This document shows, one piece after another, positions 1 through 51,023 of a stretch of 51,023 nt of DNA. Position 1 is the stretch's first letter, and every line of letters begins with the position of its first letter. The stretch comes from Actinomycetota bacterium (GTDB taxonomy: Bacteria; Actinomycetota; Actinomycetes; Actinomycetales; Microbacteriaceae), in the NCBI GenBank assembly GCA_018268515.1, contig JAFDWK010000029.1, positions 1-51,023 on the forward strand. Reading direction: 5' to 3'. Made by a program: the position numbers and the translations under genes. The notes beneath the pieces are model-generated. The model had not been told where the DNA came from, searched no databases, and saw only the letters and a list, made by a program, of their open reading frames with translations.

Positions 1-132
1 GGTGCGCGCCGGCCCAGTGCGCACGGACCCGGTGCGCGCGGCGCGGGCACCCGCGGCCCCAGCACCCGCGGACCCGGTGCGCGCCGCGCGGGCACCCGCG
101 GCCCCAGCGGCCCCGGAACCGCGAGGAGGTGA
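1..132 (+). CDS. 3' end of an upstream protein with a repetitive Gly/Pro/Arg-rich tail (partial)
   Basis: The frame is open from the window edge to a TGA at 130-132, four bases before the next ATG, so it is probably the C-terminal tail of the preceding gene in the operon. The tail is low complexity: a 13-residue unit beginning GPGAR and ending TRGPS occurs twice with a 15-residue period (bases 25-63 and 70-108). GAGGAGG at 123-129, inside the last codons, is the ribosome binding site of the next gene. The body of the protein lies outside the window, so no function can be given. That this is a real coding tail is inferred from the tight spacing and the in-frame repeat. Confidence 0.45.
   Translation, partial: GARRPSAHGPGARGAGTRGPSTRGPGARRAGTRGPSGPGTARR
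25..108 (+). repeat. two-copy 39-bp in-frame repeat
   Basis: Bases 25-63 and 70-108 differ at one position (GCGCGCGG against GCGCGCCG) and are separated by ACCCGC. The period is 45 bp, a multiple of three, so the reading frame of the upstream tail is kept. Confidence 0.8.
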
Positions 133-135
133 CGC

Positions 136-1053
136 ATGACGTCTGTGAGCGAGGGCCGCACCGCGCCCGTTCCGCCGACGATGTCACCCACCGCCGAGGT
201 TTCGTCCGGATCCCTCGGCGATCCGGGACACGGTCGGCCAGGCGGGCGCACCCCCGGCACGAATCCGTCGGAGGGCGCCTCCGACGCGGCGCGCGCCCTG
301 CTCGCCGCGAACCGGCGCCGCCGCGCCGCACGCCGGTGGATCGCCTGGGGCTCGCTGCCCCTGCTGATCGTCGCCGTGCTCTTCGTCGGAAAGCTGGTGA
401 GCCTGTACGCCTTCGCCTACCAGTCGATCACCGCGTACGTCTCCGGCGACTACTCCGGATCCGTGGCTGCTGCCGAGAACCTGAACCCGGCGAACTGGTT
501 CGAGCCGTACAAGGCGCCGTTCGATCAGGGCGTGGGGCTCGCAGAGTCGGGCAAGCTCGCCGCAGGGCAGAAGAAGTTCGAGGAGTCGCTGACCCTCGCG
601 CACGGCCTCGAGGTGTGCGCCGTGCGGTTCAACCTCGCCCTGGTGCTCGAGCGCGAGGGCGATGCGGCCGCCGATGGGCAGGACCACGTGACCGCGCTGG
701 AGTTCTACGCCCAGGCGCTGCAGGTGAACGCCGACCGGCCCAAGGAGTGCGACAGCGCGCAGGCGCAGCAGCAGTCACCGGATCCGCAGCGCGACATGAG
801 CCAGTCCAACAAAGACCAGAAGGACCGCCTCCAGCAGAAGCAGCAGGAGCAGCAACAGCAGCAGCAGAACCCGGATCCGAAGCAGGATCCGCAGAATCAG
901 AATCAGAACCAGCAGCAGCCTCAGCCCGATCCGGGCAAGCTCGACGATCTGCAGAAGAAGCTGCAGCAGGGTGAGCAGGACCGCCAGCAGAACCAGCAGA
1001 GCGGCGGCCCTTCGCCAGGCTCAGGGACCAACGGGACGGACCGACCATGGTAG
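136..1053 (+). CDS. single-pass membrane protein with TPR-like region and Gln-rich C-terminal tail
   Basis: This 305-residue protein starts at ATG 136 behind GAGGAGG. After a disordered N-terminus rich in Ser, Pro and Gly there is one membrane segment (about residues 72-95), then a soluble helical region (about 105-205) whose alternating small and aromatic residues, including FEESLTLAHGLE and FNLALVLERE, look like tetratricopeptide helices. From about residue 205 the tail is almost only Gln, Asn, Asp and Pro. The layout resembles the TPR proteins (BatC-like) that follow von Willebrand-factor-A proteins in actinobacterial MoxR/Bat operons. That is inference, since the upstream genes are out of view. 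The last 15 codons run through a repeat element at 1011-1029. The stop overlaps the next gene by 7 bp, implying co-translation. Confidence 0.7.
   Translation: MTSVSEGRTAPVPPTMSPTAEVSSGSLGDPGHGRPGGRTPGTNPSEGASDAARALLAANRRRRAARRWIAWGSLPLLIVAVLFVGKLVSLYAFAYQSITAYVSGDYSGSVAAAENLNPANWFEPYKAPFDQGVGLAESGKLAAGQKKFEESLTLAHGLEVCAVRFNLALVLEREGDAAADGQDHVTALEFYAQALQVNADRPKECDSAQAQQQSPDPQRDMSQSNKDQKDRLQQKQQEQQQQQQNPDPKQDPQNQNQNQQQPQPDPGKLDDLQKKLQQGEQDRQQNQQSGGPSPGSGTNGTDRPW
1011..1029 (+). repeat. REP-like element type A, one mismatch
   Basis: It matches TTCGACAGGCTCAGGGACC except for C in place of A at position 5. It is read in frame as the Ser/Pro/Gly-rich end of the Gln-rich protein. Confidence 0.65.
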
Positions 1054-2213
1054 AGCGCAGCGACCCGCCCCGGTACGTGTCGGACTCGTCCGGCGCGCCG
1101 CCGGTTCCGCCGCCCGGCGGCTACCGCGGTGCCCGCCGCGCCCTGCTCGGCACGGCGATCGCGCCGACATCGACCTCTGTCCCCCTGCCGGGGTCGTTGA
1201 GCGCCGTTCGACAGGCTCAGGGACCGGCCGCCGGCGGCCGAGACGAAACCCGGCGCCCTGGCGAAGGAACCCCGCCGCCGAAGAAGCGCAGCCCGCTCGG
1301 CTGGATCGCGCTGTGCGCGACCATCGGCTTCGCCGTCATCATGCTGATCCTGCTCGCGATCGGCGCGGCCGACGCGTTCTTCGGTGCCACCATGCTCGCC
1401 CTGCAGCTCGTGGTGCTCGGTGTCGTGATCGCGGCGCTGGCGACCCGGTCCGGGCGCATGCTCGGCGCCGTGTCGCTGACGATCGCCCTCGTGCTCAACG
1501 TCGGCACGATGGGGGCGCTGAGCGCCGTGCGGGTCGACGCGGCCGGATCCTATGCGGGGCACAAGACCGACAAGCAGAAGCTCTGGGAGGCGTATCCGGG
1601 CATCAAGGACCAGGATCCGAACCGCGCCCTGAACCAGCAGTCGCTCGAGCAGCTGCGCACCCTGGCCGACGCGACCATGGCCGACGTGCGATCGCAGCTC
1701 ACCGCGAAGTACGGCCTGCAGTGGGTGCGCTCCGCCGATGCGCAGGAACGGCCCGAGCGCAACGGCTACGGCGGCGAGTCGATGCTGGTGCGGTTCACCT
1801 CCGAGACATGGGCGACGACCGCGCCCGTGGCCGGCTACGCGCACAAGCTCGAGGTCATGCAGACCGTGCAGTCGGTCATCGTGCAGCACGGCTGGCGCCG
1901 GATGATCGCGTTCAACGACCCGTCGAGCGGGGTGGATCCGACGACGATCTCGAAGATGTACGGCGGCGCGACCCCCGAGACCCAGGTGGACTGGGAGTGG
2001 TTCAGCGACGACCAGCCGGATCCCGGATGGTTCTACGCCGACATCACCGACCTCGCCAACGACACCACCGGCGAGTACCGCACCTCGCGCGCGCAGACCG
2101 CGCAGCGCACCGGGGAACCGCTGGAGGGGCTGAAGCTCGCCATCGTCGGCCGCTACATGCTGAGCGAGTCCAAGGCCGACGCGTTCCGCAAGGCGCTCTC
2201 GAAGTACCCCTGA
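1047..2213 (+). CDS. membrane protein of unknown function, three N-terminal membrane segments
   Basis: This 388-residue protein has a Pro/Gly-rich cytoplasmic N-terminus (residues 1-80), three hydrophobic segments (about 83-105, 108-130 and 137-160) and a soluble C-terminal domain of about 220 residues containing YPGIKDQDPN and a region rich in Trp and Asp near residue 315. I do not recognise the family. It overlaps the preceding gene by 7 bp, so the two probably act in the same envelope-associated complex. The N-terminal tail carries a composite repeat (bases 1192-1248) that adds about 19 residues. This suggests the tail is unconstrained. The stop is followed 70 bp later by another gene on the same strand. 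Confidence 0.7.
   Translation: MVERSDPPRYVSDSSGAPPVPPPGGYRGARRALLGTAIAPTSTSVPLPGSLSAVRQAQGPAAGGRDETRRPGEGTPPPKKRSPLGWIALCATIGFAVIMLILLAIGAADAFFGATMLALQLVVLGVVIAALATRSGRMLGAVSLTIALVLNVGTMGALSAVRVDAAGSYAGHKTDKQKLWEAYPGIKDQDPNRALNQQSLEQLRTLADATMADVRSQLTAKYGLQWVRSADAQERPERNGYGGESMLVRFTSETWATTAPVAGYAHKLEVMQTVQSVIVQHGWRRMIAFNDPSSGVDPTTISKMYGGATPETQVDWEWFSDDQPDPGWFYADITDLANDTTGEYRTSRAQTAQRTGEPLEGLKLAIVGRYMLSESKADAFRKALSKYP
1192..1248 (+). repeat. composite REP-like element: type A nested in type B
   Basis: Bases 1192-1203 (GGTCGTTGAGCG) and 1239-1248 (GAGACGAAAC) match the two ends of the type B repeat seen at 7362-7530. Between them, 1207-1225 is an exact type A copy, TTCGACAGGCTCAGGGACC. The element lies in the coding sequence of the unknown membrane protein. 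Confidence 0.65.
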
Positions 2214-2284
2214 CAAAATCAGACACAGACCGCAACCGTGATCTCCCGATCGGCGACGCGCGCCGCTATCTTCGAGGAATGCAC

Positions 2285-3025
2285 ATGCCCGCGCCGGAGC
2301 ACCTCGCGCCCCTCCCCCGCTCAGCGCCCGCGCCCCGCGCATGGGCCACGGTCTGGGGGATCGTGCGGTTGGCCACCGCCGCGCTGATCCTCGCCGGGGT
2401 CATCACCCAGCTCACCATGTCGGTGCAGAACGCCCTCGCCGCGACCACACCGTACGCCGGGCATCTGCCGACGATCATCGCCAACTTCTTCAGCTACTTC
2501 ACGATCCTGTCCAACGTGGCCGCGATGGTCGTGCTGGCCATCGCGGGCGTGTGGCTGCTGGGGCCGGGCCGAGACGCGCGTCGCGAGCCCCGCGGCCTCG
2601 CGATCCTGCTGGCCTGCATCTCGACCTACATGATCACGACGGGCATCGTCTACAACCTGTTGCTGCGCGGGATCTCACAGGTCGGCATCTCCGCGCCCTG
2701 GGTCAACGAGGTGCTGCACGTGATCGGTCCGCTCGTGCTGCTGGCCGACGTGCTGTTCGCCCCGCAGCGACGCTGCCTGGGCTGGGGCGTGCTCGGGGCG
2801 GTCGCCGCGTTCCCCATCGCCTGGGCCGGATACACGCTGATCCGCGCGAACCTCATCATCAGTCCGCTCACCGGCGAGCACTGGTGGTACCCCTACCCGT
2901 TCCTCAACCCGAACCTGCCCGGCAACAGCTACCTCACGGTGTCGCTGTACATCGTCGGGATCGCCGTCGTGATCCTCGCCCTCGGCACCGGCGTGGTCTG
3001 GGCCTCCCGCAAGCGCGGGGAGTGA
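2285..3025 (+). CDS. Pr6Pr-type integral membrane protein
   Basis: This protein of about 246 residues has six predicted membrane segments. It resembles the Pr6Pr (six-helix membrane) family of actinobacteria and firmicutes, whose biochemical role is not established. Recognisable features are the second helix with FFSYFTILSNV, YMITTGIVYNLLLRG in the middle, and a WYPYPFLNP loop before the last helix. I place the start at ATG 2285 because GAGGA (2274-2278) is 6 nt upstream. ATG 2279 is also in frame but lies directly against that site. It stands alone, 70 bp after the previous gene and 65 bp before the toxin-antitoxin pair. No substrate can be inferred. Confidence 0.75.
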   Translation: MPAPEHLAPLPRSAPAPRAWATVWGIVRLATAALILAGVITQLTMSVQNALAATTPYAGHLPTIIANFFSYFTILSNVAAMVVLAIAGVWLLGPGRDARREPRGLAILLACISTYMITTGIVYNLLLRGISQVGISAPWVNEVLHVIGPLVLLADVLFAPQRRCLGWGVLGAVAAFPIAWAGYTLIRANLIISPLTGEHWWYPYPFLNPNLPGNSYLTVSLYIVGIAVVILALGTGVVWASRKRGE

Positions 3026-3065
3026 TCGGGCGGCGCACCCGCCCTTCCACAGCCCGGTCAGCCGA

Positions 3066-3084
3066 ACCATTGGAATGGTATTCT
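3066..3084 (+). promoter_or_regulatory. vapBC promoter with overlapping palindrome, leaderless
   Basis: ACCATT-GG-AATGGT (3066-3079) has perfect 6-bp arms and ends on the first base of a TATTCT -10 hexamer (3079-3084). The ATG at 3091 lies 7 nt beyond, where transcription should start, so the mRNA is probably leaderless. A palindrome over the -10 is the usual site for autorepression by an AbrB-fold antitoxin. This is inference. Confidence 0.55.
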
Positions 3085-3090
3085 GATGGC

Positions 3091-3321
3091 ATGAAGGCGT
3101 CCATGGACAAGGCGGGGCGGATCGTGATCCCGGCCGTGCTGCGCGAGCGGCTCGGCATGGTGCCGGGGCCCGTGGATCTGATCATCGACGGAGACGGCAT
3201 CCGAATCGAGATCGAGACGCACGACAATGTCATCGAGCAGGACGGGATCCTGGTGATCACGGGCGGTCCCGTGCTCACGGCCGACGACATCCGGGAGTTG
3301 CGTCTTGCCGATCAGCGCTGA
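3091..3321 (+). CDS. vapB: AbrB/MazE-fold antitoxin (VapB-like)
   Basis: This 76-residue protein has an N-terminal SpoVT/AbrB swapped-hairpin DNA-binding domain (residues 1-45: MKASMDKAGRIVIPAVLRER, then the LGM-PGPV loop). Its short C-terminal segment probably wraps around the toxin. The motif of a basic residue plus GRIVIP followed by R--LG is diagnostic of the fold. It overlaps the PIN-domain gene by 17 bp, the standard antitoxin-toxin order. In this family the antitoxin masks the nuclease and the complex represses its own promoter. The palindrome over the -10 is a good candidate site. The symbol is by arrangement and fold; the exact subfamily cannot be fixed from sequence alone. Confidence 0.85.
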   Translation: MKASMDKAGRIVIPAVLRERLGMVPGPVDLIIDGDGIRIEIETHDNVIEQDGILVITGGPVLTADDIRELRLADQR

Positions 3322-3721
3322 CATCCTTCTCGACACCAGCGCCGCGATCGCCCTCCTGCATGACCCGAATCCCGCACACGATGCCGTGCTCTCCGCGACA
3401 CATGGCCTCGCCCGCGGGCTGGCCGGCCACGCTCTCTACGAGACCTACTCGGTCATGACGCGAATGCCCGGACAAGCGCGGGTGGAACGCCGTCTTGCCC
3501 GGCGGATGATCGAGCGCGCGTTTCCCGCTTCCGTCGCACTCCCGCCCGATGCCGCGCTGGACGCGGTCGCCACGCTCAGCGAGGCAGGCATCGCCGGCAG
3601 TGCCGTCTATGACGGACTGGTCGGCCTCGCCGCCAAGGCCGCGGGCATCCCCCTGCTCTCCTGCGATCGGCGCGCGACATCCATCTACGCCACCCTTGGC
3701 GTCGCCGTCCGCCTGATCTGA
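3305..3721 (+). CDS. vapC: PIN-domain ribonuclease toxin (VapC-like)
   Basis: This 138-residue protein has the PIN acidic residues: Asp in LLDTSAAIALL near residue 10, Glu in ALYETYSVM near 47, Asp in AVYDGLVGLAA near 103 and Asp in SCDRRA near 121. Known VapC toxins are Mg2+-dependent RNases that cut tRNA or rRNA. I chose the TTG start at 3305 because GGGAG (3293-3297) sits 7 nt upstream and no ATG or GTG precedes the conserved first strand. The 17-bp overlap with the antitoxin implies translational coupling. The length is typical and no catalytic residue is missing, so the toxin is probably active. Confidence 0.85.
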   Translation: MPISADILLDTSAAIALLHDPNPAHDAVLSATHGLARGLAGHALYETYSVMTRMPGQARVERRLARRMIERAFPASVALPPDAALDAVATLSEAGIAGSAVYDGLVGLAAKAAGIPLLSCDRRATSIYATLGVAVRLI

Positions 3722-3748
3722 GCGGATCCGGCCCACTATTCTGGGGAA

Positions 3749-4252
3749 ATGCGAAGTTTTAGAGCCGCTACAGCCGCGTTGGGCGCATGCGTGATCGCGC
3801 TTTCGCTGATCGCGTGCACGCCCGGCACGAGCTCCTCGCATTCCTCTCCTTCGCCTCGCAAGTCGCCAAATGCGACAACGATCGCGAAGAACGCGCTGAA
3901 GGACTACACGGACACCACCACGGCAGTGCAGGCCGATGCCGGCGAGCACCCCGATCGATTCGTAGCGGTCGCGACGGGCACCCAGCTTCAGCAACTGCAA
4001 ACCGCCGCGTCAACCTGGCGGAACCTGCACATCGCTTGGAAGGGAACGTTGATCGAGACCGTGGAGCGGGCCACCTTCGCTGACGACGGCATCGCTATGA
4101 CATATTGCTCTGACTCGACGCACTTCGCACCGTACAACCTCAACGGCGGAGACGTCGACTTCACTCCGGGACGGAATCGATTCAACGCCGTCCTAGTCTC
4201 CATATCCGGATCCTGGCTGATGTCGACGCGGTCGGCTGCAGGAGCATGCTGA
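3749..4252 (+). CDS. small secreted lipoprotein of unknown function
   Basis: This 167-residue protein has a signal peptide whose lipobox LSLIAC puts the acylated Cys at residue 23. A Ser/Pro/Thr linker follows, then a soluble domain of about 130 residues with the pattern QLQTAASTWRNLHIAWKGT and a Cys in TYCSD. I do not recognise a family, though the size and layout fit small actinobacterial lipoproteins. A TATTCT hexamer (3737-3742) lies 6 nt before the ATG, so the transcript may be leaderless. Base composition is lower in GC than the neighbours (start region TTTTAGAGCCGCTACAG), which together with the adjacent toxin-antitoxin genes hints at acquired DNA. Confidence 0.7.
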   Translation: MRSFRAATAALGACVIALSLIACTPGTSSSHSSPSPRKSPNATTIAKNALKDYTDTTTAVQADAGEHPDRFVAVATGTQLQQLQTAASTWRNLHIAWKGTLIETVERATFADDGIAMTYCSDSTHFAPYNLNGGDVDFTPGRNRFNAVLVSISGSWLMSTRSAAGAC

Positions 4253-4269
4253 TCGTCGCCGTCTACTGA

Positions 4270-5790
<1,521 letters not shown>

Positions 5791-5833
5791 GGCCGGGCCG
5801 ACTCCACGCTCGCGCCCTGCCCCTCGGCTCATC

Positions 5834-5880
5834 TGGCACCTCGGGCCGGTTTGCGCTGACGATAGCGACCCGAGGTGCCA
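5834..5880. terminator. inverted repeat after argG, possible terminator
   Basis: TGGCACCTCGGG (5834-5845) and CCCGAGGTGCCA (5869-5880) are perfect 12-bp arms around a 23-nt loop, which itself holds a CGCT/AGCG pair (5854-5857, 5864-5867). No T-run follows, so termination is possible but not certain. It could be a dispersed repeat. Confidence 0.5.
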
Positions 5881-5912
5881 ACTGAAGGAGCGGATCCGCA
5901 TCCCCCACGCAA

Positions 5913-5940
5913 CTATCTTGCACACTACTGTGCAAGATAG
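5913..5940. promoter_or_regulatory. perfect 12+12 bp operator of the tetR operon
   Basis: CTATCTTGCACA (5913-5924) and TGTGCAAGATAG (5929-5940) are perfect inverted arms around CTAC. The site ends 3 bp before a TACACT -10 hexamer (5944-5949), and the GTG start at 5956 lies 7 nt after that hexamer. Binding there would block RNA polymerase, so negative autoregulation by the adjacent TetR protein is the natural reading. Confidence 0.75.
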
Positions 5941-5955
5941 GCGTACACTGGTGCG

Positions 5956-6624
5956 GTGACCGAAACCACCGCACCCCGCCGCCAGCGCCGGGACGCGAGC
6001 GCGAACCGGGCCGGCATCCTCGCCGCGGCCTCGCAGGCCCTTGCCGCGGATCCGCATGCGTCCGTCGACCAGATCGCCCGCGCCGCCGGCCTCAGCCGTC
6101 GCGCCCTGTACGGGCACTTCGACGACCGCACCGCCCTGGTGCAGGCGCTGGTGTCGGCCGGAGCCGCGCGCTTCAACGCGATCGCCGAGCGCGTGGACGA
6201 CGCCGACAGCCGCATCGCGCTGGCCCGGCTCACCGCCGATCTGTGGCGCGAGGCCGCGCACGTGCAGGTCGCGGCGGCGATCGCGCTGGACGAGGCACAC
6301 GTCGAGGAGACCGCGGCCGCCCTGGCGCCGCTGCGGCGCGTGCTCGCCGCGCTCGTGCGCCGCGGGCAGGAGGAGGGCGAGCTGCGGCAGGACATGACCG
6401 CGCCGACCCTCGCCCGCCTCATCGAGGAGAGCGCCCGCACCGTCGTCACCCGCACCGACGCCTCCTCCCCCGTCGCCGCGGGGATCGCCGTGCGCGCGGT
6501 GCTCAGCATCGCCGGTCTCGGCTGGCGCGAGATCGACGCGCTCCTCGCCGCGCATCCCGGACTCTCCGCGACCGCGGCGCCCGATACGCTTGCCCCGATT
6601 CCCGCCGAGGAGGGCCGCGCATGA
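5956..6624 (+). CDS. TetR/AcrR-family transcriptional repressor
   Basis: This 222-residue protein has an N-terminal helix-turn-helix (about residues 12-57: ILAAASQALAADPHASVDQI, then AGLSRRALYGHFDDRTAL) and an all-helical ligand and dimer domain. The recognition helix is LSRRALYGHF. The start is GTG 5956, 7 nt after the -10 hexamer, so the message is probably leaderless. The stop overlaps the start of the next gene (ATGA), tying the regulator to the ABC-like/YhgE pair. It probably represses the whole operon from the 5913-5940 operator, and released repression would raise the membrane pair. The ligand is unknown. Confidence 0.92.
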   Translation: MTETTAPRRQRRDASANRAGILAAASQALAADPHASVDQIARAAGLSRRALYGHFDDRTALVQALVSAGAARFNAIAERVDDADSRIALARLTADLWREAAHVQVAAAIALDEAHVEETAAALAPLRRVLAALVRRGQEEGELRQDMTAPTLARLIEESARTVVTRTDASSPVAAGIAVRAVLSIAGLGWREIDALLAAHPGLSATAAPDTLAPIPAEEGRA

Positions 6625-7664
6625 GGATCGCCGTGCACGAGGTCAGCAAGGGCAAGAAGGGGCACGCGCTGCCCCCCACGACGCTTTCGATCGAGACCGG
6701 GCACGCTCGTTTCGTGCTCGCCGAGACCGAACTGCGCCCGACGGTGCTGGGTCTCATCGCCACCGGCCGGATGAAGCCCGACACGGGCGAGGTCACGATC
6801 GACGGCGCCCGCAACGACCGCGAGCTGCGCCGCCGCATGGCGCTCGTCGACGCACCCGAGGTCAGCGACCCGCACCCCGGCGTGACGCTCGCCGCGGTCG
6901 TGGGCGAGGAGCTCATGTTCGCCGGCCTCCCCGCGACCCCGCTGCACGCCCGGCGCTGGCTCGAGCAGATCGGCTTCGGCGAGCTCGCCTCCGTGCCGAT
7001 CGGCACGATCAAGCCCTCCGTGCGCGTGCGCGTGATGGCCGAGCTCGCCGTGCTGCGCGACGACGTCGAGGGCTTCGTGCTGGTCTCCCCCGACCGGCAT
7101 GGTGGGCGCCCGGAGGGCTGGTGGCGCATCGCCAGGGAGTTCGCCGAGCGCGGGTTCGCCGTGCTGGTGATCGTCGGCGGATCCGCCGCGGCCGTCATCG
7201 AGCGGCTCCCCGAGGCGCTCGAGACCGACTACCCGTCCAACGCCACGGTGCCGGTGCGCCCGCTCGCCGACGTGACCGGATCCACCCGGGTGATGGATGC
7301 GGATCCGGATCCGGTCTCCCTTGCGGATGTTGCCCGGGCATCGGACCCGCAGGAGCACCGCGTTTCGTCTCGGTCGGCTTCGCCGTCCTCGCTCAACGAC
7401 CCCGACGAGGAGCCGCTCCCCCCATTGGACGTTGAGCGAGCACCGGCGAAGCCGGAGCGAGACGAAACGCCGCACCCGCAAGAGCACCCCGTTTCGTCTC
7501 GGTCGGCTTCGCCGTCCTCGCTCAACGACCCCGGGGCAGAAGAAGCAGTCGCTGAGCCTGTCGAAGCGCCCGACCCCGGCGCCGCGGCCACCGCCGACAC
7601 CGACCAGGTCCCTTCGGCAGGACCAGGGACCGACACCACCACCGAGAACGGAGCCGAGCGATGA
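6621..7664 (+). CDS. degenerate ABC-ATPase-like protein with repeat-filled tail
   Basis: Residues 1-215 of this 347-residue protein follow the layout of an ABC transporter ATPase: FVLAETELRPTVLGLIATG (31-49) stands where a P-loop and helix would be, then MKPDTGEVTIDG matches the usual KPDSGEV-DG strand, IGTIKPSVRVRVM (127-139) stands at the signature, and GFVLVSPDRHGG (151-162) at Walker B. None of GxxGxGK[ST], LSGGQ or DE survives, so ATP hydrolysis is unlikely. Residues about 220-347 are a low-complexity tail built partly from REP-like repeats (VSSRSASPSSLNDP occurs twice). ATGA overlaps on both sides join it to tetR and yhgE. It is probably a structural or regulatory partner of the YhgE protein. 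Confidence 0.7.
   Translation: MRIAVHEVSKGKKGHALPPTTLSIETGHARFVLAETELRPTVLGLIATGRMKPDTGEVTIDGARNDRELRRRMALVDAPEVSDPHPGVTLAAVVGEELMFAGLPATPLHARRWLEQIGFGELASVPIGTIKPSVRVRVMAELAVLRDDVEGFVLVSPDRHGGRPEGWWRIAREFAERGFAVLVIVGGSAAAVIERLPEALETDYPSNATVPVRPLADVTGSTRVMDADPDPVSLADVARASDPQEHRVSSRSASPSSLNDPDEEPLPPLDVERAPAKPERDETPHPQEHPVSSRSASPSSLNDPGAEEAVAEPVEAPDPGAAATADTDQVPSAGPGTDTTTENGAER
7362..7530. repeat. REP-like type B cluster: two direct copies and one inverted copy
   Basis: A 40-bp unit starting GTTTCGTCTCGGTCGGC and ending CTCAACGACC occurs identically at 7362-7401 and 7491-7530. A diverged inverted copy lies at 7427-7468. All are inside the tail of the ABC-like protein and stay in frame. Confidence 0.85.
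7547..7631. repeat. REP-like type A copies (one inverted, one degenerate direct)
   Basis: 7547-7565 is the reverse complement of TTCGACAGGCTCAGGGACC with two differences, read as AVAEPVEAP. 7613-7631 is a direct copy with three differences. Both are in the same disordered tail as the type B cluster. Confidence 0.55.
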
Positions 7665-9598
7665 AGATCCCCGCGATGATCGGCGCAGAGCTCCGCAGGC
7701 TCACCGCGAGCCCCATGGCCGTGATCGCGCTGATCGCCCTGATGGCGGTCCCGATCCTGTACGGCGGCCTGTACCTGTGGGCGAATCAGGATCCCTACGG
7801 CAAGTTCACCGAGGTCCCCGTCGGGCTCGTGGTCGAGGACACCGGGGCGACCTCCGGCGACACCACCACGAACTACGGCGAGAAGGTCGCGAACAACCTC
7901 GTCGAGGGCAAGGCGTTCGACTGGAACCGGATGAGTGCGGCCGACGCCCGTGCCGCGCTGCGCAACGGCGACGTCGACTTCACCGTGACCATCCCGAAGG
8001 CGTTCTCCGAGTCCCTGCTCTCCTCCTCCGGCACCAGCCCGCACCAGGCACGGATCGAGCTGGAGACGAACGACGCCAACAACTACCTCGCCTCGTCGAT
8101 CGGGTCCAGCGCCGTCGAGAAGATCCGCCGCTCGGTCGCCGAGATGGTCGGGCAGGAGGCGGCGAACAAGCTGCTCACCGGGCTCAGCGACGTGCGCGAC
8201 AAGCTCAGCACGGCCGTCGACGGCGCCACCCAGCTCGCCGACGGCGCGAACACCGCGGTCACGGGCAGCGGACAGCTGGCCGACGGCACGGCTCAGCTGG
8301 CCGACGGCGCCGCCCAGCTCTCCGGCGGGGCGAACCAGCTCGCGGCCGGCACGGCGCAGATCGCCGACGGATCCCAGCAGCTCGCCGCGGGGGCCGCGAC
8401 CCTCGCCGACGGCGCCCGGCAGGTGAGCGACGGCAACCGGCAGATCGCCGGCTACGCCGACCAGGCCGGATCCGCCGTGCAGCAGGCGACGGACGCACTG
8501 CCGCAGGCGCGTTCCGACATCGCGACGGCACTGCAGAACCAGGGCCTCAGCCAGGCGGAGATCGACGCGGTGCTGGCGAAACTGGATCCGCTCGCGGAGC
8601 GCCTGCGCACCGGCAATGACACCGTGCAGGGCGCGGTCGGCAAGATCGACCAGCTCGCCGCCGGCGCCGCCCAGGTCGCCGACGGCAGCGCGACCCTGGC
8701 CGACAAGTCGCAGCAGCTCGCCGACGGGGCGGCCACCGCCGCATCGGGCGCGGCGACTCTCAGCACGGGTGCCACGACGCTGAGCACGGGTGCGGCGAGC
8801 GCGCGCGACGGCGCGAAGACCCTGCACGACGGCCTCGGCACCCTCGCCACCGGCATCGGCACGCTGCGCGACGGCCTGTCCGCGGGCGTCGACGCCATCC
8901 CCGCCTCCACCCCCGATCTGCGCGACCAGCAGGCCAAGACCATCGCGGATCCGGTGCAGGTGTCCAGCGACAAGGTCGCCGCGGCCAAGGACTACGGTCA
9001 GGGCCTCGCGCCGTTCTTCGCGGCGCTGGCCGGCTGGATCGGCATCTACGCGCTGTTCCTCATCATCAAGCCGATCTCCCGGCGTGCGGTGACCGCGCTG
9101 CACTCGCCGATCCGGATCACGCTGGCCGGCTGGCTCACCCCCGCCGCGTTCGGCGCCCTGCAGATGGTGGGCCTGCTCGGGGTGCTCGCCTGGGCGCTCG
9201 GATTCACGTTCCAGAACGGCTGGGGCGCGCTCGGCATCATGGTGTTCGCCTCCGCGACCTACGCGGCGATCATCCTCGCGCTGAACGTGTGGCTCGGATC
9301 CGTAGGACAGTTCGTGGGGCTCGTGCTCATGGTGCTGCAGCTGGTCACCGCGGGCGGCACGTTCCCGTGGCAGACGCTGCCGGCACCGCTCGCCGCGCTG
9401 CACCACGTGCTGCCGATGGGCTACGTCGTCGATGCGATGCGCCAGCTCATGTACGGCGGGCAGGTCGGGCGGGCGATGACCGACCTCGGCGTGCTGGGGA
9501 TCTGGCTGGTCGGATCCCTGCTGCTCGCGATGATCGGCGTGACGAGGATGACGCACAAGCGCACCCTGCGCGACCTGCAGCCCAGCCTGATCGGCTGA
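7661..9598 (+). CDS. YhgE/Pip-family membrane protein
   Basis: This 645-residue protein has an N-terminal membrane helix (about residues 17-39), a large extracytoplasmic region, and five or six C-terminal membrane helices (about 445-640) of the ABC-2 permease fold. The extracytoplasmic part contains two blocks of a repeated roughly heptad-like motif, QLADGAxxLxxGA (about residues 190-265 and 320-390), expected to form long helices or coiled coils, as in phage-infection protein Pip and ESX-associated YhgE proteins. The start overlaps the preceding stop (ATGA). Known members are phage receptors or export-linked proteins. Here the pairing with an ATPase-like partner suggests a membrane complex whose substrate is unknown. 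Confidence 0.88.
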   Translation: MKIPAMIGAELRRLTASPMAVIALIALMAVPILYGGLYLWANQDPYGKFTEVPVGLVVEDTGATSGDTTTNYGEKVANNLVEGKAFDWNRMSAADARAALRNGDVDFTVTIPKAFSESLLSSSGTSPHQARIELETNDANNYLASSIGSSAVEKIRRSVAEMVGQEAANKLLTGLSDVRDKLSTAVDGATQLADGANTAVTGSGQLADGTAQLADGAAQLSGGANQLAAGTAQIADGSQQLAAGAATLADGARQVSDGNRQIAGYADQAGSAVQQATDALPQARSDIATALQNQGLSQAEIDAVLAKLDPLAERLRTGNDTVQGAVGKIDQLAAGAAQVADGSATLADKSQQLADGAATAASGAATLSTGATTLSTGAASARDGAKTLHDGLGTLATGIGTLRDGLSAGVDAIPASTPDLRDQQAKTIADPVQVSSDKVAAAKDYGQGLAPFFAALAGWIGIYALFLIIKPISRRAVTALHSPIRITLAGWLTPAAFGALQMVGLLGVLAWALGFTFQNGWGALGIMVFASATYAAIILALNVWLGSVGQFVGLVLMVLQLVTAGGTFPWQTLPAPLAALHHVLPMGYVVDAMRQLMYGGQVGRAMTDLGVLGIWLVGSLLLAMIGVTRMTHKRTLRDLQPSLIG

Positions 9599-9601
9599 GC
9601 G

Positions 9602-9660
9602 GCGGCGCCCGCCCTGCGCACACGGCCAGGCCTGGCCGGGGCGGCGCCCGCCCTGCGCAC
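9602..9660. repeat. 20-bp direct repeats around a 16-bp palindrome
   Basis: GCGGCGCCCGCCCTGCGCAC occurs at 9602-9621 and 9641-9660. Between them, CGGCCAGGCCTGGCCG (9623-9638) is a perfect palindrome. The block follows the yhgE stop directly and may act as a terminator, though no T-run follows. Confidence 0.6.
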
Positions 9661-9740
9661 CGGCGGCGAGGGCGCAGGGAGCCACGCAGGGCGGAGCATG
9701 CTCCGCGCTAGGATGCGAGAACGCCTCGCTGTGGAGACGC

Positions 9741-9780
9741 GCTCCTTCGGATCGTGAGACTCCGTATCACCCGAAGGAGC
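9741..9780 (+). promoter_or_regulatory. hairpin containing the ribosome binding site of the acylase gene
   Basis: GCTCCTTCGG (9741-9750) pairs perfectly with CCGAAGGAGC (9771-9780), with an inner GTGA/TCAC pair (9754-9757, 9767-9770). The 3' arm contains GAAGGAG, the Shine-Dalgarno sequence 5 nt from the ATG at 9786, so folding would hide the ribosome binding site. Confidence 0.6.
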
Positions 9781-9785
9781 AGCCG

Positions 9786-12506
9786 ATGTCGTCACCCGAA
9801 TCCACGGTGAAGCCCCGCCGGCGCGCAGGACGGATCATCGGACGCACGGTCTTCGGCCTGATCGCGGGCATCGTGGTGCTCGCCACGGCCGCCGCCCTGT
9901 TCCTGGTGTGGACGGTGCAGCGCTCGTTCCCGCAGACCACCGGGGAGCTTGCGCTGAAGGGGCTGCAGGCGCCGGTGACCGTGCAGCGCGACGACCGCGG
10001 GATCCCCACGGTCACCGCCGACAACAGCCATGACCTGTTCTTCGCGCAGGGCTTCGTGCATGCGCAGGACCGGTTCTGGGAGATGGACTTCCGCCGGCAC
10101 GTGACCAGCGGCCGTGTCGCCGAGCTGTTCGGATCCTCGCAGGTCGCCACCGACGAGTTCCTGCGGACGCTGGACTGGCACGGGATCGCCGAGAAGGAGG
10201 TCGCGAACATGGATCCGACCACCCGCGGCTACTACCAGGCGTACGCGGACGGCGTGAACGCCTACCTCGCCGACCACAAGGGCGCGGAAGCCTCGTTCGA
10301 ATATGCCGTGGTCGGCATGACCAACCCGGGCTATCGGATCGCGCCGTGGACGCCCGCCGATTCCGTGGCCTGGCTGAAGGCGATGGCCTGGGATCTGCGC
10401 GGCAACGTCGAGGACGAGACGACGCGCGCGCTGCTGGCGCCGACGGTCGACACCGCCACGATGAACGAGATCTATCCAGCGTATCCGTTCGACCGGAACC
10501 CCGTGATCGTGCCGACGATCACGCCGATGGGTCAGGGCGGGTCCGGATCCAGATCCGTTGCCGTTGCCGTTGCGGCGAGCGCCGACGGCTCGGCCCCGGG
10601 CGCTTCGACAGGCTCAGCGACCGGGGATGCAGGCTCCGCGAGCGGGGGCGGCGGCTCCGCGAGCACGCCCGCTGCCGCCGGCCCGGCCGTGCGCTGGACC
10701 ACCGCGGGCAGCACCCTCGAGGCCGTGCAGACCCTGCTCGGCAATCCCGGCGAGGGGATCGGATCCAACTCCTGGGTGGTCTCCGGATCCCTCACCGCGA
10801 CCGGCAAGCCGCTGCTCGCGAACGACCCGCACCTGGGCGCGGCCCTGCCGTCGGTCTGGTATCAGATGCAGTTGCGCTGCCGCACGGTGAGCGCCGCCTG
10901 CCCGTTCGACGTGGGCGGCTTCTCATTCTCCGGTCTGCCCAGCATCGTGATCGGACACAACGCCGACATCGCCTGGGGCTTCACGAACCTCACCACCGAC
11001 GTCACCGACCTGTACATCGAGAAGATCGACGGCGACGCCTACTGGCGCGACGGGGTGAGTGTGCCGCTGCAGACGCGCACGGAGACCATCAAGGTCGCGG
11101 GCGGCGACGACATCACCCTCACGATCCGCTCCACCGTGCACGGACCGATCGTGTCGGGCCTCACCGACGACTTCACGGCGCTCGCGAAGACGCCGATCGT
11201 CGGCCGCGCCGACGCGGGCTCGCCGGGCGGCGAGACGGGCGTCGCCCCGGATTCCACCGCCGCGGCACTGCCCGGACAGTACGCCGTGAGCCTGCGCTGG
11301 ACGGCGCTGGATCCGGGCACCACCTCGACGGCGATCTTCGCCATGAACACGGCGAAGGACTTCACCGACTTCCGGCATGCGGCGTCGCTGTTCGACGTGC
11401 CGGCGCAGAACCTCATCTACGCCGATCAGAAGGGGAACATCGGCTACCAGACGCCGGGACGCCTGCCGATCCGCGGGGCGGGCAACGGCTACCTGCCGCA
11501 GCCCGGCTGGTCCAGCGCCTTCGACTGGACCGGGTACATCCCCTTCGAGCAGCTCCCCGTCTCCTACAACCCGGAGAAGGGCTACATCGTCACGGCGAAC
11601 AACGCGATCGTTCCCGACAGCTATCCCTACTTCCTCTCCCGGGACTGGGACTACGGCTACCGCGCTGCGCGGATCTCCAAGCTCATCGAGCGCACCGCGG
11701 CACAGCATCCGCTCACCGCGCAGGACATGCGCAGGATCCAGTTCGACCAGCAGAGCTGGATCGGCAAGCAGCTCGCGGCCGAGATGCAGGAGCTCCCGCC
11801 CTCGAAGGACGCCGGCGTGCGCCAGGCCGTGGGGCTGCTGAAGACCTGGGACGCGCAGGCGAGCGCCGATTCCGCCGCCGCGGCCTACGCGAACGTGCTC
11901 TGGCAGAACCTGGCGCTCAACATCTTCGCGAACCGCGAGCACCGGCTGCCCATGGACGGACAGGGCCGGCTGTTCACGGTCGTCGGAGCGATCCTGGAGA
12001 AGCCGGACGACCCGCTCTGGACCAACCCGAAGATCGGCGTCGCGGGGCGCGACGAGATGCTGGCGCTCTCGGCGACGCAGGCATACGACGAGCTGGTGAA
12101 GGCGCAGGGATCGGATCCGTCCCGGTGGAACTGGGGCGATCTGCACGCGATCACGCTCACCCACCAGACGCTCGGCAAGAGCGGCATCGCGCCGATCGAG
12201 TGGCTGTTCAATCGCGGCCCGTATCCGGTCGGCGGCGGATCCTCCCTCGTCGACGCCACCGGCTGGCCCCTCGGTGGCTCCTATGCGACGACCACCGTGC
12301 CGTCGATGCGGATGGTGGTCGATCTCTCCGACTTCGACGCTTCGACCTGGAACCACCTCACCGGGGCGAGCGGCCACGCCTTCAGCCCGCATTACACGGA
12401 TCAGACCGAGAACTGGTCGAAGGGCGTGCAGTCGCCCTGGGCGTTCTCGACCAAGGCTGTGGATGCGGCGACCGTGGACACCCTGGTGCTCAAACCCGCG
12501 GCCTGA
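9786..12506 (+). CDS. penicillin-acylase-family Ntn hydrolase
   Basis: Members of this 906-residue protein's family hydrolyse amide bonds of beta-lactams, acyl-homoserine lactones or other acyl amines after self-cleavage into alpha and beta chains. An N-terminal membrane segment (about residues 18-40) anchors or exports it. The alpha chain carries DDRGIPTVTADNSHDLFFAQG. The catalytic Ser that becomes the beta-chain N-terminus is Ser327 in GSNSWVVSG, followed by NDPHLGAALPSVWYQM. The final beta-chain motif SMRMVVDLSDFD is present. The spacer ahead of Ser327 is swollen by about 50 Ala/Gly/Ser residues and contains a REP-like repeat. Translation is probably modulated by the hairpin over its ribosome binding site. 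Substrate unknown. Confidence 0.9.
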   Translation: MSSPESTVKPRRRAGRIIGRTVFGLIAGIVVLATAAALFLVWTVQRSFPQTTGELALKGLQAPVTVQRDDRGIPTVTADNSHDLFFAQGFVHAQDRFWEMDFRRHVTSGRVAELFGSSQVATDEFLRTLDWHGIAEKEVANMDPTTRGYYQAYADGVNAYLADHKGAEASFEYAVVGMTNPGYRIAPWTPADSVAWLKAMAWDLRGNVEDETTRALLAPTVDTATMNEIYPAYPFDRNPVIVPTITPMGQGGSGSRSVAVAVAASADGSAPGASTGSATGDAGSASGGGGSASTPAAAGPAVRWTTAGSTLEAVQTLLGNPGEGIGSNSWVVSGSLTATGKPLLANDPHLGAALPSVWYQMQLRCRTVSAACPFDVGGFSFSGLPSIVIGHNADIAWGFTNLTTDVTDLYIEKIDGDAYWRDGVSVPLQTRTETIKVAGGDDITLTIRSTVHGPIVSGLTDDFTALAKTPIVGRADAGSPGGETGVAPDSTAAALPGQYAVSLRWTALDPGTTSTAIFAMNTAKDFTDFRHAASLFDVPAQNLIYADQKGNIGYQTPGRLPIRGAGNGYLPQPGWSSAFDWTGYIPFEQLPVSYNPEKGYIVTANNAIVPDSYPYFLSRDWDYGYRAARISKLIERTAAQHPLTAQDMRRIQFDQQSWIGKQLAAEMQELPPSKDAGVRQAVGLLKTWDAQASADSAAAAYANVLWQNLALNIFANREHRLPMDGQGRLFTVVGAILEKPDDPLWTNPKIGVAGRDEMLALSATQAYDELVKAQGSDPSRWNWGDLHAITLTHQTLGKSGIAPIEWLFNRGPYPVGGGSSLVDATGWPLGGSYATTTVPSMRMVVDLSDFDASTWNHLTGASGHAFSPHYTDQTENWSKGVQSPWAFSTKAVDAATVDTLVLKPAA
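10604..10622 (+). repeat. REP-like type A copy in the acylase spacer
   Basis: TTCGACAGGCTCAGCGACC is one mismatch from the type A consensus. It encodes part of a Ser/Gly/Ala stretch in the segment normally removed when the acylase matures. Confidence 0.75.
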
Positions 12507-12721
12507 CCGCTCCTCGCGTCGTCCAGGTCAGCGGAGGCCCGGCGGTCCGCTGACCGGGACAATCCGAATCTTCGGCGGGTGCGGTACGCGACGCGCTGCG
12601 AAAGCCCACCGGGGCATCGCCCGGAGCCGGATCCGGGTCGTGACAGAACCGTGATGTTTCCAAGGTCTGATCTGGCGCTTTTCGGGTCTGGAATGTCGGT
12701 GGCCCCGGGTTGACTGGTCTC
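12507..12721. other. intergenic region, acylase to HNH gene
   Basis: These 215 bp have no convincing gene. Two short GC-rich blocks are visible, but no strong terminator and no clear -10. TTGACT at 12710-12715, 6 nt before the next ATG, is a poor match to TANNNT. Confidence 0.6.
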
Positions 12722-14212
12722 ATGACGAACACGACGGGCACGGTACCGGCCCCGGGGGTGGACCCGGTGGATCCGGTCGCGGTGCTGGCGACGTTGGCGT
12801 CGAGTCTTCAGGCGACGGAGGCGTCGATCATCCGGTTGCAGGCGGTCCGGGACGCGCATCTCGCTGTCGCGCAACGCCTCGCCGACGACCTCACCACCGC
12901 ATCCGGGGCGGGGGCGGTGCGGGGTGAGGCGGCGGACCTGGCCGCACGGTCGGTGGCGGCGGAACTCGCCGGGGTGCTGCGGATGTCGGACCGGGTCGTG
13001 CAGGGCCGGATGTCGCGGGCTGCGGATCTGATGACCCGGTACCCGGCCGCGATGGCGGCGTTCACGGATGCGCAGATCAGCCCCGCCCATGCCCGGCTCA
13101 TCCAGGACGCCGGCGCCCGTCTGGACGACGACGTGCGGGCCGAGTTCGAACGGCTCGCCGTGTCGGCGTGCGAGGGGGAGACCCCGGGGCGGGCGAAGAA
13201 GGTCGTGGAGCGCATCGCCGAGAGGCTTGCCCCGCGGTCACTCACGGACCGGCATCGGGACGCGCAGAAGAACCGGCGGGTGTGGCGCGAAGACCTCGAA
13301 GACGGACAGAAACTGCTCGGCATGATCCATTCGGCCGCGGTGATCGACGGGATCTTCGACCGGCTCACCCAGCAGGCCCACATGCTCAAGACCGCGAACG
13401 CGAAGGCCGCGAAGGACGCGGCGGAAGGTGTGACTCCGGACCCGGACGGGCTGGGAGATCCCGACGATGAGCGGACCCTCGACCAGCTCCGCGCGGACCT
13501 CTGCGCCGACACCCTGCTCACCGGTGCCGCGTCGGGGCACGACACCACCGCCGGGCTGCTGTCCGCGATCCAAGCACGCGTCGAGATCACCATCCCGGCG
13601 TTCACGGCGATGCGCCCTGACACGACGGGCTGCGGCGCGCTGACGGGCCCGAGTTCCGCGTTCGGTGTCCGCGCCGAGCAACCCGGCGAACTCGCCGGCG
13701 GACAGCCCATCGACACCGACACCGCCCGGATCCTCGCCGGCGGGGTGATCGCGTGGGAACGCGTGCTCACCCACCCGGTCACCGGGGCGATCCTCGCCGT
13801 CGACCACTACCGGCCCAACGCCGACCTGCGCCGGCTCCTGCACGCGAGAGACTCCCGCTGCCGATTCCACACCTGCGGGCTCCCACCCGTCACCCAAGAC
13901 CTCGACCACACCATCGACGCCGCCCACGGCGGGGCCACCGAAGAAGGCAACCTCGGCGGGCTCTGCCGCAGACACCACGTCCTGAAACACCAGACCGCCT
14001 GGGCGGTGACCCAACTCGGCGCCGGGGTGCTCGAATGGACCAGCCCCACCGGCGCCACCTACATCGACAAACCACCCCCACCCGTCACCTTCACCATCCA
14101 CGACCCAGGACCAGCACCGGACCCGGACCCGGATGAGGATCCCCCGCCGGATCCGGAACGCGGCCCGGATCCGGATCCGCCGTCCAGCCTCGACGCCGAA
14201 CCGCCGTTCTGA
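12722..14212 (+). CDS. DUF222/HNH endonuclease-domain protein (13E12 repeat family)
   Basis: The first 330 residues of this 496-residue protein form the mostly helical DUF222 domain (SDRVVQGRMSRAADLMTRYP and ISPAHARLIQDAG are typical). The C-terminal HNH motif runs from the metal-site Cys pair in DSRCRFHTCGLP to DLDHTIDAAHGG, then NLGGLCRRHHVLKH (about residues 378-422). The His, Asn and His of the ββα-metal fold are intact. A Pro/Asp-rich tail follows. The family is highly repeated in Microbacteriaceae and mycobacteria and often lies in variable regions. Nicking or homing activity is assumed, not shown. I used ATG 12722; an in-frame TTG 12 bp upstream is less likely. Codon use in the 3' part (CACACC, CCCACC) differs slightly from the neighbours. 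Confidence 0.93.
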   Translation: MTNTTGTVPAPGVDPVDPVAVLATLASSLQATEASIIRLQAVRDAHLAVAQRLADDLTTASGAGAVRGEAADLAARSVAAELAGVLRMSDRVVQGRMSRAADLMTRYPAAMAAFTDAQISPAHARLIQDAGARLDDDVRAEFERLAVSACEGETPGRAKKVVERIAERLAPRSLTDRHRDAQKNRRVWREDLEDGQKLLGMIHSAAVIDGIFDRLTQQAHMLKTANAKAAKDAAEGVTPDPDGLGDPDDERTLDQLRADLCADTLLTGAASGHDTTAGLLSAIQARVEITIPAFTAMRPDTTGCGALTGPSSAFGVRAEQPGELAGGQPIDTDTARILAGGVIAWERVLTHPVTGAILAVDHYRPNADLRRLLHARDSRCRFHTCGLPPVTQDLDHTIDAAHGGATEEGNLGGLCRRHHVLKHQTAWAVTQLGAGVLEWTSPTGATYIDKPPPPVTFTIHDPGPAPDPDPDEDPPPDPERGPDPDPPSSLDAEPPF

Positions 14213-14282
14213 CCGACTGTCGCCTGGAAAGGGCCGGCTGATCGGGACGCCGCGCGGCGTGGAGAGAGCCGCGGTCGAGCGC

Positions 14283-15194
14283 TCAGCCCTGCAGCGCCGG
14301 CGGGCTGGGCGGGATCCGCAGCAGCCGCTCCTGCATCCGCCCGGAGACGAAGAGCACGACCCACAGCAGCACCAACACGATGCCGAAGATCAGCATCGCC
14401 GCGCCGACGAAGGTGAGCGCCGCATCGTCGGGCACGGCCGCCATCAACACGATCCCCCCTATGACGCCGAGCAGCGCAAGCCCGAGAACGACCCAGACCA
14501 CCACGCGCATCACGATGATCGCCCGGTGCCCGTGGAAGGTCGGGCGGATCCCGTTGCGCGTCACGATGTACTCCGCCCAGCGCGCTCCCGTCCACCAGCG
14601 GGTGGCCGCCTTCGTCACCGGGTACCAGCCCGCGCTGGGCCCTTCCTGCTCGCCGGGCAGCGGACGCACGGCGTCCGGGAAGGCCGGCGCCGTGGTCGGC
14701 GCGGGCGTCCCGCGCAATGCGGCCGTGCGCACCGCGATCACGAACCAGAGTGCGCCGAGCACGATGAACGGGATCCCGGCACCGATATACACGCCTCCGG
14801 AAAGGGAGAGCACGAACTGCATCCCACCGAGCAGCACGAACATCCCGCCGAGAACCCAGGCCATCACGGGCTGCTCGACCGTGACGCCGTCGGCCCCGGG
14901 GCGGCCGTTCCTGATCCGGAATCCGGTCCAGTAGCGGCCTTCCCACCACCGCAGCAGATCGGATCCGGGCACCTGGTACCACCCCGGTGCGGGGAGTGTC
15001 GGCGCGGACATCATCGGCGCGGCCTGTGTCAGTGGCGACGCGGCCTGTGCGAGGGGCGGCACGGCCTGCGCGGCTGACGGCACGACGGGCGTCGACGCCG
15101 GCGTTTCCCTTTCGTGCGAAGTCCACGCGCGCCCATCCCACCAGCGCTCTCGCCCAGGAACCCCCGCCGCGTACCAGCCCGGCTGCACGTCCAT
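14283..15194 (-). CDS. DUF2510 membrane protein with three WYxxP-type repeats
   Basis: This 303-residue protein has three copies of the short DUF2510 motif (PGWY followed about 10 residues later by RWWDG-WT): residues 5-25, 69-90 and about 190-212. The third is degenerate (RWWTGARWAEY). Between repeats two and three is one hairpin of membrane helices, and a second hairpin closes the protein. A Pro/Ala linker with QAxPLxQAA units lies between the first two repeats. The domain is common in actinobacterial membrane proteins and its function is not known. The start has GGAGGGGG 6 nt upstream, and the promoter hexamer TAGGCT (complement of 15216-15221) is farther upstream, so this gene has a leader. 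Confidence 0.85.
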   Translation of the reverse strand: MDVQPGWYAAGVPGRERWWDGRAWTSHERETPASTPVVPSAAQAVPPLAQAASPLTQAAPMMSAPTLPAPGWYQVPGSDLLRWWEGRYWTGFRIRNGRPGADGVTVEQPVMAWVLGGMFVLLGGMQFVLSLSGGVYIGAGIPFIVLGALWFVIAVRTAALRGTPAPTTAPAFPDAVRPLPGEQEGPSAGWYPVTKAATRWWTGARWAEYIVTRNGIRPTFHGHRAIIVMRVVVWVVLGLALLGVIGGIVLMAAVPDDAALTFVGAAMLIFGIVLVLLWVVLFVSGRMQERLLRIPPSPPALQG

Positions 15195-15251
15195 CCCGCC
15201 CCCTCCGACGCTTCGAGCCTATCCAGCGGAGCTCCTCGGCGGGCGGCCCCG

Positions 15252-15257
15252 TACGCT
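15252..15257 (+). promoter_or_regulatory. -10 element of the phosphopantetheinyl transferase gene (leaderless)
   Basis: TACGCT ends 6 nt before GTG 15264, which decides for this start over ATG 15276. The divergent DUF2510 promoter lies 31-36 bp away. Confidence 0.5.
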
Positions 15258-15263
15258 GGACCC

Positions 15264-15818
15264 GTGCAGCGGACGATGGTCGAGGGCGTGCGGATCGCGT
15301 GGACGCACACGGCGCCCGGTGACCGGCACCAGACCGGACGGGCGCTCATCCGGACGCTGGCCGCAGAGCTCGCCCCGGAGGCGGACCTGCGGGTCGAGCA
15401 GCGCTGCGCGGTCTGCGGCGGACCGCACGGCCGGCCGCAGTTTCCGCAGGCGCCGCTGCTCGCGAGCACGGCGTACGCGGATTCCTGGGTCGTCGTCGCC
15501 GTCGCCCATCGGCAGGATGCGGCCGCGATCGGCATCGACGTGGAGCTCGAGGGATCGGCACCCGAGCTCGCACTCCTTTTCGCCCCGGGGGATCCCCCGG
15601 GTCTGCGCGGCTGGACGGCGATCGAGGCGGCGCTCAAGGCCGACGGACGCGGTCTCATGGTGCCTCCGGACCGGGTGCGCCTCTCCCCCGACGGCCGGGC
15701 CACGGTGCCGGGCGGCGGCGAGTTCCGGATCCTCCCGGTCGCCGCTGCGCCCGGCACGATCGTCACGCTCGCGCTGCGGCGCCCGGGTTCAGACCTGCCG
15801 CCCACGCGTCGACCGTGA
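15264..15818 (+). CDS. 4'-phosphopantetheinyl transferase superfamily protein
   Basis: This 184-residue protein is predicted to move the phosphopantetheine arm of coenzyme A to the conserved Ser of carrier domains. The Mg2+-binding motif IGIDVELEG (about residues 92-100) and the helix WTAIEAALKADG (about 118-129) match the Sfp-type pattern G-D-E and W--E---K, although the usual Lys before the Glu is Ile. The N-terminal CAVCGGPHGRP is typical of the family. It is small, and the C-terminal portion ends soon after the second motif. It is convergent with the peptidase/NRPS operon, 290 bp away, and is the nearest candidate for priming that NRPS. The target is inferred from proximity. Confidence 0.75.
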   Translation: MQRTMVEGVRIAWTHTAPGDRHQTGRALIRTLAAELAPEADLRVEQRCAVCGGPHGRPQFPQAPLLASTAYADSWVVVAVAHRQDAAAIGIDVELEGSAPELALLFAPGDPPGLRGWTAIEAALKADGRGLMVPPDRVRLSPDGRATVPGGGEFRILPVAAAPGTIVTLALRRPGSDLPPTRRP

Positions 15819-16108
15819 CCACGTCGGCCTGACGGAGGGCACCTCGCGCGGATCGGACGCGCGGATCCGGTCGGCTGATCGCGATCGGCGAGCCCCGACG
15901 GGAAGGCGCCCCGCAGCGCACCGCATGTCGTCTCCGTCGGTTTCGGCGGCCTCGCTCGGCGGCACCGGAGGCGCGGCTGCTCGGTGCCGGCCGATGCCGT
16001 GCACGCCGACGTCCAGCGCTCACCGGCGCCGCGCGTGCCGATGTTCAGTGCTCACCGGCGCCGCGCGTGCCGATGTTCAGTGCTCACCGGCGCCGCGCGT
16101 GCCGACGT
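15819..16108. other. intergenic stretch with repeats
   Basis: This is the convergent gap between the transferase and the M1 peptidase. A degenerate REP-like type B copy lies at 15925-15960 and the 32-bp tandem array at 16005-16147. I see no gene and no T-rich terminator. Confidence 0.6.
15925..15960 (+). repeat. degenerate REP-like type B copy
   Basis: It resembles the type B unit (TCGTCTCCGTCGGTTTCGGC, then GGCCTCGCTC) but has several differences and an altered end. Confidence 0.45.
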
Positions 16109-16147
16109 TCAGCGCTCACCGGCGACGCGCACGCCGACGTTCAGCGC
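16005..16147. repeat. tandem array of a 32-bp unit over the 3' end of the M1 peptidase
   Basis: There are four full copies (16005-16036, 16037-16068, 16069-16100, 16101-16132) and a 15-bp partial copy (16133-16147). Copies two and three are identical and the others differ at a few bases. The array has no spacers. The partial copy and most of the fourth are coding (minus strand), and the stop codon of the peptidase lies in the fourth copy. Confidence 0.9.
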
Positions 16148-17482
16148 CTGGGTCACCGGGGCGGGCTCGACCGCCGCAGAACCCACCGGAGCCGCGGGCA
16201 GCGGGGGCACGGTCTCGGCGTCGAGCCAGGCGTCGAAGAAGGCCTCCAGGCTGCGGCCGGAAACCGAGGCGGCGTGCCGGCGGAAGTCCTCCGTGGTCGC
16301 GATCGCGCCGGCGTGGCGTTCGGTCCACTCGCGCAGGATCCGGAAGAACACGTCGTCGCCCACGGTCAGCCGCAGCGCGTGCAGCAGCAGAGCCCCCCGC
16401 TTGTACACGCGGTCGTCGAACATGAGCTCCGGGCCCGGGTCGGACAGCACGAGATCCTGCGGCTCGGCGGCGAGCGCGGCCCAGTGCCCGAGCGCCTTGG
16501 CGTGCGCGCTGTGGCCGCCGCTGCGCTCGGACCAGATCCACTCGGCGTAGCAGGCGAAGCCCTCGTTCAGCCAGATGTCCCGCCAGCGGGCGACGCCCAC
16601 ACTGTTGCCGAACCACTGGTGCGCGAGCTCGTGCGCGATGAGACGCTCGAGACTGCCCCGGCCGTCGATGTGGTTCGCGCCGAACACGCCCATGCCCTGA
16701 GCCTCGAGCGGGATCTCCAGATCGTCGGCGGTCACCACGAGCCGGTAGGACGGCAGCGGATACCGCCCGAACGCCTCGGCGAACACGGCCATCATCTGCG
16801 GCAGCGGCGCCAGATCCGCATCCACCCGCGCGGTCAGCCCCGCCGGATGCAGCACCTGCCCCTCGACCCCGGAGAGATCCATGCTCCGGGAGACATATTT
16901 CCCGATCTGCACCGTCGCAAGGTAGCTCGCCGTGGGCGCGGTGCGCTCGAACACCCAGGTCGTGCGCCCGCCCTTGGTCGTCGTGGACACCGGCTCGGCG
17001 GCGGCGACCGCATAACCGGGATCCGTGGTGATCGAGAGCCGATAGGTCGCCCTGTCGGAGGGGTGGTCGTTGCAGGGGAACCACGACGGCGCCCCGATCG
17101 GCTGCGAGGCGACGATCGCGCCGTCCTCCAGCTCCTCCCAGCCGAGCGTGCCCCAGCGGGTGCGGCGCGGGCGGGGCGCGCCGCCGTAGGAGATCGTGAG
17201 CTCGAACGGATCCCCCGCCGCGAGTTCGCGGCCGAACGCGACCTTGACCTTGCGGTCGGTCTGCGTGAATCCGATGCGCCCGCCGAGATCGCCGCGCACC
17301 TTGGTCGCGCGCAGCCCCGCGAGATCCAGTGAGATCGCCCTGGTCGGCTCGACGACCCGTCCGTGCACGACCGCGACGCCGTCCAGCCGGTTGGTGCCGA
17401 GCCGGTAGTCGATGGTCAGGTCGTAGTGCTCGACGCGGTAGCGGCGGTCTCCGGAATGCGGGGTGTAGTCGTCGGGGCTCAC
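16109..17482 (-). CDS. M1-family zinc metallopeptidase
   Basis: This 457-residue enzyme is predicted to remove N-terminal residues or cut small peptides. The zinc site HELAHQWFG (about residues 283-291) and the downstream third ligand in NEGFACYAEW (about 305-314) are intact. The substrate loop upstream reads GMGVFGANHID rather than the classic GAMEN, so specificity may be unusual. It is short for M1: it has the N-terminal beta domain and the catalytic domain but no long C-terminal helical domain. I see no signal peptide. The GTG start lies 33 nt after the NRPS stop, so the two are co-transcribed. Trimming or degrading the NRPS product is a reasonable guess. The C-terminal end is shaped by a tandem repeat. 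Confidence 0.9.
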   Translation of the reverse strand: MSPDDYTPHSGDRRYRVEHYDLTIDYRLGTNRLDGVAVVHGRVVEPTRAISLDLAGLRATKVRGDLGGRIGFTQTDRKVKVAFGRELAAGDPFELTISYGGAPRPRRTRWGTLGWEELEDGAIVASQPIGAPSWFPCNDHPSDRATYRLSITTDPGYAVAAAEPVSTTTKGGRTTWVFERTAPTASYLATVQIGKYVSRSMDLSGVEGQVLHPAGLTARVDADLAPLPQMMAVFAEAFGRYPLPSYRLVVTADDLEIPLEAQGMGVFGANHIDGRGSLERLIAHELAHQWFGNSVGVARWRDIWLNEGFACYAEWIWSERSGGHSAHAKALGHWAALAAEPQDLVLSDPGPELMFDDRVYKRGALLLHALRLTVGDDVFFRILREWTERHAGAIATTEDFRRHAASVSGRSLEAFFDAWLDAETVPPLPAAPVGSAAVEPAPVTQALNVGVRVAGER

Positions 17483-17515
17483 GGTTCCATGCTCACAGAT
17501 CGCGACGCGAAGCCG

Positions 17516-20500
17516 TCACTGCGCGGGCCTTTCGGGCCCTTCGACAGGCTCAGGGACCGACCGGAGTGGATCCGGCTCGGGGGGCGACGGCGCCACGGAC
17601 GGGTCCTGGTAGCTGCGCACCTTGACCGCGCGCCAGGGACCGATCGGGTTGCCGCTCCAGCGGCTGCCCACCGGCACGCTCTCCCCGCGCATGACGAGCG
17701 AGGCCGGCCCGACGGTCGCATCGGATCCGATGGTCGCGGCGGGCAGGATCACGCTGTGCGGGCCGAGGGTCGCACCGGCCTCGAGCGTGACGGTATCGAT
17801 GCTCATCACGCGGTCGTGGAAGAGGTGGGTCTGCACCACGCAGCCGCGGTTGACCGTCGCGCCGTCGCCGAGCGTGACCAGATCCGGCTCGGGCAGCCAG
17901 TAGCTGTCGGTCCAGACACCGGTGCCGATCGTCGCGCCGAGCGAGCGCAGCCACACGGCGAGCGCAGGCGTGCCCGCCGCCGCATTGGCGAACCAGGGAG
18001 CTGCCATCATCTCGGTGAACGTGTCGGCGACCTCGGTACGCCACACGAAGCTCGACCAGAGCGGGTGCTCCCCGGGCCGGATCGGTCCGACGAACGCCCA
18101 CTTCGCCGCGGTGGCGAACCCCGCGGCGACCGCCCCGGCGGCCAGCAGCACCAGGCCCGAGAGCACCACGGTCCAGACCAGCCCGATGCTCGTGGCGAGA
18201 GCGGCGAGCGTCAGCAGCACCGCGAGGCCCAGGGCGCAGGTGAGGATCACCGGCACGATGCGGCACAGCTCCCACAGGCCCCGGGCGATGCGCAGCGAGG
18301 TACGCGGGCGATAGGTGCGCTCCAGATCCGACTCGTTGACCACCCGGCGCAACCGCACCGGCGGGGAGCCGAGCCAGGAGGATCCCGCCTTCGCCTTGTC
18401 GGGTGCCACCGAGAGCACCGCGACCAGTCCGTCCCTGGGCACCTTGTGTCCGGCACCGGCCATGCCCGAGTTGCCGAGGAAGGCGCGCTTGCCGATGCGC
18501 GCGGAGGCCAACCGCATCCAGCCGCCGCCGAGCTCGTAGGACGCCACCATGGTGTCGTCGGCGAGGAAGGCGCCGTCATCGATCGTCGTCATCGAGGGGA
18601 TCAGCAGCACCGTGGAGATCTCCACCTCTTTGCCGACCTTCGCCCCGAGAAGGCGCAGCCAGATGGGGGTGAACAGGCTCGCGTAGAGCGGGAAGAGCAG
18701 CGTGCGGGCGGAGTCGAGCAGCCGCTCTGTGGTCCACGCCTGCCAGGCGATGCGCCCGCGGACGGGGTGGATCCCCTCCCGCAGCCCGATCGAGAGCAAC
18801 CGGGTCGCCGCCACCACGAGCGCGGCGAACACCAGCCCGGTCACGAGCACCGAGGGCACGAGCCAGACCGCGAGTCCGGGCAGCGCCGCACCGAGCGAGG
18901 CGGCGCCCCGCGCGCCCTGCACGAGCATCAGCGCACCGAGGGCGAACGCGATCACGGGCAGCAGGCCGAGACCCATGCTCGATCCGGCATACGCCCACAG
19001 CCAGCGCCGCGGCGTGGGCGGGCGCTCGGGGGCGAGCGGTGCGGACTTGCCGCCGACGCGCACCGCGGGCGACCCCGCCCAGCGCTGCCCCGCGCGCACC
19101 CGGCCGAACACGGCGGACCCGGGCGCCACCTCGGCGGCGCGCCCGATCCGCGTGCCGGGGGCGAGTGTGCTGCGCGCGCCGACCACGGCGCCCGCGCCGA
19201 TCCGGATGGCACCGATGCGCACGACATCGCCGTCGATCCAGTAGCCGGACAGGTCGACCTCGGGCTCGATCGCCGCGCCCCGGCCGACGTCGAGCATGCC
19301 GGTCACCGGCGGCAGCGTGTGCAGGTCGACGTCGGGCCCGATCTTCGCCCCGAGCGCCCGGGCGTAGTAGCTCACCCACGGCGCGCCGGCGAAGCCGACG
19401 GGGTCGATCTGCTGGCTGACCTGCTCCGCGAGCCAGAGCCGCAGGTGCACCCCTCCGCCACGCGGATAGTCGCCCGCGCGTACCCCGGCGAGCAGGATGC
19501 GGGCGGCGACCGCGGAGATCGCCATGCGCCCGAACGGCGTCGCGAAGACCAGCAGCCCCACGATGAGCACCCACAGGGGCGCGGTCGGCAGCCACTCGAA
19601 CCCGGGGGCGAGGTGCAGGATCGCGCTGCCGGTGAGCAGCCACAGCACCCACCGGATGCCGCCGAGCACGAACAGCGGCGCGCCCAGGAGCGTCTGGATC
19701 CACTGCATGCGCCGCGGCGTGGGCCGCGACTCGTGGAAGTCGCCGGGCTCGGGCTCGTCGTCGCCGGCCTCGGCCTCGACCGCGTCGGCCATCCGGCGCA
19801 GGCGCGGCAGGTCGTACACATCGGCCATCGTGAACTCCGGGGCGCGGGACCGGATCCGGCTCACCAGCTGCGCGGCCGCGAGGGATCCGCCGCCGAGCTG
19901 GAAGAAGTCGGCGTCCTCGTCGAGCGGCCGGGTGCCGAGCACGGCGAACCACTGCTCGGCGAGCCAGGCCGCGGTGCCGGTGAGGGTCGAGTCATCGGCG
20001 TCCGGATCCGTCAGCGGCCACGGCAGCGCCGCCTTGTCGACCTTGCCCGAAGTGCGCACGGGCAGGTCGTCCATGACGGCGAGCAGCGGGATGAGCGGGG
20101 CGGGGAGCGTCTCGGCGAGCTCCGCGCGCGCGATCTGCCGGTCGAAGCCCTCGGTCGGCACCACGTAGCCCACGAGCAGCGGAATACCGCCCTCGCTGCG
20201 CTGCACGACGACGGTCGCCGCCGTGACCGCGGTGAGGTTCTGCAGCGCGGCCTCGACCTCGCCGAGCTCGATGCGCCGGCCGCCGATCTTCACCTGGTCG
20301 TCCGCGCGACCCTGGAACACGAGGCCCGCCTCCTCGTAGCGCACGAGATCGCCGGAGCGGTAGGCGCGGTCCCAGCCCAGGGACGCCATCGGCGCGTACT
20401 TCTCCGCGTCCTTCGCGGGGTCCAGGTACCGGGCGAGGCCGACCCCGCCGATCACGAGCTCGCCGGACTCGCCCTCGGCGACCCGGTTGCCCTCGGCATC

Positions 20501-21592
20501 GACGACGGCGAGCTCCCAGCCGTCCAGCGGCAGGCCGATCCGCACCGGCTCCCCCGCCCGCAGCGCCTCGCCGTCCATCTCGGCGGCGCACGCGACGACC
20601 GTGGCCTCGGTGGGTCCGTACGTGTTCCAGACCTCGCGGTCCTCGCCGACCAGCCGCGCGGCGAGCTCGGGCGGCAGCGCCTCGCCGCCGAAGATGAGCA
20701 GCCGCAGGTTCTCGATCGCATCCTGCGGCCAGAGGGCGGCGAGCGTGGGCACGGTCGAGACGATGGTGATGCCGTGGCCGAGCAGCCACGGGCCGAGGTC
20801 TTCGCCGGAGCGCACCAGGGCGCGCGGGGCCGGCACGAGGCAGGCGCCGTAGCGCCACGCCAGCCACATCTCCTCGCAGGAGGCGTCGAACGCGACGGAG
20901 AGCCCGGCCAGCACCCGGTCGCCCGGACCGATCGGCGCGTCCTGCAGGAACAGGTTCGCCTCCGCGTCGACGAACGCGGCAGCGGAGCGGTGCGTCACCG
21001 CCACGCCCTTGGGTACCCCGGTCGATCCGGAGGTGAAGATGATCCAGGCGTCGTCCAGCGGCATCGGATGCGGCACGGTCGTGATCGAGACCGAGTTCGG
21101 ATGCGGGTCGTCGCCGTCGAACAGCCCGGATCCGGTGCCCGCGGTCCCGGAGCCTGTCGAAGGGACGTCGTCCGCGGCGGGGGCATGCGGCGCGAACACC
21201 CCGCCCGCACCGATCACGCCGCGCACCTTCGCCTCGCCGAAGACCAGATCCGCCCGCTCCTGCGGATCGTCCGCGTCGACCGGGACGTACGCCGCGCCGG
21301 CCGCGAGCGTGCCGAGGATCGCGAGGTAGAGCCCGCGCCCACCCGACGGCATCCTGATTCCGACCCGGTCGCCGCGCATCACACCGTGCTCCCGCAGGCG
21401 GGCCGCGGTGCGCCAGACCTGGGCGAGCAGCTCGGCGTAGCTGAGCGCGCCGGCGGCGTCCTCGATCGCAGAGGCGTCCGGGTGCCGCCGCGCGGTGTCG
21501 ACGAGGATGTCGATCAGCGTGCGCGGCGTCGCCGCGAGCGCGGCGCGGTCGAGGATGTCTTGCATCGGGTTCCGTTCGAGCAGTGGGCGCAC
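17516..21592 (-). CDS. Pls/PosA-type membrane NRPS (poly-amino-acid synthetase-like)
   Basis: This 1358-residue protein has an adenylation domain (about residues 15-530), with A3 FTSGSTGVPKG near 186, A4 FDASCEEMW near 234, A5 NTYGPTEA and A10 RTSGKVDK near 511. A carrier domain with FFQLGGGSLAAA (Ser near 569) follows. The rest alternates pairs of membrane helices with three left-handed beta-helix (hexapeptide) acyltransferase-like domains. There is no condensation domain and no thioesterase. This is the layout and size of epsilon-poly-L-lysine synthetase and its relatives, which polymerise one basic amino acid through side-chain or main-chain amides at the membrane. The pocket residues read D-A-E-S-I-G-T-V-V, similar to a lysine code. 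REP-like copies sit in the A domain and at the C-terminus. GTG 21592 is used; ATG 21565 is an alternative. Confidence 0.9.
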   Translation of the reverse strand: MRPLLERNPMQDILDRAALAATPRTLIDILVDTARRHPDASAIEDAAGALSYAELLAQVWRTAARLREHGVMRGDRVGIRMPSGGRGLYLAILGTLAAGAAYVPVDADDPQERADLVFGEAKVRGVIGAGGVFAPHAPAADDVPSTGSGTAGTGSGLFDGDDPHPNSVSITTVPHPMPLDDAWIIFTSGSTGVPKGVAVTHRSAAAFVDAEANLFLQDAPIGPGDRVLAGLSVAFDASCEEMWLAWRYGACLVPAPRALVRSGEDLGPWLLGHGITIVSTVPTLAALWPQDAIENLRLLIFGGEALPPELAARLVGEDREVWNTYGPTEATVVACAAEMDGEALRAGEPVRIGLPLDGWELAVVDAEGNRVAEGESGELVIGGVGLARYLDPAKDAEKYAPMASLGWDRAYRSGDLVRYEEAGLVFQGRADDQVKIGGRRIELGEVEAALQNLTAVTAATVVVQRSEGGIPLLVGYVVPTEGFDRQIARAELAETLPAPLIPLLAVMDDLPVRTSGKVDKAALPWPLTDPDADDSTLTGTAAWLAEQWFAVLGTRPLDEDADFFQLGGGSLAAAQLVSRIRSRAPEFTMADVYDLPRLRRMADAVEAEAGDDEPEPGDFHESRPTPRRMQWIQTLLGAPLFVLGGIRWVLWLLTGSAILHLAPGFEWLPTAPLWVLIVGLLVFATPFGRMAISAVAARILLAGVRAGDYPRGGGVHLRLWLAEQVSQQIDPVGFAGAPWVSYYARALGAKIGPDVDLHTLPPVTGMLDVGRGAAIEPEVDLSGYWIDGDVVRIGAIRIGAGAVVGARSTLAPGTRIGRAAEVAPGSAVFGRVRAGQRWAGSPAVRVGGKSAPLAPERPPTPRRWLWAYAGSSMGLGLLPVIAFALGALMLVQGARGAASLGAALPGLAVWLVPSVLVTGLVFAALVVAATRLLSIGLREGIHPVRGRIAWQAWTTERLLDSARTLLFPLYASLFTPIWLRLLGAKVGKEVEISTVLLIPSMTTIDDGAFLADDTMVASYELGGGWMRLASARIGKRAFLGNSGMAGAGHKVPRDGLVAVLSVAPDKAKAGSSWLGSPPVRLRRVVNESDLERTYRPRTSLRIARGLWELCRIVPVILTCALGLAVLLTLAALATSIGLVWTVVLSGLVLLAAGAVAAGFATAAKWAFVGPIRPGEHPLWSSFVWRTEVADTFTEMMAAPWFANAAAGTPALAVWLRSLGATIGTGVWTDSYWLPEPDLVTLGDGATVNRGCVVQTHLFHDRVMSIDTVTLEAGATLGPHSVILPAATIGSDATVGPASLVMRGESVPVGSRWSGNPIGPWRAVKVRSYQDPSVAPSPPEPDPLRSVPEPVEGPERPAQ
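17540..17558 (+). repeat. exact REP-like type A copy at the NRPS C-terminus
   Basis: TTCGACAGGCTCAGGGACC. On the coding strand it gives SVPEPVEGP, 10-20 residues before the NRPS stop. Confidence 0.8.
21143..21161 (-). repeat. REP-like type A copy in the NRPS adenylation domain
   Basis: One mismatch from consensus. It encodes VPSTGSGTAG in a loop between motifs A2 and A3, where extra length is tolerated. Confidence 0.75.
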
Positions 21593-21668
21593 GGGTCGCG
21601 TGCACGCTCAGGGTACTGTGGGCGGGGAAACGGCAGGTGAAGCGCGCACTCCCCGTCCCGCCTCGACG

Positions 21669-22058
21669 TCAGCCGGCGGCGGGCGGGGTGCGCTTCGATT
21701 CGGCGAGCTCGTCGACCACCAGCCCGCGCTCGTCGATCGTGCCGTTGCGGTAGGCCTGGCGGCCGACCATGTGCGCCGACAGCGGCGCGGTGGCGAACTG
21801 CATGAGCACGACCGGAGCCACCAGCAGCAGCCCCAGCCCGATGCCGATCACGGAGCGCTGCGACAGCGCGATCGCCAGGCAGATCAGCAGCAGGCCGAGC
21901 ACCTGCGGCTTGGTGGCGGCGTGCAGCCGGTTCGGCACGTCGCGCAGTCGCAGCAGGCCGATCGCGGCGATGAGGCACAGCAGCGCGCCGAGCAGCACGA
22001 GGATCCACACGGCCGTGTCCACGACCACGTCGGGGATCCGCAGCTCGAAGATGTTCAT
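21669..22058 (-). CDS. mnhG: Mrp-type Na+/H+ antiporter subunit G
   Basis: This is the small membrane subunit of the multi-subunit cation/proton antiporter: 129 residues, three membrane helices (about 12-35, 45-65 and 68-90). The signature GLLRLRDVPNRLHAATK before the second helix is typical of MnhG/MrpG. It is the last gene of the operon, 88 bp after subunit F, and has a polar tail with KRTPPAAG at the end. It acts only in complex with subunits A to F. The longer gap to subunit F is the only break in an otherwise overlapping operon. Confidence 0.93.
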   Translation of the reverse strand: MNIFELRIPDVVVDTAVWILVLLGALLCLIAAIGLLRLRDVPNRLHAATKPQVLGLLLICLAIALSQRSVIGIGLGLLLVAPVVLMQFATAPLSAHMVGRQAYRNGTIDERGLVVDELAESKRTPPAAG

Positions 22059-22146
22059 CGCCGCCTCCCGTCGCTGCCCGTCCGGCGCGCGCGGACGTGG
22101 TGGGTGCGGACACGGTGGGTGCAGACACGGTGGGTGCAGATCGCGT

Positions 22147-22416
22147 TCATGACGGCGTGTTGTCCCTCCGCGCGACGTACCGCGCCACCGAGATGGATCC
22201 GAACACGCCCACCGCCGCCACGACGATGAGCACCGGCAGCGTGCGGGTGTGGTGGTTGATGGCCATGTCCGCGCCGAGCACGCAGATGACCTCGGTGAGC
22301 AGCACGTCGGCAGCGACCACCCGGTCGAGGATCGACGGCCCGATCACGATCCGGATCACGGCGAGGAGCGCGGCGACCGCGAACACGATCATGATGACGA
22401 GCAGCAGTGGGTTCAT
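22147..22416 (-). CDS. mnhF: Mrp-type Na+/H+ antiporter subunit F
   Basis: This 89-residue protein has three membrane helices. The family hallmark GPSILDRVVAADVL lies between helices one and two. The start ATG overlaps the stop of subunit E by 4 bp (ATGA), so it is translationally coupled. It has normal length and no odd features. Confidence 0.93.
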   Translation of the reverse strand: MNPLLLVIMIVFAVAALLAVIRIVIGPSILDRVVAADVLLTEVICVLGADMAINHHTRTLPVLIVVAAVGVFGSISVARYVARRDNTPS

Positions 22417-22988
22417 CGACGGCCCTCCTCGGCGCGCTCGTCGGCGCGCAATGCGGCGGCCTGCGCCGGCGATCCCAGCGCGCGCACGATGCGACGCTCC
22501 CAGCGCAGCACCCCGGCACGCTGATGCTCGACGTCGGCGAGCGAGCGGACGCCGATCACGTGCAGGTACAGCGTGCGGGTGTCGCGGTCGGTGTCGACCA
22601 CGAGGGATCCAGGGATGAGCGATGACGTGACCGCCACGTGCGTCATCACGAGATCGTCGGCGTACCGCAGCGGCACCGCGATGATGGCGGCCCCCGGCGG
22701 ACGCCGCGGGTTCAGCACCTGCACCGCGACGCTCAGCGAGCCGTGCACGACCGCCGCGAGGAACTGCACCACCAGCAGCGCCGCCCACCACAGGTTGATC
22801 CGACCGGAGAGCTCGATCGTGGGCAGCCGGAACACGCGGGTCACGAACAGCGCCACGGCGATGCCGGTCACCGCCGACAGCACCGTGAACTGGCCCCACA
22901 GCAGCATCCACAGCACGACGAGCCAGAGCAGGAACGGCAGCTGCACGCGGATCTCGCGCCAGAGGCCGCGCTTCGCCTCGGTGCTCAT
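22413..22988 (-). CDS. mnhE: Mrp-type Na+/H+ antiporter subunit E
   Basis: This 191-residue protein has two or three N-terminal membrane helices (about 17-50 and 66-90), then a soluble domain with VPLRYADDLVMTHVAVTSSLIPGSLVVD in family-typical form (TPGTL-like motif as IPGSL) and a basic C-terminal tail. The start and stop overlap subunits D and F by 4 bp each. The C-terminal 40 residues are a little longer than in short bacterial MnhE proteins. Confidence 0.93.
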   Translation of the reverse strand: MSTEAKRGLWREIRVQLPFLLWLVVLWMLLWGQFTVLSAVTGIAVALFVTRVFRLPTIELSGRINLWWAALLVVQFLAAVVHGSLSVAVQVLNPRRPPGAAIIAVPLRYADDLVMTHVAVTSSLIPGSLVVDTDRDTRTLYLHVIGVRSLADVEHQRAGVLRWERRIVRALGSPAQAAALRADERAEEGRR

Positions 22989-24547
22989 GAGCTCGCTCCG
23001 TCGCCGTCGAGCATGTCGAGGTGCACCGGCTGCAGCAGGTTCGCGCCGATGCGCTCGCAGAGCCCGTAGATGGGCCCCGCGAACACGGTCAGGGCGAGGG
23101 TGACGGCGACCATCCCGCCCGTCGCGAGAGTCATGATGGTCGGGATCCGGCGCCGCTCCTGCTGCTCGTCCGCGGCCGGAGCGCTGCCGAGATGGGCGAT
23201 GCGCTCGTTGTCCGCCTCCTCCGGCGTCTCGTCCTTGCTGCGCCAGAACGCCAGGTTCCATGCCCGCATGAGCGCGTAGAGCGTGAGCAGCGAGGTGAGC
23301 ACGCCGCCGACGATGAGCACCCAGATCAGCGGAGTGGCGACCTGCGCGGCCGCCTGGAACAGCGCGAACTTGCCGATGAACCCCGAGAAGGGCGGGAGAC
23401 CTCCGAGGTTGATCGCCGGCACGAAGTAGAGCACCGCGATCAGCGGCGCCGCCTTCATGAGCCCCCGCACCTTGAGGATCGAGGTGCTGCCGGCCCGGCG
23501 TTCCACGAGGCCGACGGCGAGGAAGAGCGTGGTCTGCACGATGATGTGGTGCACGATGTAGTACACCGTGGCGCCGATCGCGGCGGGAGTCGCGATCGCC
23601 AGGCCGAACACCATGTACCCCACGTGGCTCACCAGCGTGAACGACAGTATTCGCTTCAGCTCCGCCTGCGCGACGGCGCCGAGGATGCCGATCACCATGG
23701 TCGCCAGAGCCACGATCATCAACAGCGTGTTGATGCTGGACACGTTGAACAGCTGCGTCTCGGTGCGGATCAGCGCATACACGCCGACCTTGGTCAGCAG
23801 GCCCGCGAACACCGCCGTGACCGGAGCGGGGGCGGTCGGATACGAGTCGGGCAGCCAGAACGACATCGGGAACACGGCCGCCTTGATGCCGAACGCGACC
23901 ACGAGCATGAGGTGCAGCACGAGCTGGGTGCTGGGCGGGATCTCCCCGATCCGCTCGGCGATCTGCGCCATGTTCACGGTGCCGAGCGCGGCGTAGATGA
24001 GCGCGATCGCGACGAGGAACAGCACCGACGACACCAGCGAAACGACGATGTAGACCGCACCGGTGCGGATCCGGGATTCGGTGCTCCCCAGCGTGATGAG
24101 CACATAGGAGGCGACCAGCAGGATCTCGAACCCGACGTAGAGGTTGAACAGGTCGCCGGCGATGAACGCGTTGAAGATGCCCGCCGCGAGGATCAGGTAC
24201 GACGGGTTGAAGATCGAGATCGGCGTCTCCTCGGCGCCGTCGGCCGCCCCCTGACCCACCGAGAAGAGCAGCACCGCGACGAGGACGATGCTCGAGATCA
24301 GCACGAGCAACGCGGCGAGGCGGTCGACGTAGAGCACGATGCCGAAGGGCGCGGGCCAGCCGCCCACCATCACCGCAATCGGCGTGGTCTGGTCCACCAC
24401 GACGAGAAGGGTGGCGGCGATCACCGACACCGCGGCGAGGGTGATCACCGTGACGATGACCTGCACCCGGGTGTTGCGGCCGAAGACGAGCGTGACTGCG
24501 GCGCCGAGGAGCGGCAGGGCGACGAGCAGCGGGACGAGGGCGTTCAT
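22985..24547 (-). CDS. mnhD: Mrp-type Na+/H+ antiporter subunit D
   Basis: This 520-residue protein has about 14 membrane helices and is homologous to the proton-pumping subunits NuoM/N of complex I. The transport Lys and Glu regions are visible: LYVGFEILLVASYVLI (the TM5 Glu), KAAVFPMSFWLPDSYP (Lys and Pro motif of TM7) and LKRILSFTLVSHVGYMV. It overlaps subunits C and E by 4 bp each. It transports protons or Na+ across the membrane as part of the complex. No motif is missing. Confidence 0.95.
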   Translation of the reverse strand: MNALVPLLVALPLLGAAVTLVFGRNTRVQVIVTVITLAAVSVIAATLLVVVDQTTPIAVMVGGWPAPFGIVLYVDRLAALLVLISSIVLVAVLLFSVGQGAADGAEETPISIFNPSYLILAAGIFNAFIAGDLFNLYVGFEILLVASYVLITLGSTESRIRTGAVYIVVSLVSSVLFLVAIALIYAALGTVNMAQIAERIGEIPPSTQLVLHLMLVVAFGIKAAVFPMSFWLPDSYPTAPAPVTAVFAGLLTKVGVYALIRTETQLFNVSSINTLLMIVALATMVIGILGAVAQAELKRILSFTLVSHVGYMVFGLAIATPAAIGATVYYIVHHIIVQTTLFLAVGLVERRAGSTSILKVRGLMKAAPLIAVLYFVPAINLGGLPPFSGFIGKFALFQAAAQVATPLIWVLIVGGVLTSLLTLYALMRAWNLAFWRSKDETPEEADNERIAHLGSAPAADEQQERRRIPTIMTLATGGMVAVTLALTVFAGPIYGLCERIGANLLQPVHLDMLDGDGASS

Positions 24548-25197
24548 CGCGGCTCCTCCCCCAGGTTGCGGTCGTCGTCTTCGGTCTCGGTCGACCCCTC
24601 ATCGGCTCCGGTTCGAGTGGAGCGCCCTTCGTCCCGCTCCGCTCGCTCAGGGACCGACGACGGGGATCCAGGGACCGACGGGCGGGCCGGATGCGGATCC
24701 GGCCGGTCGACCGGGGCGTCGTCGACGATTCCGGCCAGATCCCGGGCGTGCAGCACCCGGATCGGCGAGGTGGCCACGCCCACGAAGTCGGTCGTGGCGT
24801 CCTCGCCCTCCTGGTCGACCTCGTCGTCCATGAGGTCTTCCTCGATCTCGGTGCGCTCGCGCAGCGCGATGTCGGTCTCGTCGTCCTCGACCGTGTCGGC
24901 CTTGCCCAGCTGCCAGGAGCGGTAGATGAGCGCGAGCAGGAACGCCGAGACGGCGAACGTGATCACGATCGCGGTGAGCGTGAGCGCCTGCGGCAGCGGG
25001 TCGCTCACGTCGCCGTCAATGCCGAAGAAGGGCGCCTTGCCGGGACGGCCCATCACGATCAGCAGCAGCAGGTTCACCGCGTTGCCCAGCAGCAGGAAGC
25101 CGATCAGCACGCGCGTCAGGCTGCGCTCGAGCATCGCGTACACGCCGCAGCCGAACAGCACGGCCATGATCACGATCAGCACCAGGGAGACATCCAT
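24544..25197 (-). CDS. mnhC: Mrp-type Na+/H+ antiporter subunit C with long acidic tail
   Basis: The first 100 residues of this 217-residue protein are a normal NuoK-like subunit: three helices with GFLLLGNAVNLLLLIVMG and DPLPQALTLTAIVI. After KADTVEDDETD the protein continues for about 110 residues of hydrophilic, acidic, low-complexity sequence, roughly doubling the usual length. Part of this tail is encoded by a REP-like repeat (24628-24655). The tail would lie in the cytoplasm and is likely disordered. The start overlaps the subunit A stop by one base (TGATG). It is needed for complex assembly in characterised systems. Confidence 0.93.
   Translation of the reverse strand: MDVSLVLIVIMAVLFGCGVYAMLERSLTRVLIGFLLLGNAVNLLLLIVMGRPGKAPFFGIDGDVSDPLPQALTLTAIVITFAVSAFLLALIYRSWQLGKADTVEDDETDIALRERTEIEEDLMDDEVDQEGEDATTDFVGVATSPIRVLHARDLAGIVDDAPVDRPDPHPARPSVPGSPSSVPERAERDEGRSTRTGADEGSTETEDDDRNLGEEPR
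24628..24655 (-). repeat. REP-like hybrid (type B start, type A end)
   Basis: TTCGTCCCGCTCCGCTCGC followed by TCAGGGACC. It ends like type A and begins like type B, inside the acidic tail of subunit C. Confidence 0.5.
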
Positions 25198-28142
25198 CAG
25201 ACGTCCACCCCCCGTGCGCGCATCTCGAGCGTCTGCCGGTCGACCTCGGCACCAAGGCTGCGCAGCACGTCGAGCACAAGCCCGATCACCACGAGGTAGA
25301 CCCCGATGTCGAAGAAGGTGGAGCTGACGAACTCGATGTGGCCGATGACGGGGATGTCCGCCTCCCACACCGCGCTCGACAGCGGCGCCAGCCCGAAGAA
25401 CAGCGGCACCACGGCCGCCCCGACCGCGAGGATGAGCCCTGCCCCCAGCAGGCGCCCGGCGTCGGTGGGCGCGGCGGCACCGAGCTCCCAGCGGCCGCCC
25501 GCGATGTAGCGCATGACCAGCGCCATGCCCGCGACCAGACCGCCGGCGAAGCCGCCGCCGGGGGCGTTGTGCCCCGCGAAGAGCAGGTAGATCGAGACGA
25601 CGATGATGGTGTGGAACAGGATCCGCACGATCACCTCGAGCAGGATCGAGCGGTTCTCCGGCTTGACGTTGCCGCCGCCGATGAGCCAGGCCCGCGGCGC
25701 CGTGTCGCCGGCGGTCTGCACCCGCACGCCCTCGGTGGTCTCCACGAGGGGCCTGCGACGGACCTTCCGCGGTCCCTCGGGCAGCGCCTTCGTGGCGGAG
25801 AGGCGGTCGGCGCGGTGCGTGACGAACACGAGGGATGCGACGCCGGTGGCGGCGAGGACCAGCACCGACAGCTCCCCCATCGTGTCCCAGCCGCGCAGGT
25901 CGACCAGGGCCACGTTCACGACGTTCTTGCCATGGCCGAGCTCGTAGGCGAGTTTCGGGAACGCCGTGGAGATGGGCTCGGCGACCCGGGATCCGGTCGC
26001 GACGATCGCGACCGCCGCGATCATCACGCCGGCCGCGATGCCGAGGATCGCCCGCGGCACCCGGCCGACCGAGGCGTTGTGCTCGCCCATGCGCGCCGGC
26101 AGCCGCCGCAGCACGAGCGCGAATGTGACGAGGGTCACCGTCTCCACGAGGATCTGGGTGAGCGCCAGATCGGGGGCACCGCTCGTGCCGAACAGCACCA
26201 CCATGCCGAGGCCGGTGACCGACACGAGCACGACCCCGGTGTAGCGCTTCTGCGCGCGGATCGCGAGCAGGCCCGCGATGATCATGATCGGCGCCACCAC
26301 CAGCTGCACCGGGGTGTGCCAGGCGCTCAGCTGCGCGTTCATCGGACCGCCGGCAAGGAGCGCGGTGGTCTCCCCCGCGATGACGACGACGAAGATCGTG
26401 CCGACGTAAACAGGCAGCGAACCGCGCTGGGTGAGCGAGGTGGTCACGACCGAGAGGCGGTCCACGCTGCGCATCACGAGGTAATAGGCGTCCTGCGCGG
26501 TGACGCGGAGCAGGCGCGGACGCCGATCCCAGCCGATCCGGCGGGTGAGCGGGAACAGCACCAGTCCGAGCAGCACCGCCCCGAGCGAGAGGAACAGGGC
26601 GGGCGCCAGGCCGTGCCAGAGGGCGAGCTCGCCCGGTTCCAGGATCGCCCCGTCATAGCCCGGCGCCTTGGCGTCCTCCGCATACCCGTCCAGCGCCGCG
26701 CTCATCACCGCGGCGAACGGGCTCAGCGCGACGGTGCCGAAGGCGAGCAGCACCGGCGACACCAGGAAGCCGAACGGTGGCCGCGGCCATTCCGTATCCG
26801 GCATGAAGGATCCGGTCGCGTCCTTCTTGCGCCAGAACGCCCCCCACAGGAACCTCGCACCGTATGCCGCAGTGAGAATGGACCCGAGGATCACTCCCGC
26901 CAAGGCCACGATCCCCCACGGGGAGCCGCGCTGGGCCTCGTCGAACAGGGCCGCGAGCGTGGACTCCTTGGCGATGAAGCCGAGCGTCGGCGGGATGCCC
27001 ATCATGGATCCGACCGCGAGGAAGCCGGCGGTCGCCAGCAGCGGCGCTTGACGGCCCAGTCCGCTGATCTCCGTGACGTCGCGGGTCGAGAGCTGACGGT
27101 CGATGACGCCCACGATGAGGAACAGCGACGACTTGAACAGGGCGTGGCTGATCACCAGGGCGAGCCCGGCGAGGATCGCGTCCGGAGTGCCGTAGCCCAG
27201 CACGACGGTGAAGAATCCGAGCTGACTGACGGTGCCGAACGCGAGTATGCGCTTCAGATCGGTCTCCCGCAGCGCCTGCACGCCGCCGAGCAGCATCGTG
27301 AACACGCCGAGCGCGATCGTGATCGGCCGCCAGGGGCCGGACAGCGCGAACACCGGGGCGAACCGCGCGATGAGGTAGATGCCCGCCTTCACCATCGCCG
27401 CCGCATGCAGGTAGGCGCTCACCGGGGTGGGCGCCGCCATCGCGCCGGGCAGCCAGAAGTGGAACGGGAAGATCGCCGACTTGCTCAGCGCGCCGACCAG
27501 CAGCAGCACGATCGCGGCGTCGACCAGCGGCCCGGTCGGGTGCAGCTCGAGGATCCGCGACATGCTCGACGTGCCGGCGGTGACGGCGAGGAACACCACG
27601 CCGATGAACATCGCGAGGCCCCCGAGCGTGGTCACCAGCAGCGCCTGCAGGGCGGCTCGACGGCTGGCACCGCGGCGGTGGTAGTACCCGATCAGCAGGT
27701 AGGACAGGATGCTGGTGACCTCCCAGAACATCACCAGCAGCACCAGGTCGTCGGTGGTCACCAGGCCGTACATCGCACCGGCGAAGGCCAGCAGCACCGC
27801 GGCGAACTGCCCGATGCCCTCTTTCGAGCCGCGGAAGTACCAGCGGCAGTAGAGCAGCACCAGTGCGCCGACGCCGGTGACGATGAGCGCGAGCAGCCAG
27901 CTGAGCTCGTCCAGCCGGAACGAGAGCGAGAGACCGAGCTGCGGGATCCAGTCGACCGACTCCCGGGGCGTCAGCTCCGGATGCTCGGATCCGAGGAGCA
28001 CCTGGGGGGTGAGTGCCGCCGTGTGCACGAAGGCGGCGGCCGGCACGAGCGCGGCGACCGCGAAGGCGCGTGCTCCGATCCAGGCGACCAGCAGCGGCAG
28101 CAGCAGCGCCGCGAGGGCGAACACGCAGAGGAGAGTCAGCAC
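25197..28142 (-). CDS. mnhA: Mrp-type Na+/H+ antiporter subunit A with MrpB-like C-terminus
   Basis: This 981-residue protein has an N-terminal NuoL-like core of about 16 helices with HAAAMVKAGIYLIARF and LKRILAFGTVSQLGF (transport Lys), then further helices and a C-terminal domain (about 840-970) with FAGHNAPGGGFAGGLVAGMALVMRYI, the hallmark of MrpB. Having both in one chain explains why no separate mnhB gene is present. It is the first gene of the operon; its GTG start has AGGAGA 6 nt upstream. The complex expels Na+ (and K+ in some species) in exchange for protons, supporting alkaline pH and salt tolerance. Confidence 0.95.
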   Translation of the reverse strand: MLTLLCVFALAALLLPLLVAWIGARAFAVAALVPAAAFVHTAALTPQVLLGSEHPELTPRESVDWIPQLGLSLSFRLDELSWLLALIVTGVGALVLLYCRWYFRGSKEGIGQFAAVLLAFAGAMYGLVTTDDLVLLVMFWEVTSILSYLLIGYYHRRGASRRAALQALLVTTLGGLAMFIGVVFLAVTAGTSSMSRILELHPTGPLVDAAIVLLLVGALSKSAIFPFHFWLPGAMAAPTPVSAYLHAAAMVKAGIYLIARFAPVFALSGPWRPITIALGVFTMLLGGVQALRETDLKRILAFGTVSQLGFFTVVLGYGTPDAILAGLALVISHALFKSSLFLIVGVIDRQLSTRDVTEISGLGRQAPLLATAGFLAVGSMMGIPPTLGFIAKESTLAALFDEAQRGSPWGIVALAGVILGSILTAAYGARFLWGAFWRKKDATGSFMPDTEWPRPPFGFLVSPVLLAFGTVALSPFAAVMSAALDGYAEDAKAPGYDGAILEPGELALWHGLAPALFLSLGAVLLGLVLFPLTRRIGWDRRPRLLRVTAQDAYYLVMRSVDRLSVVTTSLTQRGSLPVYVGTIFVVVIAGETTALLAGGPMNAQLSAWHTPVQLVVAPIMIIAGLLAIRAQKRYTGVVLVSVTGLGMVVLFGTSGAPDLALTQILVETVTLVTFALVLRRLPARMGEHNASVGRVPRAILGIAAGVMIAAVAIVATGSRVAEPISTAFPKLAYELGHGKNVVNVALVDLRGWDTMGELSVLVLAATGVASLVFVTHRADRLSATKALPEGPRKVRRRPLVETTEGVRVQTAGDTAPRAWLIGGGNVKPENRSILLEVIVRILFHTIIVVSIYLLFAGHNAPGGGFAGGLVAGMALVMRYIAGGRWELGAAAPTDAGRLLGAGLILAVGAAVVPLFFGLAPLSSAVWEADIPVIGHIEFVSSTFFDIGVYLVVIGLVLDVLRSLGAEVDRQTLEMRARGVDV

Positions 28143-28307
28143 GGCGGTCTCCTCTGGCTCGTCGGTCTCTGCAGGCTCGACAGGCGGGTGTGCAGGTCGA
28201 CACAGGCGGGCGGGTTCGGATTCAGTTTACGTGCCGGATCCGGCATTGACCGACGAAGGACTCAGGGAATCCTCAGTCCGGAGGTCACGGATCCGCGGGC
28301 GCGGCGG

Positions 28308-29402
28308 TCAGGGAACCGACCGCTCGGCCGGTGCGGGACCCGTCGTCGTGCCCTCGCGGAATGTGCAGGTGAAGCGGATCGAGACCGCCTGCTCCCCCGC
28401 CAGCATGCGGGCCACGGCATCTCCGGCCGCGCGCCCCTTCTCGACCGCCGGCTGCACGGCCGTGGTGAGCACGTGCCCGCCGAGGCCGTCCACCGCGATG
28501 CCGTCGAAACCCGCGACGCTGATGTCCTCGGGCACGCGCAGGCCCGCTTCCTCGGCGGCGCGGATGACGCCGGCGGCGAGCAGGTCGCTCTGCGCGATCA
28601 CCGCCGTGGGGCGGGTGCGCCGGTCTGCGAACAGCGTGCGCCCGGCGATCAGCCCCTCGTCGATCAGGCTGTCGCCGGCCGAGACGACGCGAGCGTCCGG
28701 GAACACCTCGAGGGTCGGGGTCAGCCGCGCCTTCGTGACGGGGGTGGTGATGGTCGCGATGCGCTCCGGCGCGGCGTCTCCCCGCACCTTGGCGCCGTCG
28801 AACGGCAGCGTCACCACCGCGACGTCGCGATGGCCGAGCGCGCGCAGGTGGCGCGCGATCTGCGCCGCGGCCTCGCCGTTGTCCAGCTCCATCCGCGGCA
28901 CGTCGTCGCCCGCGTCGCCCTCGATCACGACCACGGGCAGGCCGCGCGCGTGCACGGCCTCGAGCGTCTGCAGCATGCGGCCGCTGCAGCCGATCAGCAC
29001 CGCGGCATCGATGGGAGCCGTGGCCAGGGTCGGCGCCCCGGCCCCCGCCTCCGGATCGTCGCGCAGCAGCAGCACACCGGCGCCGAGCTCGGCCAGGCCG
29101 TCGGTGAGACCGTCCATGGTGGCGGTCTTGATCGGATCCAGGAACGCCGCACGCAGGTGCTCCTCGAGGGCCACCGCGACGATGCCGCTGCGGCCGCGCC
29201 GCAGTGACGCGGCCCGCGGGTCGGGCCCGGCGTAGCCCAGTTCGGCGGCGGCGGCCAGCACCCGCTCCCGGGTGGCCCGCGCCGTGGGCGCCTTGCCGCT
29301 GAACACGACCGACGCCGTCGACGGGCTCACCCCCGCGGCACGCGCCACATCGGCGATCGTGGCGCGCCGGCGCGGACTCGCGGGATCAGGATCCGAGCTC
29401 AT
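28308..29402 (-). CDS. LacI-family transcriptional regulator
   Basis: This 364-residue protein has the N-terminal LacI helix-turn-helix (residues 14-35: TIADVARAAGVSPSTASVVF, then hinge SGKAPTARATRERVLAAA) followed by the periplasmic-binding-protein-like sugar domain, with VAGFDGIAVD near residue 300. The ATG lies 7 nt after TATGGT (29414-29409 on the minus strand), so it is probably leaderless. It is divergent from an MFS transporter with only 79 bp between the starts, and the palindrome 29436-29449 in between is a good operator for both. It probably represses the transporter until an unknown ligand, likely a sugar, binds. No catabolic genes are adjacent. Confidence 0.92.
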   Translation of the reverse strand: MSSDPDPASPRRRATIADVARAAGVSPSTASVVFSGKAPTARATRERVLAAAAELGYAGPDPRAASLRRGRSGIVAVALEEHLRAAFLDPIKTATMDGLTDGLAELGAGVLLLRDDPEAGAGAPTLATAPIDAAVLIGCSGRMLQTLEAVHARGLPVVVIEGDAGDDVPRMELDNGEAAAQIARHLRALGHRDVAVVTLPFDGAKVRGDAAPERIATITTPVTKARLTPTLEVFPDARVVSAGDSLIDEGLIAGRTLFADRRTRPTAVIAQSDLLAAGVIRAAEEAGLRVPEDISVAGFDGIAVDGLGGHVLTTAVQPAVEKGRAAGDAVARMLAGEQAVSIRFTCTFREGTTTGPAPAERSVP

Positions 29403-29435
29403 TCCTCGACCATAACATCGTTGCAGTCAGAGTGA

Positions 29436-29449
29436 TCGAATCGATTCGA
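29436..29449. promoter_or_regulatory. LacI-type operator in the divergent promoter region
   Basis: TCGAATCGATTCGA is a perfect 14-bp palindrome with the central CG typical of LacI-family sites. It lies between the two start regions and upstream of both -10 hexamers (29409-29414 minus, 29469-29474 plus). Confidence 0.65.
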
Positions 29450-29481
29450 CCTGCGGCTGGTCAGCCGCTACCGTTGTGGTC

Positions 29482-30705
29482 ATGGACACCGCCCTGACCC
29501 GTTCCCAGTTCGTCCGCTGGCGCGCCGCGATCTTCGCGATCTTCCTCGCCAGCGGGCTGTCCATCGCGACCTGGGCGTCACGCGTGCCCGACATCAAGGC
29601 CGCGCTGCACATCGAGAACAGCCAGATGGGGCTGCTCCTGCTCGGCATGGGGATCTCGTCGATCATCGGCATCTCGACGAGCCCGGCGGTCATGGCGCGC
29701 ACCGGGGCGCGCCTCGGCATGCTCGCGACGATGCTGAGCTTCGCCGTCGGCGTCGCCCTCATCGGCCTCGGCACCAACGTGCTGGGATCGCTGCCCGTCG
29801 TGGTGGTGGGCCTCGTGCTGTTCGGCCTGGGCAACGGATCCCTCGACGTGATGATGAACGTCGAGGCGACCGCGATCGAGCAGCAGATGGGCAAGACCAT
29901 CCTTCCGGTGTTCCACGCGTTCTTCAGCTTCGGCACGGTGATCGGCGCGGCGGTCGGCGCATTCCTGGTGCACCTCGGCTGGAACGTCGCCGCGCACGCC
30001 CTGCTGATCTCCGTGGTCATCGCCGTGCTGGCCTTCGCCTGCTGGGCGAACGTGCCGAACCGCGAGGCCGCGCTCGACCCCCAGCCCGCCGAGAAGCCGC
30101 ACTGGCGCGAGCGCATGCATGTCGCATTGGAGGCCTGGCGCGAGCCGCGCACCTACTTCCTCGGCATCGTGATGCTCGGCATGTCGTTCGCCGAGGGGGG
30201 CGCGAACGACTGGCTCGCGCTCGGCGTCTCCGAGGATCACCACGCGGGTCCGGCCCTGGGCGCTGCGGCCCTGGCCACCTTCTCGGTCGCGATGACCGTG
30301 GTGCGCCTGTTCGGCGGCCCGCTGGTCGACCGCTTCGGCCGGGTCATCGTGCTGCGCGTGCTCGCGATCACCGCGGCCGCGGGCATCCTGCTGTTCATCC
30401 TGGCCCCGAGCACCCCGCTGGTGTTCGCCGGGGCGGCGCTGTGGGGGATCGGCGCCTCGCTCGGCTTCCCGCTGGGCATGTCCGCCGCGGCCGACGACCC
30501 GGCCAAGGCCGCCGCCCGCGTGAGCGCGGCCGCCACGATCGGCTACATCGCGTTCCTCGGCGGCCCGCCCGTGCTCGGCTTCATCAGCGACCACATCGGC
30601 CTGCTCAACACGCTCTACATCCTGGTCGTGCTGGCGGCGCTCTCCGGCCTGTTCTCGGGGGCGGCCCGCCCGCTCCGTGCCGAGGAGAAGGTCGACGCCG
30701 GCTGA
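29482..30705 (+). CDS. MFS transporter, 12 helices
   Basis: This protein of about 407 residues has 12 predicted membrane segments in two halves, with a cytoplasmic loop near residues 195-215. The first helix reads IFAIFLASGLSIATWASRVPDIK, a pattern of the YbjJ/sugar-transporter-like MFS group. GLGNGSLDVMMNVEA and GGANDWLALG are further family marks. I chose ATG 29482 rather than GTG 29476 because TACCGT (29469-29474) lies 7 nt upstream, consistent with a leaderless message. Control by the divergent LacI protein is likely. The substrate is not known; sugars or an efflux compound are both possible. Confidence 0.9.
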   Translation: MDTALTRSQFVRWRAAIFAIFLASGLSIATWASRVPDIKAALHIENSQMGLLLLGMGISSIIGISTSPAVMARTGARLGMLATMLSFAVGVALIGLGTNVLGSLPVVVVGLVLFGLGNGSLDVMMNVEATAIEQQMGKTILPVFHAFFSFGTVIGAAVGAFLVHLGWNVAAHALLISVVIAVLAFACWANVPNREAALDPQPAEKPHWRERMHVALEAWREPRTYFLGIVMLGMSFAEGGANDWLALGVSEDHHAGPALGAAALATFSVAMTVVRLFGGPLVDRFGRVIVLRVLAITAAAGILLFILAPSTPLVFAGAALWGIGASLGFPLGMSAAADDPAKAAARVSAAATIGYIAFLGGPPVLGFISDHIGLLNTLYILVVLAALSGLFSGAARPLRAEEKVDAG

Positions 30706-30779
30706 GACGCAGGCGCGCGGCTGTCCTTGCCTGTGCGCGCCGCACCGTCGGTCGGTCGGTCTGCGGCACCGTCCCGTTC

Positions 30780-30846
30780 AGCCGAGCCTGTCACGTTCCG
30801 CCGACGGATTCGCCCGTTCCCTCGGCGGATCGTGACAGGGTCGGCT
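30780..30846. repeat. long imperfect inverted repeat before nucS
   Basis: The arms are about 25 bp: AGCCGA, CCTGTCACG and TCCGCCGA pair with TCGGCGGA, CGTGACAGG and TCGGCT, with single mismatches between blocks and a 17-nt loop. No T-run follows on either strand. It may terminate the MFS gene or be a small non-autonomous repeat. Confidence 0.6.
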
Positions 30847-30906
30847 CCGCGGTCCCCGGTGCCGGCTCGGCGCCCGGCACGGACCCGCCCGGGCTAGGCT
30901 CGTCGA

Positions 30907-31602
30907 GTGCGTCTCGTCATCGCCCGCTGCGCCGTGGACTACTCCGGCCGCCTCAACGCCCACCTCCCCCTCGCCACGCGTCTGCTCGTGCACAAGGGCG
31001 ACGGCAGCCTGCTCGTGCACTCCGACGGCGGCAGCTACAAGCCGCTGAACTGGATGAGCCCGCCGTGCCGCCTGGAGTCCGAGGCGCCGGGCGAGGAGGA
31101 GGCGTCGGCCGGCGTCACCGAGGTGTGGCGGGTCACGCACCAGAAGACCGGTGACGCGCTGCGCGTGCAGATCTACGAGATCCTGCACGACTCCGTGCAT
31201 GAGCTGGGCGTCGACCCGGGCCTTCAGAAGGACGGCGTCGAGGCGGATCTGCAGCGCTTGCTCGCCGAGCAGGTCGACCGCATCGCCGAGGGCGCCACGC
31301 TCGTCCGCCGCGAGTACCCGACGGCCATCGGCCCGGTGGATCTCATGGTGCGCGACGCGGACGGCGCCGCGATCGCCGTCGAGATCAAGCGCCGCGGCGA
31401 CATCGACGGCGTGGAGCAGCTCACCCGTTACCTCGAGCTGCTCGGCCGCGATCCGCACCTCGCACCGGTGCAGGGCGTGTTCGCCGCGCAGGAGATCAAG
31501 CCGCAGGCGCGCGTGCTCGCCGAGGACCGGGGGATCCGGTGCCTCGTCCTGGACTACGAGGACATGAAGGGCATCGAGTCCGGCGTCCCGCGGCTGTTCT
31601 GA
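30907..31602 (+). CDS. nucS: mismatch-specific endonuclease NucS (EndoMS)
   Basis: In actinobacteria this enzyme replaces MutS/MutL: it cuts both strands at mismatches and works with the sliding clamp. The 231-residue length is normal. The N-terminal DNA-binding domain includes [10 protein letters not shown]. The C-terminal nuclease has the catalytic residues in [22 protein letters not shown] (Asp, then Glu and Lys of E-x-K). The chain ends in RLF, similar to the clamp-binding tail of the family. GTG 30907 lies 7 nt after TAGGCT (30895-30900), so the message is probably leaderless. No neighbour is functionally linked. Confidence 0.96.
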
Positions 31603-31669
31603 ACCCGGCGACCACGGTCACCGAGGCGGCAGCGGTTCCCCGAGGAACGAGTCGTCGCAGCGGCCCTTC

Positions 31670-32992
31670 TCATGCTCCGGTCCAGAGCAGCTCGATCGGG
31701 ATCTCGCGACCCAGGACGCGCTCCGCCGCCCTGTGCCCCGACAGCATCGCTCCGGGCACCGTCGCCGGATCATCGGTCCAGGTGGCCTCGCCCGCGATGT
31801 GCAGCACGTCGCCGATGGGCTCCGCGAGATCGTCGTGATCGGCCGTCGTCGAGCCGACGGTCATAAAGGCGTAGGACCCGCGTGAGAAGGGGTCGTCCTG
31901 CCACGCCGTGCGGTGCACGCTGACCGGCTCGGGGATCCCTTCGCCGAACAGCCGCCGCAGCTGGCGCATCACGTCGGCCGCGACACGCGCATCCTCCCAT
32001 TCGCGGGTGGCGCGCGCCGCCGGCCCCGCGGCGAAGGTCAGCAGGGTCGGCTCACCGTGCAGCGGAGTGAGGTCATACCAGGAGTGCCACCAGCGCCCCT
32101 CCGCGCCCTGCTGGCGGATCGCGTAGACCCCCTCATCCCAGAACGATTCCGGGAAACGCAGGATCACCTTCTCGAACGCGTTCATCTCGAGCCGGGCGAG
32201 CGCCGCGGCGTTCACCGCGGGCAGCGCAGGCACGATCTCCACGGCGCCGGACTTCAGCACGCCGACCGGAACCGTCAGGACCACGGCATCGGCCGTGAAC
32301 TGCCCGCCGGCCGTGCTCACCTGCGCTCCATCGGCCCAGGCGACGCGCGTCACGACATGCCCGAGGCGGACGTCGAGGCCCTCGGCCAGGCGCGCGGCGA
32401 GCTCGTCGTAACCGCGCGGGAAGACCACCTCGTCGCCATCGATCGAGTCGTCGTCCAGACCGTGCGCGGCGAGATCCTCGATCCAGACGCCGTACTGCTC
32501 CTCGGCGCGATGCTCGAGGAACTCGCGCACCCGCTGCGCCCGGTCCTCGTCCCGCATCCTCGCGGCCATGGCCTGCTCGGTGACGTCTCGGTAGGAGGCA
32601 TCCGGCGCCGAGGCCGCGATCACCTCGACGAGTGCGGCGTCGAGCTCGTGGATATCCGCGACGAACTGCGCCGCCTCGCCGACCGAGAGCCGGCGCCCGT
32701 CTGGTCCGTGATAGGCGATCGGGCGGCTGTCGGGCTGGTAGCCGCCCACGGTGAACTCGATCGTCGGCATGCCGAACGCCTCGGCGGCGGCGGCCACAGG
32801 GCTGCCGTCGATACCGTGGATCCAGGATGCTCCGAGATCCGTCACCCGCCCGTCGCGCATGGTGTGCACCCGACCGCCGACGCGGTCGCGCGCCTCGAGC
32901 ACGGCGACCCTTCGTCCCTGCGCCTGCAGCAGCCGTGCCGCGGTGAGGCCGGCGATCCCTGCTCCGACGATGACCGCGTCGAGGTGCCCCAT
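31670..32992 (-). CDS. FAD-dependent amine oxidase (flavin monoamine oxidase family)
   Basis: This 440-residue protein has the N-terminal Rossmann motif [20 protein letters not shown] (residues 7-26) followed by EARDRVGGR, typical of the amine oxidase/polyamine oxidase family. GASWIHG near residue 57 and the C-terminal FAD contact [29 protein letters not shown] are intact. It oxidises amines to imines and releases peroxide; the substrate (polyamine, monoamine or amino acid) cannot be set. The ATG 32992 start has AGGA 6 nt upstream. An upstream in-frame extension of about 60 codons lacks family similarity and I left it out. Confidence 0.93.
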
Positions 32993-33230
32993 GAGGATCC
33001 TTCCCTGAATCCGTGCGGAGCCACGGCGACCGCCGGACCCTCTTGTATCCTCCCGGATGCATGAACTCCACGCCCGTCCTGTTTCCCGGGGCCTGCCGCC
33101 GAACGGTGGGGCTTCCGCACCGTCCGTCGCACCGGCCCTGACGCCTGCGCAGGCACGGCGCACCCTTCCGGCCATACGGCCTGACGACGTTTCGGCCGAT
33201 GGCCGCGGCCCGCATTGCTACGCTGAAGCA

Positions 33231-33902
33231 GTGTCGTCCCCCTACTCCTGCGTCCTCTGGGATGTCGACGGCACCATCGCCGACGCCTCCGCGGGGATCC
33301 TGCCGCGCCTCGTCGAAGTGTTCGCCTCGTTCGGACTGCCCGAACCCGCCCCGGAGGACCTTTCGCGCTGGATCGGTCCGCCGATGTTCGAGTCGTTCCG
33401 CGACATGGCGGGTCTGTCCGAAGACGACGCCCACCTCGCGGTGCGCCGGTATCGCGAGCTGGCCCGGCGCGACGGCTACGCGGCCAGCGTGCGGATCTAC
33501 CCGGGGGTGGCGGAGGCGCTGCAGGCGGTGAAGGCCGCCGGGATCCCGCAGGCCACCGCGAGCTCCAAGCCGGAGAACCAGGTGCTCGCGATCCTGGAGC
33601 ACTACGGATTGATGACCGACTTCGTCGTCGTGGCCGGCGCGCTGCCCGATGCCTCGGGCCTGCACGACGGCAAGGAGGCGGTCCTGCGCCGCGCGCTGAG
33701 CCGGCTCGCCGAGGCCGGCGTCGACACCAGCCGCCCGGTCCTCATCGGCGACCGGCTGCACGACATCGAGGGCGCCGCCCCGCTCGGGGTTCCCGTGATC
33801 TTCGTGACCTGGGGATTCGGCGAGCCGGGGGAGTCGGCCGGATCCGTCGCCGAGGTGGCGACTCCCGACGAGCTGCTGCGGATCCTGCTTCCGCAGGGCT
33901 GA
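33231..33902 (+). CDS. HAD-family phosphatase (phosphoglycolate-phosphatase-like)
   Basis: This 223-residue protein has HAD motif I DVDGTIAD (near residue 10, nucleophile Asp first), a helical cap (about 18-85), motif II in ATASSKPENQ, the Lys region and motif IV GDRLHDIEGA (near 170). It resembles the Gph/PpaX-type phosphatases that act on phosphoglycolate or small phosphates. GTG 33231 lies 7 nt after TACGCT (33219-33224), which argues for a leaderless message and against a longer N-terminus. It stands alone with no functional neighbour. Confidence 0.9.
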   Translation: MSSPYSCVLWDVDGTIADASAGILPRLVEVFASFGLPEPAPEDLSRWIGPPMFESFRDMAGLSEDDAHLAVRRYRELARRDGYAASVRIYPGVAEALQAVKAAGIPQATASSKPENQVLAILEHYGLMTDFVVVAGALPDASGLHDGKEAVLRRALSRLAEAGVDTSRPVLIGDRLHDIEGAAPLGVPVIFVTWGFGEPGESAGSVAEVATPDELLRILLPQG

Positions 33903-33931
33903 CCGGCTGGATCCGGCCTCATCCGCCGGAA

Positions 33932-34003
33932 ACGGAGGAGCACCCGGCGTGTCGTCATAGGTCCACGCGGCGACACGCCGCAGGTAAGCCGCCGCTCCTC
34001 CGT
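33932..34003. repeat. compound inverted repeat after the HAD gene
   Basis: The outer arms ACGGAGGAGC (33932-33941) and GCTCCTCCGT (33994-34003) and the inner arms CGGCGTGTCG (33945-33954) and CGACACGCCG (33971-33980) are all perfect. There is no T-run. It could be a terminator or a small mobile palindrome. Confidence 0.6.
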
Positions 34004-34096
34004 CTCCCGACACGGTGGCACGGAACGGACCACACGGAACGGATCATCTGCCGCAGAACAGATCGTCTGCCGCGGACCACCCCCACACGAAGAAGA

Positions 34097-34126
34097 ACTC
34101 CCCCGGAGCCGAAGCCCCGGGGGAGT
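34097..34126 (-). terminator. intrinsic terminator of the cold-shock gene
   Basis: ACTCCCCCGG and CCGGGGGAGT form a 10-bp stem with a 10-nt loop. On the minus strand it is followed by TTCTTCTTCG. It lies 16 bp beyond the csp stop. Confidence 0.85.
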
Positions 34127-34142
34127 CAGAAGTCCGTATCGC

Positions 34143-34346
34143 TCAGAGCGGACGGATGTTCTCGGCCTGCAGGCCCTTGGGGCCCTGCGCCACATCGAAC
34201 TCGACGCGCTGGTTCTCGTCGAGCGAGCGGTAGCCGGAGGATGCAATGGCGGAGTAGTGCGCGAACACGTCAGCCCCACCGTCGTCGGGGGAGATGAAGC
34301 CGAAGCCCTTCTCCGAGTTGAACCACTTAACCGTGCCCTGAGTCAT
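34143..34346 (-). CDS. cspA: cold-shock protein (CspA family)
   Basis: This 67-residue protein is a single OB-fold domain that binds single-stranded RNA/DNA. RNP1 KGFGFISP and RNP2 VFAHYSAI are intact, and [13 protein letters not shown] is the family signature. The length and the ending [13 protein letters not shown] fit actinobacterial CspA. GAAGG lies 9 nt upstream of the ATG. Unlike most genes here it has a leader, which contains a perfect 8-bp hairpin (34373-34390). Such leaders commonly regulate csp translation and stability with temperature. Confidence 0.96.
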
Positions 34347-34372
34347 GTACTGCCTTCTTGCTTGGGCTTAAA

Positions 34373-34390
34373 TCGGCGCAGATGCGCCGA
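34373..34390 (-). promoter_or_regulatory. hairpin in the cold-shock leader
   Basis: TCGGCGCA-GA-TGCGCCGA has perfect 8-bp arms. It lies 27-44 nt upstream of the csp ATG, just before the AAGAAGG ribosome binding region. Confidence 0.55.
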
Positions 34391-34879
34391 CGATGCCAAC
34401 CTATCCGAGAGCGGCGACATCGCAACACCCCTTGTGACAAGGTGACACAAACGTTGCACGGCGGATCCGGCTGCCGTCCGGACCGAGGACGCCTCTGCCC
34501 GCGCTCCGGACGATCGCGTCGCCCGGGGATCTCGCCGTCGTCCGGAAATGGAACGGGTCCCCACCGCGGGGGGAGCGATGGGGACCCAAGGACGACCGGA
34601 GGGTGCGTCTGGATCAACTATATCGCATGTCCGGAGAATTTGTCCCCCAAAAGGGGGACAAGTTTTTTCGGTTCGGGGATATCATCGCAGTACATCGGAA
34701 TACTGGGGATGAAGCGACCCCCTCGGGGTATCCATTGGGGACTGGATGCGCCCGAGGGGGCCATACCACGCGCGGACTGTCGGTCCTGGGGATTGACCTT
34801 CCGCCTTCGCTGGGGACGTCCGGCGGGAGCAGTCGTCAAGATGTGCGCGCGCTCAACATTAGGCGAGCCCGCCTTCGGT
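34391..34879. other. gene-poor stretch with orphan terminator
   Basis: No reading frame here has convincing codon use. The 34600-34860 part is lower in GC than the surroundings and repeats GGGGA several times. One strong plus-strand terminator is present (34640-34668). The rest looks like decayed or non-coding DNA between csp and the GNAT remnant. Confidence 0.55.
34640..34668 (+). terminator. strong intrinsic terminator without an obvious gene
   Basis: TTGTCCCCC-AAAA-GGGGGACAA has perfect 9-bp arms and is followed by G then T6. It would end plus-strand transcripts, yet no plus-strand gene lies between the HAD phosphatase (ends 33902) and here. Confidence 0.75.
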
Positions 34880-35072
34880 GTCCAGGCAACGCGGCACATG
34901 CCCAAGCGCTCCATCATCCGCCACGACGCCTCATTCGCCGCGAAGCACCCGGCGCTGACCCGGCGCAACCCGAGCTCGGTGAAGCAGGCGGCGATCGCGG
35001 CGCGCCTGCGCGCATGATGAGCCGCTCGGGGTGCCGCGGGAGGGCGATCCGGTCGAATGCGGGGGAGGTCAT
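34880..35072 (-). pseudogene. GNAT acetyltransferase remnant
   Basis: The reading frame starts at ATG 35072, overlapping the tetR stop by 4 bp, and gives MTSPAFDRIALPRHPERLIM, the usual N-terminus of RimJ/RimL-type N-acetyltransferases. After about 22 codons the similarity resumes in another frame with AAIAACFTELGLRRVSAGCF, then AANEASWRMMERLGM, the acetyl-CoA-binding end of the same family. About 90 middle residues are missing and the sequence beyond LGM does not match. So the gene has an internal deletion with a frameshift and a lost C-terminus. Its ATGA coupling to tetR suggests that the original operon was efflux pump, regulator, acetyltransferase. Confidence 0.7.
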
Positions 35073-35677
35073 GCCTCCAGGCTCGAGTCCGGATCCGCCA
35101 TCCGTGCGGCGCGCACGTCGACGAGGCCGTCGAGCGCCTGCAGCAGCCGGGCGGCGCCCGGGCGATCCGGATTCGTCCTCGCGTGCACGAGCACGTTCAT
35201 CGCGGCGAGCACGAGCGAGACCGCGCGCACAGCCTCGTCGCGATCGGCCGCCCGACGCTCGGCGAGCTCGATGAGCTGCTCGCGCACGGATCCCATCCAC
35301 TGCGAGAAGGCGGGCAGCAGCTCGGGCCGGCGGATGAGCAGCTGCTTGATCCGCTGCCGGTCCATGCCCTCGTCCATCGAGGAGCCGACCACCTCGCACA
35401 GCGCGGGCACGAGCTCGCCCCGCGCCCGCAGGAAGCGCGTCACGACCTCGGCGGCCGCGCCCGACTCGGGCAGCTTGAGCGCCGCGGCGGCCTTGGAGGG
35501 GAAGTAGTTGAAGAACGTCCGCGGCGAGACGTCGACGGCCTGGCAGATCTGCTCGATCGTGGTGCCGTCCAGGCCCTGCTCCTCGACGAGGCGCAGGGCG
35601 GCCTCGTGCAGCGCCTGACGAGTCTGCTGCTTCTTGCGCTCGCGCCGGCCCTCGCCGACGGTGCTCGCGATGCTCAT
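35069..35677 (-). CDS. TetR-family repressor of the first DHA2 pump
   Basis: This 202-residue protein has its DNA-binding domain at about residues 15-62: RKKQQTRQALHEAALRLVEE, then TTIEQICQAVDVSPRTFFNYF. The recognition helix VSPRTFFNYF is identical to that of the paralogue at 43525-44154. The C-terminal ligand domain is less conserved between the two. It lies 58 bp downstream of the pump gene on the same strand, after a GC-rich hairpin (35700-35729). The likely target is TTGCA-N4-TGCAA ahead of the pump gene (37895-37908). The ligand is unknown, presumably a pump substrate. Confidence 0.92.
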   Translation of the reverse strand: MSIASTVGEGRRERKKQQTRQALHEAALRLVEEQGLDGTTIEQICQAVDVSPRTFFNYFPSKAAAALKLPESGAAAEVVTRFLRARGELVPALCEVVGSSMDEGMDRQRIKQLLIRRPELLPAFSQWMGSVREQLIELAERRAADRDEAVRAVSLVLAAMNVLVHARTNPDRPGAARLLQALDGLVDVRAARMADPDSSLEA

Positions 35678-35699
35678 CTTTCTTTTCTCCTCATGCGGA

Positions 35700-35729
35700 G
35701 AGCCGGGGCGGGGGTGCCCGCCCCGGCTC
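35700..35729 (-). terminator. GC-rich hairpin between pump 1 and its regulator
   Basis: GAGCCGGGGCGGG-type arms of 13 bp (35700-35712 with 35717-35729), loop GGTG. There is no T-run, so it may only reduce read-through into tetR. The second cassette has the same hairpin. Confidence 0.55.
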
Positions 35730-35735
35730 CATCGC

Positions 35736-37811
35736 TCAGGCGCTCTGCACCCTGATCGTACCGGTCTCGCTGACTCCGGCCGCGTCCGCCTGCTCCTGCA
35801 GTGCGGAGCGGGTGCGCAGCGGCGGCGCCTTGAAGAACCAGCTCAGCACGAACGCGAGCATGAGCACGCCGAACCCGACCCAGTAGATGACGTCGATGGC
35901 CTGGGTGAAGCCGACCATGAAGGGCTTCGTGAGCACCGGATCCGCGCCCTTCAGGAACGACGTATCACTCACGGAGCTGCTGGATCCGTTCGACGCCTTC
36001 GAGGTTCCCTTGTCGATCTCCTTCACGATGTTCGGCACCAGCTGGTCGACCCAATAGGTGCGCTGGCCCTTGTTCGACCAGTCCACGACGACCTTGCCGT
36101 CCTGCACCGTGCCGTGCGCCTTGTCGGCGACGGCCTGGAGAGCTGCGGCCTGGGCGGCCGGCGTCGCCTCGGCCACCTTCTGATCGATCACGGTCTGCGC
36201 GGCGGCCGCCGGGATCTGGCCCGCGGCGACGGCCTGGTTCACGCCGTCGGTGACCTTCTGCGTCACGGCCTGGCCGGCGGCGGCCTTCGCCTCGGTCGCG
36301 CCCTTGTCGAGCTGCGCCTGGATGTTCTGCTGCAGCGGATCCACGATCGGGGTCCACAGCTGCTTCATGACGGCCTTGTTCTGCTCCTTGCCGGCGACGG
36401 CGGGATCCAGAGCCGCGTTCAGTGCAGCGGTGAGCGTGGGCTTGTCGGCCATGCTGTGCGTGATGTTGGTCGGCAGCAGCGTGAACAGGATGGACAGCAT
36501 GATGGCCGTGCCCAGGGTTCCGCCGATCTGACGGAAGAACTGCGCGCCGCTGGTCGCGACGCCCATGTCGGGCGCGGCGACCGCGTTCTGGCTCGCCATG
36601 GTGAGCGATTGCATGAGCTGGCCGAGGCCGAGACCCACCACGAACATGCCGATCATCATGAACCAGATCGGCGTCGCGGCCGAGACGAACGTCAGCAGCA
36701 GGAAGCCGAGGGCCGTGCACAGCGTGCCGGTGCGCGGGAAGATGCCGTACTTACCCGTGCGCGCGGTGATCTGACCGCTCGCCATGGACGAGGCCATCAG
36801 GCCCACCACCATCGGCAGCATGGCGAAGCCGGACTCTGTGGGCGTGAGGCCGGCGACGATCTGCATGTACAGCGGGATCGTCATCATCGCGCCGAACATG
36901 CCGAAGCCGACGAGCACGCCGATCACGGTCGCCATCGAGAACGTGTTGGAGTGGAACAGCCGGATCGGGATGATCGCGTCGTCCTTCATCGCGATCTCGA
37001 TCAGCACGAACGCGATCGCGCCCAGTCCGCCGATCACGTAGCAGGCGATCGCCGCGGCCGAGGCCCAGCCCCACTCGCGGCCCTGCTCGGCCACCAGCAG
37101 CAGCGGCACCAGGGCGACGACCACGACCGTCGCGCCCCACCAGTCGATCCGCGGGTTCTCGTGCTTGCCCACCTTCGGCAGGTGCAGGAACGCGATCACC
37201 ATGCCGAGCGCGATCAGGCCGATCGGCAGGTTGATGAGGAACACCCAGCGCCAGCCGGCGATCCAGAGGATCTCGTTCGCGCCGGCGAACAGACCGCCGA
37301 CGAGCGGGCCGATCAGCGAGGAGATGCCGAACACGGCGAAGAAGTACCCCTGGTACTTGGCACGCTCGCGCGGGGCGAGGATGTCGGCCATGATCGCGAG
37401 CGGCAGCGACATCAGCGCACCGGCGCCGATGCCCTGGAAGGCGCGGAAGCCCGCGAGCATGATCATCGATGTCGAGAACGTCGACAGCACGGATCCGATG
37501 ATGAACACCGAGATGCCGAAGATGAACAGCGGGCGGCGGCCGAAGATGTCGCTGAGCTTGCCGTAGATCGGCACCGAGATCGTCGACGTGATCATGTAGG
37601 CGGTGGTCACCCACGCCTGCTGGTCGAGGCCGTGCAGGTCGTCGCCGATCGTGCGGATCGCGGTTCCCACGATCGTCTGGTCGAGCGACGAGAGGAACAT
37701 TCCGGCCATGAGGCCGTAGATGACGAGCAGGATCTGCCTGTGCGTCATGATCGGGGCGTTCTGCTTGCGCTCCGCGCGCGTCGCCCCTGTGGTGGCTGTG
37801 GCGGTGGACAT
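35736..37811 (-). CDS. DHA2-family (14-helix) drug efflux MFS transporter, copy 1
   Basis: This 691-residue pump has TM1 reading MFLSSLDQTIVGTAI with the conserved Asp, then motif A as GKLSDIFGRRPLF and motif C region GIGAGALMSLP. Twelve helices are clear by residue 430. Between the last two helices is an extracytoplasmic insert of about 170 residues, rich in Ala, Gln and Lys, with helical periodicity. The last helix and RSALQEQADAAG follow. It exports cationic or amphipathic compounds by proton exchange in characterised relatives. ATG 37811 has GAAGGG 5 nt upstream. It is probably repressed by the downstream TetR through the site at 37895-37908. Confidence 0.92.
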   Translation of the reverse strand: MSTATATTGATRAERKQNAPIMTHRQILLVIYGLMAGMFLSSLDQTIVGTAIRTIGDDLHGLDQQAWVTTAYMITSTISVPIYGKLSDIFGRRPLFIFGISVFIIGSVLSTFSTSMIMLAGFRAFQGIGAGALMSLPLAIMADILAPRERAKYQGYFFAVFGISSLIGPLVGGLFAGANEILWIAGWRWVFLINLPIGLIALGMVIAFLHLPKVGKHENPRIDWWGATVVVVALVPLLLVAEQGREWGWASAAAIACYVIGGLGAIAFVLIEIAMKDDAIIPIRLFHSNTFSMATVIGVLVGFGMFGAMMTIPLYMQIVAGLTPTESGFAMLPMVVGLMASSMASGQITARTGKYGIFPRTGTLCTALGFLLLTFVSAATPIWFMMIGMFVVGLGLGQLMQSLTMASQNAVAAPDMGVATSGAQFFRQIGGTLGTAIMLSILFTLLPTNITHSMADKPTLTAALNAALDPAVAGKEQNKAVMKQLWTPIVDPLQQNIQAQLDKGATEAKAAAGQAVTQKVTDGVNQAVAAGQIPAAAAQTVIDQKVAEATPAAQAAALQAVADKAHGTVQDGKVVVDWSNKGQRTYWVDQLVPNIVKEIDKGTSKASNGSSSSVSDTSFLKGADPVLTKPFMVGFTQAIDVIYWVGFGVLMLAFVLSWFFKAPPLRTRSALQEQADAAGVSETGTIRVQSA

Positions 37812-37894
37812 GGAGTCCCTTCGAGTGGTTCGAGGACGCCGTCGCCCGTCGTCGACACCCGTCGCTTCGAGCGCCGACGTTGGCGGCAAGAATG

Positions 37895-37908
37895 TTGCAG
37901 CTCTGCAA
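37895..37908. promoter_or_regulatory. operator of efflux cassette 1
   Basis: TTGCAG-CT-CTGCAA, perfect arms. It matches the site ahead of cassette 2 (TTGCA-N4-TGCAA). On the minus strand it lies just after the -10-like hexamer TAATCT (37913-37908), so it overlaps the transcription start. Confidence 0.7.
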
Positions 37909-37986
37909 GATTACACGAAGCGAAAGGTTGCGTTGACGCATTTTCGCTATGAGGTTGCTGGATCCATCCGCGCACCGCTCACCGTG

Positions 37987-37992
37987 TACGCT
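37987..37992 (+). promoter_or_regulatory. -10 element of the thiamin operon
   Basis: TACGCT places the transcription start near 37999, just before the TPP aptamer. No good -35 is visible. Confidence 0.5.
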
Positions 37993-37998
37993 GACCGT

Positions 37999-39832
<1,834 letters not shown>

Positions 39833-39838
39833 GCCCCC

Positions 39839-41229
39839 ATGGGGCGACAGCAGCGCGTCGACGACGACGCGCAGGTCGTCGTCGTGGGCGCGGGCGTCGT
39901 CGGGCTGAGCATCGCCTGGCGGATCGCGGCCACGGGCCGTCGGGTCGTGCTGTGCGATCCGGCCCCCGCACAGGGCGCGACGTTCGCCGCTGCGGGCATG
40001 CTCGCGCCCGTGAGCGAGTTCCACTTTCAGGAGGACGGGCTGCTCCCGCTGCTGCTCGCCTCGGCCGCCCGCTATCCGTCATTCCTGCAGGAGCTCGCCG
40101 CTGCGGAGGCCGGGGCCGGTCCGGGCGGGGATCCGGCCGAGTCTGCGGATCCCGGTCTGCCGGCGGTTCCGGTCACGGGGACCGATGCCGCCCGGGAAGC
40201 CGGATACGCGGCGACGCCGACCCTGCTGGTCGGCGTGGACACCGCCGATCGGCGCGCCCTGGACGATCTGCACGCCGCACATCTCGCGCGCGGCCTGTCC
40301 GCGGAGCGCCTCGCCCTGGGCGAGGCGCGTGCACTCGCGCCCCTGCTGGGCCCCCGGGTCACCTGCGGCTACCTGATCCGCGGCGACCACAGTGTCGATC
40401 CGCGGCGGCTCGCGGGGCGGCTGCTGCTCGCGCTGGAGCGGGCGCGGAAGGTGCGGATCGTGCGGGAGCAGGTGACAGGTCTCGTGCGCGGTACGGGTCG
40501 GGGGGCTGACCCGGGCGCAGCGACGGCGCCGGCGCACGCAGAGTCGTCGGAGCAGGCGCCCGTCACGGGGGTCCGTCTCGCGGACGGATCCGTGCTGTCC
40601 TGCGCCGAAGTCGTGCTCGCGAATGCGATCGGCGCCGCCGCGCTGGACGGGCTGCCCGACGGACTGCACCTGCCGCTGCGCCCGGTCTTCGGCGACATCC
40701 TCCGATTGCGCGTACCGCAGCGGCTGAGGACGCTGCTGCCCTCCACCGTGCGCGCCGTCGTGCGCGGCGAGAGCGTGTACCTCGTGCCGCGTCGGGACGG
40801 CACGATCGTGCTGGGCGCGACGCAGCGCGAGGACGGGCTCGAGGGCGTATCCGCCGCCGGCGTGCACCGGCTGCTCCGGGACGCCCAGGAGGTGCTGCCC
40901 GCCGTGGCCGAGTTCGAACTGCTCGAGTCGACGGCGCGACCCCGACCCGCGACACCCGACAACGCACCGCTGCTGGGCCGCGTGGGCGACGGACAGGGTG
41001 CCGACCTGCCCGGCCTCATCGTCGCGACAGGGTTCTTCCGTCACGGAGTCCTGCTCGCCCCGCTCGCCGCCGACATCTGCGCGGGCCTGCTCGACGGCCG
41101 CACCGATCCTCGCGCGGCGCCGTTCCGCGCCGACCGCTTCTGCACCGAACGGTTCCGCAGCGACTCGGCAGCGGACCGCCGCACGCCCCGCACCGCCCCC
41201 ACCCCGACCACTGTGGAAAGGACCTTCGC

Positions 41230-41233
<4 letters not shown>
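39839..41233 (+). CDS. thiO: glycine oxidase ThiO
   Basis: This FAD-dependent enzyme oxidises glycine to the iminoglycine needed for thiazole formation. The Rossmann motif VVVVGAGVVGLSIAWRIA (residues 13-30), GMLAPVSE and the C-terminal GFFRHGVLLAP are present. At 464 residues it is longer than the usual 360-390: low-complexity Ala/Gly/Pro insertions appear near residues 88-115 and 220-240. GAGGTAGG precedes the ATG. It overlaps thiS by 4 bp. The choice of glycine rather than tyrosine (no thiH) fits an aerobe. Confidence 0.93.
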
Positions 41234-43461
<2,228 letters not shown>

Positions 43462-43524
43462 CCACCCGGGTCTGCTCACCTCGCCGCGGAGCCGCGGATC
43501 CGGATTCGGCGGCACCGGCCCGGA

Positions 43525-44154
43525 TCAGACCGCCGGAGACACGCGCTCCCGCAGCAGCGCCGCCCGGGCGCCGACGAGCTGCTCCACGGCCTCGAGCAGC
43601 CGGGCGGCGCCGGGACGCTCACCGCCGGCGGTGCCGTCGTGCACGATCATGTTGAGCGCGGCCATCGTGAGGGTGACCGCCGCCACTGCCTCCGCCTCCT
43701 CGGTGCGCTCGCGGGCGAGCGCGATGTACTGCTCACGGATGTTCGCCATCCACTGCCCGAAGGCCGGCATCAGCTCGGGCCGGTGCATCACCAGCGCCTT
43801 CAGCCGCCTGCGCTGCTGGGCATCGTCCAGGGAGGCGCCGATCAGCTCGCACAGCGCCGGCACGAGGGACCCCTGCGCCGCCCGGAAGGCATCGACTCCC
43901 GCCCGCGAGATGGCGGAGTGCTGCAAGTCGAGGGCCGCCGCCGCCTTGGACGGGAAGTAGTTGAAGAAGGTGCGCGGCGAGACGTCGACGGCCTCGCAGA
44001 TCTGCTCGACGGTGGTGCCGTCGAGGCCGTTCTCGTCCACCAGGCGCAGGGCCGCCTCGTGCAGCGCCTGCCGCGTCTGCTGCTTCTTGCGCTCGCGGCG
44101 ACCGCAGTTCTCCGCGTGCGGATCCGCTGCGGTCAGCTCCTCTGTGTTCGTCAT
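43525..44154 (-). CDS. TetR-family repressor of the second DHA2 pump
   Basis: This 209-residue protein is a paralogue of the regulator at 35069-35677. The HTH region (TTVEQICEAVDVSPRTFFNYF) differs from it by only two residues, and the recognition helix not at all, whereas the ligand domain is more diverged (RPELMPAFGQWMANIREQY against RPELLPAFSQWMGSVREQL). ATG 44154 has GAGGAGAG upstream. It follows its pump gene at 47 bp across a 14-bp hairpin. It probably binds 46397-46410, and possibly the site of the first cassette too. Confidence 0.92.
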   Translation of the reverse strand: MTNTEELTAADPHAENCGRRERKKQQTRQALHEAALRLVDENGLDGTTVEQICEAVDVSPRTFFNYFPSKAAAALDLQHSAISRAGVDAFRAAQGSLVPALCELIGASLDDAQQRRRLKALVMHRPELMPAFGQWMANIREQYIALARERTEEAEAVAAVTLTMAALNMIVHDGTAGGERPGAARLLEAVEQLVGARAALLRERVSPAV

Positions 44155-44168
44155 CTCGCTCTCCTCGA

Positions 44169-44198
44169 GAGCCGGGGCGGGCCTGCCCGCCCCGGCTC
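44169..44198 (-). terminator. GC-rich hairpin between pump 2 and its regulator
   Basis: GAGCCGGGGCGGGC pairs with GCCCGCCCCGGCTC over 14 bp, loop CT. It is the counterpart of 35700-35729. No T-run follows. Confidence 0.55.
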
Positions 44199-44201
44199 CG
44201 C

Positions 44202-46304
44202 TCAGGCCTTGTGGGTCCTGATGCTTCCGGTGTCGGTCGTGCCGGCCTTGTCGGCCTGCTCCTGCAGCGCCGACCGCGCCCGCAGCGGCGGCACCTTGAA
44301 GAACCAGGTCAGCACGAACGCGAGCAGGATCACGCCGAAGCCGACCCAGTACAGCGTCACGAGCGAGTCGATGAATCCGACCATGAAGGGCTTGGACAGC
44401 TTCGGATCCGATCCCGTGAGGAACGAGGTGTCGCTGATCGCGCTGCTCGAGGATCCGGACGCCGCCGAGTCCTTCTTCTTCATCTCGTCCTGCAGGGTCG
44501 GCACCAGCTGATCGACCCAGTACGCGCGCTGGTCGTGATCGGCCCAGTCCACCGCGACCGCGTCGCCCTGCACCGAGGCGTGCGCCTTCTCGGCGACGGC
44601 CTTCAGCACCTGCGCGTGCGCGGCGGCCTCGGCGGCGGGCGTCGCCTCGGCCGTCTTCTGCGCGATCACGGCGGGTGCGGCCTCGGCGGGCAGCTGCCCC
44701 GCGGCCACGGCCTGGTTCACGGCCTCCGTCACCTTCGCGGTGACCGCCTCGCCTGCGGCGGCCTTCGCCTGGGCATCGCCGGTGGCCACGCCCTCGTCGA
44801 GCCGGCCCTGGATGTTCTTGCTGATCGGATCCACGATCGGGGTCCACAGCTGCTTCATGATCGCCGCGTTCTCGGCCTTGCCGGCCTGCGCCGGATCCAG
44901 CGCCGTGTCCAGCGCGGAGGTCAGCGTAGCCTTGTCCTCGGTGGCGTGCAGGATGTTGGCCGGCAGCATGCCGAACAGCACCGAGATCATGATGGCCGTG
45001 CCCAGGGTTCCGCCGATCTGGCGGAAGAACGTGGCCGCACTCGAGGCGACGCCCATCTCGTGCGGGTCGACCGCGTTCTGGCTCGCGAGCGTGAGCGGCT
45101 GCATGAGCTGACCGAGACCCAGGCCCAGCACGAACATTCCGAGGAAGATCTGCCACAGCGGCGTCTCGTACCGGATGAGCGTGAGCGAGAAGAAGCCGAC
45201 CGCGGTGAACAGCGAGCCGAGCACGGGGAAGATGCGGTACCGGCCGGTGCGCGCCGTGATCTGACCCGAGGTGAGCGAGGCGATCATCAGGCCGACGATC
45301 AGCGGCAGCATCGACAGCCCCGACTCGGTCGGGTTCATGCCGACCACGATCTGCATGTAGAGGGGGATGGTCATCATCGCGCCGAACATCGCGAAGCCGA
45401 CGAGCACGCCGATGATGGTGGCCATCGTGAACGTGCCGGAGCGGAACAGCTTCAGCGGGATGATGGCGTCTTCCTTCATGAGCGCCTCGATCACGATGAA
45501 CGCGATCAGGCCCAGACCGCCGGTGACGTAGCAGGCGATCGAGCCGGCCGAGGTCCAGCCCCAGGTGCGGCCCTGCTCGGCGACGAGCAGCAGCGGCACG
45601 AGCGTGACGACGACGGCCGCCGCGCCCCACCAGTCGATGCGCGGACCCTGGTGCTTTCCGACCTTGGGCAGGTGCAGGAACGTGATCACCATGAACAGGG
45701 CGATCAGGCCCAGCGGGATGTTGATGAGGAAGCACCAGCGCCAGCCGTCGATCCAGAGGATCTGGTTCGCGCCGGCGAACAGGCCGCCCACGAGCGGTCC
45801 GATCACGGTCGCGATGCCGAACACCGCGAAGAAGTACCCCTGATACTTGGCGCGCTCGCGCGGGGCGAGGATGTCGCCCATGATCGCGAGCGGCAGCGCC
45901 ATGAGCGCGCCGGCGCCGATGCCCTGGAAGGCGCGGAACGCGGCGAGCATCATCATCGAGGTCGAGAACGCCGAGAGCGTGGATCCCAGGATGAAGATCA
46001 CGATGCCGATGATGAACAGCGGGCGACGGCCGAAGATGTCGCTGAGCTTGCCGTAGATCGGCACGGCGATGGTCGAGGTGATCAGGAACGCCGTGGTGAC
46101 CCAGGCCTGCTGGTCGAGGCCGTGCAGATCGTCGCCGATCGTGCGGATGGCGGTGCCGAACACGGTCTGCGCGAGCGAGGACAGGAACATGCCGCTCATC
46201 AGGCCGTAGATCACGAGCATGATCTGCTTGTGCGTCATGATCGGCTTCGGCGCGCCCGCGACGGGCGGCGTGACCGTCGTGACGGTGTCGGTGGCGGTTG
46301 CCAT
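44202..46304 (-). CDS. DHA2-family efflux MFS transporter, copy 2, TM1 Asp replaced
   Basis: This 700-residue pump is well over 70% identical to the one at 35736-37811 by eye over the transmembrane core, including motif A GKLSDIFGRRPLF, GIGAGALMALP and the roughly 170-residue extracytoplasmic Ala/Gln-rich insert before the last helix. The key difference is TM1: MFLSSLAQTVFGTAI, with Ala (codon GCG) where copy 1 has Asp (GAC). That Asp is a conserved protonation site in DHA2 pumps such as QacA, so coupling or substrate range may be altered. Otherwise the frame is intact and the gene does not look decayed. Confidence 0.92.
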   Translation of the reverse strand: MATATDTVTTVTPPVAGAPKPIMTHKQIMLVIYGLMSGMFLSSLAQTVFGTAIRTIGDDLHGLDQQAWVTTAFLITSTIAVPIYGKLSDIFGRRPLFIIGIVIFILGSTLSAFSTSMMMLAAFRAFQGIGAGALMALPLAIMGDILAPRERAKYQGYFFAVFGIATVIGPLVGGLFAGANQILWIDGWRWCFLINIPLGLIALFMVITFLHLPKVGKHQGPRIDWWGAAAVVVTLVPLLLVAEQGRTWGWTSAGSIACYVTGGLGLIAFIVIEALMKEDAIIPLKLFRSGTFTMATIIGVLVGFAMFGAMMTIPLYMQIVVGMNPTESGLSMLPLIVGLMIASLTSGQITARTGRYRIFPVLGSLFTAVGFFSLTLIRYETPLWQIFLGMFVLGLGLGQLMQPLTLASQNAVDPHEMGVASSAATFFRQIGGTLGTAIMISVLFGMLPANILHATEDKATLTSALDTALDPAQAGKAENAAIMKQLWTPIVDPISKNIQGRLDEGVATGDAQAKAAAGEAVTAKVTEAVNQAVAAGQLPAEAAPAVIAQKTAEATPAAEAAAHAQVLKAVAEKAHASVQGDAVAVDWADHDQRAYWVDQLVPTLQDEMKKKDSAASGSSSSAISDTSFLTGSDPKLSKPFMVGFIDSLVTLYWVGFGVILLAFVLTWFFKVPPLRARSALQEQADKAGTTDTGSIRTHKA

Positions 46305-46396
46305 AGGGGTCCTTCCGGAGGAACGGGGGATGGTGCGGTGGCGGATCCGCCCGTGGACGCCTTCGATCGACGCGGGCGCCGTCCCCGGCGTAAAAT

Positions 46397-46410
46397 TTGC
46401 AACCCTGCAA
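46397..46410. promoter_or_regulatory. operator of efflux cassette 2
   Basis: TTGCA-ACCC-TGCAA. It shares both arms and the adjacent TTACAC with the site at 37895-37908. A further half site TTGCA follows at 46421-46425. The -10-like TAACAT lies at 46415-46410 on the minus strand. Confidence 0.7.
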
Positions 46411-46721
46411 TGTTACACCTTTGCAAGCTTTCATATATGCACGATCCGGATCCGAGGTGCGACTCCCTCGGCTCAGGTTCACGGCTCGCGCTGCGGCTCG
46501 GTTCGCGGCGCCGACCCGATGCCGCACATCGGATCCGGATCCGAGGTGCCGAAGCGGGCGATCGGTCGTCCGACGCGTGCACCTGTGGCGGAGATATGCG
46601 CCACGCTCGGATGGAATCGCCGGATGCATCCGAAGTTGGTGCACATCTCCGAGGGTGCGGCCCGGTCCGTGGCACCTGGCGATGCGCGCGCGGGCCGCAC
46701 GCAGCCCGCGCGCCCGCCGGA
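46411..46721. other. intergenic region with repeats
   Basis: No gene seen. The sequence GATCCGGATCCGAGGTGC occurs twice in direct orientation (near 46445 and 46533). A 24-bp imperfect inverted repeat lies at 46590-46650. Confidence 0.6.
46590..46650. repeat. 24-bp imperfect inverted repeat
   Basis: Arms 46590-46613 and 46627-46650 match at 19 of 24 positions, both outer ends reading GGAGAT and the inner ends CGGATG. The loop is 13 nt. Confidence 0.55.
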
Positions 46722-48344
46722 TCAGTACGCCTGCTGGATCGCCGCCGCAACCGCGCCGACGTCGTCGTTCGCCTGGAACACGCCGGCGATCCCGGAGACG
46801 AGCCCCTGGTTCATGATGATGGTGAACGCGAAGTGCCGGCCCTTCGCCGTGTCCATCACCCCTCCGAGCGTCTTCGTGGACAGCCGGAAGCGGCCGTTGA
46901 ACGAATCGCCGCCGAGCAGCGTGCCGGTCTTCGCGAACACCTTGCCCGCGGCGGGGCTCTTCGCCTGCACGGTGGCCAGCGAGCCGTCCTCGCCGAGGAT
47001 CGGCATCGTCGCCTTCCACCGCGCGGCGTCGGACCGCGCCGCCATGATCGACTGGATCTGCACCGCATTCTCGGGCGTGATGTAGTTGCCCTCGAGGCCG
47101 GATCCGTCGATCAGCGCCGCGCCCTTCGTGTCGAGGCCGACCTGCGCCCAGATCTTCTGCAGCACCGACATCCCGCTCTTGCAGGTCGGATCCCCGGCCT
47201 CCGCCGCGAGCCGGCACACCAGGGTCTGCGCGCCGCGGTTGTAGCTGACCTTCATGACGTAGGTCGCCTCTTCCGCGAGCGGGAGCGATGTCAGGGTCGC
47301 GACGTCGGGCAGCGCGTCGACCGCGGAGCGATCGGCGAGCGAGGCCTCGGCGTTCGCGGCCGTCGCGTCGGCCGAGACGGCCACCCCCGCCCGCTGCAGC
47401 GCCTCGATGAAGGCGGTGCGGGCGAACGTCGCGGGGTCGCGGATCACGAACACCTTGAGCGCCGGCGCGCTGTCGGCGGCGATCGTGCCGGAGACCGTGA
47501 TCGTGTGCGGATCCTCCGGCGAGACCTCGGGGTCGGAGATGTCGGTCTCGCCGCCCGCGGCGACCGTGCGCACCGTGCTCACGAGCTTCCACGGCGACAC
47601 CGCGGGGGTGAGCGCGGCGGTCGCCGGCTGCCCCGGAGCGCCGGGCGTCACGAGCACATCGAGCAGGTTCTGGTTGATCAGGATCGGCGTGATCGGCTCG
47701 TTCGCGAGCGAACCGGAGAACAGCCGGTCATCGATCACCACGTCGCCGTTCACCCGGTCGATGCCGGACGCCTTGACCTGCGCCGCGAGCCGGTTCAGCC
47801 CCGTGAGCGGATCCTCCTTCGTGAGGGTCGCGCCGGGAAGCGGGTTGGCATCGTTGTGATCGAGGTCGGTGAAGTCGACCGTGCCGTCGGGCTTCGTGCG
47901 CCCGCCCATCGTCAGGTCGCCCTGACCGACGAGCACGAGGTCGCCGGTCAGCGTGCCGCCGGTCACCGTGCCCGAGCGCTTCACGGGCGTGGTGACCGTG
48001 TGGTCCGGGCCCCACTTCACCCACGCGGCGCCCACACTGTAGGTCTTGACGAAGGATCCGGGTTCGGCCATCTTGTCGCCGTCGAGGTCGATGACCGTCG
48101 CGCCGGTGTCCAGATCCTTCACCGAGATCGACCAGCGCGCATGCTGATACTCGAGCTTGTTCATCGTGGGCAGCGCCGCCGCCGGCAGCCCCGCCACGTC
48201 CGCGTACTCGACCGCGCCGTTCGTCGTGTCCCCGGCGCCGCTCGCGCACCCGGCGATGAGTGCGGCCGTGGCCACGAGGGCGAGCACCGCGGCGCCGCGC
48301 CCGAGCGCCCTGGTGCCGGGATGCCGTCCGGTCCGGCCGCTCAC
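46722..48344 (-). CDS. dacB: PBP4-type D-alanyl-D-alanine carboxypeptidase/endopeptidase, lipoprotein
   Basis: This 540-residue peptidase of family S13 cuts peptidoglycan stem peptides and cross-links outside the membrane. The three active-site motifs are intact: SFVK (near residue 97), SYN (near 375) and KTG in FAKTGTLLGG (near 475). The signal peptide ends in a lipobox ALIAGC (Cys near 33), so it should be membrane-anchored. The insert domain between SxxK and SxN, typical of PBP4, is present. Its GTG start overlaps the stop of the upstream serine hydrolase (GTGA), so the two are coupled. C-terminal QQAY ends close to the last helix. Confidence 0.93.
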   Translation of the reverse strand: MSGRTGRHPGTRALGRGAAVLALVATAALIAGCASGAGDTTNGAVEYADVAGLPAAALPTMNKLEYQHARWSISVKDLDTGATVIDLDGDKMAEPGSFVKTYSVGAAWVKWGPDHTVTTPVKRSGTVTGGTLTGDLVLVGQGDLTMGGRTKPDGTVDFTDLDHNDANPLPGATLTKEDPLTGLNRLAAQVKASGIDRVNGDVVIDDRLFSGSLANEPITPILINQNLLDVLVTPGAPGQPATAALTPAVSPWKLVSTVRTVAAGGETDISDPEVSPEDPHTITVSGTIAADSAPALKVFVIRDPATFARTAFIEALQRAGVAVSADATAANAEASLADRSAVDALPDVATLTSLPLAEEATYVMKVSYNRGAQTLVCRLAAEAGDPTCKSGMSVLQKIWAQVGLDTKGAALIDGSGLEGNYITPENAVQIQSIMAARSDAARWKATMPILGEDGSLATVQAKSPAAGKVFAKTGTLLGGDSFNGRFRLSTKTLGGVMDTAKGRHFAFTIIMNQGLVSGIAGVFQANDDVGAVAAAIQQAY

Positions 48345-49576
48345 TTCGTCGCCCCCGAGAGCACGGCGGCCAGCGCCCGGAACGCCTGGTCGGCCGGATG
48401 CGAGCCGTCCGCGACGTTGGACTCGTTCATGTAGACCACGATGCTCGCACCCGTGACCGGGTTGTAGAAGGTCGCGGCCGTGAAGCCGACCCCCTCGCCG
48501 TTGTGCCCGAGCCAGCCGTCGGTCTCGCCCATCCCCACCGCATAGAGGTCGTACGGCGGTCTCGCGATCCGGTGCCCGATCTCACGCAGCGCCTGGGTCC
48601 CGGGCTTGAGCAGAGAACCGGATCCCAGCGCCTGCGCCCAGACCCGGCCGTCGTCCAAGGTGGAGAACAGGGATCCGGCGGGTCCGAGGATCGACGGGTT
48701 CTCCTCCTGCGGCAGCATCGCGCCGCCTTCCGGATCCGGCTGGTAGCCGATCGGGTGCGGACCGGTCCAGGTCGCGACGTCGGTGATGTAGTGCGTGTTC
48801 TTCTGCCCGATCGGATCCAGGATGCGCTGCTTCAGCACGTCGGCGTACGGCTTGCCGGTCACCTTCTCGATCACCGCGCCGATGAGGTTGGTGTTGGCGT
48901 TGGTGTAGACGTACTCGGTGCCCGGCGCGAACTGCGCGGGCTGGCCGAGCACGCCCTTGTTGAGCTCGGTCAGCGTGTAGATCTTCGACGGATCCTTGGC
49001 GAACTCGGTCACGAACGCCTGGTTCACGTAGTCGGCGACGCCGCTGGACATGTTCGCGAGCTGCAGCAGGGTGATCCTGTCGCCGTCCGTGACGCCGTCG
49101 ACGTAGGCCGACAGCGGGTCGCTGAGCTTGACCTTGCCCTCGTCGGCGAGCTGCAGCAGCAGCGTCACCGTGTACGACTTGGTGATGCTGCGGATCGGCC
49201 AGGACATGTCGGTCGAGACCGGGGTCTTCTTCTCCACGTCGGCGAGGCCCGCCGCGGTCGTCCAGGATCCCTTGCCCGGGATCCACACTCCGGCCGCGGC
49301 GCCGGGTACGCCGTGCGCCGCCATCACCTGTTCGAGCGCCGCCTGCAGCTGCGCCTGCATCGCCGCCGGCAGTGCTCCGGCGGGGGCCGCCGGGCGCGTG
49401 ATCGCCGCCCCGTCGGCCGATCCGCCCGCTCCCGCCGAGGAGGAGGCGGCGGGGCCTGCGTCGGACCCCGCCGTGCACCCGCTCAGCAGCAGCCCGCCCA
49501 GAACGAGCGCCGCGAGCGGGGCCGTCCAGCGCAGGCGCCGCGGCCCTTCCTTCCGACGCGTCCTGATCCCGCGCAT
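48341..49576 (-). CDS. class-C beta-lactamase-like serine hydrolase, lipoprotein
   Basis: This protein of about 411 residues is related to class C beta-lactamases, EstB esterases and D-Ala-D-Ala peptidases. SITK (nucleophile Ser), YTN in YVYTNANTNL and the third motif HNG in GWLGHNGEGVGF are intact. A signal peptide with lipobox LLLSGC (Cys near residue 34) anchors it outside. I start at ATG 49576, which gives a proper signal peptide; an upstream in-frame start would add about 67 residues of no recognisable sequence. Coupled to dacB by 4 bp. Cell-wall peptide processing or beta-lactam hydrolysis are both possible. Confidence 0.9.
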   Translation of the reverse strand: MRGIRTRRKEGPRRLRWTAPLAALVLGGLLLSGCTAGSDAGPAASSSAGAGGSADGAAITRPAAPAGALPAAMQAQLQAALEQVMAAHGVPGAAAGVWIPGKGSWTTAAGLADVEKKTPVSTDMSWPIRSITKSYTVTLLLQLADEGKVKLSDPLSAYVDGVTDGDRITLLQLANMSSGVADYVNQAFVTEFAKDPSKIYTLTELNKGVLGQPAQFAPGTEYVYTNANTNLIGAVIEKVTGKPYADVLKQRILDPIGQKNTHYITDVATWTGPHPIGYQPDPEGGAMLPQEENPSILGPAGSLFSTLDDGRVWAQALGSGSLLKPGTQALREIGHRIARPPYDLYAVGMGETDGWLGHNGEGVGFTAATFYNPVTGASIVVYMNESNVADGSHPADQAFRALAAVLSGATK

Positions 49577-49916
49577 CCGAGCCGCCTCTCGTCGTCCGCG
49601 CACACTCGTGCTTGGTGTCTGTCCCCATGATCCCGGAGCAGCACCCGCAGCGGAATAGACCTGGGTCTCCTCGGCCCGGCGAGAGGCAGCGCGGGTCGAT
49701 GCCGGGCGCCCGTCACCGACGACGAGGCCCGGATCCTCATGGATCCGGGCCTCCGTAGCGCGTGCCACTGTCCCCACAGCGGTCTGCGCCGCGGCGCATC
49801 CCCAGCGCTCGCATGCTCATTCCTCGGGTCCTCGCCGCGGGTATCGGCGGGACCACCGTTTCACGCTACGACGCGACCGCGCCGCCCCTGGGGCGTGCAG
49901 CGAAGCCTGGTATCAA
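49577..49916. other. intergenic region, LuxR gene to serine hydrolase
   Basis: There are 340 bp between two minus-strand genes. No gene with convincing codon use and no clear terminator are visible. The promoter of the hydrolase/dacB pair must lie here, but no TANNNT hexamer stands out. Confidence 0.5.
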
Positions 49917-51023
49917 CTACTCGGTCCGGGCGCCCTCCGGCGCGTCCCCCTCGCGCAGGTCACGGCGCGAACGCAGACCCAGCTTCGCGAGCACCCGCCC
50001 CATGTGCCCGCCCACGGTGCGGACGCTGATGCCGAGCTCATCGGCGATCTCGGCATCGGTGAGCTCGCGGGCGGCCAGTTCCGCGATCTCTCGCTCACGC
50101 CGGCTCAGGCCGGTCCAGGGCCGCTCGGCGACGCCTCCGATCCGCGGCTCCGCCTCCGCGGGGCCGGCGGAGAGGCGCAGCTGGCGCCGCGAGCTCAGGC
50201 CCAGGGATCGCAGCACGTTCCCCATGTGGAACGCCGCCGTCTTCACCCCGATGCCGAGGGAGGTCGCGATCTCGGCGTTCGTCCGCCCCGCCGCGGCGAG
50301 CGCGGCGACCTCGCGCTCCCGGGCAGTGAGCGCGTCGAAACCCGCCATCGTGCGCAGCCCGGCGGATCCGGATCGGCCGGCCGATCCATCCGCGGCGAGA
50401 CGGGCGGGCACCGGTGGCCGGGTCGCATCGATCAGCGCTGTCGCCTCCGCGGCGGCGAGGGGACGCCGGAGCCGCAGGAACCCCTGCTGCGCAAAGCGCA
50501 GGTGCTTGCGCGCCGCGGCGCGCCGGCCTCCTGTCGCGAGGGCCAGCCGGCCGGCATCGAGCGCCGCCTGAGCGAGCACGGCCGGCAGCCGCTCCCCGGG
50601 CCCGTCCGGATCCGCCGCGGCGCGATAGGCGCGCAACGCCTGGCCCGTGAGCCCGTACGCCTCGTGCACCCGTCCTTCGAGCCAGTCGAGCGACGCGTAC
50701 ACCGGCTGGAATCCGGGCTCCGGCAGCGCCTTGAGACGCGCGAGCTCTCGATCCGCCTCCTCCGCCCTGCCGAGCGCGGCCAGCGCGTCCACCTTGTACG
50801 CGTACAGGTTCTGACTGCGCAGCAGCCGGCCCGCGAGGGGCCCGTCCGCGTCGAAGACCGCCAGTTGCGCCGCGTAGTCGCCGTGCAGCCGGGCCAGGGC
50901 GATGTGCGCGAGCAGCTCGTACTCCACCCCGACCGTGTCGTAGCCGCGCTGGCTGAGCTGCGCGACGGATTCCATATCGGCAGCCCACGCGGCCTCGTCA
51001 CCCGCCTCGGCCGCGCGCACCGC
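49917..51023 (-). CDS. LuxR-type regulator with two tandem HTH domains (5' end beyond the window)
   Basis: The visible part is 368 residues and open to the window edge. Its N-terminal 190 residues are helical repeats of TPR/MalT type (ELLAHIALARLHGDYAAQLA, AALGRAEEADRELARLKA). Then come two complete LuxR helix-turn-helix domains: LTAREREVAALAAAGRTNAE followed by IATSLGIGVKTAAFHMGNVL, and LSRREREIAELAARELTDAE followed by IADELGISVRTVGGHMGRVL. They are separated by an about 30-residue linker. Most LuxR/LAL regulators have one such domain at the very C-terminus. The two diverge enough that duplication is not recent. An upstream ATPase domain would be expected beyond the window. Confidence 0.9.
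   Translation of the reverse strand, partial: AVRAAEAGDEAAWAADMESVAQLSQRGYDTVGVEYELLAHIALARLHGDYAAQLAVFDADGPLAGRLLRSQNLYAYKVDALAALGRAEEADRELARLKALPEPGFQPVYASLDWLEGRVHEAYGLTGQALRAYRAAADPDGPGERLPAVLAQAALDAGRLALATGGRRAAARKHLRFAQQGFLRLRRPLAAAEATALIDATRPPVPARLAADGSAGRSGSAGLRTMAGFDALTAREREVAALAAAGRTNAEIATSLGIGVKTAAFHMGNVLRSLGLSSRRQLRLSAGPAEAEPRIGGVAERPWTGLSRREREIAELAARELTDAEIADELGISVRTVGGHMGRVLAKLGLRSRRDLREGDAPEGARTE

Follow-up and report, generated by a model that had tools for sequence, protein, structure and literature searches.

A 51,023-nucleotide stretch of Microbacteriaceae DNA (contig JAFDWK010000029.1; hereafter the window) contains an intact synthetase gene of the Pls/PosA family (pls), followed by an M1 peptidase gene and then, convergently, by a gene for a probable phosphopantetheinyl transferase, and the locus very probably encodes epsilon-poly-L-lysine biosynthesis (Table 1). 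The integrity and family of the synthetase gene, the identity of its substrate pocket, the conserved gene order, and the co-occurrence of the transferase gene with pls in the genus Microbacterium are directly established. A gene set of this kind is already described in Microbacterium; the less familiar point is the near-constant pairing of a neighbouring activating-enzyme gene with pls across the genus genomes examined. The observations of an earlier note on this DNA are confirmed and its interpretation is supported in part: the synthetase, lysine and the linked peptidase hold, the activator gains support, and the rarity of such loci is not supported.

Table 1. Coordinates of the pls locus features within the window
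Feature	Position	Strand	Basis
pls, epsilon-poly-L-lysine synthetase, predicted (A-T-membrane polymerisation domain)	17516..21592	-	TIGR02353, 7wew match, invariant positions
Adenylation domain, pocket DAESIGTVVK	20012..21499	-	Pfam, 7wew alignment, relatives
Thiolation (carrier) domain, PP-binding	19778..19966	-	Pfam
C-terminal membrane polymerisation domain, three predicted helix/short-strand repeats	17642..19699	-	TIGR02353, AlphaFold2, Foldseek
Dispersed genome repeat copy, within 3' end of pls, in window-only tail	17538..17554	+	Exact-copy count
M1-family metallopeptidase, pldII position	16109..17482	-	Pfam, zinc motif, gene order
Phosphopantetheinyl transferase, probable, convergent with operon	15276..15818	+	ACPS profile, pls co-occurrence

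The pls open reading frame has the limits and the 1358 codons first described for it, and opens with GTG; an ATG at 21565 (residue 10) is the likelier start, because in 70 of the 80 relatives compared, themselves the best among at least 595 stretches encoding relatives in one scan, the match begins no earlier than residue 8. Pfam recognizes AMP-binding (residues 32-388), PP-binding (543-605) and a single Hexapep stretch (796-828). It finds nothing further at E <= 0.001, which leaves the protein without a condensation or thioesterase domain. The C-terminal domain (residues 632-1317) matches TIGR02353 over model positions 2-695 of 695 at 730.6 bits (cut-off 423.1). These results bear out the A-T-membrane layout that the earlier note had proposed. 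Three hexapeptide domains had also been proposed; Pfam alone sees one, and the other two emerge by structure prediction. Residues 620-1326, modelled with AlphaFold2 (mean pLDDT 82.7, pTM 0.86), show long helices followed by short-strand segments, three times over; the 14 Foldseek matches at E <= 0.001, which cover single lobes, all belong to the hexapeptide-type acyltransferases or to GlmU/LpxD. Together these predict the TIGR02353-type architecture of three membrane-helix pairs and three beta-helix lobes; a hydropathy scan places hydrophobic stretches in three regions, six helices not being resolved by the scan itself. The relatives have a median length of 1309 aa, and the greater length here is due in part to a C-terminal tail of 25 residues present in the window protein only and missing in the relatives. 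The repeat that lies within this tail has 58 exact copies genome-wide, and its reversed control has 0.

The substrate pocket, mapped by motif and by alignment to 7wew rather than via GrsA, gives the same D, A, E, S, I, G, T, V, V that had been read before, together with K517. The pocket is identical in 81 of 81 proteins (the window's and the 80 relatives), a unanimity that is partly selected, as these are the best of the larger set. Its letters match those of 7wew, a solved epsilon-poly-L-lysine synthase structure that we take to be the S. albulus enzyme. The A domain was compared with both Pls and PosA, as the earlier note had advised, and its best match in the PDB is 7wew at 592.5 bits, against 194.2 bits for 8g95 (PosA; PMC10522769), an approximate comparison of A domains only, with chain lengths of 509 and 414. 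PosA, described as the delta-poly-L-ornithine synthetase of Acinetobacter baumannii, is alike in family and C-terminal architecture, and its pocket (D M E H N G T V S K) has D, E, G, T, V and K in common with the window pocket but differs elsewhere (PMC10522769). At pocket position 2, Ala is associated with lysine, Met with ornithine, and Phe with diaminopropionate or diaminobutyrate (PMC10522769). The Ala at this position and the difference in scores make lysine likelier than ornithine or diaminobutyrate; L-lysine is thus the best-supported substrate, and the cationic poly-amino-acid synthetase originally suggested gains support. The pocket reading discriminates, because the same mapping applied to a distant family member, encoded on a Shinella plasmid (NZ_CP093339.1), returns DFEALGTVTK, a Phe form of the kind associated with diaminopropionate or diaminobutyrate.

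Polymerisation of a different diamino acid – ornithine, diaminobutyrate, diaminopropionate or beta-lysine – seems very improbable. Enzymes for other diamino acids are described in the Pls/PosA family, and the pockets are not exclusive, since some binding and activation of L-lysine is also described for the A domain of PosA (PMC10522769), but position 2 of the window pocket is neither Met nor Phe, and the A-domain score is far nearer to Pls than to PosA. A weaker point is that the aminomutase, aminotransferase and aspartate-kinase families of Pfam are all absent from 17 selected window ORFs, a hand-chosen set in which five matched nothing and are perhaps non-coding frames or undescribed proteins.

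The neighbouring peptidase gene encodes 457 aa and begins 33 nt downstream of pls, as previously noted, and its product matches Peptidase_M1 (101.5 bits) and Peptidase_M1_N (55.3 bits), with the zinc motif HEXXH-18-E conserved in 81/81. An M1 peptidase gene occupies this pls-pldII position in all 80 relatives, 75 of which have it no more than 150 nt away; the junction is a 4-nt overlap in 27, with gaps up to 139 nt in others and of 561 to 2169 nt in five. The S. albulus system agrees with this one in its A-T-membrane layout and pocket letters (7wew), and has a degrading-enzyme gene immediately downstream of pls, with a 4-bp overlap (PMC4361855) instead of a 33 nt gap. Judged by position, the M1 enzyme is a probable counterpart of PldII that hydrolyses the polymer for recycling or self-protection, and the trimming role assigned to it earlier is putative; the Streptomyces partner enzyme is described as degrading and postulated to be self-protective (PMC8117764). 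PldII is, however, described as sited on the membrane exterior (PMC9223678), whereas a crude hydropathy test sees no strong hydrophobicity at the N-terminus of the window peptidase.

These components suggest a simple pathway. The A domain would adenylate L-lysine, as its pocket and closeness to Pls imply, the neighbouring transferase would produce the holo carrier domain, and lysine would be loaded on the carrier as a thioester. Streptomyces Pls couples one lysine after another via the side-chain amine, giving polymers of 25-35 residues, and the three-lobed membrane domain may link lysines here in the same manner. The co-directional peptidase would then probably hydrolyse the polymer as PldII does.

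An intact pls does not in itself show production. The C. variabile gene is of the same synthetase type, lies in an operon with a peptidase gene, and has been tested by expression, the window gene being described from its sequence; it is reported to yield epsilon-poly-lysine in S. coelicolor, with the polymer undetectable and Pls protein undetected in C. variabile itself, and no polymer when pls was expressed in C. glutamicum (PMC8117764). There is thus an appreciable, though less than even, chance that the window encodes a lysine polymerase whose product is absent or present in traces, the locus of this strain being silent or more loosely coupled, which is compatible with the explanation that we prefer. 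The C. variabile precedent favours such silence, as do the 33 nt gap in place of the overlap seen in 27 relatives and the repeat-bearing tail, but wider gaps are found in other relatives, and decay of pls is unlikely because the invariant residues are all kept: at 324 positions invariant across the 80 relatives, the window protein deviates at the start residue only.

Loci of this type had been thought few outside Streptomyces and its kin, a view that comparison with other genomes does not support. Of 149 genus genomes, 83 match TIGR02353 over its cut-off, although in three (G019, G046, G102) the match is a fragment at a contig edge; the best 80 of the at least 595 relatives are all from actinobacteria, including Microbacterium, Leifsonia, Arthrobacter, Nocardia and Rhodococcus, and Microbacterium is named as a pls carrier in print (PMC8117764; PMC12067966). 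This spread is at the level of genes, and confirmed producers are fewer. Epsilon-poly-lysine is a food preservative for which S. albulus is used commercially (PMC7317143), and because pls is common in the genus many strains could be screened. On its other side, pls lies 76 nt behind a Mnh-type antiporter operon. A functional coupling to this Mrp antiporter was considered and rejected in favour of a local arrangement, because the window MnhA, MnhD and MnhG proteins were matched by tblastn (E <= 1e-4) in none of the 80 related loci, with flanks of up to 10 kb and some shorter.

The transferase gene, whose product is presumably Sfp-like by its motifs, converges on the M1 ORF; the two ends are 290 bp apart, within the 300 bp first estimated. 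By itself the protein scores 18.6 bits against ACPS (PF01648), below the gathering score of 25, but D88, W113, E117 and K121 are invariant in 16 of 16 aligned proteins, and 12 of these, among them the window's, reach E <= 0.1 against ACPS (8e-15 at best). Within the genus, 81 of the 83 pls-positive genomes carry a close form (E <= 1e-20), as against none of the 66 pls-negative ones (Fisher value 1.3e-40, with shared ancestry ignored), and in 79 of the 83 this form is within 6 kb of pls. This cut-off was set after seeing the list, with up to 22 candidates scored per genome and the strongest of them listed, and the gap around it is narrow: the weakest linked match is 1.9e-21, the strongest unlinked one 8.6e-21, from a pls-positive genome, and the strongest in any pls-negative genome 9.8e-19. 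The strong form is missing in two pls-positive genomes (G120, G142) and is on a different contig from pls in two others (G058, G063).

In the source genome, two PP-binding carrier domains were found, one of them in Pls, along with two transferase candidates – the pls neighbour and an AcpS-like one – and no condensation domain. The proposal that the locus carries its own activator is therefore strengthened: the transferase gene is supported as part of the pls locus, with its product the putative Pls activator. It is improbable that the gene is an unrelated neighbour, near pls by chance. It is on the opposite strand and therefore outside the operon transcript, the ORF was not found in the flanks, some short, of 41 of the 80 wider actinobacterial loci, and a weaker match (E <= 0.001; hand count) occurs in 24 of 66 pls-negative genus genomes; against this stand the distribution of the close form, its proximity to pls, and the small number of carriers and transferases in the source genome. 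Among the wider loci, tblastn alone, which is too insensitive, finds the transferase in 23 of 80 (a set of 24 with the window), and the alignment A1 profile in 39, of which 15 belong to A1 and are found by construction. In 38 of the 39 the gene is downstream on the opposite strand, and in one (L026) it is upstream on the same strand.

We lean towards the view that in Microbacterium, and perhaps in neighbouring Micrococcales, pls, the peptidase and a diverged Pls-dedicated transferase form a self-contained module that is gained and lost together, an NRPS-type system in a genome otherwise with one fatty-acid-type carrier, one AcpS and no other NRPS machinery. A dedicated activator would explain how Pls is activated in such a genome, and would be a natural partner for co-expression, as Pls alone in C. 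glutamicum is described as giving no product (PMC8117764). The authors of that study turned to the promoter rather than to a transferase, and the word stem 'phosphopantethein' is absent from the main text of PMC8117764 and PMC12067966. In 53 of 1897 records, a plasmid search found a single site spanning at least 80% of the query, and the one looked at, from Shinella, also has an annotated phosphopantetheinyl transferase gene adjoining its synthetase gene; the six annotated features seen there include no peptidase. The Shinella transferase gene overlaps the synthetase gene and is co-directional with it, whereas that of the window is convergent on the opposite strand.

Pls, the product of the synthetase gene pls, matches the model of the Pls/PosA family (TIGR02353) from end to end, scoring 730.6 bits where the curated cut-off is 423.1; of the four matches in its own genome (3.7 Mb), no other exceeds that cut-off. 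Pfam matches to AMP-binding and PP-binding further bear out the A-T-membrane layout read earlier from the sequence, and the closest relative among the matches listed is from Microbacterium album (82% identity). This kind of locus is already known, because the literature describes pls in Microbacterium: coryneform actinobacteria, Microbacterium included, are reported to have Pls homologs (PMC8117764), and epsilon-poly-L-lysine clusters are reported in M. canaveralium and M. jepli (PMC12067966). A pls-peptidase operon is also described in C. variabile, with polymer made by S. coelicolor carrying the C. variabile gene (PMC8117764).

Judged by the sequence of the adenylation domain, lysine is the best-supported substrate. 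The top PDB match of Pls is 7wew, an epsilon-poly-L-lysine synthase, at 592.5 bits versus 194.2 bits for 8g95, identified as the delta-poly-L-ornithine synthetase PosA (PMC10522769), although the scores are only approximately comparable given chains of 509 and 414 residues. By motif mapping, the ten positions of the pocket spell DAESIGTVVK in all 81 proteins (the window and the best 80 of at least 595 relatives), and in the printed alignment the pocket letters of Pls are identical to those of 7wew, in agreement with the lysine-like pocket proposed in the earlier note. At the second position, lysine enzymes are reported to have Ala, PosA to have Met and PDAP/PDAB enzymes to have Phe (PMC10522769); a Shinella relative mapped likewise reads DFEALGTVTK.

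Features of the pls region and elsewhere in the window
Feature	Position	Strand	Remarks
Penicillin-amidase-family protein	9786-12506	+	773.7 bits; near the pls locus
Putative phosphopantetheinyl transferase	~15276-15818	+	ACPS match, alone below cut-off
M1 peptidase	16109-17482	-	457 codons, 33 nt behind pls; Peptidase_M1 and Peptidase_M1_N (Pfam)
pls	17516-21592	-	Unbroken frame, 1358 codons
Mnh/Mrp-type Na+/H+ antiporter operon	21669-28142	-	MnhG by Pfam; MnhA and MnhD named by eye
TPP riboswitch	37995-38103	+	Rfam, 66.8 bits; directly upstream of ThiC

The M1 peptidase frame expected downstream of pls is present with both of its Pfam matches, and the same gene order recurs in all 80 related loci (the best 80 of at least 595). 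In these, the genes overlap by 4 nt in 27, the peptidase gene starts within 150 nt in 75, and the spacing is 561 to 2169 nt in five, with start codons picked by script and tallied by hand. The zinc motif HEXXH-18-E is kept in all 81 peptidases, window included; a strongly hydrophobic N-terminus was not found in the window peptidase by a crude hydropathy test passed by 6 of the 81. In S. albulus, pldII – encoding the epsilon-poly-lysine-degrading partner of Pls – is reported to overlap pls by 4 bp within a single operon (PMC4361855), whereas 33 nt separate the genes here; PldII is described as an endo-type aminopeptidase at the membrane exterior (PMC9223678).

A 17-base repeat is present in 58 copies in the same genome versus none for a reversed control. 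One copy (17538-17554) sits in a C-terminal tail of pls found only in the window, and another (21147-21163, with one mismatch by eye) lies at a window-only insert, residues 140-147. The extra length of pls, and the spacing between it and the peptidase gene, may stem from in-frame insertion of such repeats.

At 324 columns invariant across the best 80 of at least 595 relatives (sharing 59 to 82% identity with the window where aligned), Pls deviates at the start residue alone. Of the three hexapeptide domains described in the earlier note, Pfam detects one; an AlphaFold2 model of residues 620-1326 (mean pLDDT 82.7, pTM 0.86), built from the window sequence together with 36 of the 80 relatives (37 sequences), predicts long helices and short strands repeated three times. 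The best Foldseek matches of the model in the PDB are hexapeptide acyltransferases and GlmU/LpxD, but with TM-scores of ~0.1 to 0.17 when normalised by the length of the query, and at most ~0.5 by that of the target, they support single lobes and not the whole domain. A phmmer search with the C-terminal part gave 38 weak matches (best E 0.0012) to gamma-carbonic anhydrases, acetyltransferases and similar proteins, and therefore, by sequence, no solved close relative in the PDB copy searched.

The putative phosphopantetheinyl transferase is associated with pls in the Microbacterium genomes examined. ACPS is matched by 12 of 16 aligned proteins at E <= 0.1 (best 8e-15), and in two places in the window's own genome: the pls-linked gene and another over the cut-off, taken as AcpS. 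PP-binding is found there in an 86-codon carrier ORF and in Pls; no Condensation domain was found by profile search, though the assembly is ~96% complete and split over 115 contigs, so that an absence may reflect missing sequence. TIGR02353 exceeds its cut-off in 83 of 149 Microbacterium genomes (three as fragments at contig edges), and a close transferase (E <= 1e-20, a cut-off chosen post hoc within a narrow gap) occurs in 81 of these versus none of the 66 pls-negative genomes; in 79 of the 83, no more than 6 kb separates it from the match to pls. Of the 66, 24 have weaker matches. The profile derives from pls-linked proteins, and the 149 genomes are not independent of one another. Among the best 80 of at least 595 loci, some with short flanks, 39 have a transferase-like ORF, including some from Arthrobacter, Curtobacterium and Cryobacterium, and none was found in those of Nocardia or Rhodococcus. 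On a Shinella plasmid (NZ_CP093339.1), an annotated phosphopantetheinyl transferase gene overlaps a Pls/PosA synthetase gene with a diaminopropionate/diaminobutyrate-like pocket, and the pairing thus recurs in a distant lineage. The word stem 'phosphopantethein' is absent from the main text, figures aside, of PMC8117764 and PMC12067966, and no description of a pls-linked transferase was recognised in the titles and abstract openings of the matches listed in a literature search.

The listed start of pls follows the end of the antiporter operon by 76 nt, and MnhA, MnhD and MnhG have no tblastn match in the related loci (best 80 of at least 595); nor does the penicillin-amidase-family protein. 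The listed ThiC start (38072) falls within the TPP riboswitch, and the true start is therefore probably later.
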